From positions 62,001 through 126,000 of the forward strand of contig OW569345.1 in NCBI GenBank assembly GCA_937625935.1: a stretch of DNA of 64,000 nucleotides, given 5' to 3'. Positions within the stretch are counted from its first letter, which is position 1. The number at the start of each line of letters is the position of its first letter. Source of the stretch: Tetramitus jugosus. Its lineage: Eukaryota > Heterolobosea > Eutetramitea > Acrasida > Vahlkampfiidae. The notes under the pieces were generated by a model that worked only from the letters and a program-made list of their open reading frames with translations, was not told the origin of the DNA and did no database searches. Positions 1 to 64,000 of this stretch are shown in pieces. The translations under genes were made by a program, and so were the position numbers.

Positions 1-50
1 ACTTTCACTTGTCAAATAACACGAAAAACAAAGAAAACCAAGAATCAAAC

Positions 51-1436
51 ATGTTACAGGTTCACATTGACAGAGCGTACAATATTGAAGCAAAGGATCT
101 CAATGGCAAGAGCGATCCCTATGTCAAGATTAAAATCAAGAGTCAAGGCACACAGAAAAAAGTGGCAAAGACAAAGATTATCTATAAGACGTTGGATCCT
201 GTTTGGGACGAGACGTTTGATATTGAGGTGCCAAAAGGTGATAATGACGCGGTGATTTCGTTTGAGTTGGTAGACTATGATCGATTCAACCAGAATGATC
301 ATATTGATACGGTGGAGATTAAATTGAACAAGCTACCAAGGAATTCAAAGTGTCAAAGTATGTTTTCACTAGATTTGTGTTGAAGAGAATGTGACGAGAG
401 TGCACATTTATTCTAATACTCGATCATTGTTTCTATATAGAGGTGTTCCGAGTCGCTAGTACTTCACCAGAGCTCGTTGGAACGTTAATTGTCGGATTTA
501 CCACCAAAGATTGTGGAACAGAGTTGATTTCAGGTGAGCAAAAGTTGGAGGATTTGCGCAGTAGAATGAGCTTTTTGAGCACATTCGAGATGTTTGGTGT
601 AAAGTCAACTGGGAATTTGGTTGCTGATTATAAGAGCTTCAAGAGTGCATTGGCCGATTGGAGAGACAAAGAGCTCACCATGGAGAGAGTTGCCACCTTG
701 ACCTTCCATTCCTATGACAGTGGAGCAAAGGGATATTTGACCTCTGATGATTTGGCACGTTTGGCCGATCACATGTTTGCTTTCATGCCTGCTCAGCAAA
801 GAGCAAACAATGCAAAGAGAATTTTACAAAAGTGGCAGGAGAAACACAATGCAGACAAGGACGAATTTGTCAATCCAGAGGAGTTTGCTACATTGGTCAC
901 CGAAATTCTTAAGCCTAATAGTTTCAAGAACAAGGAACCAATATCTGCCATTGGCCAAGCACAGGATATCGAACAGTTCAGACAACAAGTAAGGACATTA
1001 TTGCAACTTGTGGGCAGCCCTGATCTTTATCATGCCGTTTCCAATCCAAAGGACAATTGCACCAAGCCATTCAGTATTCCAAATGAAGTACCTCCTCAAG
1101 ACCAATCCAAGTTCAAGAGTGATCTCGCATATGCCTTCTTTTACTATTATCACAGTTTGTTGATTGATGATATTGAACCGGCAGATTCGGTCAACAACTG
1201 GAGAATGAGCGTTGCTGACTTCTATAACTTTATCGGTAACACGAGCAACAAGCTGAAGAACAGTATGTACATTTGAATCGTTTTCACAAATATGCACTCA
1301 GAATGCAGTGTTAGCTAACAACACACGTGTTTTGTTATTATGTTCAGTTCAAATCAAACAAGGTTGGGACAGCTATTCCCTGAGTGATTTCAAACAAGAG
1401 TTCTCCAAGCTGGATGAGTTCAACTTGGAGGAGTAG
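51..1436 (+). CDS. C2 domain protein with EF-hand-like region, 3 exons
   Basis: Exons are 51-357, 441-1262 and 1348-1436. Both introns (83 and 85 bases) start GTATGT, end in TAG or CAG, and join in phase to give 405 aa. Residues 1 to about 125 form a C2 domain: it opens MLQVHIDRAYNIEAKD and contains GKSDPYVK and DPVWDETF, with the Asp residues that bind calcium in this family. The middle has two degenerate EF-hand-like stretches (around FHSYDSGAKGYLTSDD and NADKDEFVNPEEF). Such proteins usually bind membranes when calcium rises; which lipid or partner is unknown. I chose ATG 51 because it is the first ATG and starts directly at the C2 fold. It resembles copine or calpain-like C2 proteins only in the C2 part. 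Confidence 0.82.
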
Positions 1437-1750
1437 AAGATTCAACGTTGTATGCTCCACTCCGTAAAAACGGTTCCCTTTGTTCTATCCGGTAACAGGC
1501 CTGCTTATGTATACTGGGCCGTAAATGCTCTCGTGATATAATTAGTCACGAATCAAATCTTTTCTTGTTGACTCAATGAAATTCATTCCTAAACAGGGAA
1601 AGAAAACCTTGCGAAGCTTATTCTTCAACAGCAGTGAACACCTCAAACTGAACACATCAACAACTCAACTAACCTGGAGAAAACAGCAAAGCAAGCAGAG
1701 AAAAACCAACAAGAACAACAGCAACAACAAACAACCACTATAGTATCACC
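1437..1750. other. intergenic stretch, no gene seen
   Basis: This holds the 3' flank of the C2 gene and a CAA/AAC-rich leader for the next gene (about 1670-1750). I see no conserved ORF or RNA fold. Confidence 0.5.
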
Positions 1751-2128
1751 ATGAGTCACTACAACAAGAACTACGCATCAACCAGCTACAACAGCTACAA
1801 CAGCTACAACAGCTACAACAATGAATACAGCTCTGATCCCTTTGGTAATCAATACTTTCACTTTGGTTTCGGTGTTGACACTGGATTGAAGGCAGAGTTG
1901 GGACTGACAGACTTGTCTAGTCCCCTGTACAGCAACGAAAACAAGAGCTCTTCTTATGAAGAATTGGACAAGCAAAAGGGTCCACTCCATGAATTCAAAG
2001 CTAAAGTATCGAGCAAGTCAGAGATGAGTCCCACTCTGGGAAGAGGATTCGATGATTCACCCATTCCAGATCAATCAGTCTTCTCTCCTACCAACTCGAA
2101 CAGCAACAGACGAAGGAATGCCTACTAG
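1751..2128 (+). CDS. small Tyr/Asn/Ser-rich protein, unrecognised
   Basis: This is a 125-aa single-exon ORF with a CAA/AAC-rich leader and a purine at -3 before the ATG. The N-terminus carries a tandem SYN(S/N) run coded by about four copies of a 9-base unit (AGCTACAAC, near 1786-1820). The rest is polar and probably disordered, with several Ser-Pro and Thr-Pro sites (MSPTLG, SPIPD, FSPTN) that could be phosphorylated. There is no signal peptide, membrane segment or known domain. An AATAAA lies near 2251 downstream, which fits a real short transcript. Function unknown. Confidence 0.6.
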   Translation: MSHYNKNYASTSYNSYNSYNSYNNEYSSDPFGNQYFHFGFGVDTGLKAELGLTDLSSPLYSNENKSSSYEELDKQKGPLHEFKAKVSSKSEMSPTLGRGFDDSPIPDQSVFSPTNSNSNRRRNAY

Positions 2129-2314
2129 GAGTGTGTGTGAACGACTGACCCATCACTCAACCCACACTACTAGGTGTTTTACAGATAGAAGTGACTCTGA
2201 GAGTCTTCAGATTACCTGATTCGACACGTCCATCCATACTGTACATAGAGAAATAAACCATATTCAACCTTCCATCAAAAAACTCCGATCTTTTTGTCTA
2301 TTCTTACATCAGAA

Positions 2315-5033
2315 ATGGGCACTTGTTCACTTGGTTGCAACAATGGTCAAACCAAGCTCTTCAACTTATCGGACATTTGGACATATCTCCGTGGTGCTGG
2401 ATGCTCCACCGCTGTGAAAAACGCCGTCAAGTTTTTTTGACCAACAAGAAAGCAAAAACAAACTACTTTCAGCAATCGTTATTTCAGGACCCAAGAAGAC
2501 ATTTCATGACTATTGAGAATGCAGAAACAGACCAATTTTAACCCAGTGAGTGATTCAAGACTCAACTATTGGAGAGAAGACTTGGATTGCACCAGAACAA
2601 GATCAAGAGGATGAAGACGATAACAACAGTGATGACGATCATGATGAAAATAAGAATGAGTCATCTTCTGCCAGCTCCAACGGTTGCAAATCGTGATAAA
2701 ACCAAGAGAGAAACAAAGAATAGAACTAGCCGGAGTTTCTCAACGGGCACGACGAGTGCAGGGCGCAAATGTTTCTCCAAACATTCGTTTCCAGTGGAGA
2801 CGAGGGCAGTGAAGCATCGGACCGGTCACACAATAGTGTTGATCAGGATGATGATAGCACTGGAGCAACAGTGTCTTCTTCGACGACTCCTACCTTCAAT
2901 GCTACTATTAGTTCCTTGGTCACACGGCGTCCGTCTTCTACTTCTCAAGAACCCTTAGGAAACAGTGACAACAGTGATGATGCATTCTCTGCATCCGCAC
3001 CCATCAATGTCGACAATGTAGATAAGAAGGAGAAGTGTTGCTCCTGTTCCTTCTTCAACATGTTTGTCAACAGTTCACTCCTGATACAACCTATTTCAAG
3101 AGCATGTGCACTCAATTGTTAGAGTATGGCTATCTGTCTGATTCTCGATCTTGGTCACAATTGTCTAAAGTCTGTGTGCAAGGACTTTATGCTTGATGTT
3201 ATTTCAAATTGGCCAGCCTTTTCCGAAGCGGCTCCACAAGGTGAGATTACAGAAGGAGCCGCCTCGAAATCAAAGCTCCGGAGATCGGAATCTGTTGGTT
3301 CCTTCCTCTCTGGTCTCGGAAGAGACATGGAAATGTCAAGAAGAGGAAATCTACTCGTGTCATCAACAGAGCTTCCATTCTTTGATTTCATGTTTTACTC
3401 AACTTCTCGATTCAAGCAAGATTGGGGCAGCAAGGCTAAGCTAGGAAAGGGAGCCATTGGTTCTGTATTTCGGTCACGTCATCGCATCGATGGTCATGAA
3501 TATGCCATCAAGAGAATCAAGTTCTGTTTCCGAAATAAGCTCGAACTTGAACAAACATACGCAAAGGTTATTCGTGAGGTGAAGTTGTTGGCAAGCTTGG
3601 ATCATCCGAATATCGTGCGATACAATAAAGCATGGTTCGAACCTAGTTGGAAAGATCCTGACTATGGCGAGCCAGAAAACAGCGATGACGATGAAGAGGA
3701 TGACTTTGATTCAGAGAAAGTGGATGATTTCGAATCCAACATCAACGATGGAAGCACTGTCAATAGTGGAAGCAGTGGATTTGCTAATATAGGTGTTGAT
3801 GCAAATATCAAGAGGGCCAATGACGATTGTGCGAATAATGTTCAGTTTAGTTTTGATGAAGAGGCTGACCCTGCTTCTCCCTTCACCCCGAGCATGCCGC
3901 TCAATTCAGATAACGTCAAGTTTGAATGTTCAAGTGATGGCGATTCTGTAATTAGTCTTGTTCAACTACCCGAAGAGCCACACCCATACGACAAGTATCA
4001 ATCATCATTTATTGCTCCTTCCCCACAGGATATGAGCTACCTAGAATATGCCATCAAACAGAAGCAACAAGGAACAGCAACCAGACAACCAATAGTTCCT
4101 CACCGCTCCATAACTGAAAAGGTGACTAATCCCCAGCTGTTGTTGACAATTCAGTTCAGCAAGCAGTCAAGAATCTATTGGCCGAAATGTTCAACGAGAA
4201 GAAGAACAAGTTCGAAATGTTTTTATATATTCAATGCAACTGTGTCAACAGAATACGTTGGAGGATTACATGTGGAATCAAAATCGTGTCCAACAATGCG
4301 TTGTAGATTATGGTCAATGCATGAACTTTTTCAAGCAAATTGCCGAGGGTGTTGCCTACATTCACAGCAAGGAGCTTATGCATCGAGATCTCAAGCCAAA
4401 AAATGTATTTATTACCAATGATAACATTTTCAAGATTGGAGACTTTGGCTTGGCTAAATCAGTGAGAGACAACCTTGCTCACACAAAGTTCAACAAACAT
4501 GGCACAGAACATGGTGACAAACAAATTGTTCAACGGTCTCAGAGTCCAATTGGATCAGATTTATCGGAGCACACATGCTTCACCAGAACAATATGCCACA
4601 TCCATGTATGATGATAAGGCAGATGTGTTCACCCAGTCTGGGTGTCATTCTTTTTGAGATGTTGCATCCATTTGCTACAAAATCTGAGCGAGCTCACATA
4701 TTGACTGGTCTACGGTCAGGCAAGATCCCAGATTCTAAGCAAGAGAAATATCCTGAGGAGATGGAGCTTGTGAAGAGGTGTATCGATTCAGCTCCAATGT
4801 CACGTCCAACAGCGAGAGAAGTCCTCACCATAACAAAGGGCATCCTGTTGCGTAAGCAGAAGAGAAACGTGAATGGACAAAAGTCATACGCGCATCTCGA
4901 CAGCAGTGTGAACATCACTCACATTGCCCAAACGAACGACGAAGTTGTCACTACGAAACCAGTGACCAACGACTTGGATGTTCGAATGTTATTACAACAA
5001 AAGGATGATGAGATTATGCAACTTAGAGCATGA
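2315..5033 (+). pseudogene. eIF2-alpha kinase-like gene broken by many frame changes
   Basis: Protein-like segments follow one another in different frames with almost no gap: 2315-2437, 2439-2513, 2519 to about 2580, 2583-2693, about 2770-3030, 3032-3193, about 3190-4130, 4136-4232, 4234 to about 4560, about 4560-4635 and about 4640-5033. Together they make an eIF2-alpha-type kinase: glycine loop GKGAIGSVF, AIKRIKF with the ATP lysine, a long acidic insert after NIVRYNKAWFEP as in PEK/GCN2 kinases, HRDLKPKNV, DFGLAKS, SPEQY, and YDDKADVF followed by SLGVILFEM. An intact member would phosphorylate eIF2-alpha under stress. Several shifts fall in short homopolymers (T7 at 2432-2438, C4 at 4131-4134). 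One is a 4-base ACCC between DVF and SLG near 4630. No intron signals explain them. It is either a young pseudogene or a poorly assembled patch; flanking long ORFs are intact. Confidence 0.75.
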
Positions 5034-5034
5034 T

Positions 5035-5844
5035 TTATTCAATAAAAACATCAGTATCTTGCAACCGGTCAGTCACAACCAATGGAGGTGGTGCAATCTT
5101 TTCACACAACCTCTGGATCAACGCTCCTTCATAGCTGGTGATGGGCAGTGACGAGATACAGCTTGAGTGGCCCATGTCAAAACATACAAGTTTTTCAGTG
5201 GCCATGTAAACACCATACTGAATTCTACCCAACCTCAGGTAGTTACTCAGCTTGCAGGATGTTTCTGGCACAATGCAAGTGAAAGAAGTGGTGCCGTGTT
5301 CTTCCAAAAACTGCTGTCCCGCGCGAATTTCCCTGATGTCCGTGCAGAGAAGACTCACAGTCTCCTGTGTCTCCACTTCCAACTGCATTTTTGCGTAAGT
5401 AACAAAGTGCACAACCCTGTGGGGATAACGATCAAGTAGTGTGAGGAGCTTGGGACACGCGCTGCAATTGGACTTGAACAATCCATTGTTGTGGGTGCAC
5501 CGTTTCCTAACAACATAATAAAGAAAAGAGGTTAGATACTTCAATCGTTGTATGTCATTCAATACAACCAAACCAAATTTTAAGATATCCACAACATCTT
5601 CAAGATTTTTCCCCGCCAGCGAGCATGATACTCCGCTAAATTCCCTAACGGCGAGACATAGGATGGCAATCTTTCTTTCATTGAAAGACAAGGGTAAGCG
5701 AGGAGTCATTGTAATCACACCCATCGAGTCTGGAGTATCTTCCCTTTCAAATCGAAATGTCTTTCTCGTTCCATCATCCAATTCAACAACAACTGACGTG
5801 AGAGCCAGCGCATTTTTGCGGAGAAATAGGTTCAATTTTTTCAT
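5035..5844 (-). CDS. unrecognised protein, 269 aa
   Basis: The frame is open from 5931, but the first ATG is at 5844 (protein begins MKKLNLFLRK), so 269 aa is the safe model. The stop lies 1 base from the stop of the broken kinase, tail to tail. The protein is soluble-looking and mixed alpha/beta, with a CX2C-like pair (NCSACPKLL) and about ten cysteines. I recognise no domain. It is divergent from the 904-aa ORF at 5974 with a very short shared promoter, which suggests a compact gene cluster or an inserted block. A missing 5' exon cannot be excluded. Confidence 0.55.
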   Translation of the reverse strand: MKKLNLFLRKNALALTSVVVELDDGTRKTFRFEREDTPDSMGVITMTPRLPLSFNERKIAILCLAVREFSGVSCSLAGKNLEDVVDILKFGLVVLNDIQRLKYLTSFLYYVVRKRCTHNNGLFKSNCSACPKLLTLLDRYPHRVVHFVTYAKMQLEVETQETVSLLCTDIREIRAGQQFLEEHGTTSFTCIVPETSCKLSNYLRLGRIQYGVYMATEKLVCFDMGHSSCISSLPITSYEGALIQRLCEKIAPPPLVVTDRLQDTDVFIE

Positions 5845-5973
5845 TGCACTTGTTTTTTCATCAAGTGCGAGTAGGAAAATCCCACGAATCAGCGATGTGG
5901 GAGTTTTACACAAAGAAATTGTTGTATTCAAACAAATTTATAGCTTGGAAATAGAAGAATCGAGTAACCTACT

Positions 5974-8688
5974 ATGACAATCAACGACCAACTCCTACAG
6001 GAAGGCATTTTTGGTCCTGTCTATTCTACAAATGGTCAAATCTACGATATTACCAGTATCATGACTCAGAGAAGCCAATTTCCTTCGGAAACTAGAGAAT
6101 TTCGGCAGTATGCAAAAAGGTTCTTGCAAGAGATAGACTCATCATGGTCAGTGACAGGTGGAAGATACTACGTTTCATTGCGGGGGGTATTGCGAGTGGC
6201 ATGTAAATGTCGTTTATTCTCAATACTGGATGGATTTGCAGATTATTTTGAATCGAGTCATACTCCTAATGTTGCCACCGTCGCTAGATACTCCTCATTA
6301 GATCCCATTGATATTAGTAACATATTTTCGACAATAGAGACAGTGGGGTCGAGTTCCGGTGTGGGTATCCATAATATATTGCCCAATCGCCGATCAGAAA
6401 CTTCTAGATTAAATCGACTTAGAAGAAAAATTGTTGTCGCTCTTGTGGATATTTGCAAGCCCTATCAATCCCGAAACATGCAAGAATATCCTATTCAACA
6501 GGCTATTCTGGATATATTAATAATGTTCCTCAGTGGAAATACAGCATCTATCAAATCAAATGATTTAGTGACTGGTATTATCAATGCCCTGTGTGCTAAT
6601 TATGAAAACAGAGTCCTATCTATTCGGTTGAAGGAGATCGACAATCAATTGAAAACAATGAAAAAAGAAGCAGCATTCATGAAAAGCTATTGCAATCTCA
6701 CAGACATGCAATGGTTAAAATTGAGGTACTTCTTTGTCAAAAAGAGGAAGAATATGATATTTGTCACACCCTTCCCAACGACGATATGCGGTGCAAATTT
6801 ATACTGTCCATTTGTTAGCTTGAAGAAGGTGAAAGAGGGGGAGAATCATATCAAAGAGACTCTTTACAAACGAATGCCGCTTGGACAGATGCCGACAAAG
6901 GGCCGTGGCTTTGTTTTTACGCTAGATGATTTCACGAAATTAATCAACAAGTTCGAACAATGGAAAGATTCCAAAGTTCCTGTGGAAACAAAAAGTCATA
7001 CATGTCAACAGTTCGAAGAAGTCATGCGCTTTCATGATATTATCCCAAGCATGCTATCGAATAGCTTTTCGATGAACGAGGACGGAACCATTGCCATTAA
7101 GTTGAAGAAGTATTCTTGGCTTTTCAGCTGCGATACAAAACGAACGATGCCGTTTTCATCAAAGGAATTCCGAAAGGATAAAACTTTGGCTTGCTTGTTC
7201 CCACTATTTCTTGGAAACGCAAGACCCTCCTTTTATATGTTCACGATTATTGCATACATGGAATTAACAGAAACCCAAAATAACATGCAGTGGTTGAATC
7301 GATACTTGTTCGAAAACTACTTTGATGCGTTCAAGAAATACTATTTGTTGGTACAACGATGTGATGGAACTCGCGAACTAGTGTTGTTCGATCTGTTCTT
7401 ATGTTCAGATTACAAAGAACTGGCAGCGTTCTTTGGGGAGCTCACGAAATCATGTCTTGGGTGTGAACATGATTTGGACAATAATCTTATTGGTCGCATC
7501 AAAACTCTCAATGACTACCCTTCCTCAGCATCTAAAACGTATGGACCAGATCGGGTAGTCTTTGACATAACACATTGTTGCTCAGCAATAGGGAAAAGCT
7601 TGCGAGATCAGATTGTACATGATGCGATAGCAACAGACAAGTACCAATTTGTTCAACGTTTAAGGGACACTCCAGTATATCAGCAATACCTGCTAACTGG
7701 AGATGCTTATAGTTGCGAGATCGAAGATTATCAGTCATTTTTCCGGATATGCGAGGAGTATAACTACTCGTACAGTGTGTCTAACATTTTTGAGTCGGCA
7801 AATATCTTGTGTTCATTATTGAGTGAACGTACTTCAACTGTACTGCCAACAGTGTTTCCAACCCTCATGATGGTTCAACAACTGCTCGATAGATTAGGCA
7901 TTAACTTCGATGTTTTGTCTGAAAAAACAGCGACAAAGAGAATCATGACTCCATGCTACGCTGCTTCCTTAGTTCTGTTGATATGGCCAAAAATTGAATC
8001 AATGATTAAGAGTAATGATTGTGTTTCAAAACTGGCTATGCGCAAATGGATAGAAGCAATGAAAAGTCATTGCCCAACTCAAGATCAAGTTTCAAAAGTG
8101 AAGTACTGGGCTTCAGTTGCATTTGATGATTGGTCTTTCTTCAAAAAGAGAACATATCGTATGTTATCCAAGCATATCACAAATACTTTCATCGATGGTG
8201 TCAATAGCGGGTTGTTGCCATGGAAAATGAATACAGAAGGAATAGAACGTCTTAACTTTATGACGAGTAATACCAAAACAAATCGCCGCACTCTTGACGA
8301 TACAACGTTAGCTCCCTTTTTGAACGGTACAGAAGAATTTCAAGATTTGGTATTGGATGAAGACAATGAAATATCGGATAATCATCTGGGACCACATTAC
8401 CTACTCCAGGTGTTGTCTAAATTTGATGTCCGATGTGAAGCACACAAGAACTACGATAGAACTCATAGTGAGTCTCTTACAACGACAAGAGTCAAGAGGC
8501 TTAGTCAGAGATTGGATAAGAATAATGTATTACAGTGGTCGCTGTTTGATCAGGGTATAGTTGAACAACTAAATTCTCAAGTTTCTAATCTCCGACATGG
8601 CATTAGACCAATTCGAGATGAACAGATGGAGGATACTTATCAGGTTGAATCAGATAGAGCTGACCTTGTCGAGAATAGTTGGGCATAG
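5974..8688 (+). CDS. 904-aa protein, possibly transposase-like
   Basis: A single uninterrupted ORF starting at ATG 5974. I do not recognise a family with certainty. The middle contains LFLCSDYKELAAFFGEL followed by CLGC, then VVFDITHCC. Near the C-terminus is GLLPWKMNTEGIERLN. This order (Asp before a Cys pair, a second Asp, and a late Glu in an EG-x-E-x-LN context) recalls DDE-type transposases of the KDZ-like and related large families. It is a pattern impression, not an alignment. Neighbouring ORFs sit within 5 bases (8694) and about 130 bases (5844). There are no membrane segments. It could equally be a lineage-specific host protein. Confidence 0.6.
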   Translation: MTINDQLLQEGIFGPVYSTNGQIYDITSIMTQRSQFPSETREFRQYAKRFLQEIDSSWSVTGGRYYVSLRGVLRVACKCRLFSILDGFADYFESSHTPNVATVARYSSLDPIDISNIFSTIETVGSSSGVGIHNILPNRRSETSRLNRLRRKIVVALVDICKPYQSRNMQEYPIQQAILDILIMFLSGNTASIKSNDLVTGIINALCANYENRVLSIRLKEIDNQLKTMKKEAAFMKSYCNLTDMQWLKLRYFFVKKRKNMIFVTPFPTTICGANLYCPFVSLKKVKEGENHIKETLYKRMPLGQMPTKGRGFVFTLDDFTKLINKFEQWKDSKVPVETKSHTCQQFEEVMRFHDIIPSMLSNSFSMNEDGTIAIKLKKYSWLFSCDTKRTMPFSSKEFRKDKTLACLFPLFLGNARPSFYMFTIIAYMELTETQNNMQWLNRYLFENYFDAFKKYYLLVQRCDGTRELVLFDLFLCSDYKELAAFFGELTKSCLGCEHDLDNNLIGRIKTLNDYPSSASKTYGPDRVVFDITHCCSAIGKSLRDQIVHDAIATDKYQFVQRLRDTPVYQQYLLTGDAYSCEIEDYQSFFRICEEYNYSYSVSNIFESANILCSLLSERTSTVLPTVFPTLMMVQQLLDRLGINFDVLSEKTATKRIMTPCYAASLVLLIWPKIESMIKSNDCVSKLAMRKWIEAMKSHCPTQDQVSKVKYWASVAFDDWSFFKKRTYRMLSKHITNTFIDGVNSGLLPWKMNTEGIERLNFMTSNTKTNRRTLDDTTLAPFLNGTEEFQDLVLDEDNEISDNHLGPHYLLQVLSKFDVRCEAHKNYDRTHSESLTTTRVKRLSQRLDKNNVLQWSLFDQGIVEQLNSQVSNLRHGIRPIRDEQMEDTYQVESDRADLVENSWA

Positions 8689-8693
8689 TTAAT

Positions 8694-9440
8694 TTATTTT
8701 TTGTATTGTTTTCTCGTGTTTTTTAAGCTAATGCTTTCACCAGCCTTGATGCTACAGTAATTAAGTATTGGTCGTCCATGGCAATCCTTAATGAAGAGCC
8801 GAAACTTCAACCGCAATCCCAAATCTCCATTCATACCATTGTGAAAATAAATATATAGTGGAGCACGGGAAGTACAATTGGTTCCATCCTTCCAGGTGCG
8901 CAGAGGGTAATTCTGTCCAAAACAAGAGCGAAACATTTGATAGTTGGAGATAACTCTCTGTCGTTCAATGTCCGATCGAACTATTTTCCTTTGTAAAATA
9001 GCTCGAGGCAAATGTCCAAACAAGTGATCAAACACTTGCTTCGTCATCGGTACAGTGCTAGTGGTGACAAAGTCGTCATAGGGATGAGCTTTCCTCATTG
9101 TGGATATCATTTGAATGATCGTTGTTCGCAATTGAAATTTGAGTTCAAAAGCCAAAAATTCATCCACCTTTGGAATAGGATTTCGTTCAATAATTAACTC
9201 CTTTTGGTGTGTTCGCAAGCGAACGACAGCATCTTCGAAACTTGCTTGCACCAGGTCTCTGAAGAAACTGTCTCTTTCGTCGTTGGTGTTCAAATCATAG
9301 TTCCTTTCAGTCATCTGCTTGTATTTTTCATAAACACTGATGATGGAGACATCGTGACTTTCCCACTGCATTTGCTGGTTTTCACAAAGAGGAAAGCGCG
9401 TCATCAACGTTCCAATACTGGGATCAAGCTCGTGTAACAT
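8694..9440 (-). CDS. unrecognised protein, 248 aa
   Basis: ATG at 9440 (protein begins MLHELDPSIG); the stop lies 5 bases from the stop of the 904-aa gene, tail to tail. The N-terminal half is charged and helical. The C-terminal half looks beta-rich (APLYIYFHNGMNG, LRLKFRLFIKDCHG) and could be a small beta-sandwich. I see no motif that names it. With the ORFs at 5035 and 5974 it forms a compact group of three unrecognised genes. It ends in a Lys-rich tail (NTRKQYKK). Confidence 0.55.
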   Translation of the reverse strand: MLHELDPSIGTLMTRFPLCENQQMQWESHDVSIISVYEKYKQMTERNYDLNTNDERDSFFRDLVQASFEDAVVRLRTHQKELIIERNPIPKVDEFLAFELKFQLRTTIIQMISTMRKAHPYDDFVTTSTVPMTKQVFDHLFGHLPRAILQRKIVRSDIERQRVISNYQMFRSCFGQNYPLRTWKDGTNCTSRAPLYIYFHNGMNGDLGLRLKFRLFIKDCHGRPILNYCSIKAGESISLKNTRKQYKK

Positions 9441-9761
9441 AGTTGTGTTCTTTTACAGCTCCACCTCTCCAATCAAAGCCATTCATGTTGTGTCGTTGTT
9501 TTGCTTGGATTCCTTTATTTTTGAAAGAGGGACCCTCTATTTTTCGAATGCTGCACGGACTTTCAAAATGAATTGAAGAGAGAAGACACTACAAGATGTT
9601 GATGTCTCTTCCGTCCGAAGAGTCAACACTTCCATCTACCTGATCTGCATGGGCTAGGCTGACTGGCGCTTCAGTTGAGGAACTTCCAGATCAAAAAAAC
9701 GAAAAAAAGCTTAGCGTCGAAAACACAACCAAACATCCAATAAGAAAAAGTATTAAAGCAA
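9441..9761. other. divergent intergenic region
   Basis: This lies between the start of the 248-aa gene on the minus strand and the PNGase gene on the plus strand, and should hold both promoters. The right end is A-rich (around 9690-9760). I see no ORF or clear motif. Confidence 0.5.
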
Positions 9762-12410
9762 ATGAACAACAACAATAACATTTCTCAGATCAATCCCATG
9801 TTCATTCCACACAGTACTCAACACGAATCCATGTTCATTGGTCGTCTGTTGAGTGCCCACAAGATGATTTGTCAATACAGTGATCCTCTGTTGCAAGCAA
9901 GAGCCCTTTCTGTGATCCCAGAGGACAAGCTACGGTACCAAGCCCAGTTAAAGTATGAACAAGAAAATCGTCAACCACAAGATTCCATTGCACAGCATGA
10001 CATGGATCACTATGTCATTAAAGAGCTGCTCCACTGGTTCAAATCAGAGTTTTTCAAGTGGGTAGATGCTCCTCCGTGTGATCACTGTGGTCACTCACAG
10101 ACAAAGGCCATTGGTCGCAGTGGGCCCAACACTGCTCAGGAGAGAGAAGGCCTGGCAAGTGTCGTTGAAGTCTATCAGTGCTCTTCGTGCCAACAAATGA
10201 CTCGTTTTCCTAGATACAATCACGCGAGTAGGTTGTTGGAGACGAGAAGGGGTCGTTGTGGCGAATGGGCACAATGTTTTACACTCATGTGCATTGCAAT
10301 GGGATACAAGGCTCGTTTTGTGAACGATTGGACAGATCATGTGTGGACAGAGGTGTTTATTGAACGGAGATGGCAACACGCCGATAGTTGTGAAGCGACG
10401 TTGGATGCGAGTCAAATGTATGAATCTGGTTGGGGCAAGAAGCTGAACATGATTGTGGCAGCGGGTTTTGACGAGTTGGTCGATGTGACTCGAAGATATA
10501 CGAAACAATTCTATACGGAGGAGTTTCAAATGAGAAGAAGACAACTGGGAGTCTCAGAAGACTTTGTTGCGCAGTGCTTGACCAATATGAATTATCAGTT
10601 GCAGTTTGTAATGACGCCGCAGAAGATTCAAGAGCTGAATTTCATGCAGACGCAAGAGCAGGAAGAGTTGAAGCAGACGCAACGAGATGCAATGGATTCG
10701 ATCAAGGTGGAAGAATTGAGAGGTAGACAATCTGGTTCAAAGCAGTGGGTAGAGAGCAGAGGAGAAGGTGGTAGTTCATCCACGGAGAAGAAATCCATGT
10801 GCATTACTCCACCCATAGGCGTCGATATCAAGCAATTAGATTCATGGAGCCGCGATCACCCCAATCTATTCCAAAGCGAGAGTTCAAGCTTTTCATTCCT
10901 AGCATCGGCAAGACAGTTTAGAGAGGGTGATGAACCATGTGCACGATTAACTCCCAACCAGACATCACAAGTCGGAGCAGTTTGGTATCAGAAAAAACTG
11001 GACATATCTCAACTGGGATCACTCTACATATCTTTCACATTCCGAACAGTGGGAAGAGGAGCTGATGGATTTGCATTTGTGTTGCAAGCAGATTCATCGA
11101 GTGCCATTGGTGAGGGTGGATGTGGCATAGGATACCAAGGTATCAAGAATAGTGTGGCAATAGAGTTTGATACCTATTGTACGTACGATCGATGCAATGA
11201 CCCCGATGGCAATCACATATCGATTCAGACGAGATATTCAGAACCCAATTCTGCTCATCATCACTACTCTCTTTCTTGTACCAAGAATTTGGAATCGGAC
11301 TATGGAGTCATGTTGAATGATGGCAAAATTCACCATGCTAAGCTTGTGTATGATCATTCAACAAAGAAAATGCATGTCTCAGTAGATGGCCTTTGGATTC
11401 TCAGAGATGTTCAGATCGATTTGAACAAGGTATTGAATCAGAGTAGTTGCTGGATGGGTTTTACTGCTGCAACAGGTGGATTATGTCAGGCTCATGATAT
11501 TCTAACATTTACCACATGCTCGACTACCACAGTTGGTGGTGAATCGAGTCGCAACCGTACTGAATATGTGCTCTATAGTGCAGGCAACGTTGCAGGAATT
11601 AAGAAAAAGTTAATCGAGTTCAATTCATCATTGCTTGATCCTTCCACAGCCTTGAGTGGGGTTGAACTGAGCACCTTGACAAATGTCATGAACTGTCTTG
11701 ATAGTGTATCTCACTCCTTCAAGTGGAACGATGAACTACATGGTATTGTATTCAAGATTTTGGATACATGGCCTCAAGCAAAGCACTTCCCAGTGCTAGA
11801 CTTGATTCGATTGTGTTGCCATAGATATTCCACTGCAATGTGTGATTACTATTCTCAGCGGAACTCTTTCTGTTCAAAGTTACTATTGGACAAAAAAGCG
11901 CAGCCTGCTGCAAACCGAATGATTCTCTATCGTTTGCTTTGCAATGCACTGGGTTCAACAGAATTAAGACTCAAAGTAATCATGCCTGAAATTCGTGTGA
12001 TCACTGACAATGTTTTGGAGGAGAGTTCTTCTTGGTCTCTCTCTGCAAGTGACAAAGCACCAGTTCGAGAGCCATTCTTTGCCTTTGTTCATAATCTTGT
12101 ATTGATGCTTAGTGAAATCAAGGAACATGAAGAAGATGTCTTGGTTCAAGTACTAAATGCGGAGATATCCTTGTTGAAGCAAGAGCTGGGGTCTAGTGAT
12201 TTGGAAGACAAGAATATCCATCTGATGCTCAGATCTCTCGTACATTCCCTCCAGATACGACCTGACGAAGAGGCAGAAGAAGGTTCCGTCATCAAGTTCA
12301 TTTTGATTTCAATGGACATTCTGGAGTTACTTACTGCTATAGCTTCCAATCCGAAGATCTCATCTACCACGCAACAGTTTGCGCAAAAGGTGTCAGATCT
12401 TTTACAGTAA
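9762..12410 (+). CDS. peptide:N-glycanase with L-type lectin and PUL-like domains
   Basis: 882 aa. Residues about 85-260 are the PNGase transglutaminase-like core: a zinc site (CDHCGH and CSSCQQ) and a Cys-His-Asp triad seen as RGRCGEWA (C166), DHVWTE (H193) and HADSCEA (D208). The family removes N-glycans from misfolded glycoproteins in the cytosol during ER-associated degradation. A linker rich in Gln, Glu and Ser follows. Residues about 355-600 look like an L-type lectin fold (GADGFAFVLQ, GIGYQGIKNSVAIEFDTY, HHAKLVYD, CWMGFTAATGG). The last 270 or so residues are helical and match the style of a PUL domain (HGIVFKILDTWPQ), which in PLAA binds Cdc48/p97. The lectin could hold glycoprotein substrates. 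It lacks the N-terminal PUB domain of animal NGLY1. Confidence 0.85.
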   Translation: MNNNNNISQINPMFIPHSTQHESMFIGRLLSAHKMICQYSDPLLQARALSVIPEDKLRYQAQLKYEQENRQPQDSIAQHDMDHYVIKELLHWFKSEFFKWVDAPPCDHCGHSQTKAIGRSGPNTAQEREGLASVVEVYQCSSCQQMTRFPRYNHASRLLETRRGRCGEWAQCFTLMCIAMGYKARFVNDWTDHVWTEVFIERRWQHADSCEATLDASQMYESGWGKKLNMIVAAGFDELVDVTRRYTKQFYTEEFQMRRRQLGVSEDFVAQCLTNMNYQLQFVMTPQKIQELNFMQTQEQEELKQTQRDAMDSIKVEELRGRQSGSKQWVESRGEGGSSSTEKKSMCITPPIGVDIKQLDSWSRDHPNLFQSESSSFSFLASARQFREGDEPCARLTPNQTSQVGAVWYQKKLDISQLGSLYISFTFRTVGRGADGFAFVLQADSSSAIGEGGCGIGYQGIKNSVAIEFDTYCTYDRCNDPDGNHISIQTRYSEPNSAHHHYSLSCTKNLESDYGVMLNDGKIHHAKLVYDHSTKKMHVSVDGLWILRDVQIDLNKVLNQSSCWMGFTAATGGLCQAHDILTFTTCSTTTVGGESSRNRTEYVLYSAGNVAGIKKKLIEFNSSLLDPSTALSGVELSTLTNVMNCLDSVSHSFKWNDELHGIVFKILDTWPQAKHFPVLDLIRLCCHRYSTAMCDYYSQRNSFCSKLLLDKKAQPAANRMILYRLLCNALGSTELRLKVIMPEIRVITDNVLEESSSWSLSASDKAPVREPFFAFVHNLVLMLSEIKEHEEDVLVQVLNAEISLLKQELGSSDLEDKNIHLMLRSLVHSLQIRPDEEAEEGSVIKFILISMDILELLTAIASNPKISSTTQQFAQKVSDLLQ

Positions 12411-12468
12411 AGTTAATGTTACCAACAACCCTTCCTAATTATTTTATTCTGTATATTACAAACCAACC

Positions 12469-14595
12469 CTAATTTCTAAACTTGAATGACTCAATCTCCT
12501 TGCTAATTTCTGCCAAAACTGATTCATCTTCGATCGTTGCCGGTGCTTTGTACTCTTGTTTGTTGACCATCTTTCTCAGAATGTTTCTCAAGATCTTTCC
12601 CGACCTGGTCTTTGGTAATCGCTTCACAACAATACAGTTCTTAAAGCAAGCCAAAGGTCCAATTTCATGACGCACCAAATGCACACACTCTTGTTGAACC
12701 TCTTGATTTGTCTTGGTGACACCATTGTTCAACACAACGAAGCCAACAGGGACTTCGCCTTTAATCTCGTCATACATTCCCACAACAGCACCTTCGGAGA
12801 CTGCTTTGTTCATTGTCAACACTTGCTCCATTTCACTAGTAGACAATCGATGTGCTGCAACATTGATGATATCATCAGTTCTGGACATAATGTACACGTT
12901 GCCCCGTTGATCAATGTGTCCAGCGTCTCCAGTGTTATAATATCCTGGATACGCTTCCAAATAACCACTCTTGTATCTATCGTCATTGTTCCATAGACCG
13001 GAGAGAGTGCCTGGAGGCAGAGGCAGTTTGATCACTACTTGACCTTCACTCCTGCCATCGTGGCCACTTGCTTCCGATGAATCATCGCCTTCCATACTCA
13101 ATATTCTTACATCATATCCAGGCACTGGTGTGTAACATGATCCAGACACAATATCCAACGGTTTGGTGTCGTTTAGACCTAGCATCTTGGAGCAAATGGG
13201 CCATCCTGTCTCTGTCTGCCACCAATTGTCCAACACTGGAATCTTGTTGTCCAAAATACCAGAGATCCACTTCAGAGTCTCTGGATCGCATCTCTCACCG
13301 GCAACAAACACGCTTCTCAACGAAGACATGTCAAATTTTTTGATTCCAGATCCGGTGGGATCCTCCTTGCGAATGGCTCTCCATGCAGTAGGCGCAGCAA
13401 ACACACAATTCACCTTGTGTTGACTCATGAGCCTCCAATAGGCATTGGCATCAGGTGTCGACACTGGTTTTCCCTCATATAGGATACATGTGGCACCATG
13501 AATCAACGGACCATATGCAATGTAACTGTGACCAACAACCCAGCCAATATCCGATGCAGCAAACATGACATCATCCTCTCTCACACCAAACACATTGTAC
13601 ATGGAGTATTTGAGAGCGACGAGGTGACCTCCAGTGGGACGAATCACACCCTTGGGTGAACCTGTTGTGCCACTCGTGTACAACACGTAGGATGGATCAT
13701 TGGAATCTACAGGGACGCACTCCTCTACTGGCTGTTTACAGTTCTTGACCTCATCTTCCCAGTCAAAGTCTCTCTGAGGATTCAGTGGCGATGGAACATA
13801 GGAGGAGTTCTTGTTATTGAGTGTTCTCTGATAGACGAGACACTGAACACCGTGGACGCCATCCTTTTCGAGCTCATTGATCGCATGATCCACAAACTTT
13901 TTGTAATCAATGACCTTTGAGTTGGGCTCGACACCAAAATTGGAGCACAAGATGAGCTTTGAACGTGCATCTTTGACTCGAAAGGCCAACTCGTGACCAG
14001 AGAAGCCACCAAACACAACAGAATGAATCGCACCAATTCTCTGACACGCAAGCATAGCTACAATCGCATCAGGTATCATGGGCATATAGATCATCACCGT
14101 ATCACCCTTCTTCACATGAAATCGATGTCGTAAAACGCCCGCCAAAATCTTTACGCGCTCCCAAATTTCTCCGTAGCTCAAATGTTGGACAACGCCGCCA
14201 GTCAGCGGAGAATCGTAAATCAGCGCAGTTTTGTCCTTTAATTGAGGCAAGTGTCGATCGAGAGCGTTGTAACATGTGTTGGTTTGGCCGCCAACGTACC
14301 ATTGGGCCCTTCCATAGGGGTTTCTCTCAGGATCACTATCAAAGCTAAGCACACTGTCATATGGTTTCATCCATGCAATGTTCTGAGCTTGTTGATGCCA
14401 AAAATCTTGAGCTCCACCATTTTCAAAATCAATGGATTGCTTGTACACTTGTTCATAATTCGAATATGATCTTATTGTTCTCAACGTCAAGTTGTTGTTG
14501 GCAGCAGCACGACACAAGTTCAGGTGAGAACGTGAAGATGACAATGGATGATGGTTGGCAGTGGAAACGAGGAGACGGCGAGTCGTATGATACAT
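12469..14595 (-). CDS. ACSS3: acetyl/propionyl-CoA synthetase, probably mitochondrial
   Basis: 708 aa, single exon. It is an AMP-forming acyl-CoA synthetase: P-loop YTSGTTGSPKG at about residue 306, the WWQTETGWPI motif, YNTGDAG, and the acetylatable catalytic lysine in TRSGKILRN near residue 670. The specific shape (VIRPTGGHLVAL, DIGWVVGHSYI, MSRTDDIINVAAHRLST) is that of the ACSS3/propionyl-CoA synthetase branch. It makes acyl-CoA from short-chain acids, with ATP split to AMP and PPi. The first 45 residues are rich in Arg, Ser and Leu and lack acid residues, like a mitochondrial targeting peptide. Length is close to human ACSS3. Propionate versus acetate preference cannot be read here. Confidence 0.88.
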   Translation of the reverse strand: MYHTTRRLLVSTANHHPLSSSRSHLNLCRAAANNNLTLRTIRSYSNYEQVYKQSIDFENGGAQDFWHQQAQNIAWMKPYDSVLSFDSDPERNPYGRAQWYVGGQTNTCYNALDRHLPQLKDKTALIYDSPLTGGVVQHLSYGEIWERVKILAGVLRHRFHVKKGDTVMIYMPMIPDAIVAMLACQRIGAIHSVVFGGFSGHELAFRVKDARSKLILCSNFGVEPNSKVIDYKKFVDHAINELEKDGVHGVQCLVYQRTLNNKNSSYVPSPLNPQRDFDWEDEVKNCKQPVEECVPVDSNDPSYVLYTSGTTGSPKGVIRPTGGHLVALKYSMYNVFGVREDDVMFAASDIGWVVGHSYIAYGPLIHGATCILYEGKPVSTPDANAYWRLMSQHKVNCVFAAPTAWRAIRKEDPTGSGIKKFDMSSLRSVFVAGERCDPETLKWISGILDNKIPVLDNWWQTETGWPICSKMLGLNDTKPLDIVSGSCYTPVPGYDVRILSMEGDDSSEASGHDGRSEGQVVIKLPLPPGTLSGLWNNDDRYKSGYLEAYPGYYNTGDAGHIDQRGNVYIMSRTDDIINVAAHRLSTSEMEQVLTMNKAVSEGAVVGMYDEIKGEVPVGFVVLNNGVTKTNQEVQQECVHLVRHEIGPLACFKNCIVVKRLPKTRSGKILRNILRKMVNKQEYKAPATIEDESVLAEISKEIESFKFRN

Positions 14596-14774
14596 TTTTC
14601 TTGTTCAAGAAGAGGTGTGAGTTGTTGCTCTATTGTACAGTAAAGAAGTTGTTGTTCGTTGATTTTTTCTCAAGAGAAAAAATGCAGGGAAAAGGAGACT
14701 GCCAGAGTGAAATCAAACTTGAGTTCTGTTTTTTTTAGTCACCACACAACACATTCAATAAAAAGGGTTGATGA

Positions 14775-16260
14775 ATGCGCGAATCGTTGGTGCGATTAAA
14801 GTACGCAGCAAACAGCCAAACGGTGCGTGTGCGGGATCCGTCACTCACCGTTGGTGATGATTGGTTTGGATTGAACGGTGATATCTTTGGAAATGAACCC
14901 GTAGAGCAGCTGATTGTGAAACAGAGTGTGATCTTTATTTTGACACAGTCAGGTCGTGTGGTGCTATGGGATCAAAACTGGGAGCAAGGCTCATGGTCCA
15001 TGGTTGGAGGTATCATTATGGACAGGTGTGTCAAGGAATTGCAATTCGACCATGGTTGCGCACTCTCGGATCGAGTGACCGGAATGGAAGTGAGCGATAC
15101 AGCGTGTTTCTTTGTCTGTGCGTCAGGTGCTGTCTTTGTTATGGGAACAAATAATGCGAATTGCCTAGGATTGAGATATCCATGCTTTGAGAGAATTACC
15201 AAACCCATGTTGATGGATCCGCTTTTGTTAAAGAATGAGAAATGCATTCGGATCGTGTGTGCCGGACTATCCACTCGCTTTGTCACTGTCCCGCGGTACC
15301 AAGGGTTTTCCTCGTATGGGCACAACATTTATAGCTGTGGCATGAGTATGTATACCATGTAGACCATGTTGATGCTACTTGATGATACTCACACTTTCTT
15401 TTGTGCTTGCATCCAGACTCGCGTGGTGAAGGGGCTGTGGGTGGAATTGTTCCTCGTGAGTTGACCTCTCCTGTTCAAGTTCACTCTTTGTTGCTTCAAA
15501 ATGAGCTGATTCATAAGATTGTTGCGGGCAATCACTCGTACATGATGTTGACTGAGAGTGGTCGAGTATTGGTGAATGGGTATGTATTCATGCAAGTTAA
15601 CCAGAGAAAACCAAAAACTAATATGTTGTTATCAACACTGCATTTTAATATTCAGGTCCAATGCAGGCAATCAATTATTCAAAACTGGTACAACAGCTCT
15701 CATATCACAGTTGGTTGAAGTAAAGTGTTCTTGTATTGTGCGCGATATTGCCAGCAGATCCAACTCTTTTGCTATGTTACAAGGTAAGTACTTCAGTCCT
15801 ATACAGTGTATCTTCCAAGTTCATAATCGCGCTAAAGCTTATTGTTCAACAATGCAGGTGGAAAACTACGCACTTCATCCAAATTCTTCGCTGGGCCAAT
15901 CAACTTTGGTTGCAATCCAGTCAATTTTGCTCATATTTACGCTAGTTCAACAACATTTGTTGCTGTGACAGGAGACAATGATGTTTACTTGGTCGATGGT
16001 GACGAGACAGAAGGCGCTAAACTTGACTTGTGGCCTCGGAAGATGTTGGACAAATATGAAGTCTCTTTCTCGTCTAGTTCTGTGTTATCGGTCTTCTATT
16101 GCATATGTATGTACGCTCCTTCCTGCTAATCCACATCACAATATCTCTAACACTGAATTTTACAGTGAGTAAGAATGCAGTTGCACGAAGTTTTCCTAGA
16201 ATGAATCAATTCGTCGAGAGTGAATCTCTCTCAGATATCATGTTTGTACTACAAAATTAA
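14775..16260 (+). CDS. RCC1-like repeat protein, 5 exons
   Basis: Exons are 14775-15345, 15417-15579, 15656-15783, 15858-16106 and 16166-16260. The four introns are 59-76 bases (GTATGT or GTAAGT to CAG) and all keep frame. RCC1-style blades appear as SGRVVLWDQNWEQGSW, SGAVFVMGTNNANCLG, SYGHNIYSCG, ESGRVLVNG-SNAGNQL and GDNDVYLVDGD. The family forms beta-propellers that often act as exchange factors or scaffolds; no partner can be named here. The last 12 bases overlap the 3' end of the PH-domain gene on the other strand. It could also be an ATS1-like protein. Confidence 0.75.
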
Positions 16261-18525
16261 GCGCAACCGTTCAGGACAGCGATCTATCTTGCTCCACACA
16301 CGATCTGGTACAGTGTCTAGACCAACAGCTTTCTCTTCGTGAGTAATGATAGAATCAAATTTGTGGGGAATAGGTGAGTCACAATATTCGCACAGCCATG
16401 CTTCCTGTTTGCTAAAGGTACTCAATCTGGTATCTTGACGTTTTCGTCCACGAGCTGAAAGAGGTGGACTGTCCGTGTTCGTTTTAACTTTGTAGGACAT
16501 GCTAGTTTCAAGTACTGTTATAAATTCATTCTTCCATCCATGTCTCGGATCATGATACACGAATACTTTGATCGGTATGGCCAATTCCTTTGTCGCTAGT
16601 AAAATTCGAGGACCGGAAACATAAAGATGAAGAGGTACTCTTGCCTTATTGTACACCTCCTCGACCCACACTTGTTTCAAGTGTTCCAAAATTTGTTTCT
16701 CCAACTTATCACTACATTTGTCGCATGCGAGCGTTGTTTCTCTTGGGAGACGAGCGATCCATTCTCCAATCTTCTTTGGGCCCCTAGGTGATGAACTATC
16801 TGGATTTGGCACCACCAACGTAAACGCACCTGTAGAGATTGGCGCACTGATCTTGGTGTCAAACGTTGGCTCAATCTGAGAGTTTGTCGAAGGGTTTCGT
16901 AGCATAAATCTCATCTCATACTCAATCTCATAATTCTTACCCAGTGGAAACTGAAGACTCAACTTGACAAAGTTTTGCGATGCAACTTCCCATGAGTCCG
17001 GATTCGATATCGAATCAAAGTTAAACACTGGAATCTTGATCGTCTGATTAAACGCCCAAAAGTCCACCTTTTCGGATGCACACTCCTGGTCTGACTGTAT
17101 TGCACCAATACTACCAAAATTTCCATGCGACCAGCAATTGAACTGTTTCTCAATCTCTCCTTCGCCCACTAGATAGACACCATCGACTTTTAAGAACACG
17201 AGAATAAAAAGACTGTGAACAGTTCTAAAAGCCGGTCCATATATCAAATCGATCACCTCCTTACTCTTCTTCTTCTCCTTGATGAGCTTTGCGAGTGCGT
17301 AATTTCGAAGTGCGTGTGGCCAATAAGCTCTACCATAGATTGGATCACCCAAATAGAAAATGTTTTTCAAGTTGGAGTCATCAGCAGGAGATCTCGGTAT
17401 TTCACTATCAGAAAACACAATATGAGAGTGATACTGCTCTCTGAATGCGTTCCACCATGTTGTACTTCTTTCCTCGAATCGATTCGTGAAATCAAACTTT
17501 GAGCAGGGCGTAATCAACACACGAATCGGTCCATACTGTTTAATCATTTTTTGACTGCACTGTGCACTGTTTGACAGTACAAGTTTCGATGCTTGATTAC
17601 CCGAGTTTCCACCGACAGATAATGACGATGATGATGATGATGCGAACGTACTGGGCGAGAATCCATCATGACTCGAACTACTACTATTGGACAAGCTCTT
17701 GTGATGTTTTGAGAATTGAAACTTGAGACTCTGAACAACACTATTGTACAGCGATGTGAGCGAAGTGAGCATATCACTCGAAATGTTTGAAAACATGACA
17801 TCGTGTCTCTCACATGTAAACAGTGACATGCTCCTCACATGCTCCAAATGTGTCATCCAATGCCTGAATTGATATGTGTCTGGACATTGAACCATGAGAT
17901 GATCATGACACGCATCTAAACTGATTCTTTCAGGAGTGCTACTCTTGATCCCACTGCTATGACCACCACTACCACTGCTACCACTGCTACTACTGCTACC
18001 GGTATTGTTACTGTTTCTGCTACGATGATTCGAATCATTGTCACCACCACCACTACCATCATAATCATCAGAAATACCACCACCACCACTACTACTACCA
18101 CTGCCAAGGTGAGACGAGAGTGAAACAATTTCAATCACGTGATTCTTGAGTGCAATGACACATGTTACATGATACATATCAATCGTGTAGATGGGAGTGT
18201 CAAGTGGCGTAATCTTATCAGTCCAGTAGCATGATAAGCTACTGCAGTTTTTGATTTTGTTGTATCGCAGGACAAAGTAGCATCGATCCGTGTAGTGCAC
18301 AATGGGTGATGAAAGAGACTTTTTGGACGACTTTTGAGCAGAGGAGGGTCGCGATCCCGTCGTAAAGAAAGACAGTTTTCCCTTCCCCGACTTTTTTGTG
18401 GCGCCAAAAGAATCATCCGACGATAAATCTCCAGAGGAGAATTGATTGCGTTTTTTGGATTGTTTTTTGACCCATTGGGGTAGTTGTGTGTCCAGAAAAC
18501 CCTGGATGAGCACATGAGGGTCCAT
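16249..18525 (-). CDS. PH-domain-like protein with a Gly/Ser-rich insert
   Basis: 758 aa, single exon. The N-terminal 250 residues look like a PH domain (RCYFVLRYNKIK, SCYWTDKITPLDTPIYTI, then YQFRHWMTHLEHV as the closing helix) split by a low-complexity insert of Gly, Ser, Asp and Asn (codons near 17930-18115). A second Ser-rich linker follows at about residue 300. The C-terminal 400 residues are globular and unrecognised. They include two CX2C pairs (CDKCSD and CEYCDS) that may bind zinc. PH domains usually bind phosphoinositides or proteins. It ends tail to tail inside the last exon of the RCC1-like gene. Confidence 0.65.
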   Translation of the reverse strand: MDPHVLIQGFLDTQLPQWVKKQSKKRNQFSSGDLSSDDSFGATKKSGKGKLSFFTTGSRPSSAQKSSKKSLSSPIVHYTDRCYFVLRYNKIKNCSSLSCYWTDKITPLDTPIYTIDMYHVTCVIALKNHVIEIVSLSSHLGSGSSSGGGGISDDYDGSGGGDNDSNHRSRNSNNTGSSSSSGSSGSGGHSSGIKSSTPERISLDACHDHLMVQCPDTYQFRHWMTHLEHVRSMSLFTCERHDVMFSNISSDMLTSLTSLYNSVVQSLKFQFSKHHKSLSNSSSSSHDGFSPSTFASSSSSSLSVGGNSGNQASKLVLSNSAQCSQKMIKQYGPIRVLITPCSKFDFTNRFEERSTTWWNAFREQYHSHIVFSDSEIPRSPADDSNLKNIFYLGDPIYGRAYWPHALRNYALAKLIKEKKKSKEVIDLIYGPAFRTVHSLFILVFLKVDGVYLVGEGEIEKQFNCWSHGNFGSIGAIQSDQECASEKVDFWAFNQTIKIPVFNFDSISNPDSWEVASQNFVKLSLQFPLGKNYEIEYEMRFMLRNPSTNSQIEPTFDTKISAPISTGAFTLVVPNPDSSSPRGPKKIGEWIARLPRETTLACDKCSDKLEKQILEHLKQVWVEEVYNKARVPLHLYVSGPRILLATKELAIPIKVFVYHDPRHGWKNEFITVLETSMSYKVKTNTDSPPLSARGRKRQDTRLSTFSKQEAWLCEYCDSPIPHKFDSIITHEEKAVGLDTVPDRVWSKIDRCPERLRLIL

Positions 18526-18809
18526 TTACTCGTCTTCTATGAATTGGTTTGTTTGTGGTAGATGTTCTTGTTTTTTGTTTTTGTGTCCCGTCACAAACGC
18601 ACAATCTCTTTGTTGCTGTTTCGTTGGTTTTGTTGACCGTTTGACATTGACAGGTCGATGTTTTCTTCTTTGGGAAACGAGTAAAAAATCAGTTCAGGAG
18701 TTGTTGTATACCGAGCCCTTATTGGCTTACGATGTTTCTTAATGATGTGTAGAGGTTCAATCATTTGGGGACGTTCATGTCAAATCTCTGACAATGGATC
18801 CATTGATGC

Positions 18810-20879
18810 TTAAGGAACCTTACTCCTGGAATGATTCATTTGACTGGCTGTGATAAATGTCGAGGAGGAGAGGATGAATTGGGGCAAATTTCGAATCAAC
18901 TTATCCCAATTATTGCATTTGAGACTAGCTTGAAGGGATACAGTCTGGAACAGGGATGCTTGACGAAGTTGCTCCGAACTCTCACTCGTGTGTTCTTTCA
19001 TTGCCTCTAGACAGAGCAGATGCACCATTGAAAGTATCAACTGAGACAACAGATGGATACCTTTCATATTTTTTGCTAACTTAGCAGCAAGCATTTTGTC
19101 TCTCTTGTTGGACTGGCGATTCAGTATCAACGTCATACTCTGACTATATGTTTCACCAGTAATCGTAAAAACTTCTCGAAGGTGGAAAACAACCTTTCTA
19201 AGAACATAGATGGAATTCAGGCCTACAGACATACAGTTTCCAATTTTACCCACAAAATATGACGGAAACTCAATCTCTGTTAAGATCAGATCCTGAGAGG
19301 CGGAGTCAGAATTGTCAAAGTTGATTCCGGTATGATGAAGCATAAGTATTTGATCTTGAAGATTTCGGATCGCACTGAGACAAGTTGATTCATCTGGTAC
19401 CAATAGGACGAGAGGTTTTCCTAGCTCTTTGGCAATCTGATGTTTCGGTAGAGTGCATTCAACATACTTGTCATAAAATCTGAGTAACTCATTCCTACAT
19501 TGTACAATGTCCTCAGCGAGCATCTTAGCGGGATGAAAATAGGAAGAGTAAGAATGATAATAGAGATGAATGATTGATTCTTGATCATCATTGCTATGCT
19601 CTTCTGTGGGTGGTGACTTGTATTTCTTGAACAAAATCACACACAAGTACACAAGAATGTCTGCAATAGATGAGGGAACATTGCTTGGAACGAGACATCC
19701 ATGAGCTACTTTGTCACGTATTCTTGGTCCATCCTTCCAAAATAGAACATCGAACAACATGTGCATAATCTTGTCTCCTAGCTCCTGGTATAACTTGTTA
19801 GGCACCTTAGTTGTTTTGTCTGTAACGATCGTATCTAGAATCTCATCAAATGTTGTGTAAGCTTCATCCGTGTCGGCACAATGTATTCGATCTTCACAAT
19901 TGTTCACAATTCCAAACAATCTTCGTAGCGAATGCTCCAACAAAGGCAATAGAAGCGAGATGCAATAAAAATATTGCTTTGAATCATACAACGAGAAAGC
20001 TTTCTGCCAATCCACCAAACGATTGGCTGGTATAAACTCAGTATCCGCAGTCAACTCCAACATCTGCTCAACGCTCACACTGACCTTCGGAATCGAGATT
20101 GAATCCATCACGGGACGCAAGTCGAAACTGTTTCTCACATTCTTCTTTGCTCGTACTTCAGGCAGCGCTCCGACACTAACAATCAGAGCAAACAAGAAGG
20201 AGATGAACGAGTTTGGCAGATCATTGCAACCTAGAAATCCATGCCAGAGTAAGTTTCGAGCATTGAGAGACTGGATGGGACCGGTGAAGCATCGAATAAT
20301 AAACAGAACATTATCGCCCAAGTATTTGCTCATCTCAGGATTCGTCAATATATCATTGATTTTCATTTCTCTGGAAGAAATCTCTTCAGGTGACACCTTC
20401 TTAGAGCTCAACAACAAATCACCAATGGCTCTCTCAAACATTGTAATACCCAACGCAAAACAGAGCCAATACTCCCCTGCTTGATACAACCGTAGACACT
20501 CGTCCAACAATTCATAGTGTGCAAAGTATTGAATAGATTCAACATCATCAACAATACTCAAAATGTTGTTCGCAGCCATGAGTGTTTCATGGATCACCGG
20601 ATGCATAACTTCAATCACTGGACGCAAATGAATGGATGCAATTTTCACACTCTCCAAGTCAGGTTCCAATGATGTTGGAGAATCAACAACATTGTTCTCG
20701 ATATAATCTCTCTTCTTTATGAAGTAAGGGGATTCCCAATTGATCAATAACTTTTCCGTGTTGATCAACTGTAAAATATCTCCGTCATCGGGCAGAACCA
20801 ACGGATCAAAGTGGTAGAGCATTCGTTGGACACGATCAGACAGAGCAGGAGGCTCATGAGATGGGAACAGGATCACCAT
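18810..20879 (-). CDS. ERMARD: ERMARD homologue (DUF4209)
   Basis: 689 aa, single exon. Two short motifs are characteristic of animal ERMARD and its DUF4209 domain: LNARNLLWHGF near residue 210 and GPRIRDKVAHG near residue 385. Total length is close to human ERMARD (678 aa). The human protein is an ER-membrane protein implicated in RNA degradation and neuronal migration; its biochemical role is poorly known. The C-terminal part here has one or two moderately hydrophobic stretches. RN and HG residues resemble the RNase-like signature in related HEPN-type domains, which is inference. The start is the only ATG before the conserved region. Confidence 0.75.
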   Translation of the reverse strand: MVILFPSHEPPALSDRVQRMLYHFDPLVLPDDGDILQLINTEKLLINWESPYFIKKRDYIENNVVDSPTSLEPDLESVKIASIHLRPVIEVMHPVIHETLMAANNILSIVDDVESIQYFAHYELLDECLRLYQAGEYWLCFALGITMFERAIGDLLLSSKKVSPEEISSREMKINDILTNPEMSKYLGDNVLFIIRCFTGPIQSLNARNLLWHGFLGCNDLPNSFISFLFALIVSVGALPEVRAKKNVRNSFDLRPVMDSISIPKVSVSVEQMLELTADTEFIPANRLVDWQKAFSLYDSKQYFYCISLLLPLLEHSLRRLFGIVNNCEDRIHCADTDEAYTTFDEILDTIVTDKTTKVPNKLYQELGDKIMHMLFDVLFWKDGPRIRDKVAHGCLVPSNVPSSIADILVYLCVILFKKYKSPPTEEHSNDDQESIIHLYYHSYSSYFHPAKMLAEDIVQCRNELLRFYDKYVECTLPKHQIAKELGKPLVLLVPDESTCLSAIRNLQDQILMLHHTGINFDNSDSASQDLILTEIEFPSYFVGKIGNCMSVGLNSIYVLRKVVFHLREVFTITGETYSQSMTLILNRQSNKRDKMLAAKLAKNMKGIHLLSQLILSMVHLLCLEAMKEHTSESSEQLRQASLFQTVSLQASLKCNNWDKLIRNLPQFILSSSTFITASQMNHSRSKVP

Positions 20880-21209
20880 TGTTTTTCGTTTGTTTTTGTT
20901 TGGTGAATTTTCTCTTGGAGGTGCAATTTCATTGCTGCATCAATGCATTGAAGGTGAGGACCCTTTTTCTTGGAGCCTAAGAAGATGTACAAACATTTGA
21001 TAAGGAAATGAATCATGTGGTTGTCCAATTTCTTTTCCGCCGTGGAGCAGCGAAAATGAAGCGAATCACACTGCCCATAAGCACTATTCCTACTACGTCA
21101 CCAGGACGCAATAAGCTTCATATTAAGAATACTAGATCATATACTAGTCGCCTCCTTTCTGCCTACTTTCTACCGTAAAAAGAGGCACTTAAAAAAAATC
21201 ACCTAAAAA
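20880..21209. other. divergent intergenic region
   Basis: Shared upstream region of ERMARD (minus) and the PIF1 helicase (plus). The right end is A-rich next to the PIF1 ATG. Nothing else stands out. Confidence 0.5.
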
Positions 21210-22922
21210 ATGTCGAAAGAAACGAGCACGTCCACACTCAGCAAGGAACAGCAAAGAGTTCTTCAGGTTGCTTTGCGAGGATTCAATGTTTTCATAACGG
21301 GTTCTGCTGGTGTTGGTAAGAGCTTTTTGCTACGAGAAGTGGTTTCTCAGCTGAAACGACAAGGAAAACAAGTCGTTGTTACTGCCTCAACAGGAATAGC
21401 TGCACAAAATGTTCAAGGGAGAACGATTCACAGCTTTAGTGGCATTCAACTTCGACCAAATGGACAAATTGACAAGGCGTCTGCATGGAAGAATAAGGAC
21501 AAATGGAGAAGAACAGATGTTTTGGTCATTGATGAGATTTCAATGCTTGACGCAGATTTCTTTGATGCATTGGAGTCAGTAGCAACTGAAATTCGATGCT
21601 ACCAGCAAATTAGAAATCGTACACCCATAGACCAGCTTTGTCCTTTTGGTGGGATACAATTGATATTGTGTGGCGACTTTCTTCAGTTGCCTCCTGTTGA
21701 TACATCGTCTAACCATTCAAGTAAGAAAATGTGCTTTACTTCAGCTTCATGGGGTAGATGTATTCACTATAGTTTTGAGTTGAAGCAGGTATTTAGACAA
21801 GAGCAAGAAGAATTTGTATCAATATTGAATGAGATTAGATATGGAAGAGTGTCTCCAGAAACGGAACAGAGAATTTTTGCGCTGTCTAGACCTCTGAAAA
21901 ACATAGCAGATGGAATAGAACCAACGAACATTTATGCTAGAAATACTTTAGTTGATCAACAGAACTATAATCAGTTGAGAAAGTTATCAAGCGAGGAAGT
22001 AGTCCTCACCGCTCAGACAGATTACTACTATGATTCTATCAAGTTGCAAACAATTCCTACCGATTCTGTTGACTATAAGATGATCAGAAAGGGTATTGAA
22101 CAAAGCAATATCCAACAAGTTCTTCACTTAAAGGTTGGAGCTCAAGTTATGCTCACACGAAACTATCCAGATGGCACTTTGGTCAATGGTTCTCGGGGAG
22201 TAGTAATAAGGTTCGTTAAAACGGGTGAGTATTTCATGAATGCACCGTTGAACTGTTCAGATTGGTTACAATCCAACGACCTTTTGCCGGTCGTCAGATT
22301 TGAAAACAATCACGAACAAGTAATTGAGCCTGCTACATTCGAAATTTTTGGAACAACAGAAAGCCATTTCGCCAAAACATGTCAAATACCATTGAAACTG
22401 GCCTGGGCCCTTTCCATTCACAAAACTCAAGGTCTGAGCCTGGATTATTGCATAATATCAATGCGAGAAATCTTCGAAAAGGGCCAAGCGTATGTTGCTT
22501 TATCTCGATGTAGATCACTGAATGGTATTCAAATATTGAACTTTGAGCCAAGAAAGGTCAGAGCGGATGAAACAGCATTGCAGTTTTATCACAATCTGGC
22601 ACAATCTGAATTGGATGATGAAGAAATCAATTCTATTGCGCTATTTGGAAGGTCTTATTCTCGGATCAGTAACTCCATGGCACCATCAGACAATCATGAC
22701 GAAAGAAACAGATTGAAGAGAAGCTACCACCAAATATCTGAGAATAGTGATTGGAATAACAAAAAGAAGTACCAACCAAAGCGTCCAAAGGTAGACCATC
22801 CGATAGAAACAACAGTAGCTCAACAATCATTGAAAATGCCCAAGAATCAAAAGTCGGATTCGTTGGCAAATACCACTTTTGCCTCGATGTTTAGATTTAT
22901 TCTGAACAACGCACAGAATTAA
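21210..22922 (+). CDS. PIF1: PIF1-family DNA helicase
   Basis: 570 aa. Walker A is GSAGVGKS (residues 31-38), followed by TASTGIAAQ (motif Ia), VLVIDEISMLD (Walker B), GGIQLILCGDFLQLPP (motif III), LTRNYPDGTLVNGSRG (the PIF1 family signature), and AWALSIHKTQGLSLD with QAYVALSRCRS (motifs V and VI). The enzyme unwinds DNA 5' to 3' and acts at telomeres, G-quadruplexes or mitochondrial DNA in other organisms. There is no clear targeting peptide. The last 90 residues are polar and Lys/Arg-rich (KKKYQPKRPKVD), a likely nuclear localisation signal. Confidence 0.93.
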   Translation: MSKETSTSTLSKEQQRVLQVALRGFNVFITGSAGVGKSFLLREVVSQLKRQGKQVVVTASTGIAAQNVQGRTIHSFSGIQLRPNGQIDKASAWKNKDKWRRTDVLVIDEISMLDADFFDALESVATEIRCYQQIRNRTPIDQLCPFGGIQLILCGDFLQLPPVDTSSNHSSKKMCFTSASWGRCIHYSFELKQVFRQEQEEFVSILNEIRYGRVSPETEQRIFALSRPLKNIADGIEPTNIYARNTLVDQQNYNQLRKLSSEEVVLTAQTDYYYDSIKLQTIPTDSVDYKMIRKGIEQSNIQQVLHLKVGAQVMLTRNYPDGTLVNGSRGVVIRFVKTGEYFMNAPLNCSDWLQSNDLLPVVRFENNHEQVIEPATFEIFGTTESHFAKTCQIPLKLAWALSIHKTQGLSLDYCIISMREIFEKGQAYVALSRCRSLNGIQILNFEPRKVRADETALQFYHNLAQSELDDEEINSIALFGRSYSRISNSMAPSDNHDERNRLKRSYHQISENSDWNNKKKYQPKRPKVDHPIETTVAQQSLKMPKNQKSDSLANTTFASMFRFILNNAQN

Positions 22923-23361
22923 TAATAAACGATGCACAGCACAAATAACTTTTATTGTATTGTACGTTTAGCAACAAATTTGATGATAATGAGCCATCAT
23001 CTCGTTAGTTTCCAGAAGTACGGAGTCTATGGATCTGATTGTGTTTTCGGTGGCAGACAGGGCATGTGTTCAGACAACACGAGCTCAATGTTGGAGTACA
23101 ATGTACAAACCTTTGATGAGTAAATGAATACTGCTCGGTTTCCCATTTCTTTTCCAACTACTCTCGAACAGTCAACTGTCTTGTCACTGTTTTGTAAAAT
23201 CAAGTACGGTTTCAGAAATATCACACCATGGAGTAAAAATACATTGAAACAACTTCAAGCTGTTTCTAGCTCGACCTAGAAGCGCAGTATCAGCGATACA
23301 AACCAGTCAAATCACCCCAGATAGAAAGTAGTTCATTAGTATACATTGACATCACACAAGG
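22923..23361. other. intergenic stretch, no supported gene
   Basis: This lies between PIF1 and the 119-aa ORF. It contains short ORFs on both strands (22932-23123 plus, 23027-23224 minus) with no protein-like pattern. I treat it as 3' flank and promoter. Confidence 0.45.
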
Positions 23362-23721
23362 ATGGTTGAACAAGAGACACAGCACAAGCAAATCTATGCC
23401 AACATTCTCCAGTTGGATGACCATGAGGAAGAGATCGAAAGAGTAGAACCCTTGGTTGACAAACAACAATCGAACCCCTCATTTGAAGGACATGAACGGA
23501 TCGAAGAAGAAGGGTCACCTACATACAACCTGGGACGAAGAGATAGCTTTGCATTGAAGAAGAGCCAGGAGAGTCAAGGCCTGGACAAGAACAACTATCA
23601 AAGCTCAAGCATTCATCCAACAGCGTTCACGCCCTTTGGAACTGCATCTGCGTGGGATCAAATCCATTCGGATGAAAACTTGGTGACACAAGACATATCC
23701 AAAGACTTGTATCCACAATAA
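23362..23721 (+). CDS. small acidic protein, unrecognised
   Basis: A 119-aa single-exon ORF, rich in Glu, Gln, Ser and Asp and probably disordered. It contains GRRDSF, a typical basophilic kinase site, and a C-terminal IHPTAFTPFGTASAWDQIH patch that is less polar and could be a docking motif. It has no membrane segment. The ORF lies between PIF1 and the CAP-domain gene, and it converges with the latter (92 bases between stops). Coding status rests on composition and a clean ATG only. Confidence 0.5.
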   Translation: MVEQETQHKQIYANILQLDDHEEEIERVEPLVDKQQSNPSFEGHERIEEEGSPTYNLGRRDSFALKKSQESQGLDKNNYQSSSIHPTAFTPFGTASAWDQIHSDENLVTQDISKDLYPQ

Positions 23722-23812
23722 CAAATCAACAACACAAATCCTACTACCTCATAAAGCAAAAGGAATCAAGTATTTCATCATTTCTCTAGTTATTGTTGTT
23801 ATTTTTAATCAA

Positions 23813-24910
23813 TTAGTCATACAGTGCAAAGAGCTGTGTCATATAAATCTTACCACTCGCAGTACGATACACTCCAATACCGCAGTGAGTATGAATAGCC
23901 AACAAATTGGCTCGATGACCAGGTGAATTGATCCACCCATTTACTGCCACCTTTGCTGCATCAACAGTCTCCGTGCTCCACGACAAATTCTCTGCTGCAC
24001 CACTGGATGGTTCAGGATATTTTTGTACACGCTCCGAGAAGCCATCGTGATTGAACGGCGCACGTCCTTCACCCATATTCTTACTGTGCACCTTTCCTAC
24101 TTCAGCAATGGGTTGAGACCACTTGAGAGGTGGTAAATAGTGCTGTGCTCGAAACTCATTGGTCAATTTCAGAGCTTCTCTTCCTAGTCGATCAGCATCG
24201 TACAGTGTGTTTTCAATGGTGTGCACAGAGGACCTAGATGACGATGAATAACTGTTGCCCTCGATTCGATAATTTCTCTCCTGCTGATGTTCAATGTGCA
24301 AATCTCTCATGGTCTTGATGTTTGGTGAGAGCATTCGATTCTGCCTCCTGAGTTTCTCTTGTCTCTGCTTTAATTGATCTCTTATGGTTGTTGTTGTTGT
24401 TGACACATTGGTAGGTTTGTTGTTGGTATTGTTATTGTTGCGATAATGATTGAATGCAGTTCTACTAGTAGTAGTAGTAGCAGTAGCAGTAGTAGTCACA
24501 TTAGTACTATTACTTGCAGTTGTCGAAGTAGTATCAGTCCTAGATGCAGAATCATCTGCTTCTGCTGTTGTTTCGTTCACTATCATAATTACATCACCAT
24601 CATCATCTGAAGATGATAATGCAGTGAGATCTACAGCATCATTGGACAACAGTGACGATGATGTTTTGTTCAACATTTCATCGTCATTGTTCTTTTGTGC
24701 AGAATTTTCATTGTTGTTATTGTTTGTTGTTGTTTGTCTTTTTTCAATGGCTGCCAATAGCTTGTTGCGATCGAGCCCAGTTGCTGGTTGAGGAGAGAGT
24801 CGATTGGATTTTCGAATGGAGTTTGGTTCACTGTTGGAGCGACCAGTTCTTCTCATTCGGTCTCTGTGCAACTGGGCCAATAGTTCATTTTTGTTGTTTG
24901 GTTGCGACAT
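23813..24910 (-). CDS. CAP (SCP/PR-1-like) domain protein without signal peptide
   Basis: 365 aa. The last 150 residues are a CAP domain of the YkwD/PR-1 type: LTNEFRAQHYLPPLKWS, VGKVHSKNMG, FNHDGFSERV, AAENLSWS, WINSPGHRANLL, GIGVYRTASGKIYMTQLF. The His and Glu residues of the CAP cavity (H in KVHSKN, E in AAENLS, H in SPGHRAN) are present. The first 210 residues are low complexity, with Ser/Thr/Asn runs, and start MSQPNNKNELLAQLHRDR, which is not a secretion signal. Most CAP proteins are secreted, so this one may act in the cytosol or nucleus, or use another route. Function unknown. Confidence 0.82.
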   Translation of the reverse strand: MSQPNNKNELLAQLHRDRMRRTGRSNSEPNSIRKSNRLSPQPATGLDRNKLLAAIEKRQTTTNNNNNENSAQKNNDDEMLNKTSSSLLSNDAVDLTALSSSDDDGDVIMIVNETTAEADDSASRTDTTSTTASNSTNVTTTATATTTTSRTAFNHYRNNNNTNNKPTNVSTTTTTIRDQLKQRQEKLRRQNRMLSPNIKTMRDLHIEHQQERNYRIEGNSYSSSSRSSVHTIENTLYDADRLGREALKLTNEFRAQHYLPPLKWSQPIAEVGKVHSKNMGEGRAPFNHDGFSERVQKYPEPSSGAAENLSWSTETVDAAKVAVNGWINSPGHRANLLAIHTHCGIGVYRTASGKIYMTQLFALYD

Positions 24911-25066
24911 TGTTTTGCTTTGTCTGCTTTTTTGAATGTGTCAAAAGAATTCTGGAAGCGATCGCATGGAAAAGCTTTGAGTTGTTTGAACTGGCGTGCA
25001 CGAACTAATCAGTGCGGACAAACATCAAAAACATAGATCCGCAATTACCACAACAACGCAGAAAAA

Positions 25067-25785
25067 ATGACCGAACAGTCAGTTGAGTTGCAGACCAAGG
25101 CGCCTGTTCCTTTCAGGTTGACAATCACTGGTGAATCCTCTGTTGGTAAATCTAGCTTGATCCTGCGGTATGTCCGTAATCAATTCCAGGAGTTTCTAGA
25201 ACCAACGATCGGTGCTTCTTTTCTGACTCATACCGTTCCGCTAGACGAAGGGTATGTATGTTTAAATGACAATGCATCCGTATACATCATTTCATTGTCT
25301 CGACGCTCCGAATCACATTCTTACACAAAATGAAATTGCCCAGACCTAGTATCGTCAAATTTGAGATCTGGGATGTAGCAGGAAATGAAAGGTACAGAAG
25401 TTTAGCTCCGGTCACATATAGACGTTCTGATGCTGCCATTGTAGTCTATGACATTACTGATTATAATTCATTTTCGAGAGCGAAAGGAAAGGTCAAGGAA
25501 TTGCAAGTTCAGTTCCCCTCAATTGTGATTGCTCTGGCTGGGAACAAACAAGATTTGGATGACAGGCGAAAAGTGGACACAGCTGAGGCTCGGGCCTATG
25601 CAGACGAGAATGGAATTCTCTTTACAGAAACATCAGCCAAAACAGCACACAATGTCGCTGAAGTGTTTGCAGACATTGCAAAACAATTGCTGAAGGATCA
25701 CAAAGGAGGCCATGAATTAGAAGGAATTAATGTTATGCCAAAGGCAGCTGAAGGCGGAGGAGGTAAGAACATTAGGTGTTGTTGA
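25067..25785 (+). CDS. Rab5-like small GTPase with altered switch II
   Basis: Exons are 25067-25251 and 25344-25785; the 92-base intron starts GTATGT, ends CAG and keeps frame (208 aa). Nucleotide motifs: GESSVGKSS (residues 22-30), EPTIGASF (switch I), WDVAGNERY (71-79), GNKQDL and ETSAK. The C-terminus ends in CC, a geranylgeranylation signal. The body ([31 protein letters not shown]) is nearest to Rab5/Rab21/Rab22, which direct early endosome traffic. The usual DTAGQE is DVAGNE here: the catalytic Gln is Asn (N76) and the Thr is Val. Slow or GAP-independent GTP hydrolysis is a reasonable inference. Confidence 0.85.
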
Positions 25786-25879
25786 TTTATCATCCATAAA
25801 TCCTTCCACTCTGTTGTATTGTACATGAATCATCGAATAAATTGTTTACTTGTTTATTGTCAAGTTCCAAAAGTACGAC

Positions 25880-27093
25880 TTATCTCTCCGCTGGTAATTG
25901 AGCATTCATGGTGGATGTGCATTTCCAGGCTCCTCCAATCCAGGAGAATAGTCTGACCATTCCGTCATCACCACTCGTTGCCAACACTGTTCCCGTAATG
26001 TTCCACTCCACTTTCCACACTTCTGCCTTGTGATCATCGAGCACCCATCTCTCTATCAGTTCATAATTGTTTGCCTCAGTCTTGATCTTCCATATTTGTG
26101 CAGTTCCATCCTTGGACGCACTGGCAATCAAGTGATAGGATCGACCCATGTTCGGTGCCCATGACACATCGTTCACTGCTTGTTTGTGCTCCCCTAATGA
26201 AAGACACATTCTCCAGTGTCGTTCCTTGATGTGATAAATGTTTACAGAGTTGCCTTCTCCGAGAACGAGTGCTGGTCCTTCCAATCTCGATGGATTCCAT
26301 GACAAACATCGAGCCACTGTTCCCTTCTTTGACAAATCAATCTCTTGATTCACTGTCCAATACGACAGATTCATCACATCAGGTGCCTCATAAATTCTCA
26401 CGTGCTTATCCAGAGAACTCGTTGCCAATTTCAATCCGTGATGCTTTGGCGCAAATTTTATATCAACAATCGCCTGTGGTGAATCGACAAGTGTTGATTT
26501 CAGTGTCCATTTGAGCTTGCGTTTCGATGATGATGAAGATGAAGATGAAGAGGTGGATGACGGAGTGTTTGCAGATGTTGTTAAATGACTGTCACCTGTA
26601 GTTGATGAAGATGATGAATGTTGTTGTTGTTGTTGTTGCTTCTCATCCAGTGTTTCCTCCCATATATTGCATGTGTGATCTTCGGAGCATGAGGCCAACA
26701 CTTGACCAAATTCTGGATGGGCCCATTGGACCTTGAGAACAGGTCCGTTGTGAGCCTTCCAATCATAGGTACACTGCCATCCACCATGTTGAGTGTCCCA
26801 TACGCGAATACTGTTATCAGAAGAGCAAGTGGCCATTCGTTTGCCATAAAAATCATATTGTACATCATGAATAAAGTAATTATGATTGGCTGAGAAACAA
26901 ACTCTCTGAGATGATGATGATGATGTCATTTTTGATATCAAATTTGTTTTCAATTTTGATGATAAAAGTGTTAGCTCATGGTTGTTTGGGGGGTGTGATC
27001 AATGTTGGTTCGCATAATGACACATACTGTTGAATCTTCTGATGCGGATTGTTGTTGTTGTTGTTGATGAGATGAGCGTTGTGGGGAATTCAT
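25880..27093 (-). CDS. SEH1: nucleoporin SEH1, WD40 protein
   Basis: The WD40 body matches SEH1: YFIHDVQYDFYGKRMATCSS, AHPEFGQVLASCSEDHT, APKHHGLKLATSS, IYEAPDVMNLSYW, SWNP, WNITGTVLATSGDDGMVRLF. SEH1 is in the Nup107-160 nuclear-pore complex and in GATOR2 or SEA, which controls TORC1. A short Gln/Ser/Glu-rich insert sits between blades 2 and 3. I propose a first exon at 27028-27093 (protein begins MNSPQRSSHQQ) joined by a 122-base intron (GTATGT to CTCAG, phase 0 on both sides) to 25880-26905. The unspliced alternative starts at ATG 26929 or 26953. Both give the same WD40 body. Confidence 0.87.
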
Positions 27094-27277
27094 TGTTCTC
27101 TCGTTCTCAATTCGTTCAATTTGTTTGTCTTGTGCTTTTTTTTCATTGTCGCAGTATTGAAGATTTTCTGCGCACACCCGACAAATTGTAAGCAGCGGCA
27201 TTTTTTTTCTTTTCCACAACAAGGCCATCCACGCAAATATCAACAAAAGCAATAGTCGTCGTATATTCACCGTCATC

Positions 27278-28606
27278 ATGTTTCGAACCACATTGAGCAC
27301 AACACAAAGGAGAATCACAAAGATCCACAATCATGGAAACAAACTCTGTGTTGCGTCATCATCTTCACAACTACCAGCCACAACACAACCAATCATAATG
27401 ATGATGAGAAACACATATCACACAACATCCATCCAATTCCATTGCCATCCACGCACCTCTTCATCTCACCATCTTCACAGCAACACTTGTTCTATTTATC
27501 ATCATCATCCACAAACTACAAAACGCAATTATCACTTGCATTCCACTCTATCTCAACAACAACAAAAAGAACAACAACAGGGAAAAGAAGAAGAACAGGA
27601 AGAATTTGTTGATGAAGACCATTCCAACAATACATTATTGGAAGAACAAGATGCGAAGGAATCCATGTCAGAAACTGAAATTCAAAAAAATCAATACTTG
27701 GATCACTTTAGTCGACTAAAGAAACTGATTTTTAAGTTTGAACAAATTGTGGAAGATGAAAAAAATAATGGTATTGGTGAAGTGATAACGGAGACACCCA
27801 TGCAAGACAAGGAAGCACTCATGAAGTCAGTGGTTGATGAATTGAAGAAAATGGTTTATTCGTTGGAGAAGATGGTGTTTATTGAGGCTGCACATTTGTT
27901 GACTGCTGAGAGTGAAGACGATGTTGTGATCGAGTCGATTGATAATAGAGAAGATGAGTGGAACAAGGACTTGTTTGAGAATGATGACGAAGCAGAAGAA
28001 GAAGAAGAAGGCGAAGATGATGAAAGTTCTGCCGTGTCATCATCATCAAAGAACAATAGTAAGAACAAGAAGCGATACAGTCAAGCAGATGTGTTCATGG
28101 ACGAACAAGTTGAAGATGATACACAAGAGGCGTTTGATGAGTCGTTTACGCCTATCGATTCAGCTCTCTACAATCAATTGATTCAAGTATTGCAATACAT
28201 TGGTTCTTCCATGGAGAGAGGAGAAGTCGCATGTAGTCTTCTCACAAAAATATATGAGTTGATGACTCGTTTGGCCAATGAATATGCAAATGCACCTGCT
28301 GAACTGTTCAAGCAGCCATTCTTCAAGGACAATGCAATGATCCGATTGAATACCGACATGTTCAACCAATTGTTAAAGTCCTATGCACTTCATGGATCGA
28401 ATCAAAATGTGGTCATTGTGCTCCAAGACATGAAGGAGAGAGAAATTAAGGCCAATGCTCACACGTATCATGGATTGATACAACTGGCCATGTATCATGG
28501 CGATTATGTGCGTGCAACAAAGATTTTGGAGTACGCTAGGCAGTGTGGCTTTGAACCACTACCAGAGACTCTGGCTCTCTTCAATGAAGAACAAGAGGAC
28601 TTTTAG
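27278..28606 (+). CDS. mitochondrial-type pentatricopeptide repeat protein
   Basis: 442 aa. It begins MFRTTLSTTQRRITKIHN, a basic, acid-free presequence typical of mitochondrial import, followed by His/Ser-rich and then Glu/Asp-rich low-complexity segments. Near the C-terminus are PPR motifs: TDMFNQLLKSYALHGSNQNV, HTYHGLIQLAMYHGDYVRAT with KILEYARQCGFEP. PPR proteins bind organellar RNA and help processing or translation. Only two clear repeats are visible, fewer than usual, so the RNA specificity may be low. It is divergent from SEH1 by about 184 bases. Confidence 0.75.
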   Translation: MFRTTLSTTQRRITKIHNHGNKLCVASSSSQLPATTQPIIMMMRNTYHTTSIQFHCHPRTSSSHHLHSNTCSIYHHHPQTTKRNYHLHSTLSQQQQKEQQQGKEEEQEEFVDEDHSNNTLLEEQDAKESMSETEIQKNQYLDHFSRLKKLIFKFEQIVEDEKNNGIGEVITETPMQDKEALMKSVVDELKKMVYSLEKMVFIEAAHLLTAESEDDVVIESIDNREDEWNKDLFENDDEAEEEEEGEDDESSAVSSSSKNNSKNKKRYSQADVFMDEQVEDDTQEAFDESFTPIDSALYNQLIQVLQYIGSSMERGEVACSLLTKIYELMTRLANEYANAPAELFKQPFFKDNAMIRLNTDMFNQLLKSYALHGSNQNVVIVLQDMKEREIKANAHTYHGLIQLAMYHGDYVRATKILEYARQCGFEPLPETLALFNEEQEDF

Positions 28607-29023
28607 AATCACGACCAACAACTAGTAAACACTTTTGTTCTCTCCATTTTGTGTTCCGATTCCAGCGCTCCCAAGACACCCGGGATCAAGAATTTACAGT
28701 TGCCTAAACGGTTTGCCCAAGGAAATCTTGTGCAAGCTAGCGAGAATGCCAGGTGATTGTGCTTTTGGTACATCCGTAACAAGTATAATCAAAGAGCTGA
28801 ATGATGCGAGAGCAGGCTGTACATTGATGGTGTCTGGAATAACTGCCAGTAAGCTCCATTTGCCAAACACCATGGCGAAGGCAAGCATCGGAATTCAAAG
28901 TTCGCGCACCGGCTTGAATTTTTGTGAGAACAACCCCTCTCAACCATCAAAAATTCAACACAAACAATAGACAAAAAACGACTTCACAGTGCATAGTTCA
29001 AGATCATATTAAATGAAAACAAG
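28607..29023. other. intergenic stretch with an unexplained ORF
   Basis: Between the PPR gene and CCZ1. The part from about 28660 to 28970 looks less AT-rich than usual spacers here and stays open for 111 codons on the plus strand (28635-28970). A second frame reads SAPKTPGIKNLQLPKRF at 28667 onward. No ATG supports a start near its left end. It may be a gene remnant, an unannotated exon or a non-coding RNA. Confidence 0.35.
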
Positions 29024-31187
29024 ATGAGTAAAAATCGAACCGCTTCCACTTCAACCATTCCCTCATTAAACCTGTCTCAGATTCAATTATTGGACAGGCA
29101 CAAGTATGCTCACTGTGCCATGTTTATCAGAATGAAGTGCGAGGAAGATGAAGAATATGTGAGTATTCCCGTGTTTGAAACTCTGTAGTGCGTGATGCGT
29201 TCGTGATGTTGTTTTGAAGATTGACACTTTTTTTTCTTCCACTTGAATTGTTGTTGATTTTGTGTTGTTGTCAATTGGTTTATTGCTCTTATGTTGATTT
29301 ATGTCTATCGTCACTTGATGATCAAAAGCTCATGTACATGTATCCTAGTCTTGCAAGCTCCAACATTCACGCGAAATCTATGGAACAGCTCAAAGGAGTT
29401 TTTCATGCCGCTTATGGCGGTTCAGTAGATGTCATGGAATCTCCGCTCGCTTTTCTGCACTTGATTCCGTCGACGGGAAATAGCTCAGCAGGACCTGATC
29501 GAAACAGTGCTTCTTCGAGTGCATCTCCTCACATGTTTACATTGCATGATCTACCATCTCCTTCATCGAGTCAAGGCTCACCTTCCTCAAAATCGAAATC
29601 ATTATCCCACGAGAATCAATACAATAGTATAAAGGCGAGTATTGAACGTTTGAGATTAGAGCTAAAAAAGAAGCAGCAGTTAGTGGTGACATACAGGTTG
29701 ATTCATGAGGATTTGATGTTTATATTGGTGTTGCCTCATTTGCACGAGTTGTTTATGGCCAATTATATGGAGTCGCTGTATGGATTGCTCAAATTTTCGT
29801 TTGATTCGATCGATTCTGTGGTGTTTGATCCACATGCTCATGCAGATTTGGATGCTCTGTTTCAACGATTCTTTGACAATGTTTTGCGACCTTCTCAGCA
29901 TACACTGCGATTCATGGATACGTTTTCATCTGTACGTACTTACTTGTATTGACTATATTTATGTTTGATGCTTGCCGTTATTGTTTCTCAGCCAGCACTA
30001 AACCAGCTTATTATTCTACTCATATATTTAGTCTATACCGAGCTTACAATGTCCACTGTCCCTCTCTCAACTCATTGACAATGAGTTAAACTTGCTGGAG
30101 GCCAATTTCCATTCCAAGGATCTGATGAAAACACCTCACATTTGCTTCATTTTGGGCACATGCTTACTGCATGCTGGTCTCTTACTATCATCTCATCTGA
30201 CTCCAAAACTGACAAAGAAGGTTGTGTCATTTGTTCAAGCAATGAATCATTTACAGAGAAAAGCAGACAGCCCTGAAATTATAACTGTACATGAGATATT
30301 TTATAAGGAGAAGACGAATCCATTTGGCTTAGTGAAGCCAAAGTCTGATGGTGCAACGATACAAAAGAAAAAGTATCTTCTCGTTGTCCTATGTCAAGGC
30401 AATCAGGTACTGTGTAACGTGCTTTCTCCTAGAGAGCATGCACTCAAGTATGTACAGATTTGTTATGTGTTATTGTTGGATGAATTGGTTGATTAATCTT
30501 TTTTGGTTCGTGTACAGTCAACAGGATCCATTCACCACAAATGAAATGAGGCTCTGTCTTCAACGAATGCACGCCAACAATGTATTCCGCATGGTAGATC
30601 AGTGCATGGCAAGACGTAACCCACCACTGGCTGACCCCTCGTCATTCCTCGTGAAACCCAAGCCGAACAAACCGATCAAGTCTATGCCACACACGCTGAC
30701 CATTGATCAATCCAGTTTGGAAATCTTGTCGAGTGCCACAACTGGTCCCTACAATGTCCTGTTCAACTATGTCATTCACTCCCAGGCTCAAGGCACTCTC
30801 TTGTTTCCTATCTCACTGACTGATAATCTGTCCCGAATCGAGCCCATCTTCATAAAGTACTGTGGCATCATACGCCAAACACTCATGCTGCGAAGACAGA
30901 GTGAATACCTGGTGGATGAAGATTTTACGAAACCAGAGAGAATGAGTCACGCCGCTGAGCGACCCATTCTCATGGAAGGAACAGAACCGATTGTCGAGTA
31001 CGGGATACATGTCGAAGATTCAGAGAGCTTTGCACCCCATACGATCAAATACTGGGTGGTAGGAGCCATGCTGCCAATCTCATCCTCCACTTATGGTGAC
31101 TTGACCGAAATTTACATTTGCTACGAGGACTCTATTCCTCAAAACATTGTTGATATTGCCTATCGGATGGCTACCTCCATCTTGTAA
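29024..31187 (+). CDS. CCZ1: CCZ1-like vacuolar fusion protein, 4 exons
   Basis: Exons are 29024-29158, 29329-29931, 30032-30447 and 30518-31187, giving 607 aa; introns are 170, 100 and 70 bases and keep frame. The order of motifs is CCZ1-like: an N-terminal longin-type stretch (CAMFIRM, then LMYMYPSLASSNIHAKSMEQ and FHAAYGG), a Ser/Pro linker, LHELFMANYMESLYGLL, a middle helix-rich part, and a C-terminal longin-like part ending DIAYRMATSIL. CCZ1 with MON1 activates Rab7 on late endosomes and vacuoles, after Rab5. A Rab5-like gene lies 3 kb upstream, though position alone does not link them. The first intron ends AAAG, the only AG available. Confidence 0.75.
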
Positions 31188-31238
31188 ATACACAACCCTC
31201 CATTATTTATTTTCATTGCCATTCCCTACCTTCTTGTG

Positions 31239-33047
31239 ATGCTTGGACGACACAAACTCGATATCCTTTGTATCCTCCCATCCACCAAAGCAATCCTCCG
31301 ACCAACTCTGAGACAAAAAATCAAACGACAACAAAAAGAGAGATCAATGTCATCATCAACACCATCTCCCACTGGACGCAAATCAGCCCAGGTTCGTCTG
31401 TTCCAATCATCACCAACATCTCCAGCAACATCAACGGGTGATGCATCAAGTAGCAGTGGAAAGTCATCATCATCACAACAACAGCAACAGCAACAAGTGA
31501 AGAACAAGAAAAAGAGTAACATGTCTGCCTTTTTTGCTACACCACCATCACAACAACCAAAGCATCATCACCATCATCATCAACACTCAAAAGCATCATC
31601 ATCGTCTTCTACTCCCACTATTATTCCCAAGATTATGAGAGCACCATCATCTGTATCATCCACATCATCTACAGTTGCATCAACGACAACAACAACAACA
31701 GCACAACCATTATTATTATCATCAAATGAAAATCAAAATGCATTGACGGCTTCATCACGCTCTCAATCATCAAAGAGTCCTCATCAACGCATCAGTCATA
31801 CGTCTGTTTCTCCCTCTAGGAATCGTATCATGATGTCCGTGGATACCACAGCTACTACTACTACTACTATGACAACAACAACAAGTGGTGATGCGCAACA
31901 ATCCAATGTGACCACAACATCACCAATGACCAAAATGCTATTACGAAGAGAAGCAACGACACCAACACCAACAATAACTACACCTTCAACAACAAGTGCA
32001 AATGTAACACCAGATCGATCCTCAAAAGTGAATCGTGCATTATTTACTACTGCTTCTACTAGTACACCTACCATTCATCGAACGAGTAGTAGTAGTGGTA
32101 GTAGTAGTAGCAGTGGAGGGAATGCTGCTATTGATTTCATGACCAAGAATCACGAATTGAACTTGGATCGCGTGTCTCAACTATTGACCAACGTGACTGG
32201 TGCAAAGAAATCAGAGTCAAACAACTTGTTGCTCGTCAATGAGTTCCACGTTGTTGCTGTCATGGGTGGAAGAGCAACTGGAAAGAGTACATTGGCCAAT
32301 ATGATTGCCAATGTGACAACGGTGGACGGTGCGATGGATGATCGGAGAGAGCTCCATGGTCCGTTTGAAATGAGTGGTGCACATGAGCTCATTACGTGCG
32401 AGCGAAAGACGCGAGGAATTCAATTGTATGTGTCAAGTGATCGTGTGCTTGTGCTGGACTGTGAGGCACTGTTTATGGATGGTACGGGTACTGGTGGCAG
32501 TGGAAGTGGTGGTGCAGGTGGTGGATTGGAGCATCATGCAATGGAATCGGAGATGATGAGTCTTCAGTTGGGTCTGTTCCTGTACAGTGTGTGTCACGTG
32601 ATTGTGATTCCCTATTTGGAGTCATCTCTGGACGCGCATATGCTTCGTTTTGTGAGAACGCTCGATAATTTGAAGAAGGGAATTCCGGATCTGTATCAAT
32701 CCGCTGGTCCACGCATACTGTTCACTGCGAATGATGTCATATCTCATCAACAAGGTGGCAAGCAACAACAACAACAATTGCTGTTGAGTCCAGTGGATCG
32801 ATTGTTGCCTTCTCATCGCATGTTGACAGAGTTGCACGGTTATGATGTCTGTGTCGTTCCTCATGATCCATCCAGCGAAGACAAGAAACTTTTCAGGGAT
32901 AAGGTATTCAGGGAAATTGATCGCCGGTTCAGAGGAAGTGAAGTTGAATGGCTGCACGCCTGTGCTAAGAATTGGGAAGTCATACGCAAGAATTACTTCC
33001 TATCAGAGTACACCAGAACCGTACAGCGAATCTACATCTCGACATAG
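31239..33047 (+). CDS. SMG9: SMG9-like nonsense-mediated decay factor
   Basis: ATG 31239 gives 602 aa; ATG 31347 (MSSSTPSPTGRKSAQ) is an equally good start and is closer to the family length. The first 300 residues are low complexity (Ser, Thr, Gln and a His run near 31560). The G-like domain follows: VVAVMGGRATGKSTLANMI (P-loop), HGPFEMSGAHELITCERKTRGI, VLVLDCEALFMDG, MMSLQLGLFLYSVCHVIVIP, and VRTLDNLKKG. SMG9 pairs with SMG8 and restrains SMG1 kinase, which phosphorylates UPF1 during nonsense-mediated decay. A Gly-rich insert sits after LFMDG. Confidence 0.87.
   Translation: MLGRHKLDILCILPSTKAILRPTLRQKIKRQQKERSMSSSTPSPTGRKSAQVRLFQSSPTSPATSTGDASSSSGKSSSSQQQQQQQVKNKKKSNMSAFFATPPSQQPKHHHHHHQHSKASSSSSTPTIIPKIMRAPSSVSSTSSTVASTTTTTTAQPLLLSSNENQNALTASSRSQSSKSPHQRISHTSVSPSRNRIMMSVDTTATTTTTMTTTTSGDAQQSNVTTTSPMTKMLLRREATTPTPTITTPSTTSANVTPDRSSKVNRALFTTASTSTPTIHRTSSSSGSSSSSGGNAAIDFMTKNHELNLDRVSQLLTNVTGAKKSESNNLLLVNEFHVVAVMGGRATGKSTLANMIANVTTVDGAMDDRRELHGPFEMSGAHELITCERKTRGIQLYVSSDRVLVLDCEALFMDGTGTGGSGSGGAGGGLEHHAMESEMMSLQLGLFLYSVCHVIVIPYLESSLDAHMLRFVRTLDNLKKGIPDLYQSAGPRILFTANDVISHQQGGKQQQQQLLLSPVDRLLPSHRMLTELHGYDVCVVPHDPSSEDKKLFRDKVFREIDRRFRGSEVEWLHACAKNWEVIRKNYFLSEYTRTVQRIYIST
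31560..32115 (+). repeat. microsatellite-like coding runs in SMG9
   Basis: CAT, CAA, ACA, TCA and AGT triplet runs code for His, Gln, Thr and Ser blocks in the disordered N-terminus. They are likely to vary in length between strains. Confidence 0.6.
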
Positions 33048-33219
33048 TCGTTCTGATGAAGAAGAGAAGAAACAGTTGTCGGTCGTCGGAGTATTCACCA
33101 GAATGCTGTACAGCGGCATGAAACAATGCTACAATGACGCTCACCAGTAAACACCCCAAAATTTTGTTCCTACTCTCGATCATCAGAACAACCCAAGCCA
33201 AATCAGAAAGAGGACAAGA

Positions 33220-36200
33220 ATGGATACCTCTCATCTCAATCCACAAGTACAAAAGTTATTGGAGGAAACTGGTACCTCTATCAAAGATCAAAATGACTTG
33301 TTGGCTCTGTCAAACGTTTCTGTTCGAGAATTGGCCAAGCTCTTTGATGACCTTGCCAAGAACTTGAAGCAGAATCAACCAAAGAAGAGAGAAGAAGTGT
33401 TTAGAGTATGGAAGGACTCTGTGGTTGAGAAGTACATGGAGAAGAAGGAAGCAGAGAAGAAAGAGGTCAGAGTAGATGCGACTGAGCCTACTACCTCCGC
33501 GTCAGATGCCTTGATCTCAGAGCCAAAGCAACTTTCAGAAGACGAATTCAATAATGCAAAGCGTCAATTCATGCAAAGCGCAATGGCACTTCTTGAAGTT
33601 GAGAGTGAAATTAGAGACTTGAAGAACCGAATGAGAACTACCAAGGATTCAAGCAACCAACATTTAAGTAACCAATTGGAGCAGTTGTCTAGAAAGTGTG
33701 CTGATCTCCTGCTCGATGAAAACAGCAAGAGAGATGCCATGTATTACACAACCTTACTCAAGAAGTGTTTGGGAAGCGATAGAATACCAGTTCGCTCATC
33801 GCTTCCAGAAAGACTTACTACTATCGACTCTTCTCTTCGGGTTGATGTGATCAAGCATGTCTTTGAAGATGAACTAGTGCTCCAATTTGAGTTGAGAAAT
33901 ACTTCAAACAACGTCTATAATAATGTGCAAGTAGAATGCTTCGAGTCAATCGAAGGACTAGAAGGAAACTACAAGAGTGAATCAGTTGATGTTCCTGCTC
34001 TTGACTGCGGTTTCACTTTCTTGAAACTGAAGAGAGTCGGTGAGATAAGGTCCGGGCAGATAAATCCTGTTCTCAAGTATACTTCTACATGCCATCAATC
34101 GTCTGTACGTATGGGAGTACTACCTGTCAATATCATTGATTATTTAACGAACAGCAACAGTGAACTGCCGAAACATTTTGTCTCAAAGACTATTGAAATC
34201 GATTCGACAGTGCTTAATGAGGTTTTGTCGTATCTTTCGGATGCACCACACATATGTGATGCAAATAACAATGGCAACAAGATTATCATATCAAAAGCAC
34301 TTGGACAAAACTCGGTCCTGTTCGAAGCGATACTCAACTCAAACACGCAAAATTATTCAATCACAACAAAAGGAGCTTCTTCGGATTGCAATCAAGTTGT
34401 TGACGCTCTAAAAGATATTGGTGGAATATTTATGGAGAGGAAGGAGAAGGTAGAAGACAAGGAAGAGCAACTATCACGACAAAATACTCTAAGTTTGATT
34501 CCTCAACTTCAGCATAAGGGAACACCACTTAAAACTTCCAAATCAACTTCACTGTCTTCAGTTGAGGGAGCACAGATCAAAGTAGAAGTAGTGAAGCACA
34601 CTCACCCTGATAGTATCGTGATTCAGTTCGTTTGTACCAATTTAATACCGAACACTATCTTACAGAATGCGGTCGTGGAACACAATTTAGATCAAGTGCG
34701 AGGTCTGTATGCTGATTTTTCCTTAGAAGCAGACCTCCCATATAATGTAGAAACGTCCATCTACTCAACACTAGCACGTGATGGTTTGGAGCTGCCTTCA
34801 GGAGTCATATCAAATACTCTCAATTTTGAGTTTATCAGCAATGGGGAGAATGAGGGAGAAGGATACATCTACTTGCAAACCATTGATTTGTCAAAGATGG
34901 ATTTTGTCAGAGATAACTCTGGAATAGATTTTGATTGTGTATGGTCCTCATTGGGATGTGAACAAGCAGAAACCACGAATCTGGAGAATGTTGATCTTCA
35001 AGGAGCCGTATCCAGGTTTGTAACACAATCTGGTTTGAATCCATTAGAATCTACCCGTGTCTGTTCTGGCAAGGATAATCATACTTTATCGTTTGCTGGT
35101 ATTACAGTTGATGGAGATGATTTGTTGATCCAAGCGAGAGTAAAGAGAGTGGATAACGGATCATTGATTGAGGTTGCAGCCAGATCGAATAAGCACGAAA
35201 TTATGCCGCACTTAGTTTCTGAAATGGTGAACAACCTGAATACTCAAATTAAGAATGTTGAGAACAATGCAGGAACTGTCACATTGAAGAAGAATTTAAG
35301 CGATCAAGAATTTTCAGAGGCAGCATTTGACCGTGTCTATGCTGCCACGACTCCTTCACCAGACAGCACCAAGAAGTTTTCATTGGAAGCAATGGTCTCT
35401 TTACCAGATATTGTCAACCATTTCGTCCAGAAATCCCATCTGTGTATTATCAAAGGAGGAGAGGTAGTGCAGCCAGACACCACACAACATGCTCTAAAAA
35501 TGTACAACCCTTCACGATCTGTTCTTGTTCAGTATCAGTTCAACGTTACACCAGATGGAATCAATGTCGAAATTAACATTAGAACTACTGATGCAGAGAG
35601 CGAGAAGCATACGAGTGAACTAGCATTACAGTACAATGATCTCGTTCAGCCCAATAATTCCTCAATCAGAGAGAGACAAGCACAAGAATCATTTGATGCT
35701 GTTCTATCAAAAGTACCCAAGATTACTTCTATGGGTGTTCCGTTTGCATCATCTGAACCAACTATTTTGACTGATCCAGATGATGATATGCACGTTGAAT
35801 GCACAAAACACATCTACGCCCAACATCTCGTTCTTCAGTATGATATTCAGAATAAGAATGACGAGATGGAAATTGTTCAACTAGCGACGGAGATTAGTTT
35901 AGACGGAATAACTGGGCTGACTAGCATTGAAAACTTGGAAACTGGACCTTTTGTGGAACAGAAGGGTACTGCTTTTGTTATTTTAAAGATTGACAATACC
36001 TCTGAGCTACCATTTGGAAACCTTCCCAATTTATTGAACTTACAGAGCGGTGGAAACACCTACCAAATGAAGGTTGAAGATGTCGAACTGACTCCAATGG
36101 ACTTTGTTGTCGATTTCCCTCAAGTGAACTTTACTTCTGAGTGGAATCAACTATCATCACAGGGAGATCAAGATTTATCAACCAGCTATCCGTTTAGTTC

Positions 36201-37284
36201 GTCGATGCAACTATTTGTTGAAAAGCTGATATGTAGTTCCTTCTTGGCGCCTTGTGGAAACACAGGTAGAGTGTTTTCTGAAGATCATCACACAGTCCAC
36301 TTCTCTGGTAAGATGAGCACTGGTGATCTAATTTTAATCAAAGCAGATATCATCAAACAGGAAGGACAAGTAATTATCACCTTTAATTCTAGATCTCAAC
36401 ACCAAAGCGCTCGATCAGGTGTGCCAAAGGGATTATCAAATCGCTTGAATGTCATCATTCAGCAATACTTGAAGATGGAGGAAGATTTGAACAACCCTTA
36501 CTTTAGAGACATCTTCTCCAAGATTGCTCCATTGAAAAGATTAGGTGCTCCTCACTCCACAAAGGACCCAATACTGCTTTCAAAGCCAGACTCGGATCTC
36601 GTTGTCAGAGTTATTAAGCACACTTGGCCAGAGAATATTGTGTTGCAGTTTGAGTGCACTAACATGAATCCTGCAGTGGAACTAGAAAATTTAATGGTTG
36701 AAAGTGAAATTGGAGAGGAGTTGTCTCTTCAATTCCTTGTTGAAGCTGGTTTACTTCTGTACAATGAACCCGAATATGCGTTCGTAGCTCTAGAGAAGAA
36801 TGCCAGTACATTGCCTGTTACATCAGTTCGAAATGTTCTGTCTTTCCAATCTGTAGGTGTCGATCCAAGAACTGGAGAACAAACAGGTCAAGTCAAACAA
36901 GAAAAAGTCGACAATTTGCTCGATGTTGACATTCAAATCACTGATTACTTTAGCGGAAAGACAACCACTGACTTTACTACTGCATGGGCTGAACTTGGAC
37001 AGGACAATGAGAATTCAAAGTCTTATACTCTGCCACTTGAGATTCAAGATGCAGTCAATCTGTTTATCTTGCAAAGTACGATACCTCCGATCCCAGATTG
37101 TTCCATCACAGTATCTGGCAGTGCACACGAACTGTCATTTATTGCGAGAATACACAATGGAGCCGAAGTGTTGTTCAAGGCCAACTTTGCCGCCGCTGGA
37201 AACCATTCCACTGAAGTCACAGTCACAGCTCGAACCGAGTACGACTTTTTGAAGGACGTTCCAGACTTTATCATGCATCAATAA
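33220..37284 (+). CDS. tandem gamma-COP appendage-domain protein
   Basis: 1354 aa, one exon. The first 190 residues are helical and charged (KKREEVFRVWKDSVVEKYME), with no adaptin/HEAT trunk. The rest repeats the coatomer gamma appendage (beta-sandwich plus platform). Four copies show the hallmark IKH-x4-LVLQF-type strand: IKHVFEDELVLQFEL (K212), VKHTHPDSIVIQFVCTN (K459), TKHIYAQHLVLQYDI (K863) and IKHTWPENIVLQFECTN (K1133). Copies 2-4 also carry the D(F/Y)-type linker and FxxxWxxLG start of the platform (VWSSLG, EWNQLS, AWAELG). An extra platform-like piece sits at about 720-815. In COPI the appendage binds ARF-GAP and other partners. A trunk-less multi-appendage protein could act as a multivalent adaptor or decoy; that is inference. 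Confidence 0.82.
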   Translation: MDTSHLNPQVQKLLEETGTSIKDQNDLLALSNVSVRELAKLFDDLAKNLKQNQPKKREEVFRVWKDSVVEKYMEKKEAEKKEVRVDATEPTTSASDALISEPKQLSEDEFNNAKRQFMQSAMALLEVESEIRDLKNRMRTTKDSSNQHLSNQLEQLSRKCADLLLDENSKRDAMYYTTLLKKCLGSDRIPVRSSLPERLTTIDSSLRVDVIKHVFEDELVLQFELRNTSNNVYNNVQVECFESIEGLEGNYKSESVDVPALDCGFTFLKLKRVGEIRSGQINPVLKYTSTCHQSSVRMGVLPVNIIDYLTNSNSELPKHFVSKTIEIDSTVLNEVLSYLSDAPHICDANNNGNKIIISKALGQNSVLFEAILNSNTQNYSITTKGASSDCNQVVDALKDIGGIFMERKEKVEDKEEQLSRQNTLSLIPQLQHKGTPLKTSKSTSLSSVEGAQIKVEVVKHTHPDSIVIQFVCTNLIPNTILQNAVVEHNLDQVRGLYADFSLEADLPYNVETSIYSTLARDGLELPSGVISNTLNFEFISNGENEGEGYIYLQTIDLSKMDFVRDNSGIDFDCVWSSLGCEQAETTNLENVDLQGAVSRFVTQSGLNPLESTRVCSGKDNHTLSFAGITVDGDDLLIQARVKRVDNGSLIEVAARSNKHEIMPHLVSEMVNNLNTQIKNVENNAGTVTLKKNLSDQEFSEAAFDRVYAATTPSPDSTKKFSLEAMVSLPDIVNHFVQKSHLCIIKGGEVVQPDTTQHALKMYNPSRSVLVQYQFNVTPDGINVEINIRTTDAESEKHTSELALQYNDLVQPNNSSIRERQAQESFDAVLSKVPKITSMGVPFASSEPTILTDPDDDMHVECTKHIYAQHLVLQYDIQNKNDEMEIVQLATEISLDGITGLTSIENLETGPFVEQKGTAFVILKIDNTSELPFGNLPNLLNLQSGGNTYQMKVEDVELTPMDFVVDFPQVNFTSEWNQLSSQGDQDLSTSYPFSSSMQLFVEKLICSSFLAPCGNTGRVFSEDHHTVHFSGKMSTGDLILIKADIIKQEGQVIITFNSRSQHQSARSGVPKGLSNRLNVIIQQYLKMEEDLNNPYFRDIFSKIAPLKRLGAPHSTKDPILLSKPDSDLVVRVIKHTWPENIVLQFECTNMNPAVELENLMVESEIGEELSLQFLVEAGLLLYNEPEYAFVALEKNASTLPVTSVRNVLSFQSVGVDPRTGEQTGQVKQEKVDNLLDVDIQITDYFSGKTTTDFTTAWAELGQDNENSKSYTLPLEIQDAVNLFILQSTIPPIPDCSITVSGSAHELSFIARIHNGAEVLFKANFAAAGNHSTEVTVTARTEYDFLKDVPDFIMHQ

Positions 37285-37506
37285 TAAATCCCACATTCCT
37301 GTTTAGTGGTGTTACGGAATACAACAAACTTTACTGTTTGTCCATTCTTGGTCCCTCGGTTTTCCCAACCTGAGAAAAAGATTACCCAGAGTTTTTCTCT
37401 TTTGCATGACGCACAGTTTCCCCGCAATCATATGGCTCAACAACGACAAAACGCTCCAAAATATCAAAAAAAGAAAAAACAATAGCCAGAGAGAGAGTAG
37501 TACATC

Positions 37507-38457
37507 ATGACTGATTTCCTGAGTGATTCCTATGGTCGCCGATGCATCAAAGAATATCGAAAATATGTAAATTATTTGGCAGAGCACGAACATGACTTGG
37601 ATCGTTCATTGCACCATGAACCATCCTACATTGAATTTACATTGTGCGTTACGAGTCCATTCCTAAAGTTTGCACCTTCGTGGCAACCATTGAGACACTC
37701 GATGGAAAAGTGTTTCCTTTCGAATCAAATTCCCAATCCACTTGATCAAGCCAATAATAGTAATCATAATAGTAAGAGCATGGATGATAAGATTGATAAG
37801 AGTGGTACTAAGAGTGGTGGTAAGAGTGGTACTAAGAGTGTCAATTATGGACCATGTATGAATGTGATTGAGAATATTGATGCGAGAGGAAGAGCAGATT
37901 TAGATGTCATGTTTCGCAATGAACCGCATCAGACATCTCAAATTGCACAGGCACTCACCTCGTATCGCAAACAATTGAACCACAATGAGCGAATACATAG
38001 GCAGTTGAATTGTGTGGCGTATCCAGAGCACAGCAAGTGTTCTACACTGAGAACCAACATGTTCTCAGAGGTGAGTCAAGGTGCGTGCTCTGAATTGTTT
38101 GTTGCGAGCACAAAATGCTTTGAAACACAGGCAAAAAAGAAGAAGAAGGCACTGTGGAAGCACATTTTCCTATCAGAGGACTTGTATGCACTGGCATCGT
38201 ACAAGAATTATTGTGATCAGGTGCAGAGAGATATGATGCGCTGTGCCGAAAAGTATTTTAGATTGGCAGTCATTTCGTACGACATGGAGAGAACACTGGA
38301 GATGATTGATCCGGATTTTAGAAGAAACATTATGAAACAAGAGTGGGGAATTGTGACCAAGGAACAGAGACAAGAAGCTGAGGAGAAGATGAAACTGGAG
38401 AAGAAGGAAATGGAGGAGCTTTATGCCAAATACAAGCAACAACAAGAGGGAGACTAA
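37507..38457 (+). CDS. Cx9C (CHCH-like) protein, unrecognised family
   Basis: 316 aa. Two Cx9C motifs are visible: CSELFVASTKC (C194, C204) and CDQVQRDMMRC (C236, C246), separated by 31 residues, as in a coiled-coil-helix-coiled-coil-helix domain. A further Cx8C lies at C169-C178. Such proteins are usually folded by MIA40 in the mitochondrial intermembrane space and need no cleavable presequence. Residues about 85-120 are a Ser/Lys/Gly/Asn-rich insert coded by 12-base repeats (AAGAGTGGTACT-like, 37799-37840). The C-terminus is a charged coiled coil (KLEKKEMEELYAKYKQQQ). Linker length is longer than the classic CHCH fold, so the call is tentative. Confidence 0.6.
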   Translation: MTDFLSDSYGRRCIKEYRKYVNYLAEHEHDLDRSLHHEPSYIEFTLCVTSPFLKFAPSWQPLRHSMEKCFLSNQIPNPLDQANNSNHNSKSMDDKIDKSGTKSGGKSGTKSVNYGPCMNVIENIDARGRADLDVMFRNEPHQTSQIAQALTSYRKQLNHNERIHRQLNCVAYPEHSKCSTLRTNMFSEVSQGACSELFVASTKCFETQAKKKKKALWKHIFLSEDLYALASYKNYCDQVQRDMMRCAEKYFRLAVISYDMERTLEMIDPDFRRNIMKQEWGIVTKEQRQEAEEKMKLEKKEMEELYAKYKQQQEGD

Positions 38458-38551
38458 ACTTACATAACACAACGATTAAACAACAAGCACACACACACAC
38501 AAATAGATTTTCAATAAACTTTTGACAACAATCGCTTACTTTCATTTTTTA

Positions 38552-39460
38552 TTAATCGCACTCCATTGCCGCATCTAACACACCTAGTGTAGAATCAGTT
38601 GTCATCCTACACTTGTTGATCAAGAATCGATGCAATTGATCACTCGTCTTGTACAAGTGATTCGCATCCAATATGCACAAGTAGCCAAATGTCATTGAAT
38701 TGGTCTGAATGAGCCGTGGTTGTTGAGACAGTGTTTCATGATTGACTTCCACGAGCTTGCAATCCAATGGACACACTAATTGAACACACATTTCATCACT
38801 ATCACCACGACTATCACTACTATCATTCTCATTCTTACTAGTATTAGTCGTATCATGATAATAAATGGAACAGAGAACAGTCTTGTGTTTAATCATTCGT
38901 TCTCGCTCTGCTTGTTTCTTATTCTTCTTTTGTTGTTTTTGTTGTTTGGCTGTGGTGTATTGTGGATGATGAATCTTTGTTGCAGTGGATGATATATTGT
39001 TATTGTTATTGTTATTGGTGTGATGGAATTGAATACGAGTGACATGATATCGATTGTGTTGAGCGACTAGAAAATGATGCTTGGACAGTGTGATGACCAT
39101 GAGTCCATTCCCGTGCAACAATAATTGAAATTCTTGTTGTTCATTATTATAGCTATTATTTTCACTATTGATAATGTTGATTGTGTCACCACTGTTGTCA
39201 GTTGGAGACTGTTGTTCTTGTTGTTGTTCTTGTTGTTGAGAAGAAGAAGAAGAAGATTGAATGGTGTGAATGGATGGAATGAGGTATTGCTTGAATGAGC
39301 GAAAGGTTAATTGCTCTTGAATCGTGTGAGGTGATGTTGGTTGTTGTTGCATGATGATGATGAGGAAGGATGATATTGTTTGTTGGATGTGATTTTTCGT
39401 GTCTTGCTTTTTGTTGTGAAATGGTTGGAAATTGTTGTTGTCGGAGTGTGCAATTTCCAT
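38552..39460 (-). CDS. ABITRAM: ABITRAM (FAM206/Simiate) homologue
   Basis: The frame is open from 39580, but the ATG at 39460 (MEIAHSDNNN) fits better, since the upstream part runs into the divergent promoter; this gives 302 aa. Family-like segments, in order: FRSFKQYLIPS, GLMVITLSKHHFLV, VTRIQFHH, TVLCSIYYHD, CPLDCKLVEVNHETLSQQPR and GYLCILDANH. These match the order and spacing of animal ABITRAM (a hammerhead-fold protein that binds actin and sits in nuclear speckles). Low-complexity Gln, Ser and Asn inserts separate the segments. Function in protists is untested. Confidence 0.68.
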   Translation of the reverse strand: MEIAHSDNNNFQPFHNKKQDTKNHIQQTISSFLIIIMQQQPTSPHTIQEQLTFRSFKQYLIPSIHTIQSSSSSSQQQEQQQEQQSPTDNSGDTINIINSENNSYNNEQQEFQLLLHGNGLMVITLSKHHFLVAQHNRYHVTRIQFHHTNNNNNNNISSTATKIHHPQYTTAKQQKQQKKNKKQAERERMIKHKTVLCSIYYHDTTNTSKNENDSSDSRGDSDEMCVQLVCPLDCKLVEVNHETLSQQPRLIQTNSMTFGYLCILDANHLYKTSDQLHRFLINKCRMTTDSTLGVLDAAMECD

Positions 39461-39548
39461 TGGCTGGTTGAACTGGGAAAAACGCGCTCTCAATTTTTTT
39501 AAGCTCGACAAAACATTAATCACCAAACATACAATCGAATGATCACAA

Positions 39549-40592
39549 ATGACATCAACGACGAGAAACAACAACAACACTCAAAAGATCCCACTGTTGA
39601 ATCACAATCTCATGAACAGCGAGGCTCTTGCTGAGATTCTCCGATCTAAAAACTCCGCTCTTCCCATTCACATTGTGACGGCAACGTACTTGGATCCGAG
39701 AAGATATCACTCATTTCTGTACATTTGGTTCTATTTGATTGCACTGTTCGGTGCTCAATTCGTTCAATACTCCTGGGTCAAGTCCATTTGGGGAAAGAAA
39801 TGGCGGAGTATTTTAGAGCAATGGCGGGAAAGGATTACAATGTTTGAAGGAAAGGATGGAAAGGTGGGAGGTGGAGTCGCTGCATTGCTTGAATGGTATG
39901 GATACAAGGAGGATTATTCGCCAGAGTCAACTCTATTGTTTTTGAAGGAATTTGCGCAGAATATGGTGTCGAGTCATGATGAGGATGGTGACCAGAGCCG
40001 AGTGAGTAATGAGGATCAGCAACATGATAGTGATGATGGTGGCGCAACTAGTTTACGACCATTGGTGGCCATGGGTGCTTCCTATATAGATCCAAGACTG
40101 CCCAATGTCGTCTTCTTGAATCATCAGGAGAATGCACGGCAAGATGCAGCACAACTAGATCAAGCAGATGATCACGTTGAAGAAGCGAATTTAACTAACC
40201 AAGGTGTGGATCAGGTGGCAAAACACATGGTACATCGATTAAATCATAGTATGAATTCGACAATGACATATCAGGAGTGGGAAGCAAGGAACACGCCTGT
40301 TTGGAAGTCTCGATTCTTTATTGCACCGGAACAGTTACCTACGATGGAGCAGTTGGATTCTGAAATTGATGACGAGGAGTTGTTTGTGGCATACAATGAT
40401 CCTGCTCCTTTACCAAACGAGTTTCAAGCTTACTTGTTTGAGGATTTCCTGGACGACATGCAACCAGAGATGGATCATAGAATCATGTCACACAGCCAAA
40501 GAGTAGCATACATATTGAGAGATGTAGAAAGAGATCGAGAGCAAATCATTCGAACTGCAATTCAAAAAACAAAGGCGCTGTCCATTAAATGA
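39549..40592 (+). CDS. single-pass membrane protein, unrecognised
   Basis: 347 aa. One strong hydrophobic stretch at about residues 55-74 (FLYIWFYLIALFGAQFVQY) is preceded by basic residues, so a type II or tail-in-cytosol topology is possible. The rest is soluble and acidic, with an Asp/Ser-rich patch (DEDGDQSRVSNEDQQHDSDD) and a C-terminal helical tail. The phrase SYIDPRLPNVVFLNH suggests a folded unit, but I recognise no family. It is divergent from the ABITRAM gene with 88 bases between start codons. It ends 37 bases from the stop of the MORN gene, tail to tail. Confidence 0.6.
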   Translation: MTSTTRNNNNTQKIPLLNHNLMNSEALAEILRSKNSALPIHIVTATYLDPRRYHSFLYIWFYLIALFGAQFVQYSWVKSIWGKKWRSILEQWRERITMFEGKDGKVGGGVAALLEWYGYKEDYSPESTLLFLKEFAQNMVSSHDEDGDQSRVSNEDQQHDSDDGGATSLRPLVAMGASYIDPRLPNVVFLNHQENARQDAAQLDQADDHVEEANLTNQGVDQVAKHMVHRLNHSMNSTMTYQEWEARNTPVWKSRFFIAPEQLPTMEQLDSEIDDEELFVAYNDPAPLPNEFQAYLFEDFLDDMQPEMDHRIMSHSQRVAYILRDVERDREQIIRTAIQKTKALSIK

Positions 40593-40629
40593 GGAGTGTT
40601 TCATCACATTGGCTCAAATACATCTCATT

Positions 40630-41775
40630 TTACAAGTCAGGATTGTTCAAATCTGAATCTGGAGCTGGGAAATAGTAACCCATGCCATAAATCAGGCCAT
40701 CCTTCCACTTGCCCTTGAATACGCTTCCATCTGCGTTGGTCAGTACACCCTCTCCCTCCTTTCTTCCATTCTCGAACATTCCATCATACACTGTGCCATC
40801 AACATTCTTAAAGACTCCATGCCCGTGTCTCTTATCATCGATCCATTGTCCTTCGTAGAGAGCACCATTTGCGTATGTCAGCACGCCGAATCCATGGGCT
40901 TTATCATTCTTCCATTCTCCTTCGAACACATCTCCATTGGAATAATGAAGCTCTCCCTTACCATTCTTCTTTGCTGCATTCCACTCACCAATATATTTAT
41001 CTCCATGCGCATATGTGAGGGTACCTTTGCCGTGAGCCTTGTCATTCTTCCAATACCCTTCGTACTTCTCTCCATTAAAATAGGTCAAGACTCCATAACC
41101 ATCCTTGACATCACTTCTCCAATCTCCTTCATATTTGTTTCCATTAGGGAAGAAGTAGATACCCTCTCCGTGCATCTTACCCTCCTTCCAATCTCCTTCA
41201 TAAACACCTCCGTCAGCATAATAGTATTTACCCCATCCGTGCATCTTTCCATCGATCCACTCACCATCATACTTCTCGGCAACACTACCATCTTCAGCGG
41301 CATAGGTAACAACTCCTTTTCCGTGTCTCTTATCTTCTTTCCATTCTCCTTCGTACTTGTCTCCATCTGCATAGAAATAAGTACCATAGCCATGCATTTT
41401 CCCATCTAGCCACTCTCCATCATACTTATCCCCATCACCATAAAGAAGAACTCCTTTGCCATTGATCTTTCCGTCGGCCCACTCTCCAACATACTTGTTT
41501 CCACTCGCATAGAAACAAGATCCCTTACCACTGATTATATCTTGAACCCATTCTCCCTCATACCTAGATCCATCGGCGTAATAGTAGGAACCGATACCGT
41601 GTCTCTTACCAAATACCCAGTCGCCCTAATAATTCAAAAGGTGAGTTAAAATAATAGGTAATTTCAAAGAAGTACGATGCATCAATTCACATACCTCATA
41701 CTTTTCCTTGTTTGGGTAGATCAGCGTACCCTTTCCATGCATTTGGCCATTATCAATTTCTCCAGTGTAGATCAT
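40630..41775 (-). CDS. MORN-repeat protein, 15 repeats, 2 exons
   Basis: Exon 1 is 41695-41775 (MIYTGEIDNGQMHGKG onward, 27 aa) and exon 2 is 40630-41625; the 69-base intron starts GTATGT, ends TTAG and is phase 0. The 358-aa product is almost entirely MORN repeats of 23 residues (Y-x-G-E/D-W-x5-HG-x-G-x4-ADG-x2), of which I count 15. MORN arrays form long beta-strand hairpins that dimerise or bind lipids and occur in ciliary, cytoskeletal and junctophilin-like proteins. No catalytic domain is attached. The repeat unit is also visible at DNA level as 69-base periodicity. Confidence 0.9.
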
Positions 41776-42076
41776 TGTTCTTGAGATCAATTATGGTTGT
41801 GTTGATTTGGAATGTAAACCTGTTTGCCACTTCAAGAAATAAGAATTTCACCCTCGTTTTGAGCTGTAATGCGACCTTGTAAAATTGAACCGGAGAAAAA
41901 AACAACCGATCACCGCCAGACCGCCAAAAATTGGTGTCGTTACGGCAGTTCGCGAATCAAGTATTGGCGCCAAAGTTTGAACGTTTCCGGGGGCCACTAT
42001 CCCAACCAAACGAATTGACATCAAGTCGCACAACCAACTACTTCTACCCAACCAACACACAAGCAACAACTAGATT
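41776..42076. other. divergent intergenic region, MORN gene / TOG gene
   Basis: This 301-base shared upstream region has GC-rich patches, unlike most spacers here, and carries the E2F-like palindrome at 41964-41973. Confidence 0.55.
41964..41973. promoter_or_regulatory. E2F-like palindrome TTGGCGCCAA
   Basis: TTGGCGCCAA is a perfect 10-base palindrome; with its 3' flank the minus strand reads CTTTGGCGC, which fits the E2F/DP consensus TTTSSCGC. It lies between the divergent MORN and TOG genes. Confidence 0.5.
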
Positions 42077-45000
42077 ATGACTTTCGAGAATACAAACATG
42101 GATACAACCACAGAGGATGTCGTTGTTCCGCCATCATCTCATGATCTCTTTGAAAGAATGTTGGAAGAACAATTGAGACTTGAAAACGCAAAGAATCCAC
42201 ATCTACAACAACAAGCTGATGATCCAATGGGAGAGACATCGGCGAAAAGCGAAGGCAATCTCATTAGTAGCTCTAATTGGAAGGAAAGATGTGAAGCTTA
42301 TGATCAATTAATAACTACGCTGAGCACAACAAGTTCTGACAATGATTTTATTGAGAATGGAAAGTATTTATCGCAATGTGCAACAGAGAAGAACCATGCA
42401 GCCCTTGAAAAAGGCCTTCAAGTCGTCCTTTGTTTTGTTACACACTATAAACAAGCATCAAAAACAGCTGTAGAAATTGTACCACTCGTGATTAAGGCCT
42501 ATCCTTCAACAAAGCAAAGTGTTGTGAAACTGGTGAACGATATTCTGCTCATGTACACTGAAATTGATTGTGGTGTAACAGTTTTGGTAAGTTAATGCTC
42601 TTGATTTTGGAGTTGTCGAATGTAACTTTGTTTACTAACTCTTTTTGATTGCAAATGTAATTTAGGAACAACTACTGTACTTTGGACAAGCTGCAAATGA
42701 GAAGAACCCAAAGACAAGATCTCTATCTATCCAGTGCATTGCACTTTTACTCCGGAACTTTGGACAGAACGCTATTGCCATCAAGTCTATTTTACCTAAA
42801 ATGCCATTATTTTTGTCAGAAGTCAATATAACAATCAAGACACAAGCAACTGAACTCATTGTAGAACTCTACAGATGGCTCAAGGATTCTTTGGTTATGA
42901 TCATGGACACTTGGGAAATTAAACCTGCCCAGAAGAAGGATCTTCTTGCTCTATTCGACAAAGAAAAGGAAACTACATCTGCGCCAATAAGAGCAGTGCG
43001 ATCCGGAAAAGTAATGGACAATTCGATACAAGTAAAATCTGCAAAGCCACAAGAAGAAGAGATTGATCCTATAGAATTGTTGGAGCCTCAGGATGTATTA
43101 TCAAAAATTCCTAATGAATGGGAGAGTGAAGTAACGAGCGTAAAGTGGGCAGAACGTAAGAAAGCCTTGGTTGATCTTTTCGAACTTGTGGCTCGTTATC
43201 CAAAGCTTAAATCTGGCGATTATTATCCTCTGATAGGTAAACTAGCAGTTATCATCGAGTCAGATAAGAATGCTGTCGTTATCAAACAAGCAATTGAAGT
43301 TTGCGAACAATTGTGCAAGGGCTTAAGGAGTAGTTTCACCTATGCTTCTACTGTAGTACCTCTGCTATTCCAAAAATTTAAGGACAAGAAATTGATTGAT
43401 GCTGCTTCTAAGACACTTGACTCTATTGATAAGTTTTCGCAACCAATTGAGGATTTTATCGATAGTTACACCTCTGAACTTGATCTTAAATCACATGCTG
43501 TGTCTAAACAAGGTTGTCTCTCACTACTAGAGTCTTGCCTCTCAAGAAAGAAGGCACTTCATACACACGCGCACAAGGTTATGGCACAGAAATTTATTGA
43601 ACTATCTGACGATGCTAGTGCCGGAGTTAGAGAAAGTTCATTGAGATTACTCGCACGCTTGCAGTGGCTTGGAGGTGATCGTTTCATGTCTTCATTTTTA
43701 GCTAAATTGGACAAGACCAAAATGGAGAAGGTTACGCAGGCACTAAATGGCTATGGAGCTTCTCCTGTCGGTTCTGCAACTGTTTCTTCGAGTGTAACAT
43801 CAATTCCTGTTTCTACTGAAGAAAAACCAGCACCTCCCAAGCGAGCTGTTTCCGCACCTAAAACCTCGAAACCTGTTGCTCCCCGAACCACGGCAAGAAG
43901 TTCATCTACTCTACCTTCTGCAGCAAGCAGACCTCTAACATCCAGCAGAGTACCAGCCAAACCCACAAGTGGTACCACAGCCAAGAAACCTGTAGCTCAA
44001 AAATCAGCCCCCGAAGAGGATATTGACACAAAATCCTCACTATCCAAAGAAGAAGTAATCGAGAAGGCCAAAGAAATTATTGCGTCAGATATCATTACTG
44101 GATTCACTTCGGCAAAATGGAGCGAAAGAGTCGAAGCATTGAAACAACTTGAAACATTCGTTACAGAATCGAGTGACGTTGTTGAATTGCACAAAGAAAT
44201 TATTGTGCGCTATATTGGCTATGTACCTGGATGGGGAGAGTCAAATCTACAAGTAGTAACAAAACTGATCGAAGTTGTTACATTGATTGTCTCTCAATCA
44301 ACAACTTTCTCTAAAGGCGCTCTTGTCTCTTCTATTGAAGGAATTGTGGAAAAACTAGCAACAGCAAAGGCAAAGGATGCAGGAAAGGTGTGTCTCAGTT
44401 CAATCGCAGAACTGCTAAATCCTCAATTCCCCTTTTCTCTTTTATATAAGAAGCTCTTGGGACACAAGAACCCAAAAATCACAGCTGAAGGTATCATGTG
44501 GATGTCATCAACTGTCGCAGATTTTGGTGTATCGTATATTAAGGTGGATCAATTGATTGAATTTATTAAGGCGTGCCTGGAAAATACCAACCCAGCAATC
44601 AAAAAGAATTGTACCAGTCTCTTATGTGAGATGAGAAAGTATATGGGTGATGGTTTGCTAGACTTTTTGAGTGATGTGAAACCTGCTCTCTTGTCATCGA
44701 TCAAGACAGAGTTTGAGAAGATGCCTCAAGTGACCAATGTGATACCCGTCAAGCAAGTTAGAGGCGAGGATGCAGCACCTATAATCAGTGGTGCAGTAGG
44801 TGACTTGCCTCGAACTGATATCAAGTCTAGGATCTCTTCTAAAATTTTAAAGAACTTGGACGATGGTAATTGGAAGAATCGGTTGGCTGCGGTCAACGAA
44901 ATTGAGCAACTCATTATTGAGGCGAACAAGCGAATTCAACCCACCTTATCAGAACTTATCAATGCTCTCAAAAAGAGACTGGATGATCCGAATGTTAAAA

Positions 45001-47393
45001 CATTGACAACTACGTTATCTCTTTTGATATTGGTAGCAACTGCAACGGGTCCCTCTGTCGAAAAGTATTGCAAACTCATCTTACCAAACATTATTTCCAA
45101 GCTGTCGCACAATAACAAGGCAGTTAGAACACTCGCTCTCTCAGTCCTAGAAGCATGGGTAGAAATTATTACATTGGAACCGATGCTCAAATTCTTCCCT
45201 AAGGGACTTTCAACAGAAAAGGGGCATCCTGAGGGAAGAAAAGATGTTCTTACCTTCATTGTCAACCATTTGCCAACTATCAAGCAGAGAGATGCACCAA
45301 CGTTTGAACCCATCGTCAAAACAATTATCGAATCAATCCAAGATCCAAAACCAGACATAAGGAAACTGGCCGAACAGATATTACCAGAAATTGTGGCAGC
45401 TATTGGAGTAGAGGAAGTCCGAAAGTATTGTAGAGATTTGAAACCAGCTTTCAGACAAACTGTCAATGCCATCCTGGACAAATACATTGATGCTGTTCCA
45501 TCAATCCCAGTTGTAGTGAACAATCAACCTGAAGTGTCGAGAATTCTCTTAGCATCGAATGCTCAGATCCCTACTCCTGTTCTTTCACAGTCTGCATCCT
45601 CTCCTATGGAAATTGATGATGATGTCGAAGAAAAGAGTGTAACACAGCCAGTTCTAACCTCATCATTCAAGCAACCAAGAACTGTTGTACGAAGACCTGT
45701 AGTTGAAGCAGTTCCCTCATCGGAACCTGTTGCTATCAGCACAAGAGTTCACGAGCAAATTACTCAAATGCCAGTGAGATCTGTTCCAACACTAAATATT
45801 GCAGAGCTTGATGGCTCTCAGCCGATCTCTATCCAAAAACTTATTGGTGCAATCCAAATCGATAGAACGAACGATGAGAATACAATCAACGCTTTGAAGA
45901 AGCTGGTTGAAATCTTGAACAATGATAGGAGAGCTGTCGTACCTCACGTGAAAGAACTAGTAGATTGTTTAACATCTGGTATTCAAAATGCTTTTGAATT
46001 AGCCACAGCCGGTTTGATCAGTATCAGACTCTGCAAATACCTCCTCAATACCAAGATGATTCTGTTCTCGAAGAGGAATATCATGGAATTGATCGACAAA
46101 GATACTCTTCAAAACCTAATTCATCAACTTCTAACAAGATTGCTTGATGAGAAGTTGCCTCTGCTTGAAGATGGACAGAACTTGCTGAGAGCATTCAACC
46201 AGTTAATGATCAACATTCTTCAAAACTCCAACAGAACGTCAACATACACCTCATTGTTGAACCTACTCGCCTCTTCACATGACAAGCTCCACATGAAGAA
46301 GTACACTGAATTGGTTGTAAAATGCCTTCTCAAGCTAACCAAGGCACTAGAGAGCACTGTGGACCGCATTCAGATTGATATTCTCCTCATGGACCTTCAC
46401 GAATTCTTGACTGCCAATCCACCGACTCAATTCAAGAACAAGGATGACTTGCCTCTGAGAACCGTGAAGACAATCTTAAATGAACTTGTCAAGGTTAAGG
46501 GACCGAGTATTAGAACTCACCTATCATTCATCCCTACGCACAAGAATCCGCTGATTGTGTCATACATTGAACTAATGCTGACAAATGCTCAAAAGCAGAA
46601 GGAAAAGGACACAGAGTCGATCCAAAATATCTCTACTGAACCTGATGAAACGAACAATACGCAAGAGACCAATGAAATGTTGAATGAAATTTTTAACTGT
46701 ATCAGCAACAAGGACACATGCAATACTGGATTGTTCCGACTTTACAAATTCAAGAAGACCTATCCATCTGCTAACATTAACATCCATCTCTCCCGCTGCA
46801 GTGAAGTGTTCCAGGTTTATATTAAGCGCCAGCTAGCCAAGATTGAGGAGCATGAGAGTCGGTCATCACAGAACTTTGAAACTAGAGTACATACACCCCA
46901 ACCTCAAACAGAGACAGCAGATGCCCCCAAAACAACTAAACCCTCATACGGTCTGTCATCTATGGACGCCATTAGAGCTGAAGTCAAGCGCAGACAACAC
47001 GAAATGCAACAACTAGGCAATATCAACCCCGAAGATCAAGCACTGAGCCGATCACTCTCTGTCCAAGACATTCGAAGACGATTTAGAGAAGTGAAGGTAA
47101 ATAACGCGAGTGACTTGCCGATGGAACCTCCTCAATTCAATGATCAACCATTAGCCAATGTTCCAGCCTCCTCTGACCAATTGGAAGCACTGAAAAACAG
47201 AATTAGAGCAAAGGCAAAGCAACAACAAATGGACGAACAAAGAAGACGGTCCTCATCTCTCTCACAGTCGACCGATGCTGCAGCATTGAGAGCCAGATTG
47301 GCTGCTACTCAGGCCAAGTTCGTCCGGGAAGAAGAAAAGGAGAATCAATCCGATTTGTCCAATTTGAAGGAACGACTAGCACGATTGAACTAA
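42077..47393 (+). CDS. XMAP215/CKAP5-family TOG protein, 2 exons
   Basis: Exons are 42077-42586 and 42666-47393 (79-base intron, GTAAGT to TTTAG, phase 0), giving 1745 aa. Four TOG-like HEAT arrays can be followed, each starting with a typical helix: SSNWKERCEAYDQL, SVKWAERKKALVDLF, SAKWSERVEALKQL and DGNWKNRLAAVNEI. Trp in the first intra-HEAT loop and Arg/Lys nearby are the tubulin-binding residues. A Pro/Ser/Ala/Lys-rich linker lies between TOG2 and TOG3, as in microtubule-binding linkers of the family. A fifth, more diverged helical array follows, and the C-terminus is coiled coil (RAEVKRRQHEMQ). These proteins are microtubule polymerases at plus ends and centrosomes. Confidence 0.9.
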
Positions 47394-47426
47394 TTGGCGG
47401 TAGCCTATTAAAACTCATTATTCCCC

Positions 47427-48389
47427 TTACAATTTTATTCCACTGTGCAAAGCGACAACTCCGAAACTCATGCTAGTGTACTTTGTGTGCTTGAATCCAG
47501 CATCCTCGAGCATGCTCTTGAACTTTTCCTGATCAGGGAACTGTCTGATGCTCTCGACAAGGTATTGATAGGAGGCACGGTCATTGGTCACCACCTCACC
47601 AACAGCAGGAATCACATTGAACGAATACCAGTCATAAAATTGACGCAACGCCTCATTGTCCACTCTGCTAAACTCTAGACACAAAAAGTGACCACCCTTT
47701 TTCAAAATTCTATGTGCTTCCTTGAGTGCTCTATCAATGTGAGTCACATTACGAATACCGAATGCAATCGTATATCCATCGATACTGTCCGATGCAATCG
47801 TGGGCAAACTCTCTGCATTGCCCTCCAACCAGTCCAACTCTATACCACTCGACTCCTTCAATCGATCCAATCCCAGTTCAATCGACTTTTGTTTACCCAC
47901 TTGGAGCATGTTGGGATTAATGTCCGATACAATGACTTTGGACTGTGGCACACTACCATTCATTGCTGATGCTGCCGTTTGTCTTCTCATGTACTCTACA
48001 ATTCGAAATGCAATGTCACCTGTACCACCAGCCACATCCAACAATGTACAACCTGGTTGTGGTCTATAGTGATCCTCAATCATGACATCTTTCCACATGC
48101 GATGCAAACTTCCACTCATCAAATCATTCATAATGTCATACTTGTTGGCCACGTTGGCAAACACGTCAAACACCATTTGTTGTTTTTGTTGTTCGGGAAC
48201 AGTTTGGAAACCAAAGTGAGTCGTAGTTGATTCATTTTGTTGTTGTTGTTGTTGAGTTTGTTGTTGAAAAAGAGAAGAATGGAAAAAGAGACTGTTGTTT
48301 TTGGAGGAGGTGGTGGAGGTGGTGGATGAAGAGAGACGTTGAAGGAGAGACAATGGTGCTCGTAAGCTATTGGTTGTTGCTCTGTGCAT
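47427..48389 (-). CDS. COQ5: COQ5 ubiquinone methyltransferase
   Basis: I chose ATG 48389 (protein MHRATTNSLRAPLSLLQ, 320 aa) over the longer open frame from 48581. The first 60 residues form a basic, Ser/Thr-rich mitochondrial presequence with a Gln run. The UbiE/COQ5 signatures follow: NKYDIMNDLMSGSLHRMWK, the SAM-binding LLDVAGGTGDIA, YTIAFGIRNV and RILKKGGHFLCLEFS. The enzyme performs the C-methylation step of ubiquinone synthesis on the inner mitochondrial membrane, within the CoQ complex. Length and motif spacing are normal for the family. It is divergent from the 48-aa gene. Confidence 0.93.
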   Translation of the reverse strand: MHRATTNSLRAPLSLLQRLSSSTTSTTSSKNNSLFFHSSLFQQQTQQQQQQNESTTTHFGFQTVPEQQKQQMVFDVFANVANKYDIMNDLMSGSLHRMWKDVMIEDHYRPQPGCTLLDVAGGTGDIAFRIVEYMRRQTAASAMNGSVPQSKVIVSDINPNMLQVGKQKSIELGLDRLKESSGIELDWLEGNAESLPTIASDSIDGYTIAFGIRNVTHIDRALKEAHRILKKGGHFLCLEFSRVDNEALRQFYDWYSFNVIPAVGEVVTNDRASYQYLVESIRQFPDQEKFKSMLEDAGFKHTKYTSMSFGVVALHSGIKL

Positions 48390-48592
48390 GATGATGTTAT
48401 GATGGATATTGGATTGTTTTGTTGTTTGTTTGGTTGTTTGGCGATGAAATGAAAAAACTTGCGCTGATGTTGATCCTTGGTGTTTGGTTCTGCCGACAGA
48501 AGGTCGCGAGAATTTGGTTTCCGACTCAAAAAAAACAGAGAACGCACATTCCACACACGAATAACAAGCAACAAGCAACAATAAGACTAATC

Positions 48593-48862
48593 ATGATCTA
48601 CGACGTCAACAGTGAACTTTTCTTGAGATTTATCAGAGCTAGAGGAGACAGAAACCAATACACGTAAGTCCTTTTGATCGCGCAACCACAAATTTGTCTC
48701 TTGTATCAAAGAACAAGGAAAAACTCACCTCTCGCTTTTTTTTTCTCACTATCTCTCTCTTGTCACAAAACGAAAACAAATTTTAGTAACTATGGTCCAT
48801 CTCAAAACATGCAATCCAAGAGCACTGGCTTCTCAGCCAACGTGCAGGCACAGTCAGCCTAA
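48593..48862 (+). CDS. 48-aa spliced small protein
   Basis: Exons are 48593-48663 and 48787-48862. The 123-base intron starts GTAAGT, has a long T-rich tract before TTTTAG, and keeps frame. The protein begins MIYDVNSELFLRFIRARGD and ends in a polar Gln/Ser-rich tail. The opening phrase reminds me of a small conserved eukaryotic family, but I cannot name it. It is too short for most ORF cut-offs. Divergent from COQ5 with 203 bases between start codons. Confidence 0.55.
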
Positions 48863-49026
48863 ACTCCAAGCGCTTGACTGATTGAACCAGAAAATCGCCG
48901 CCAATAAAATTACTTTTTTCCGAATCGGAGATTCATAATTTGTAAAAAAACAAAAAACTTGCAACAACACGGGAAAATATCATATTCATCCATAACCAAC
49001 ACCAACATCCATAATAATCATCAAAA

Positions 49027-49428
49027 ATGCCCTTCAATTTCAGTAGAATCTTTGGTCCATTGACCGCTCATCAATACATTAACCGTGTCAAAATGGCTGG
49101 CGTCGTCGCATTCCCATTGACCTTCTTCTATGCCACTTATTCCAACAAATCTCTCGACGTTCAACCCATTCTAGACACTAGACTATCTCCATTGTACGTT
49201 GAGGGATATGTGGACATGTGGAATGAGCAATCATCCTTGTTGAAGCCATATTGGGCAGAAGGTGAAAAGCGCAACGCATTGACTGAAGAACAAAAGATAG
49301 AATTGGACTTTTTGAAGAGCTTGAGATGGAGCTTGAAACAAAAGGGCACAGTCAACAATTCTTACCTTCCAGACATGTTGGAAGGAACTGTACAATTGGA
49401 TAAGACTTCCTCCTTTTTCTCTGTGTAA
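49027..49428 (+). CDS. small protein with one membrane segment, unrecognised
   Basis: 133 aa, single exon, with an AT-rich leader. A hydrophobic segment lies at about residues 23-40 (MAGVVAFPLTFFYATY), preceded by basic residues. The remainder is soluble (WNEQSSLLKPYWAEGEKRNA, then a helix ending in SLKQKG). Size and layout resemble accessory subunits of mitochondrial respiratory complexes in protists, but I recognise no family. An AATAAA lies near 49539 after the stop. Confidence 0.58.
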   Translation: MPFNFSRIFGPLTAHQYINRVKMAGVVAFPLTFFYATYSNKSLDVQPILDTRLSPLYVEGYVDMWNEQSSLLKPYWAEGEKRNALTEEQKIELDFLKSLRWSLKQKGTVNNSYLPDMLEGTVQLDKTSSFFSV

Positions 49429-49682
49429 ATAAGAGTGCTCAGTTTCATGTAGCACAATCACACATCAGAGAGGAGGCAACAACAACTGGATACATTCACA
49501 ATATGAACAGTAATAACAACAGCAACGACGGAGAACCAAATAAAAAACACTATTATCTATTCACATTGTTTGAGAGGGCGCCTTAAAAGAGTGATTGTAT
49601 TCGACAAGTGTCGTCGAAGGACTCGAATTTTGAATGAGATTGAAAAAGCTTTTTACTATGACGCGAGATGGAAATAAAATCT

Positions 49683-50504
49683 CTATGCTTGTTCAACAGT
49701 GACTGAGGCAGTGGATTCTTCCGTTGCCAAGGCTTGTTGATCAACATCTTGATCTTCCTCCTCTTCTTCTAGAGCTTGCTTCTTCTCTTGTTGTTGTTGC
49801 TGTTGCTGTTGTGTTTGTTGTTGCATCTTTTGTTGCTGTTCTTGCAAGTGTCTCTTGACTTCTTGCATGACAAACATTTCCTTCTTTTCCTTGATCAACT
49901 GTTCTAGATTGACACCTCCACTTGCAACTGCTGTTGCTGTTGCTGCTGATGGAGCAGATGATTTGATTTGTGTTGTTGCTGCCTTGACCTGTTTCTTGGT
50001 GGATGATGATTTGCGAGTCTTTGCAATCGTCACTTGTTGTTGTTCCGTCGTGCCATCCACAACAACAACAGCTGATGGTGATGGTGAATTGGCTGATTTG
50101 AGAATCGATGAATCAAACATGGTAATGGAATTCAACTGTACAGAGTAAGTGCATGGAGCAGTGTGACTAGTGCTCTTGTTAGACAAGAGAGCATCTAATT
50201 GTCGTGATGGGTGATGAGAAAATTCGAGTGGAGATGGTTGTTGTTGTGGCTTTGGTTTCAAATTGTGCAATCTCTGCAATTGAGACTCTGCATACTGAGA
50301 AATATCATTGAAAAACTCGTCGTGCTCTTGAGCTGTTTTTCTATTGTCTAGTTTGAGAGACACTTCATTGTTGGGCCATTGTATAATGACAAAGTGTTTG
50401 TTGTTTTGTTGAAATTGTTGTTGTAGTGCAGATGTAGAAGAATGGAATCGAGTGTTGCATGATTTGCACAGGGAGTTGCTATTGCTTAAAAATCGTCTCA
50501 TCAT
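49683..50504 (-). CDS. Gln-rich mitochondrial-type protein, unrecognised
   Basis: 273 aa. The start MMRRFLSNSNSLCKSCNTRFHSS is basic and acid-free, like a mitochondrial presequence, with a CX2C inside it. A short conserved-looking stretch HFVIIQWPNNEVSLKLDNRKT follows. The C-terminal third is a coiled coil with Gln runs (CAA/CAG repeats near 49780-49850) and an acidic end. The middle is Ser/Ala/Val-rich and probably disordered. It might be a mitoribosome-associated protein, but that is only a guess from composition. No domain is recognised. Confidence 0.55.
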   Translation of the reverse strand: MMRRFLSNSNSLCKSCNTRFHSSTSALQQQFQQNNKHFVIIQWPNNEVSLKLDNRKTAQEHDEFFNDISQYAESQLQRLHNLKPKPQQQPSPLEFSHHPSRQLDALLSNKSTSHTAPCTYSVQLNSITMFDSSILKSANSPSPSAVVVVDGTTEQQQVTIAKTRKSSSTKKQVKAATTQIKSSAPSAATATAVASGGVNLEQLIKEKKEMFVMQEVKRHLQEQQQKMQQQTQQQQQQQQEKKQALEEEEEDQDVDQQALATEESTASVTVEQA

Positions 50505-51078
50505 TTTTTGTTTGTGTGTCTTAAAAATTTGTTTGTTGATTTTGATATGTGTGGTATGGATTGGATTGGTGGATATGATGGTATCTAGAGTGAGAAGTGT
50601 AGCGAATCGCTAAAAAATGTTTAAAGCTTCACTCTTTGCGGTTGGTTGTTTGTTTTTGGGGTGGTTTGTTGGTGTGTTGGTTTGTTTTTTGGTTTTTTGG
50701 ATGAACGCCTCATTCGCTTCTCGTGACGCTTTATTCAAGCTTGAGGAACCTGCATCGCAAAGATTTGCCCGTTCCGCTTACAAAATTGAATCTCAGGACA
50801 ATTGGAGGAACACACGTTGGAAACTCAAACGAACATTTTTTATTTACAATGACCGACGAGCTCTCCAGGTGTCACAAACTTGAGAATCTCTTCGTGAATA
50901 TTCAAAAGGCAATTTCACATCACACAGAACCAGTTTTCGAACAATGATCCTGCAATAATCAGACTGCGATGTCTTGGGCGGTCGCATTACAGATGAGGGT
51001 TTTGGTTGACCGATCAAGTAGCGAAAAAATATTGCGATTTTTCAGCAAACTCCTTGCCGTTCTTTTCTCGTTATTCCT
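50505..51078. other. intergenic stretch with weak ORFs
   Basis: 574 bases between two minus-strand genes. It includes a strongly G/T-biased tract (about 50630-50702) and the weak ORF at 50617. Nothing else is supported. Confidence 0.45.
50617..50883 (+). CDS. possible small membrane protein, weak
   Basis: An 88-aa ORF whose first 30 residues are very hydrophobic (LFAVGCLFLGWFVGVLVCFL) because the DNA is a G/T-rich low-complexity tract. The rest is polar with no known motif. A second frame (50723-50947) is equally open. I list it because it would be the only gene in this gap, but it may well be chance. Confidence 0.2.
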   Translation: MFKASLFAVGCLFLGWFVGVLVCFLVFWMNASFASRDALFKLEEPASQRFARSAYKIESQDNWRNTRWKLKRTFFIYNDRRALQVSQT

Positions 51079-51492
51079 TCATTCGCCTCTGTAAACCGCA
51101 ATATTCTTATCCGTTTCGTGAACTTTCACCTGGTACAACAAACCCCGAGGCAAATGCTCCGTCAATACATTCCAAACAAAAATTGAAATGTTTTCTGCTG
51201 TGCTGACTCTTGTGTGAAAATAAGCAACATCCAGGTCCAAGTTCTTGTGATCCACCTGATCGAGCACATGCTTATGGATGATCTGCTTGAGATCCACCAA
51301 ATTCATCACCATCCCCGTTTGCTCATCCACTTCACCAAACAATGTAATTTCTAGCTTGTAGTTGTGTCCATGTCCATTCTTGTGGTTGCACTTGCCATAC
51401 ACTGCCTCATTTTGTTCATCTGACAAGTGAATACTGTGCAAGCGATGACACGCTGAAAATTGTTCAATCCTAGTCAAGTAAACCTTTGGCAT
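51079..51492 (-). CDS. 6-pyruvoyl-tetrahydropterin synthase family
   Basis: 137 aa from ATG 51492 (MPKVYLTRIEQFSACHRLH). Zinc ligands H16, H41 and H43 (in CHRLH and NGHGHNY) and the catalytic Cys35 (YGKCNHKNG) are present, as are MVMNLVDLK, VDHKNLD and the late HETDKN. The family converts dihydroneopterin triphosphate to 6-pyruvoyl-tetrahydropterin for biopterin, or acts in related pterin or queuosine routes. The retained Cys favours the PTPS activity. Length is normal. It is divergent from TMEM97 with 118 bases between start codons, which contain an 18-base palindrome. Confidence 0.92.
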   Translation of the reverse strand: MPKVYLTRIEQFSACHRLHSIHLSDEQNEAVYGKCNHKNGHGHNYKLEITLFGEVDEQTGMVMNLVDLKQIIHKHVLDQVDHKNLDLDVAYFHTRVSTAENISIFVWNVLTEHLPRGLLYQVKVHETDKNIAVYRGE

Positions 51493-51512
51493 GGCGATAA
51501 TCAATTGGTTTG

Positions 51513-51530
51513 CTTTTTGGCGCCAAAAAG
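51513..51530. promoter_or_regulatory. 18-base E2F-like palindrome
   Basis: CTTTTTGGCGCCAAAAAG is a perfect 18-base palindrome. Both strands contain TTTGGCGC, which fits the E2F/DP consensus TTTSSCGC. It lies in the 118-base gap between the PTPS and TMEM97 start codons, so it could control both. Confidence 0.6.
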
Positions 51531-51610
51531 TGAACACAAAAATTTTGATCGGTGAGTCCGACGGAAAACCCAATTTCCCAGCAAGCAAAAAACAAAAGAA
51601 CAAACATATA

Positions 51611-52138
51611 ATGTCATCCAAGGTTGCCAACTTCCTGATCCTCTTTTATTATGTGATCCATGTTCCGATCACTCTGTTTTGTGACTCTCAAGTTGTTCTC
51701 CCATCTTCCTATTATCCTTCATTCCTGTTGGATGCCATGAAGAATTACACGGTCATGTTCGAAGACAAGCTCTGTGCTCAGCAACCAACCTGGTTCTGGA
51801 GTATGACATTTGTTGAGGTGTTTGTCCAATTTCCCTTCTTTTTCGTGAGCATTTATGCCTTCTTGATGAAGAGAAACTGGATCCGCATTCCGACCATCAT
51901 TTATGGATCACATGTCGCTACTACTCTCATTCCCATTCTGGGTTCGGTCTTGTTTGATCCATTGTTGAAGCCAAAGAATGATTTGGCTCTGTGTGGATTG
52001 GTGGCCATCTATTCCGTGTGGCTCGTCTTCCCTGTGTGGATGACCTATTATGCATGGGTCAATGAAGACTTGTTTGCTACCGGCACGACCACGAAGAGTG
52101 TTGCGGCCACCAACACCAAGAAGGCAAAGAGTAACTAA
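51611..52138 (+). CDS. TMEM97: TMEM97/sigma-2 receptor-like EXPERA protein
   Basis: 175 aa from ATG 51611. Four hydrophobic segments can be followed (LILFYYVIHVPITLF; FVEVFVQFPFFFVSIYAF; IYGSHVATTLIPILG; LVAIYSVWLVFPVWM). The loop and helix pattern (HVPITLFCDSQVVLP, TFVEVFVQFPFFF, YGSHVATTL) is that of the EXPERA family, which includes TMEM97 and EBP. TMEM97 is an ER protein that influences sterol handling. The C-terminus ends KAKSN, a KxKxx signal read by COPI for ER retrieval. The gene ends 69 bases from the IP3R stop, tail to tail. Confidence 0.88.
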   Translation: MSSKVANFLILFYYVIHVPITLFCDSQVVLPSSYYPSFLLDAMKNYTVMFEDKLCAQQPTWFWSMTFVEVFVQFPFFFVSIYAFLMKRNWIRIPTIIYGSHVATTLIPILGSVLFDPLLKPKNDLALCGLVAIYSVWLVFPVWMTYYAWVNEDLFATGTTTKSVAATNTKKAKSN

Positions 52139-52206
52139 ATAATTATTATTATGCTGAATCAATAAAGAGCTAGATTTGATTTTGAAACAAAGGTTAGTAT
52201 TGGAGT

Positions 52207-55200
52207 TTAACTCCATTTATTGAGTGAATCCTCTCGTTTGAGACTCGAGCTCGAAAGATTGAAGGAGTTTGCACCACTGAAAGAGTTCTTTCTTTCGAGA
52301 GCGGGGGCAGTGTTGGAGGACTTGTTTGCATGTGGATCTTCCCACTCACCCAATTCGCCTTCTTGCTCATCCAAGTCGTCTTGATCGTTGATGTGACGTA
52401 CTTTGTTCTTTGCATCTGATTCTTCCAGAGTCAAAGAACGCAATATTGGGAAGAAGGAGATATCGTCACCCTCGGCCATATTGAAAATGTATTGTTCCAC
52501 ACCAGTGTATTCTGTCACTTCCTTTTCGAATAGATAGATCAAGAAGAATACATAGTCCCACATGTAATGTTCATGCTTGATATGATCGTGGAAGGTAATA
52601 CCTTCGTTTGCCTTCATGTCGAATCTCGCTCGGTCAATATCGCAGATGAAACACTTGTCTTTGATGAGTTTCTCAGTGTTTTCCGCATTCTGTCTAATAT
52701 CCGCAAAGGCATCCAGAATGATACCAAACACAATATTGATCAACACAATAATGACAGCAAAGAAGAAGGCCATATCGAGCACAAATCGCAAAGGACTCAC
52801 AACAGGATCCATGATATCTTCCCAGAAACCACCACCACGCAGACCATAATTAAAGATGGCGACAAAGCATTGATACTGGGTGTCACACAATCGAGTACCA
52901 TCGCCCAACGTAAAGTCAGACGCCGACCAACTAAAGTATAGCACTGAGAAGAAGAAGACCGAAAAGGTCATCAGCACACCTGTCAATGCCAGAGACTTCA
53001 CATTGTTTTGAATGGCTTGTAGAACACTTCGGAGAGTAGGAGCTCTTGCAACAACTTCGAACAGCAATAGGCAATATATGAGTGGGGAGACTGAAAATCC
53101 GAGGAATGAAATACCGAAGAATAGCAAAAATGTCCACATTTGAGTATCTTTCAGAGTGTAGGATAGATACTTGAACACGAACTCGATATCAAAATCTTTT
53201 TTCTCCCATTTTGTGTCCTTCTCGAAGCTGAATTGCTTTTTCACTTTCAGCTTAGCATAAAAGTACACATAGAGTCCGAATAGACCCGCAGCCATGAACA
53301 GCTGTATGAGACCTAAAATAAATATGGCCATCTCGGCACCTGCATGAGTGAAATCACCGCTTAGTATCGCATCTGTTGAGTCTTGAGTGTCGACACCTGG
53401 AATTGGAATGATACCATTTTCAGTATCGAACGTCTTCTTATATGTCACACACACGATGATATTTAGTAGCACTGAGAACAAGAAGACTAAGATTCTCAAC
53501 TGACTCCAGTTTCTTTCCACAAAGTTCCAAGTAAATGACTTGAGCGCCTTTGCTGGACTAGTGAATAAATGCTTGATGTGTGTTGCATTGGTCTTAAAAT
53601 TTTCATAATGTTCCATCTCTACTCTAAACTTGTTAGTTTCTTCGAACAGGGCTCTCACCTTGCTCTTTGCACTCTCTCTATCACAATTGATCAGAAAATC
53701 CTGCTTTGTTTGCTCGATCATATTCGAAGAGATCGATGGTCTCTCGAAGTACACTCTCTCCAAAAAGTTATTTCTCAATATTTCTATTCTTCCTGTTCTG
53801 TCTTGATATGGCTTCAAGTTTTTGCGTTGTTGTTCATTTGTGAACCAGCGATTCAAATTCTCATCCACTTCTTCGTCAAATGTTTTCTTATCTCTGAAAG
53901 TATTCAGCAGGAAGTACACATGCATGCCTAATCTCTCATAAGACTTCTTTACCTTGTTGAGCACGGATTGTTGAGGTTCCTTAGATCCAGCCTTTTCTAG
54001 ATCCTCTCGGATCCGAGTCAAGAGCTTCGAATCATTAGCACCAGTACGCACGATCGCACATTCCGTAAGAGTATCCTGGAGGGCAGTAATGTTGATAGAA
54101 CTACGCATCAATCCATATAGATTCTTATCTCTGTTTCCTTCGAGCAGAGATATCAAGTTAAGTATAATCTTATATCGTAGCTTGAGGACTGATCGAAGTG
54201 ACAGCTCTGGATTGTCATTTTGAAGGATATCGTTCGACATGAAGTATAGCTTAGGACTAAGACCTAAAACTTGTTGATTATTGGTGCATGGACCTTGAAT
54301 GAATTCGATTAGTGTATCGAAGCATTGAACTGCGGTCCCAATCGTGTCTCCATCTACATAGGCTTGCAGGGCCAAAATATATTGAAGACTCTCTTGAACC
54401 AGATTGACAGACAAGTTGTTCGTGTGTTGATTATTCACAAAATCTTGCATCTCTCCAAAATGACCCTCACACAACAACTGAAGCAATCTCAAAATCTGTT
54501 TGATATAGCCAACTTCTTCAAAATTATCACCATCAACTAATTTGACTAGATCCATTGATTGAAGATCATTGTTAAGCGATTCTGATTGATTTGTTCGATG
54601 AATTTGTTGAGCAATTAGCACTTGCTGTTGCATGGACTTAATATTTTCAACATCACGATTCTTTAAGTCTCCAATCTTCGTAATTCGATTTGAATCGTGC
54701 AATGCTTTCAGCTTCAACATTCGCTTCTTCATGAAATCTCGTTTCTTTTTGATTTCTCTAATGGCTAGACGAATTCGATCACGAAGTGCTACGAAGAAGG
54801 GTTCAGAGTGCGTGTTCGTAAAGATGAGATAAATATTTCTCTGAATAATCTTGTTACCATCAATAAGCAGGAGAATTCCAAGTTCCAATGCTTCTCGCAC
54901 AATACTATTAGTGCTGCTACACACCAGCTCGAGAACAAGAGCAGGTGCTTCCGCGTCGGCCATCATCTTTAGTTTCTTCTCCAAGATTGATTCCTTACCC
55001 TTTCTCGATCGAGGTTCATTCTCACTCTCTTCCTTAGCATTGAGTATGACTGTTTGTAGTGTCTTCAAGGCTTTGAGGGTGGCAAAAACTGCTGCTTCAT
55101 TGTATCCTGAAGCGTACATTCTTCGAAGAACTCTCACGAGAGTATTCAAATCTCCTTGCTCGTTATATAGTTTAGCCACACTAGGCATATCCGAAATATT

Positions 55201-58200
55201 GAGCAAATGATACTTTAGTCTGATGATGAGGGATGAGTATTGATTACAGACACGTTCATCATTCTCCTCAAGTTTGGGAGGTGATGTTCTCGATTTCTCT
55301 ACGGTTTTTGCAGCATTTCTCATTGTATCTTGCAAGAAAGTGAGAACCAATTGACGGCAGGATGAGCCCAGATTAGCAATAACGGCATCCTTCTTGTACA
55401 TAGCCTGAACAGTTCTAGTTAAAGAGGTTCTTTGCGCTGGATCGGCCGTCTTTCGATAGATCGAAATAATCACATTGAGAAGTTGCTCGGTCATACGATC
55501 ATGAACGTCACTCTTCGTTCGAAGAGCATTCGTGTTCACATGCTTTGCATAATAATTCAGAATGAATGGTAGAGCTAAGTTGAACACATAGTTATCATCG
55601 ACATGGTATTGGGGTTCCGTTATCGAGATATCATCAAGTGTCACGATTTCCGTTACTACAGATGCGGATGCTTGAGAGGAAGACGCTTTGGATGGAGTAG
55701 CAGTGGATTCATCGACCATAGAGTTTTTGTACTGTTGCAGAATAGCATTATTGGCAGCCAATTTGGCTCTTTTGGATACACGAGGCTTGACTAAGTAATA
55801 ATTCAATTCCTTGCAAATCTGATCCATGAGAATGAGCAGCTTGGTAGTCGTCGTGATCTTAAGAGCCTCAATTTTTTCAGTATTGATGTAGACTTCATCG
55901 AGGAAACGAAGGAGAGGATCTCTCACTTCCGGAATCAAATCACTTTCAGTCAGCTGACTCAATACATCATCAACACTCAACAGAGCCTGGAGTTTAACCT
56001 CACTCACATGATTTTTACCATCAGCACAATCACACAGTAGCTGAAGCAAGGTGATATGATAGTTAAGGATTCCATCTGGCTTTGTGATGTGTTCGTTGTT
56101 TTGAATTCTTCTATTTCGTTCTCTCAAACCTTCTTCATCACTAAAAAGAATCATGACATCCTTCTTTCTTTCCATGAGATTCTTAGTTACGAGCGTTTGA
56201 TTTCTTTTCAATGGTCTTCCATCGCTTCGTACCAGATGTCTCAAAAACGTTAAATACTTTGAGGACAATCTGCTTTCGGCCATACTATCAATAAAGAAGC
56301 GAATATGTTTTTCTTCGATTGTACTGCAAAGAGTTGGATTATCCTTCACAATTTCACATAGTAGTGTACACATATCGGGTATAGAAGTGAGACGAGAGAT
56401 CAAGAACTCCAAGTGCCTAAATAGTACACCTTGGTTGTCCTGATTGCCCCTGACAAACTCGGTGAGCATCAATATAGAGTACTTCCACAGAGTATTTTGA
56501 GTACTAGTGTCACTGAACGATCTCTGAAGAATTGAAATCGCAAGTTCATGGGCTTGAAGATTTCTCAAAATACGCTGAGAACGTTGTCCATTCTCTTCAC
56601 AATCCTTCATGATGATAAGGATCAAGTTCCGAATATCAATGGCCTCTTGACCGCGAACTTTAGCAGCTTGTTCACCAGCAAGGAACTGACGAAGTCTCGA
56701 TGTATTCTTGTTCAAGATGAGATAACTCGTCAACATCGCATGTGACACAAGCAACTCTACTCGAGGCAACAACTTGCACAATTCTTCCTTTTGATTATGA
56801 GCTCTGAATAGAAGTTTCATGGCGCTTGTAGCAAGGTCCTGGTCTTCATAATTCATCAAGTCTTGCATCACACGATTGAATACTTGCTGGAATTGAGGAT
56901 CATTGAGCCGTGAGCTCGGCTTGATATTGTCACCCGTATAGGCAAACATTTTATGAACCCACTCTTGTTCCATTCTTGGTTGATCCACCAGTTCCTGTTT
57001 TTTCTTCGTTTGCAGATTCTCAGAGAATTGCTCTGTCAGATATGAGATTCTGATGTTTTGCACTTGGTCGAAGAAGATGTCAAAAATCTTACATATTTCG
57101 AGCTTAATCGAAGATATGACAACATTTTGTTCATCTTGCACATATCTCTCAGCAGCTGTGAGTGTCTTTTGATAGGAGACATCAGATTTACCATCAAGAA
57201 CCTGGAAAAGTTTCCTGGTAATCTCATCGATCTGGTCAAAGTTTGAATAAATACCAAATTCAAACAAAGTACGGCAAATATATGTTAGCATAAATATGAA
57301 TCTATTGCTCTCGATATCTGCCTTGTCCAAAGATTGATGCTTTGAGTAAAATCGAGTCATAAATTTCTTCAATTCGTCCATATTGGCCTCTTGTTGGCCA
57401 AATCTTCTTGCGTCCTTTCTCTTCTCTTGATTGTTCTGTAATCTTTTAGGCGTCATGTCTCGAGTCAAGACAATAACTGGCTTCTTCTCATAGAATGAAG
57501 TATCGATATAGCAGTGGAATAAGAGCTGACAGAAATTGGATCTCAGTCTAGGAGGCAATGAATTGTCGTCAATACAACTTAGGATTGTATCAAAATTAAT
57601 GAGCTGGGATACAGTCTGAATATTTCTCGTATTTCTTCCCATACATAGCTTTCCGAGCAGCTCAATCGAGTTTTGGAAGAATTCAAGTTGATTTCGATCA
57701 AACCTTCGTACAGTACGAACACTTCCTGAATCCAATGTAAAGAAGTCCTTGAGCGGCAGAGAACGATCACCAAAGTTAATCATTATCACATCATTGTCTT
57801 TGTGCGGTATCATAAGCTGCCCTTTTGAACCTGAGTCGCCCTCCAAGAGAATATGGGCAATAAAATCTTGGTTTTTGGTCACAGGAGTGGAGTTGACATC
57901 ACACAGCGCACACAAGAAACCCAAATAGTCTGAACTTCTGCTCGATGTTGATAACAAATTGACGAAAAAGCGAATTTCCTCTGTCGTGATCTTGTTTAGC
58001 AGTTCGAGATTATTTGAAAGAATCTCAGTCAATGCACTAGACACACCCAATCCATACTCAATCTGTGATTGGATGAAACCAATATGTCGAGACATGTACA
58101 GACCGTTCACAGCATTCAGCTTACAGCATTGTTTGATGAATCGATATGCGTACCTGAACATTTCCTTGTAGGTGAAGAAATGCTCCTCATGAATATCCTC

Positions 58201-60970
58201 AGGTCTGAGATAACCATTCTCGAATGGTAACTTCAAGAGATCAATCACCTTGTCAATCATTTTCTGCTCTCTCAAATAGTTTTGTCTATTATAATAAGGA
58301 ATACCCTCCCTTCTCATTGGATCTGTTTCATTCGACTCGGTACAGAACATAATCAACTGCACTAATGCCTTGGTCACTTGATTACACTCGGTTTTCTTCA
58401 TCTTTTGCTTCACTTTTAATTTGTTGACCATGCTGTCCATGATGGGAGCAATGGACTGGATGAATAACAAGTCGTCAATCTGCTCCTGTGGTACAGTACG
58501 GACTACCACTACATCCTCTTCACTCATCACACTGGACGTTTCCAGCTTTATAAAATGACTTCGTTTCGCTCTCGCAGATGCCGCAGATCGAACATTCATA
58601 GTAGATAGCGACCTCGTGAGATCTGTTTTGTCAGATGTCACAGCATGCATCCAACTATTCGTTATGCTGTGCTTGACTCTCATAAAAGAATCGACTGATA
58701 TATGTCCCTTCGACTTACTCGTAGGACATAAAGTAAACAACGTAGAAGTAGCTGTCGGTTCATCAACAAATAGTTCGTACTTCTTTGCAACTTCTGTTAT
58801 GGAGCGTCTAACACCATTCGCAGCGAGAACATTGTTTTGTAAAACTTGTTTTCGGAGCAGATCCCAACCGCGACCTCCCTTTCGAGCTTGGGAGAGGTTG
58901 AGAGAGGAAGCACCAAGAAAACTGCTAGCACGCCTTCGGTCGCTGGGTGAAAGACCTGATTCAGCCTCTTCAGTTGAATAATCGTCAACATCTTCCAGAG
59001 TAGATGAAATGGAATCGTCATCGTTACTCGCTCTCTCCAGCTCGCTATCATACAATAATTTTTCAGATGATCTAGTAGTGTACAACTGTACTTCCTCCTC
59101 ATCGCTAAACTCCTCATCGCTGTCCTGAATGACAGGAACTCGTACGGCCATATATCTGTTTGACGCAACATGCTTCAATCGATACATGTCATTCCATTTT
59201 AAGCAACCACCTCGCGAGGGATCATACATTTCAATTTCGAACATTGTGTTCGAACTGTTTTTCGCCGATTCGTCCAAATCAGACTTAATCTTCACAATCT
59301 GATTCCGGTCATCCACCGTCATAAAACCTTCGGCTTCCTTGTGATAGAGACGAATGACATCACCTGCTTTGATCTTTTTTGCAGATTCAATGCCTAAGAA
59401 GGGTGTAAAGAGTCTCATTCTCCACTTTGCTTCATTTGTATCAGTACTCATATTGACCTCAGGCTTATTCTCGTGCTTGTACCTCAATTTACTCAAATGT
59501 ACATATTGATTCGATTTTCTGCTCCACAAGCGAATTTGATCTGAGATGAGAACCTTTTGACCTTCGGTTCTAAACTTGTAATATGGCATAATGTGAAACA
59601 CACTGTTCGAATTTCCATTTTCATCCAATGTCAATCTCATGCAATCTTTTTGCACTTCGGCAGATTCTCTAGCAATCGTCAAATATTTGTTCGTTTTCAA
59701 GTGTAAGAGCTGAATCGCTTGTCCATACGAGACTACTTTTCCGATGCTTCTCTCTGCTTCCACTCGATTCCTGATTGCATCAATATGATTTTTGTTAGTT
59801 TGATCGCAACAACAAAAATAAAAACGTGTTGCAATACTACATACTGTTCGGCTTCTTTTTCCATTTTAATCTGCAGTGCCTGTAGCTCTGACTGTTTCTC
59901 AACCAACAACACGGACGACAAACTGTCCATCACGTGATTACTACCCGTATGATTTCCCAATATCGAATCTCCCATATTGATTTCAGCCATTGACATTTGA
60001 CTCGTTATACTCGGTGGAGTTGCCACTCTCATTTGACTCAACATGGCCGATGTAGAGCTCATTGGATTCGTTGCATTTTCCATTGCAACATTCGATGATG
60101 ATGCTACTCGAGCCAATGTCGCATTGGCATTGTTATTATTCATGTTGTTATTGCTACTGTTGTTTGCACCACCACTCGAAGCACTAGCAGCAGAGGAATT
60201 GTTGGCAGCTAATGAGGCAGCAGCCGCTGCAGCAGCAACATATTTGCTCACCTTTCGAAAATCAAACTCTTTCAATCCAAGTGAATCAAGTCTCTTATAA
60301 AACGTGTTGGCAGCAGTGTATTGATTCTGATTTTGAACAACGAATACGCATTCTATTGTTGTTCATGTTGTGTTTGTTATGTGTGTGAGTCAGTTGAGTT
60401 TGATATGATCAAAAAATCAAAAAAAACATGAGAGAGCACCATACAGGCAAGCATACCTTTAAAATTGGATGGCAATTGTGATTTAGAGTTGGTCTCAATA
60501 GCTCCACACCTGTTGATCAATAATCACAAGATGGAATTCACAATAAAACAGTGTCAATCAGATGCTCATGTCGATCGACACAAACAAAGCTTCAACAATG
60601 AAACAAACAAAAAAACAAGAACCAAATTTTGACAGCAACACACGTACTTGGTATTAAAATTCTGAATACCAGATATGGACAAAAAGGCATATCCCGTATC
60701 CATATCCATATAAAAACTGATTTGATCACCGATTCTCAATGTCCACGTATCATCAAACTTTGATGACGATGTTCGAAATGAACTACTACTACTACTATTA
60801 TTCCCACCATTGTTGCTATTGTTATTGTTGTTATTATTGTTACCATTTAGTAGATTGTTATTGCTATTATTGTTGTTATTATTATTATTATTGTTGTTGT
60901 TATTGTTTTGAAGAGACAGAGGCTTCATGCCCTGTTCCAACATGGCCCTCTCCACTAAATTCTGAAACAT
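52207..60970 (-). CDS. inositol trisphosphate receptor-type calcium channel, 4 exons
   Basis: Exons, 5' to 3' on the minus strand: 60648-60970, 60457-60509, 59845-60352 and 52207-59770. Introns of 138, 104 and 74 bases (GTACGT, GTATGC, GTATGT starts; AG ends) keep frame, giving 2815 aa. The N-terminus (LRIGDQISFYM, ECVFVVQNQNQYTAANTFYK, then VVSYGQAIQLLHLKTNKYLT) is the IP3R/RyR N-terminal domain, interrupted by an Ala/Asn/Ser-rich insert. MIR and RIH-type helical regions follow. Membrane helices lie at about 2385-2680, with pore NYGLRGGGFWED and gate helix IIVLINIVFGIILDAFADIR. The CFICD plus HDHIKHEH zinc finger is present. These channels release ER calcium. IP3 binding cannot be confirmed by eye. 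Confidence 0.92.
60780..60910 (-). repeat. AAT/AAC triplet run (poly-Asn) in IP3R exon 1
   Basis: AAT/AAC triplets on the minus strand code for two Asn blocks of about 8 to 14 residues split by SNNNLLNG, then Ser runs. They lie before the conserved WTLRIGD start of the IP3R fold. Length is likely to vary between strains. Confidence 0.65.
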
Positions 60971-61354
60971 GATTGTTGTTGTTGTTGTTGGTTGGGATTG
61001 GTTGTTTTGTGCTGCACGCCGTTCAAAAACCACAGGATATCAATCAGCAAAAAGAATTCCGAATTTGCTTTGTTTGTTGAGGGAACTCTGTTTGAGTGAG
61101 TGGGTGAGCGGTTCGATGAGTTGTTTGTTTGTTTGCGATGATTTTTGCTTTCCCTCTCAACAACAACTCGAAGTGTCGAATCTGTCCAATGAACTTTGTG
61201 GAGCTTCTTTGCCTGTGAAGAAATCGAGAAGTTGTGAAAATGGGATTGAACAAACAGACAAGTGACTTCCGACTCTGACGTGTGACATTCGATGTTGTCG
61301 GAGTTATACGACAGAGAAATACAACATGGAGTGATGAATACCATCTGGCTTGCT
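60971..61354. other. intergenic stretch upstream of IP3R
   Basis: Upstream region of the IP3R gene and 3' flank of the small minus-strand gene at 61355. The IP3R frame stays open a little further 5' but without an ATG. No other gene is supported. Confidence 0.5.
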
Positions 61355-61627
61355 TTATTGTCCGTAAATAAATGAGTAAAATGAACGAGACCACGAGCGG
61401 TTGTTGCTTGAGTTTTCTTCAACCATTGTTTCATCAGTGTCAGCTCCTATTGTCTCGTCTTGGTACTCTGGCGGTTCAACGTCCCCTGTTTGAACAATTT
61501 GCTTCAATTCTTGTTGTTCTTTTGTCTCTGAGAACACATAGTCACTCAAATCGTGACCAATGTTAATCACTCCTTGAATGACACGTGAGTGAGCTGGAGG
61601 AGCACTTGGATCTGTGAAAGACATGTC
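61355..61627 (-). CDS. small acidic protein, unrecognised
   Basis: I chose ATG 61627 (MSFTDPSAPPAHSRV, 90 aa). The frame is open to 61753, but the stretch just upstream looks like an intron: GTATGC at 61755 and a pyrimidine tract ending TTCTTCAG at 61681, so a spliced 5' leader is likely. The protein has a short amphipathic part (RVIQGVINIGHDLSDYVF) and an acidic Glu/Asp/Thr tail ending RSWSRSFYSFIYGQ. No known domain. It could be a small adaptor or a subunit of a larger complex. Confidence 0.5.
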   Translation of the reverse strand, partial: DMSFTDPSAPPAHSRVIQGVINIGHDLSDYVFSETKEQQELKQIVQTGDVEPPEYQDETIGADTDETMVEENSSNNRSWSRSFYSFIYGQ

Positions 61628-61902
61628 AATGAACGATCGTTGGAGGTCTATTGCTTTCTTTTCTTTGCCACACGTTTTCACTGAAGAAAAGAAGAGATTG
61701 TTATTTCCGGATGGAAGACAGTAATAATACATCTTGGTGTTTTTGATGTGCATACCGCGATGATCTCTTCAAATTACTATTTATTACAAAATTACGTTCA
61801 TCTCATATCGAAGAGAGATTCGACCCCCCCAATTCATGATGATTATTTCTTCTTCGCTTGTAAAAAACGACCTGTGAGTGATTGGATCCTGCTGTTCTCC
61901 TC

Positions 61903-62208
61903 TTATTCGTTCTTTGACTTGACAAACTCTTCATAGATGTTGTCCTCAGGGTCATCTCTTCTATCCCACTTTGGCCAATGAACACCAGCAGAATTCTTGG
62001 CATAGTTGAAGAAGAGTGGATCTCTCTTATCTCCTTGGAATAGGAACTTCTTTCTCTCTTCGTCCTTGACAGCCGCACTGAGCGTGCTTGGCTTCTCCAG
62101 TACTCTTGATTGCAGATACTGAACACCAAAGGATAGTCCAACAATGAAAGTGAAGAGACCCAATTGTCTCATTGGATAGGGAACAGTTTTGTTGTTAGGA
62201 GTGGACAT
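61903..62208 (-). CDS. small single-pass membrane protein, mitochondrial-like
   Basis: 101 aa. One hydrophobic helix at about residues 16-33 (LGLFTFIVGLSFGVQYL) follows a short basic start. The rest is soluble and charged, with WPKWDRRDDPEDN near the end. Size and layout fit a minor subunit of a respiratory or assembly complex, but I recognise no family. It is divergent from the SR-protein gene. Confidence 0.55.
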   Translation of the reverse strand: MSTPNNKTVPYPMRQLGLFTFIVGLSFGVQYLQSRVLEKPSTLSAAVKDEERKKFLFQGDKRDPLFFNYAKNSAGVHWPKWDRRDDPEDNIYEEFVKSKNE

Positions 62209-62619
62209 TCTTTATTTCAGATGAGTATAGTACAGTTAGTAGTGTTTTATAGTACAATAATTGAGGGTTGGTTGGGTAGAAATCGGTTGTTGTAGTGTTT
62301 TCTGATTGGGTTCGCTCTCCAGATTTCTAAAATAAATACTGGCAGCACACGGTAAGTTCCCCTTACTGTAGTGACGTCGCACGTCCACAACGAAGAAGCT
62401 GCGTCAACCATCATTACACATATTGGAAGGAAGCTTCAACCGGTTTGATCTCAATCTTAAATTAACTTTTTTGACGGCCCGACTCTCAGACTCCGCTTCA
62501 AGCTTTTTTCCTTCCAAGCGCAAAAAACCACAAAAAACCACAACCATTCACGTTCACAAATCAAAAAACACGTGATTCAGAGATACACACATACACACAA
62601 CGAAATTGAAATAGAAAAA
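62209..62619. other. divergent intergenic region
   Basis: Shared upstream region of the 101-aa gene (minus) and the SR-protein gene (plus). The right half has CA-rich and A-rich leader sequence, and AAGCGCAAAAAACC at 62515-62528 is a partial E2F-like half site. No gene seen. Confidence 0.45.
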
Positions 62620-63925
62620 ATGACAGAATTGTTTGTGGGTAATTTGACTCCTAATGTTTCACCTCAAGACTTGAAAAGCGCGTTTGAAAAGTTTGGAAAA
62701 TTGGTGAGATGCGATTTGAAGAAACGTTTTAGAGATAGCTTTGCTTTTGTATCATATGAGAATGAGAGTGATGCCATGAAGGCAATCGAAGAATTGAATG
62801 GTACTGAGATTAGAGATGCTAAAATTAATATTGAGATCACAAAGTCTAAACCAAGAGTCAGAGGAGGCAGAAGAGAAGATGAAGTGAACAACAGTACCAC
62901 TAGCAGTGGTAACAACAGAGGAAGAGACACCAGTAGACCATCAAGGTATGTTTCTTTTTCGTCATTAATGCAGCATGTTTCCATTGGAATATGGTGAGTG
63001 AGTCCAATTGGTGAGAGTGAATGATGCTGACAAACACTTCTTTTTTGTTGTTGTTGTTGTTGTTGATCCGATTGTTGTTTTGCTTCCGTGTTGTTGGGTT
63101 ACTGCATGATTGATCAACAAAGCAGAAGGTACAGTCCATCATCATCATCATCATCATCACACAGAAGAGTCAGAGTGTCTCCTGGCAGAGGTCGCTCACC
63201 AAGAAGTCCTTCGAGACACTATGATTCGAGAAGTAGTCCTTCGAGAAGACGCTCTCCTGGTAGAAGTCCATCGTATGTTGTTGTTATTATTGTTGTTGTT
63301 GTTGTTGTTGTTGTGTATAGCTATATTGCTTTTTTGTCAAGTTTCTGTGCGCCTGATGTGAATGCAAGCACAAGCAAACAAAAAATAATTGATTTTAACT
63401 CTAACACCATCACATGCAAACACAATCAACAGAAGAAGAGATTATTCACCAAGAAGCAGAAGAAGAGATTATTCTCCTGATAGCAGAAGAGACTACTCCC
63501 CAAGAAGAGATCAGAGCAGCAGAAGAAGACACTACTCCCCTAGAAGAGACGACTCTCCTCGCAGATCATCCTCATCCAGAAGAAGTGATGATTACTCTCC
63601 ATCCAGATCCAGAGGCAGAGACAGAAGAAGAGATGAAAGCAGCAGCAAAAGAAGAAGAAGATCAGAATCGTATGACAATGAAAAGCGCTCCTCTCGCTCA
63701 TCACCTTCCAGAGCTTCTGACAGAGAGAGTGACACTGACTATGACAGAAAGAGAGCAAAGAGGGATGAGAGAAGTCCTGTGAGAGATATAGATGTAACAA
63801 CAAAGAGTGGAAACGGTGATGACTCAGACAAGAATCACAACAATAACAACGTCAAGAACAAGAATGACACCCACGGTGAAAACAGAGAAAAGTCAGCTGC
63901 AGGTTCAGAGTCTGGTGAAGAATAA
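62620..63925 (+). CDS. SR-type splicing factor, RRM plus RS domain, 3 exons
   Basis: Exons are 62620-62945, 63126-63272 and 63433-63925 (321 aa), with introns of 180 and 160 bases starting GTATGT. The RRM is at residues 3-75: RNP2 LFVGNLTP and RNP1-like DSFAFVSYEN. A Gly/Arg/Asn hinge follows. The C-terminal 210 residues are an RS domain (SRRDYSPRR, RSPGRSP, SSRRSDDYSPSRSRGRDR) with many Ser-Pro sites for SRPK and CLK kinases, ending in an acidic tail. Such proteins select splice sites and link splicing to export. Both acceptors are tandem NAG repeats. Confidence 0.88.
63042..63314 (+). repeat. TTG microsatellites inside SR-gene introns
   Basis: Runs of TTG occur at 63045-63065 and again at about 63277-63314, one in each intron of the SR gene. 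They make T/G-rich tracts within the introns. Confidence 0.6.
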
Positions 63926-64000
63926 GATTATCGTGAAGAACATTGCCAACGGTGAGAATCCTGTTCCTTCCTTAGCAAGCCAAATCAATTGAATGAATCC

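Follow-up and report, generated by a model that had tools for sequence, protein, structure and literature searches.

The window, the 64,000-nucleotide stretch of DNA from the soil amoeba Tetramitus jugosus analysed here, holds a gene whose product comprises four gamma-COP-type appendages (ears), with one more platform lying between the second and the third (Table 1). A preliminary description of the locus had proposed tandem gamma-COP appendages without the coatomer trunk; Pfam agrees, with the appendage families present in the window protein and adaptin families absent. The genome we searched comprises 26,348,746 bases in 56 contigs, with the window gene on contig C2 (690,886 bases); the other contigs concerned are C5 (673,395 bases), C13 (577,006 bases) and C52 (307,064 bases), the last of which carries a paralogue.

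Table 1. Features of the window gene (window positions) and its paralogue (contig positions).
Feature	Position	Strand	Description
Whole gene, tandem gamma-COP appendage protein	33220..37284	+	One open frame, 1354 aa
N-terminal helical domain	33220..33459	+	Residues 1-80, also in contig C52 paralogue
Predicted long helices, possible coiled coil	33538..33771	+	Residues 107-184
Ear 1	33787..34419	+	Residues 190-400, beta-sandwich and degenerate platform without Trp pocket
Ear 2	34474..35220	+	Residues 419-667, pocket Trp W575
Solo platform	35302..35625	+	Residues 695-802, Tyr at the Trp position
Ear 3	35680..36432	+	Residues 821-1071, pocket Trp W975
Ear 4	36502..37245	+	Residues 1095-1342, pocket Trp W1256
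Paralogue	contig C52, 191897-199642		Open frame, 2581 aa, from genome search

Integrity of the gene and absence of a trunk

Such an architecture could be mimicked by a pseudogene, by misassembly, or by a gamma-COP with its trunk in a missed 5′ exon; we found nothing in favour of any of these artefacts, and taken together they are highly improbable. The frame is single and unbroken, with gene-like codon usage (log-odds of +0.16 per codon, within the 0.08 to 0.24 of eight reference frames, and negative values in the other five frames), and an in-frame stop occurs 24 codons 5′ of the ATG. P0002, a metagenome protein of identical length with the same start, carries 19 substitutions over the 1354 residues. 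The source assembly, paTetJugo1.1, is described as HiFi-based with a QV of 56.7 (PMC11106597). A genome-wide search listed 26 Adaptin_N matches, a lower bound on their number, and C2 carries none of those listed; the paralogue, which has the N-terminal domain in common with the window protein, likewise lacks a trunk. The eight neighbouring ORFs scanned contained no adaptin: six had no family, one was of TOG/HEAT type and one of PPR type. We regard the tandem gamma-COP-type appendage architecture as confirmed.

Whether a normal gamma-COP exists elsewhere in the genome had been left as a point to check. It does, on C5, with a trunk, one ear and upstream exons; the named relatives of that ear come from Naegleria, Willaertia and Percolomonas, in agreement with a heterolobosean source. 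A platform match on C13 was rejected as a member of the array family: it falls below the cut-off and belongs to an adaptin gene that has a trunk of its own.

Architecture of the window protein

The appendages are marked by KH strands at K212, K459, K863 and K1133, exactly where the preliminary description had placed them; where that description gave a spacing of x4, however, the strands read KH-x5-[LI]V[LI]Q[FY], a pattern that occurred in none of 20,000 shuffles of the protein. The FxxxWxxLG segment reported after three of these strands is present as FxxxWxxL at W575, W975 and W1256, but its final G is missing in the second (FTSEWNQLSS). Pfam matched COP-gamma_platf (PF08752) in four stretches (E 1.1e-67) and Coatomer_g_Cpla (PF16381) in four (E 1.1e-48), so that both the sandwich and the platform subdomains are present. 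The sole further family at E up to 1 was 4HBT, under its cut-off; a search to that same E value, with HMMER filters on, found no VHS or GAT domain, and no membrane-binding domain known to Pfam was found. All three PDB matches of the protein are to gamma-COP, the best (1pzd, E 3.7e-23, best stretch 1096-1272) lying in ear 4.

Ears 2, 3 and 4 match a whole-appendage profile with iE values of 2.6e-41, 6.4e-40 and 2.2e-44, respectively. Ear 1 has a clear sandwich and a platform that is marginal by sequence, at 6.9 bits against 5.8 for the best shuffle. Its predicted fold, for which a structural comparison had been suggested, best matches COPI appendages, with GGA ears also among the matches; the structure model thus supports the identity of the ear 1 platform. 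The extra platform that had been noticed between the second and third KH copies (FDRVY at 703) scores 32.6 bits to PF16381, against a cut-off of 31.2, and still reaches 23.7 bits when left out of the model, compared with 6.5 for the best of 500 shuffles.

Ahead of the ears, D, E, K and R make up 35% of residues 1–190, which a low-confidence model predicts to be largely helical, in keeping with the roughly 190 charged helical residues described earlier. The N-terminal domain shares 35% identity with that of the paralogue over residues 1–186. It was found in two genes of the genome below E 0.1, with a third stretch at E 0.16, and its best PDB match has an E of 0.41. Its helices have a block pLDDT of 67–82, and the low-confidence model predicts further helices at 107–140, 143–164 and 167–184. 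The best 28-residue windows, around residues 112–151, have L, I, V or M at five of eight a/d positions, a weak indication that residues 107–184 may form a coiled coil, through which the protein may oligomerise. The model of residues 1–1090, derived from 6 rows, has a mean pLDDT of 45.8, and its structure matches are weak evidence.

Conservation of the ligand pocket

We compared the ears with gamma-COP using mammalian numbering, taken from PDB chain positions, and 40 conserved columns, each shared by no fewer than 11 of the 12 gamma-COP ears. These columns are kept at 10 positions in ear 1, 28 in ear 2, 19 in ear 3 and 24 in ear 4, at an overall identity of 15–31% between window-protein and gamma-COP ears. 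Each of ears 2–4 preserves F772, W776, H826 and R859. The FxxxW pocket is thus retained in three of four ears, with L and F in its place in ear 1. Across all 18 platforms of the window protein and its paralogue, the W776 column is aromatic throughout (12 W, 4 F and 2 Y) and ranks first of 102 columns in conservation, by a measure that favours rare letters such as Trp; the F772 column ranks second (15/17) and R859 fifth (13/18). Ears 2–4, like the nine of 13 paralogue platforms that carry W in the W776 column, seem suited to binding pocket ligands; the conserved aromatics may also serve a structural role.

Of the acidic E-D-E stretch of the sandwich (748–750), a single one of the 12 positions survives across the four ears, or one of nine across ears 2–4. 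This stretch is an in-house marker (at least 11 of 12 gamma-COPs per position) and no published criterion. Its near-complete loss from ears 2–4 means that their ligands, or the contact with beta′-COP, may differ. For COPI coats, the sandwich is reported to bind beta′-COP through its base, with an exposed platform that partners can reach (PMC5482573). The W776S substitution abolishes binding of the mammalian ear to ARFGAP2 (PMC2171037), and Glo3 contacts COPI through the gamma ear (PMC6737914). In yeast gamma-COP, mutation of the less conserved FxxxF had no detectable effect (PMC2262067).

A paralogue with an inositol 5-phosphatase domain

The C52 paralogue begins with the N-terminal domain, followed by 11 solo platforms, two ears, a PH-like domain (PH_29) and an inositol 5-phosphatase. 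Pfam found PF16381 in nine stretches, PF08752 in two, PH_29, a beta2-adaptin-type platform match, and Exo_endo_phos2/PF22669 at E 9.2e-54. With boundaries placed by hand, its 13 platforms (11 solo and two within ears) scored 23.4 to 89.4 bits in leave-one-out comparisons, against 3.9 to 8.5 for the best shuffles; the sandwich of its first ear matches the profile over only about 50 residues. The C-terminal part matches the phosphatase-C2 region of SHIP2 (E 1.5e-49), and also SHIP1, the 72-kDa 5-phosphatase, OCRL, the type II 5-phosphatase and synaptojanin. The stretches GDLNYR, CDRILW and SDH align between the paralogue and SHIP2, and we take them to be the catalytic 5-phosphatase motifs. Pfam did not find this domain in the window protein. 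Genome-wide, PH_29 matches once and PF22669 seven times; five of the latter matches, among them the one in the paralogue, exceed the cut-off.

Residues 763–1351 of the window protein are collinear with paralogue residues 1361–1942 (BLASTP, 25% identity, E 1e-29), an alignment that corresponds to the solo platform, ear 3 and ear 4; ears 1 and 2 align more weakly with the two paralogue ears (E 6e-9). By pairwise score, ear 3 pairs with the first paralogue ear and ear 4 with the second. However, gamma-COP ears outscore the paralogue ears as matches to each of ears 2, 3 and 4, the ear 4 platform alone scores best with a solo platform of the paralogue, and a tree of the ears, in which three of 15 inner branches are well supported and branches are long, did not place them. 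As these pairings are mixed, the case for common descent of the arrays depends chiefly on the collinearity and the shared N-terminal domain, which suggest a common ancestor with an N-terminal domain, a platform and two ears.

Occurrence and earlier descriptions

Among 7999 candidates, the only relatives found for the window protein were P0002 and one gamma-COP, in a search that missed the Naegleria and Willaertia gamma-COPs found with the C5 ear; none was found for the paralogue among 8000. No PHROGs viral family matched the window protein, and of 77 stretches that matched a pattern in a scan of genome contigs for prokaryotic relatives, none was confirmed. The preliminary description had known of no protein of this layout, and neither did the literature we searched, which consisted mostly of titles and abstract openings, with subscription journals largely outside it, and included the TSET work (PMC4031984).

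Discussion

We propose, at a probability of about one half, that the window protein is a trunkless array of gamma-COP-type appendages and offers gamma-ear ligands a multivalent docking hub. The ears would bind ligands of the ArfGAP2/3 (Glo3) class, or similar peptides, through the Trp pocket, and the N-terminal helices could multimerise the arrays and perhaps pair the two paralogues. Such a ligand is probably encoded in the genome: of 12 ArfGAP matches, an exon on contig C12 has ARFGAP3, ARFGAP2 (ZNF289) and GLO3 as its best PDB matches, with ARFGAP1 about 10 bits behind (this exon alone was compared with the PDB, the others being viewed by eye), which points to a Glo3/ArfGAP2/3-type gene. Together with this exon, the domain matches, the fold model of ear 1, the ranks of the W776, F772 and R859 columns, the mammalian W776S results, the exposed platform of the COPI coat, the collinear paralogue and the presence of a normal gamma-COP favour the hub. 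Against it stand the 15–31% ear identity, the bias of the conservation measure towards rare letters, the loss of E-D-E, the absence of Trp from ear 1 and the solo platform, the yeast FxxxF result, the weak coiled coil and the poor model of residues 1–1090. With the paralogue included, we infer a small family of multivalent hubs for gamma-ear ligands of the ArfGAP2/3 type, one of them coupled to phosphoinositide turnover.

Two other functions need to be weighed. The ears may have been co-opted for endocytic, endosomal or cytoskeletal ligands with no link to COPI, a reading that we consider unlikely yet worth serious attention, given how far the ears have diverged, with the acidic stretch lost and the ear tree unresolved. 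Its appeal is increased by the 5-phosphatases related to the paralogue domain, which include OCRL and synaptojanin, enzymes with clathrin/AP2 links. The FxxxW motif of the AP2 ear, which binds clathrin-coat regulators (PMC2262067), also favours it. However, every over-cut-off Pfam match and all three PDB matches of the window protein are to gamma-COP, and ears 2–4 retain the four pocket residues. Alternatively, a soluble ear array could compete against coatomer in binding ear ligands, thereby lowering ArfGAP activity on COPI coats. Overexpression of the free wild-type gamma ear, but not of the W776S form, disrupts the Golgi localisation of ARFGAP2 in mammalian cells (PMC2171037), and a protein without a trunk or a membrane-binding domain known to Pfam would suit such a sink. 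We nevertheless judge this role improbable, as the PH-like domain and 5-phosphatase of the paralogue argue for the delivery of an activity rather than the soaking up of ligands, and a lone beta-COP appendage or platform overexpressed in yeast gave no detectable phenotype (PMC2262067).

On the docking-hub reading, the arrays would enrich COPI regulators at the heterolobosean Golgi, which is unstacked, and there the C52 paralogue would add phosphoinositide 5-phosphatase activity. Stacked Golgi bodies are described as lacking in T. jugosus (PMC11106597), and the Naegleria Golgi is described as tubular and COPI-marked (PMC5963838); the array proteins may be linked to such an organelle. We speculate further, and with considerable doubt, that the Tetramitus family forms trunk-independent COPI hubs whose chains, each with as many as 13 platforms and linked by an undescribed N-terminal domain, gather ArfGAPs densely on the unstacked tubular Golgi, with one member coupling 5-phosphatase turnover of phosphoinositides, so that one polypeptide does the work of the regular coat lattice of a stacked Golgi. 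Coat appendages are generally viewed as recruitment modules at the ends of large coat subunits. In these arrays they are repeated along free-standing proteins, and in the paralogue they are fused to a lipid phosphatase. As the known ligand pocket is aromatic, and usually Trp, in 18 of 18 platforms, the arrays lend themselves to testing in a natural setting whether multivalent ears alone can recruit COPI regulators.

Like gamma-COP (Sec21), the window protein has appendages composed of PF08752 and PF16381, with the KH strand and the FxxxW pocket. Unlike gamma-COP, which carries one ear after a HEAT trunk and through that trunk joins zeta-COP and Arf1 into coatomer, it has four ears, an extra platform and no trunk, and its ears mostly lack E-D-E at 748–750. 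An adaptin-type ear without an adaptin trunk is also found in the GGA adaptors, whose layout is VHS-GAT-hinge-gamma-ear; however, these have a single, sandwich-only ear, whereas the window protein has several sandwich-plus-platform ears and, by Pfam, neither VHS nor GAT. A functional likeness is offered by the trans-Golgi COPI scaffold GORAB/Scyl1, in which Scyl1 binds the gamma-COP appendage (PMC6328613). There, Scyl1 is the ligand of the ear, whereas in the window protein the ears themselves would be the scaffold.

Other features in the window and at related loci

Features of the window and of loci L006 and L030, cut from contigs C52 and C20 of the same genome
Feature	Location	Strand	Content
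882-aa ORF	window 9762-12410	+	transglutaminase-like core, L-type/legume lectin domain, PUL domain
Inositol trisphosphate/ryanodine receptor homologue, 2518 aa	window 52207-59763	-	Ins145_P3_rec, MIR, RIH, RIH_assoc, Ion_trans
Giant paralogue	L006:998-8743 (C52)		13 appendage platforms, fused inositol 5-phosphatase
Repeat stretch, stop-free	L030:2-1003 (C20)		334 aa within L030, continuing past the locus end; upstream of ArfGAP gene

The 882-aa ORF unites an uncommon mix of three domains in a single reading frame; we would guess that it perhaps encodes a peptide:N-glycanase guided by its lectin domain. The stretch on C20 is built from repeats of roughly 30–35 residues each (IKGLFMSDAEKI..NKILNGLGKASQAAGHI). 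The giant paralogue on C52 is possibly more remarkable than the window protein itself.
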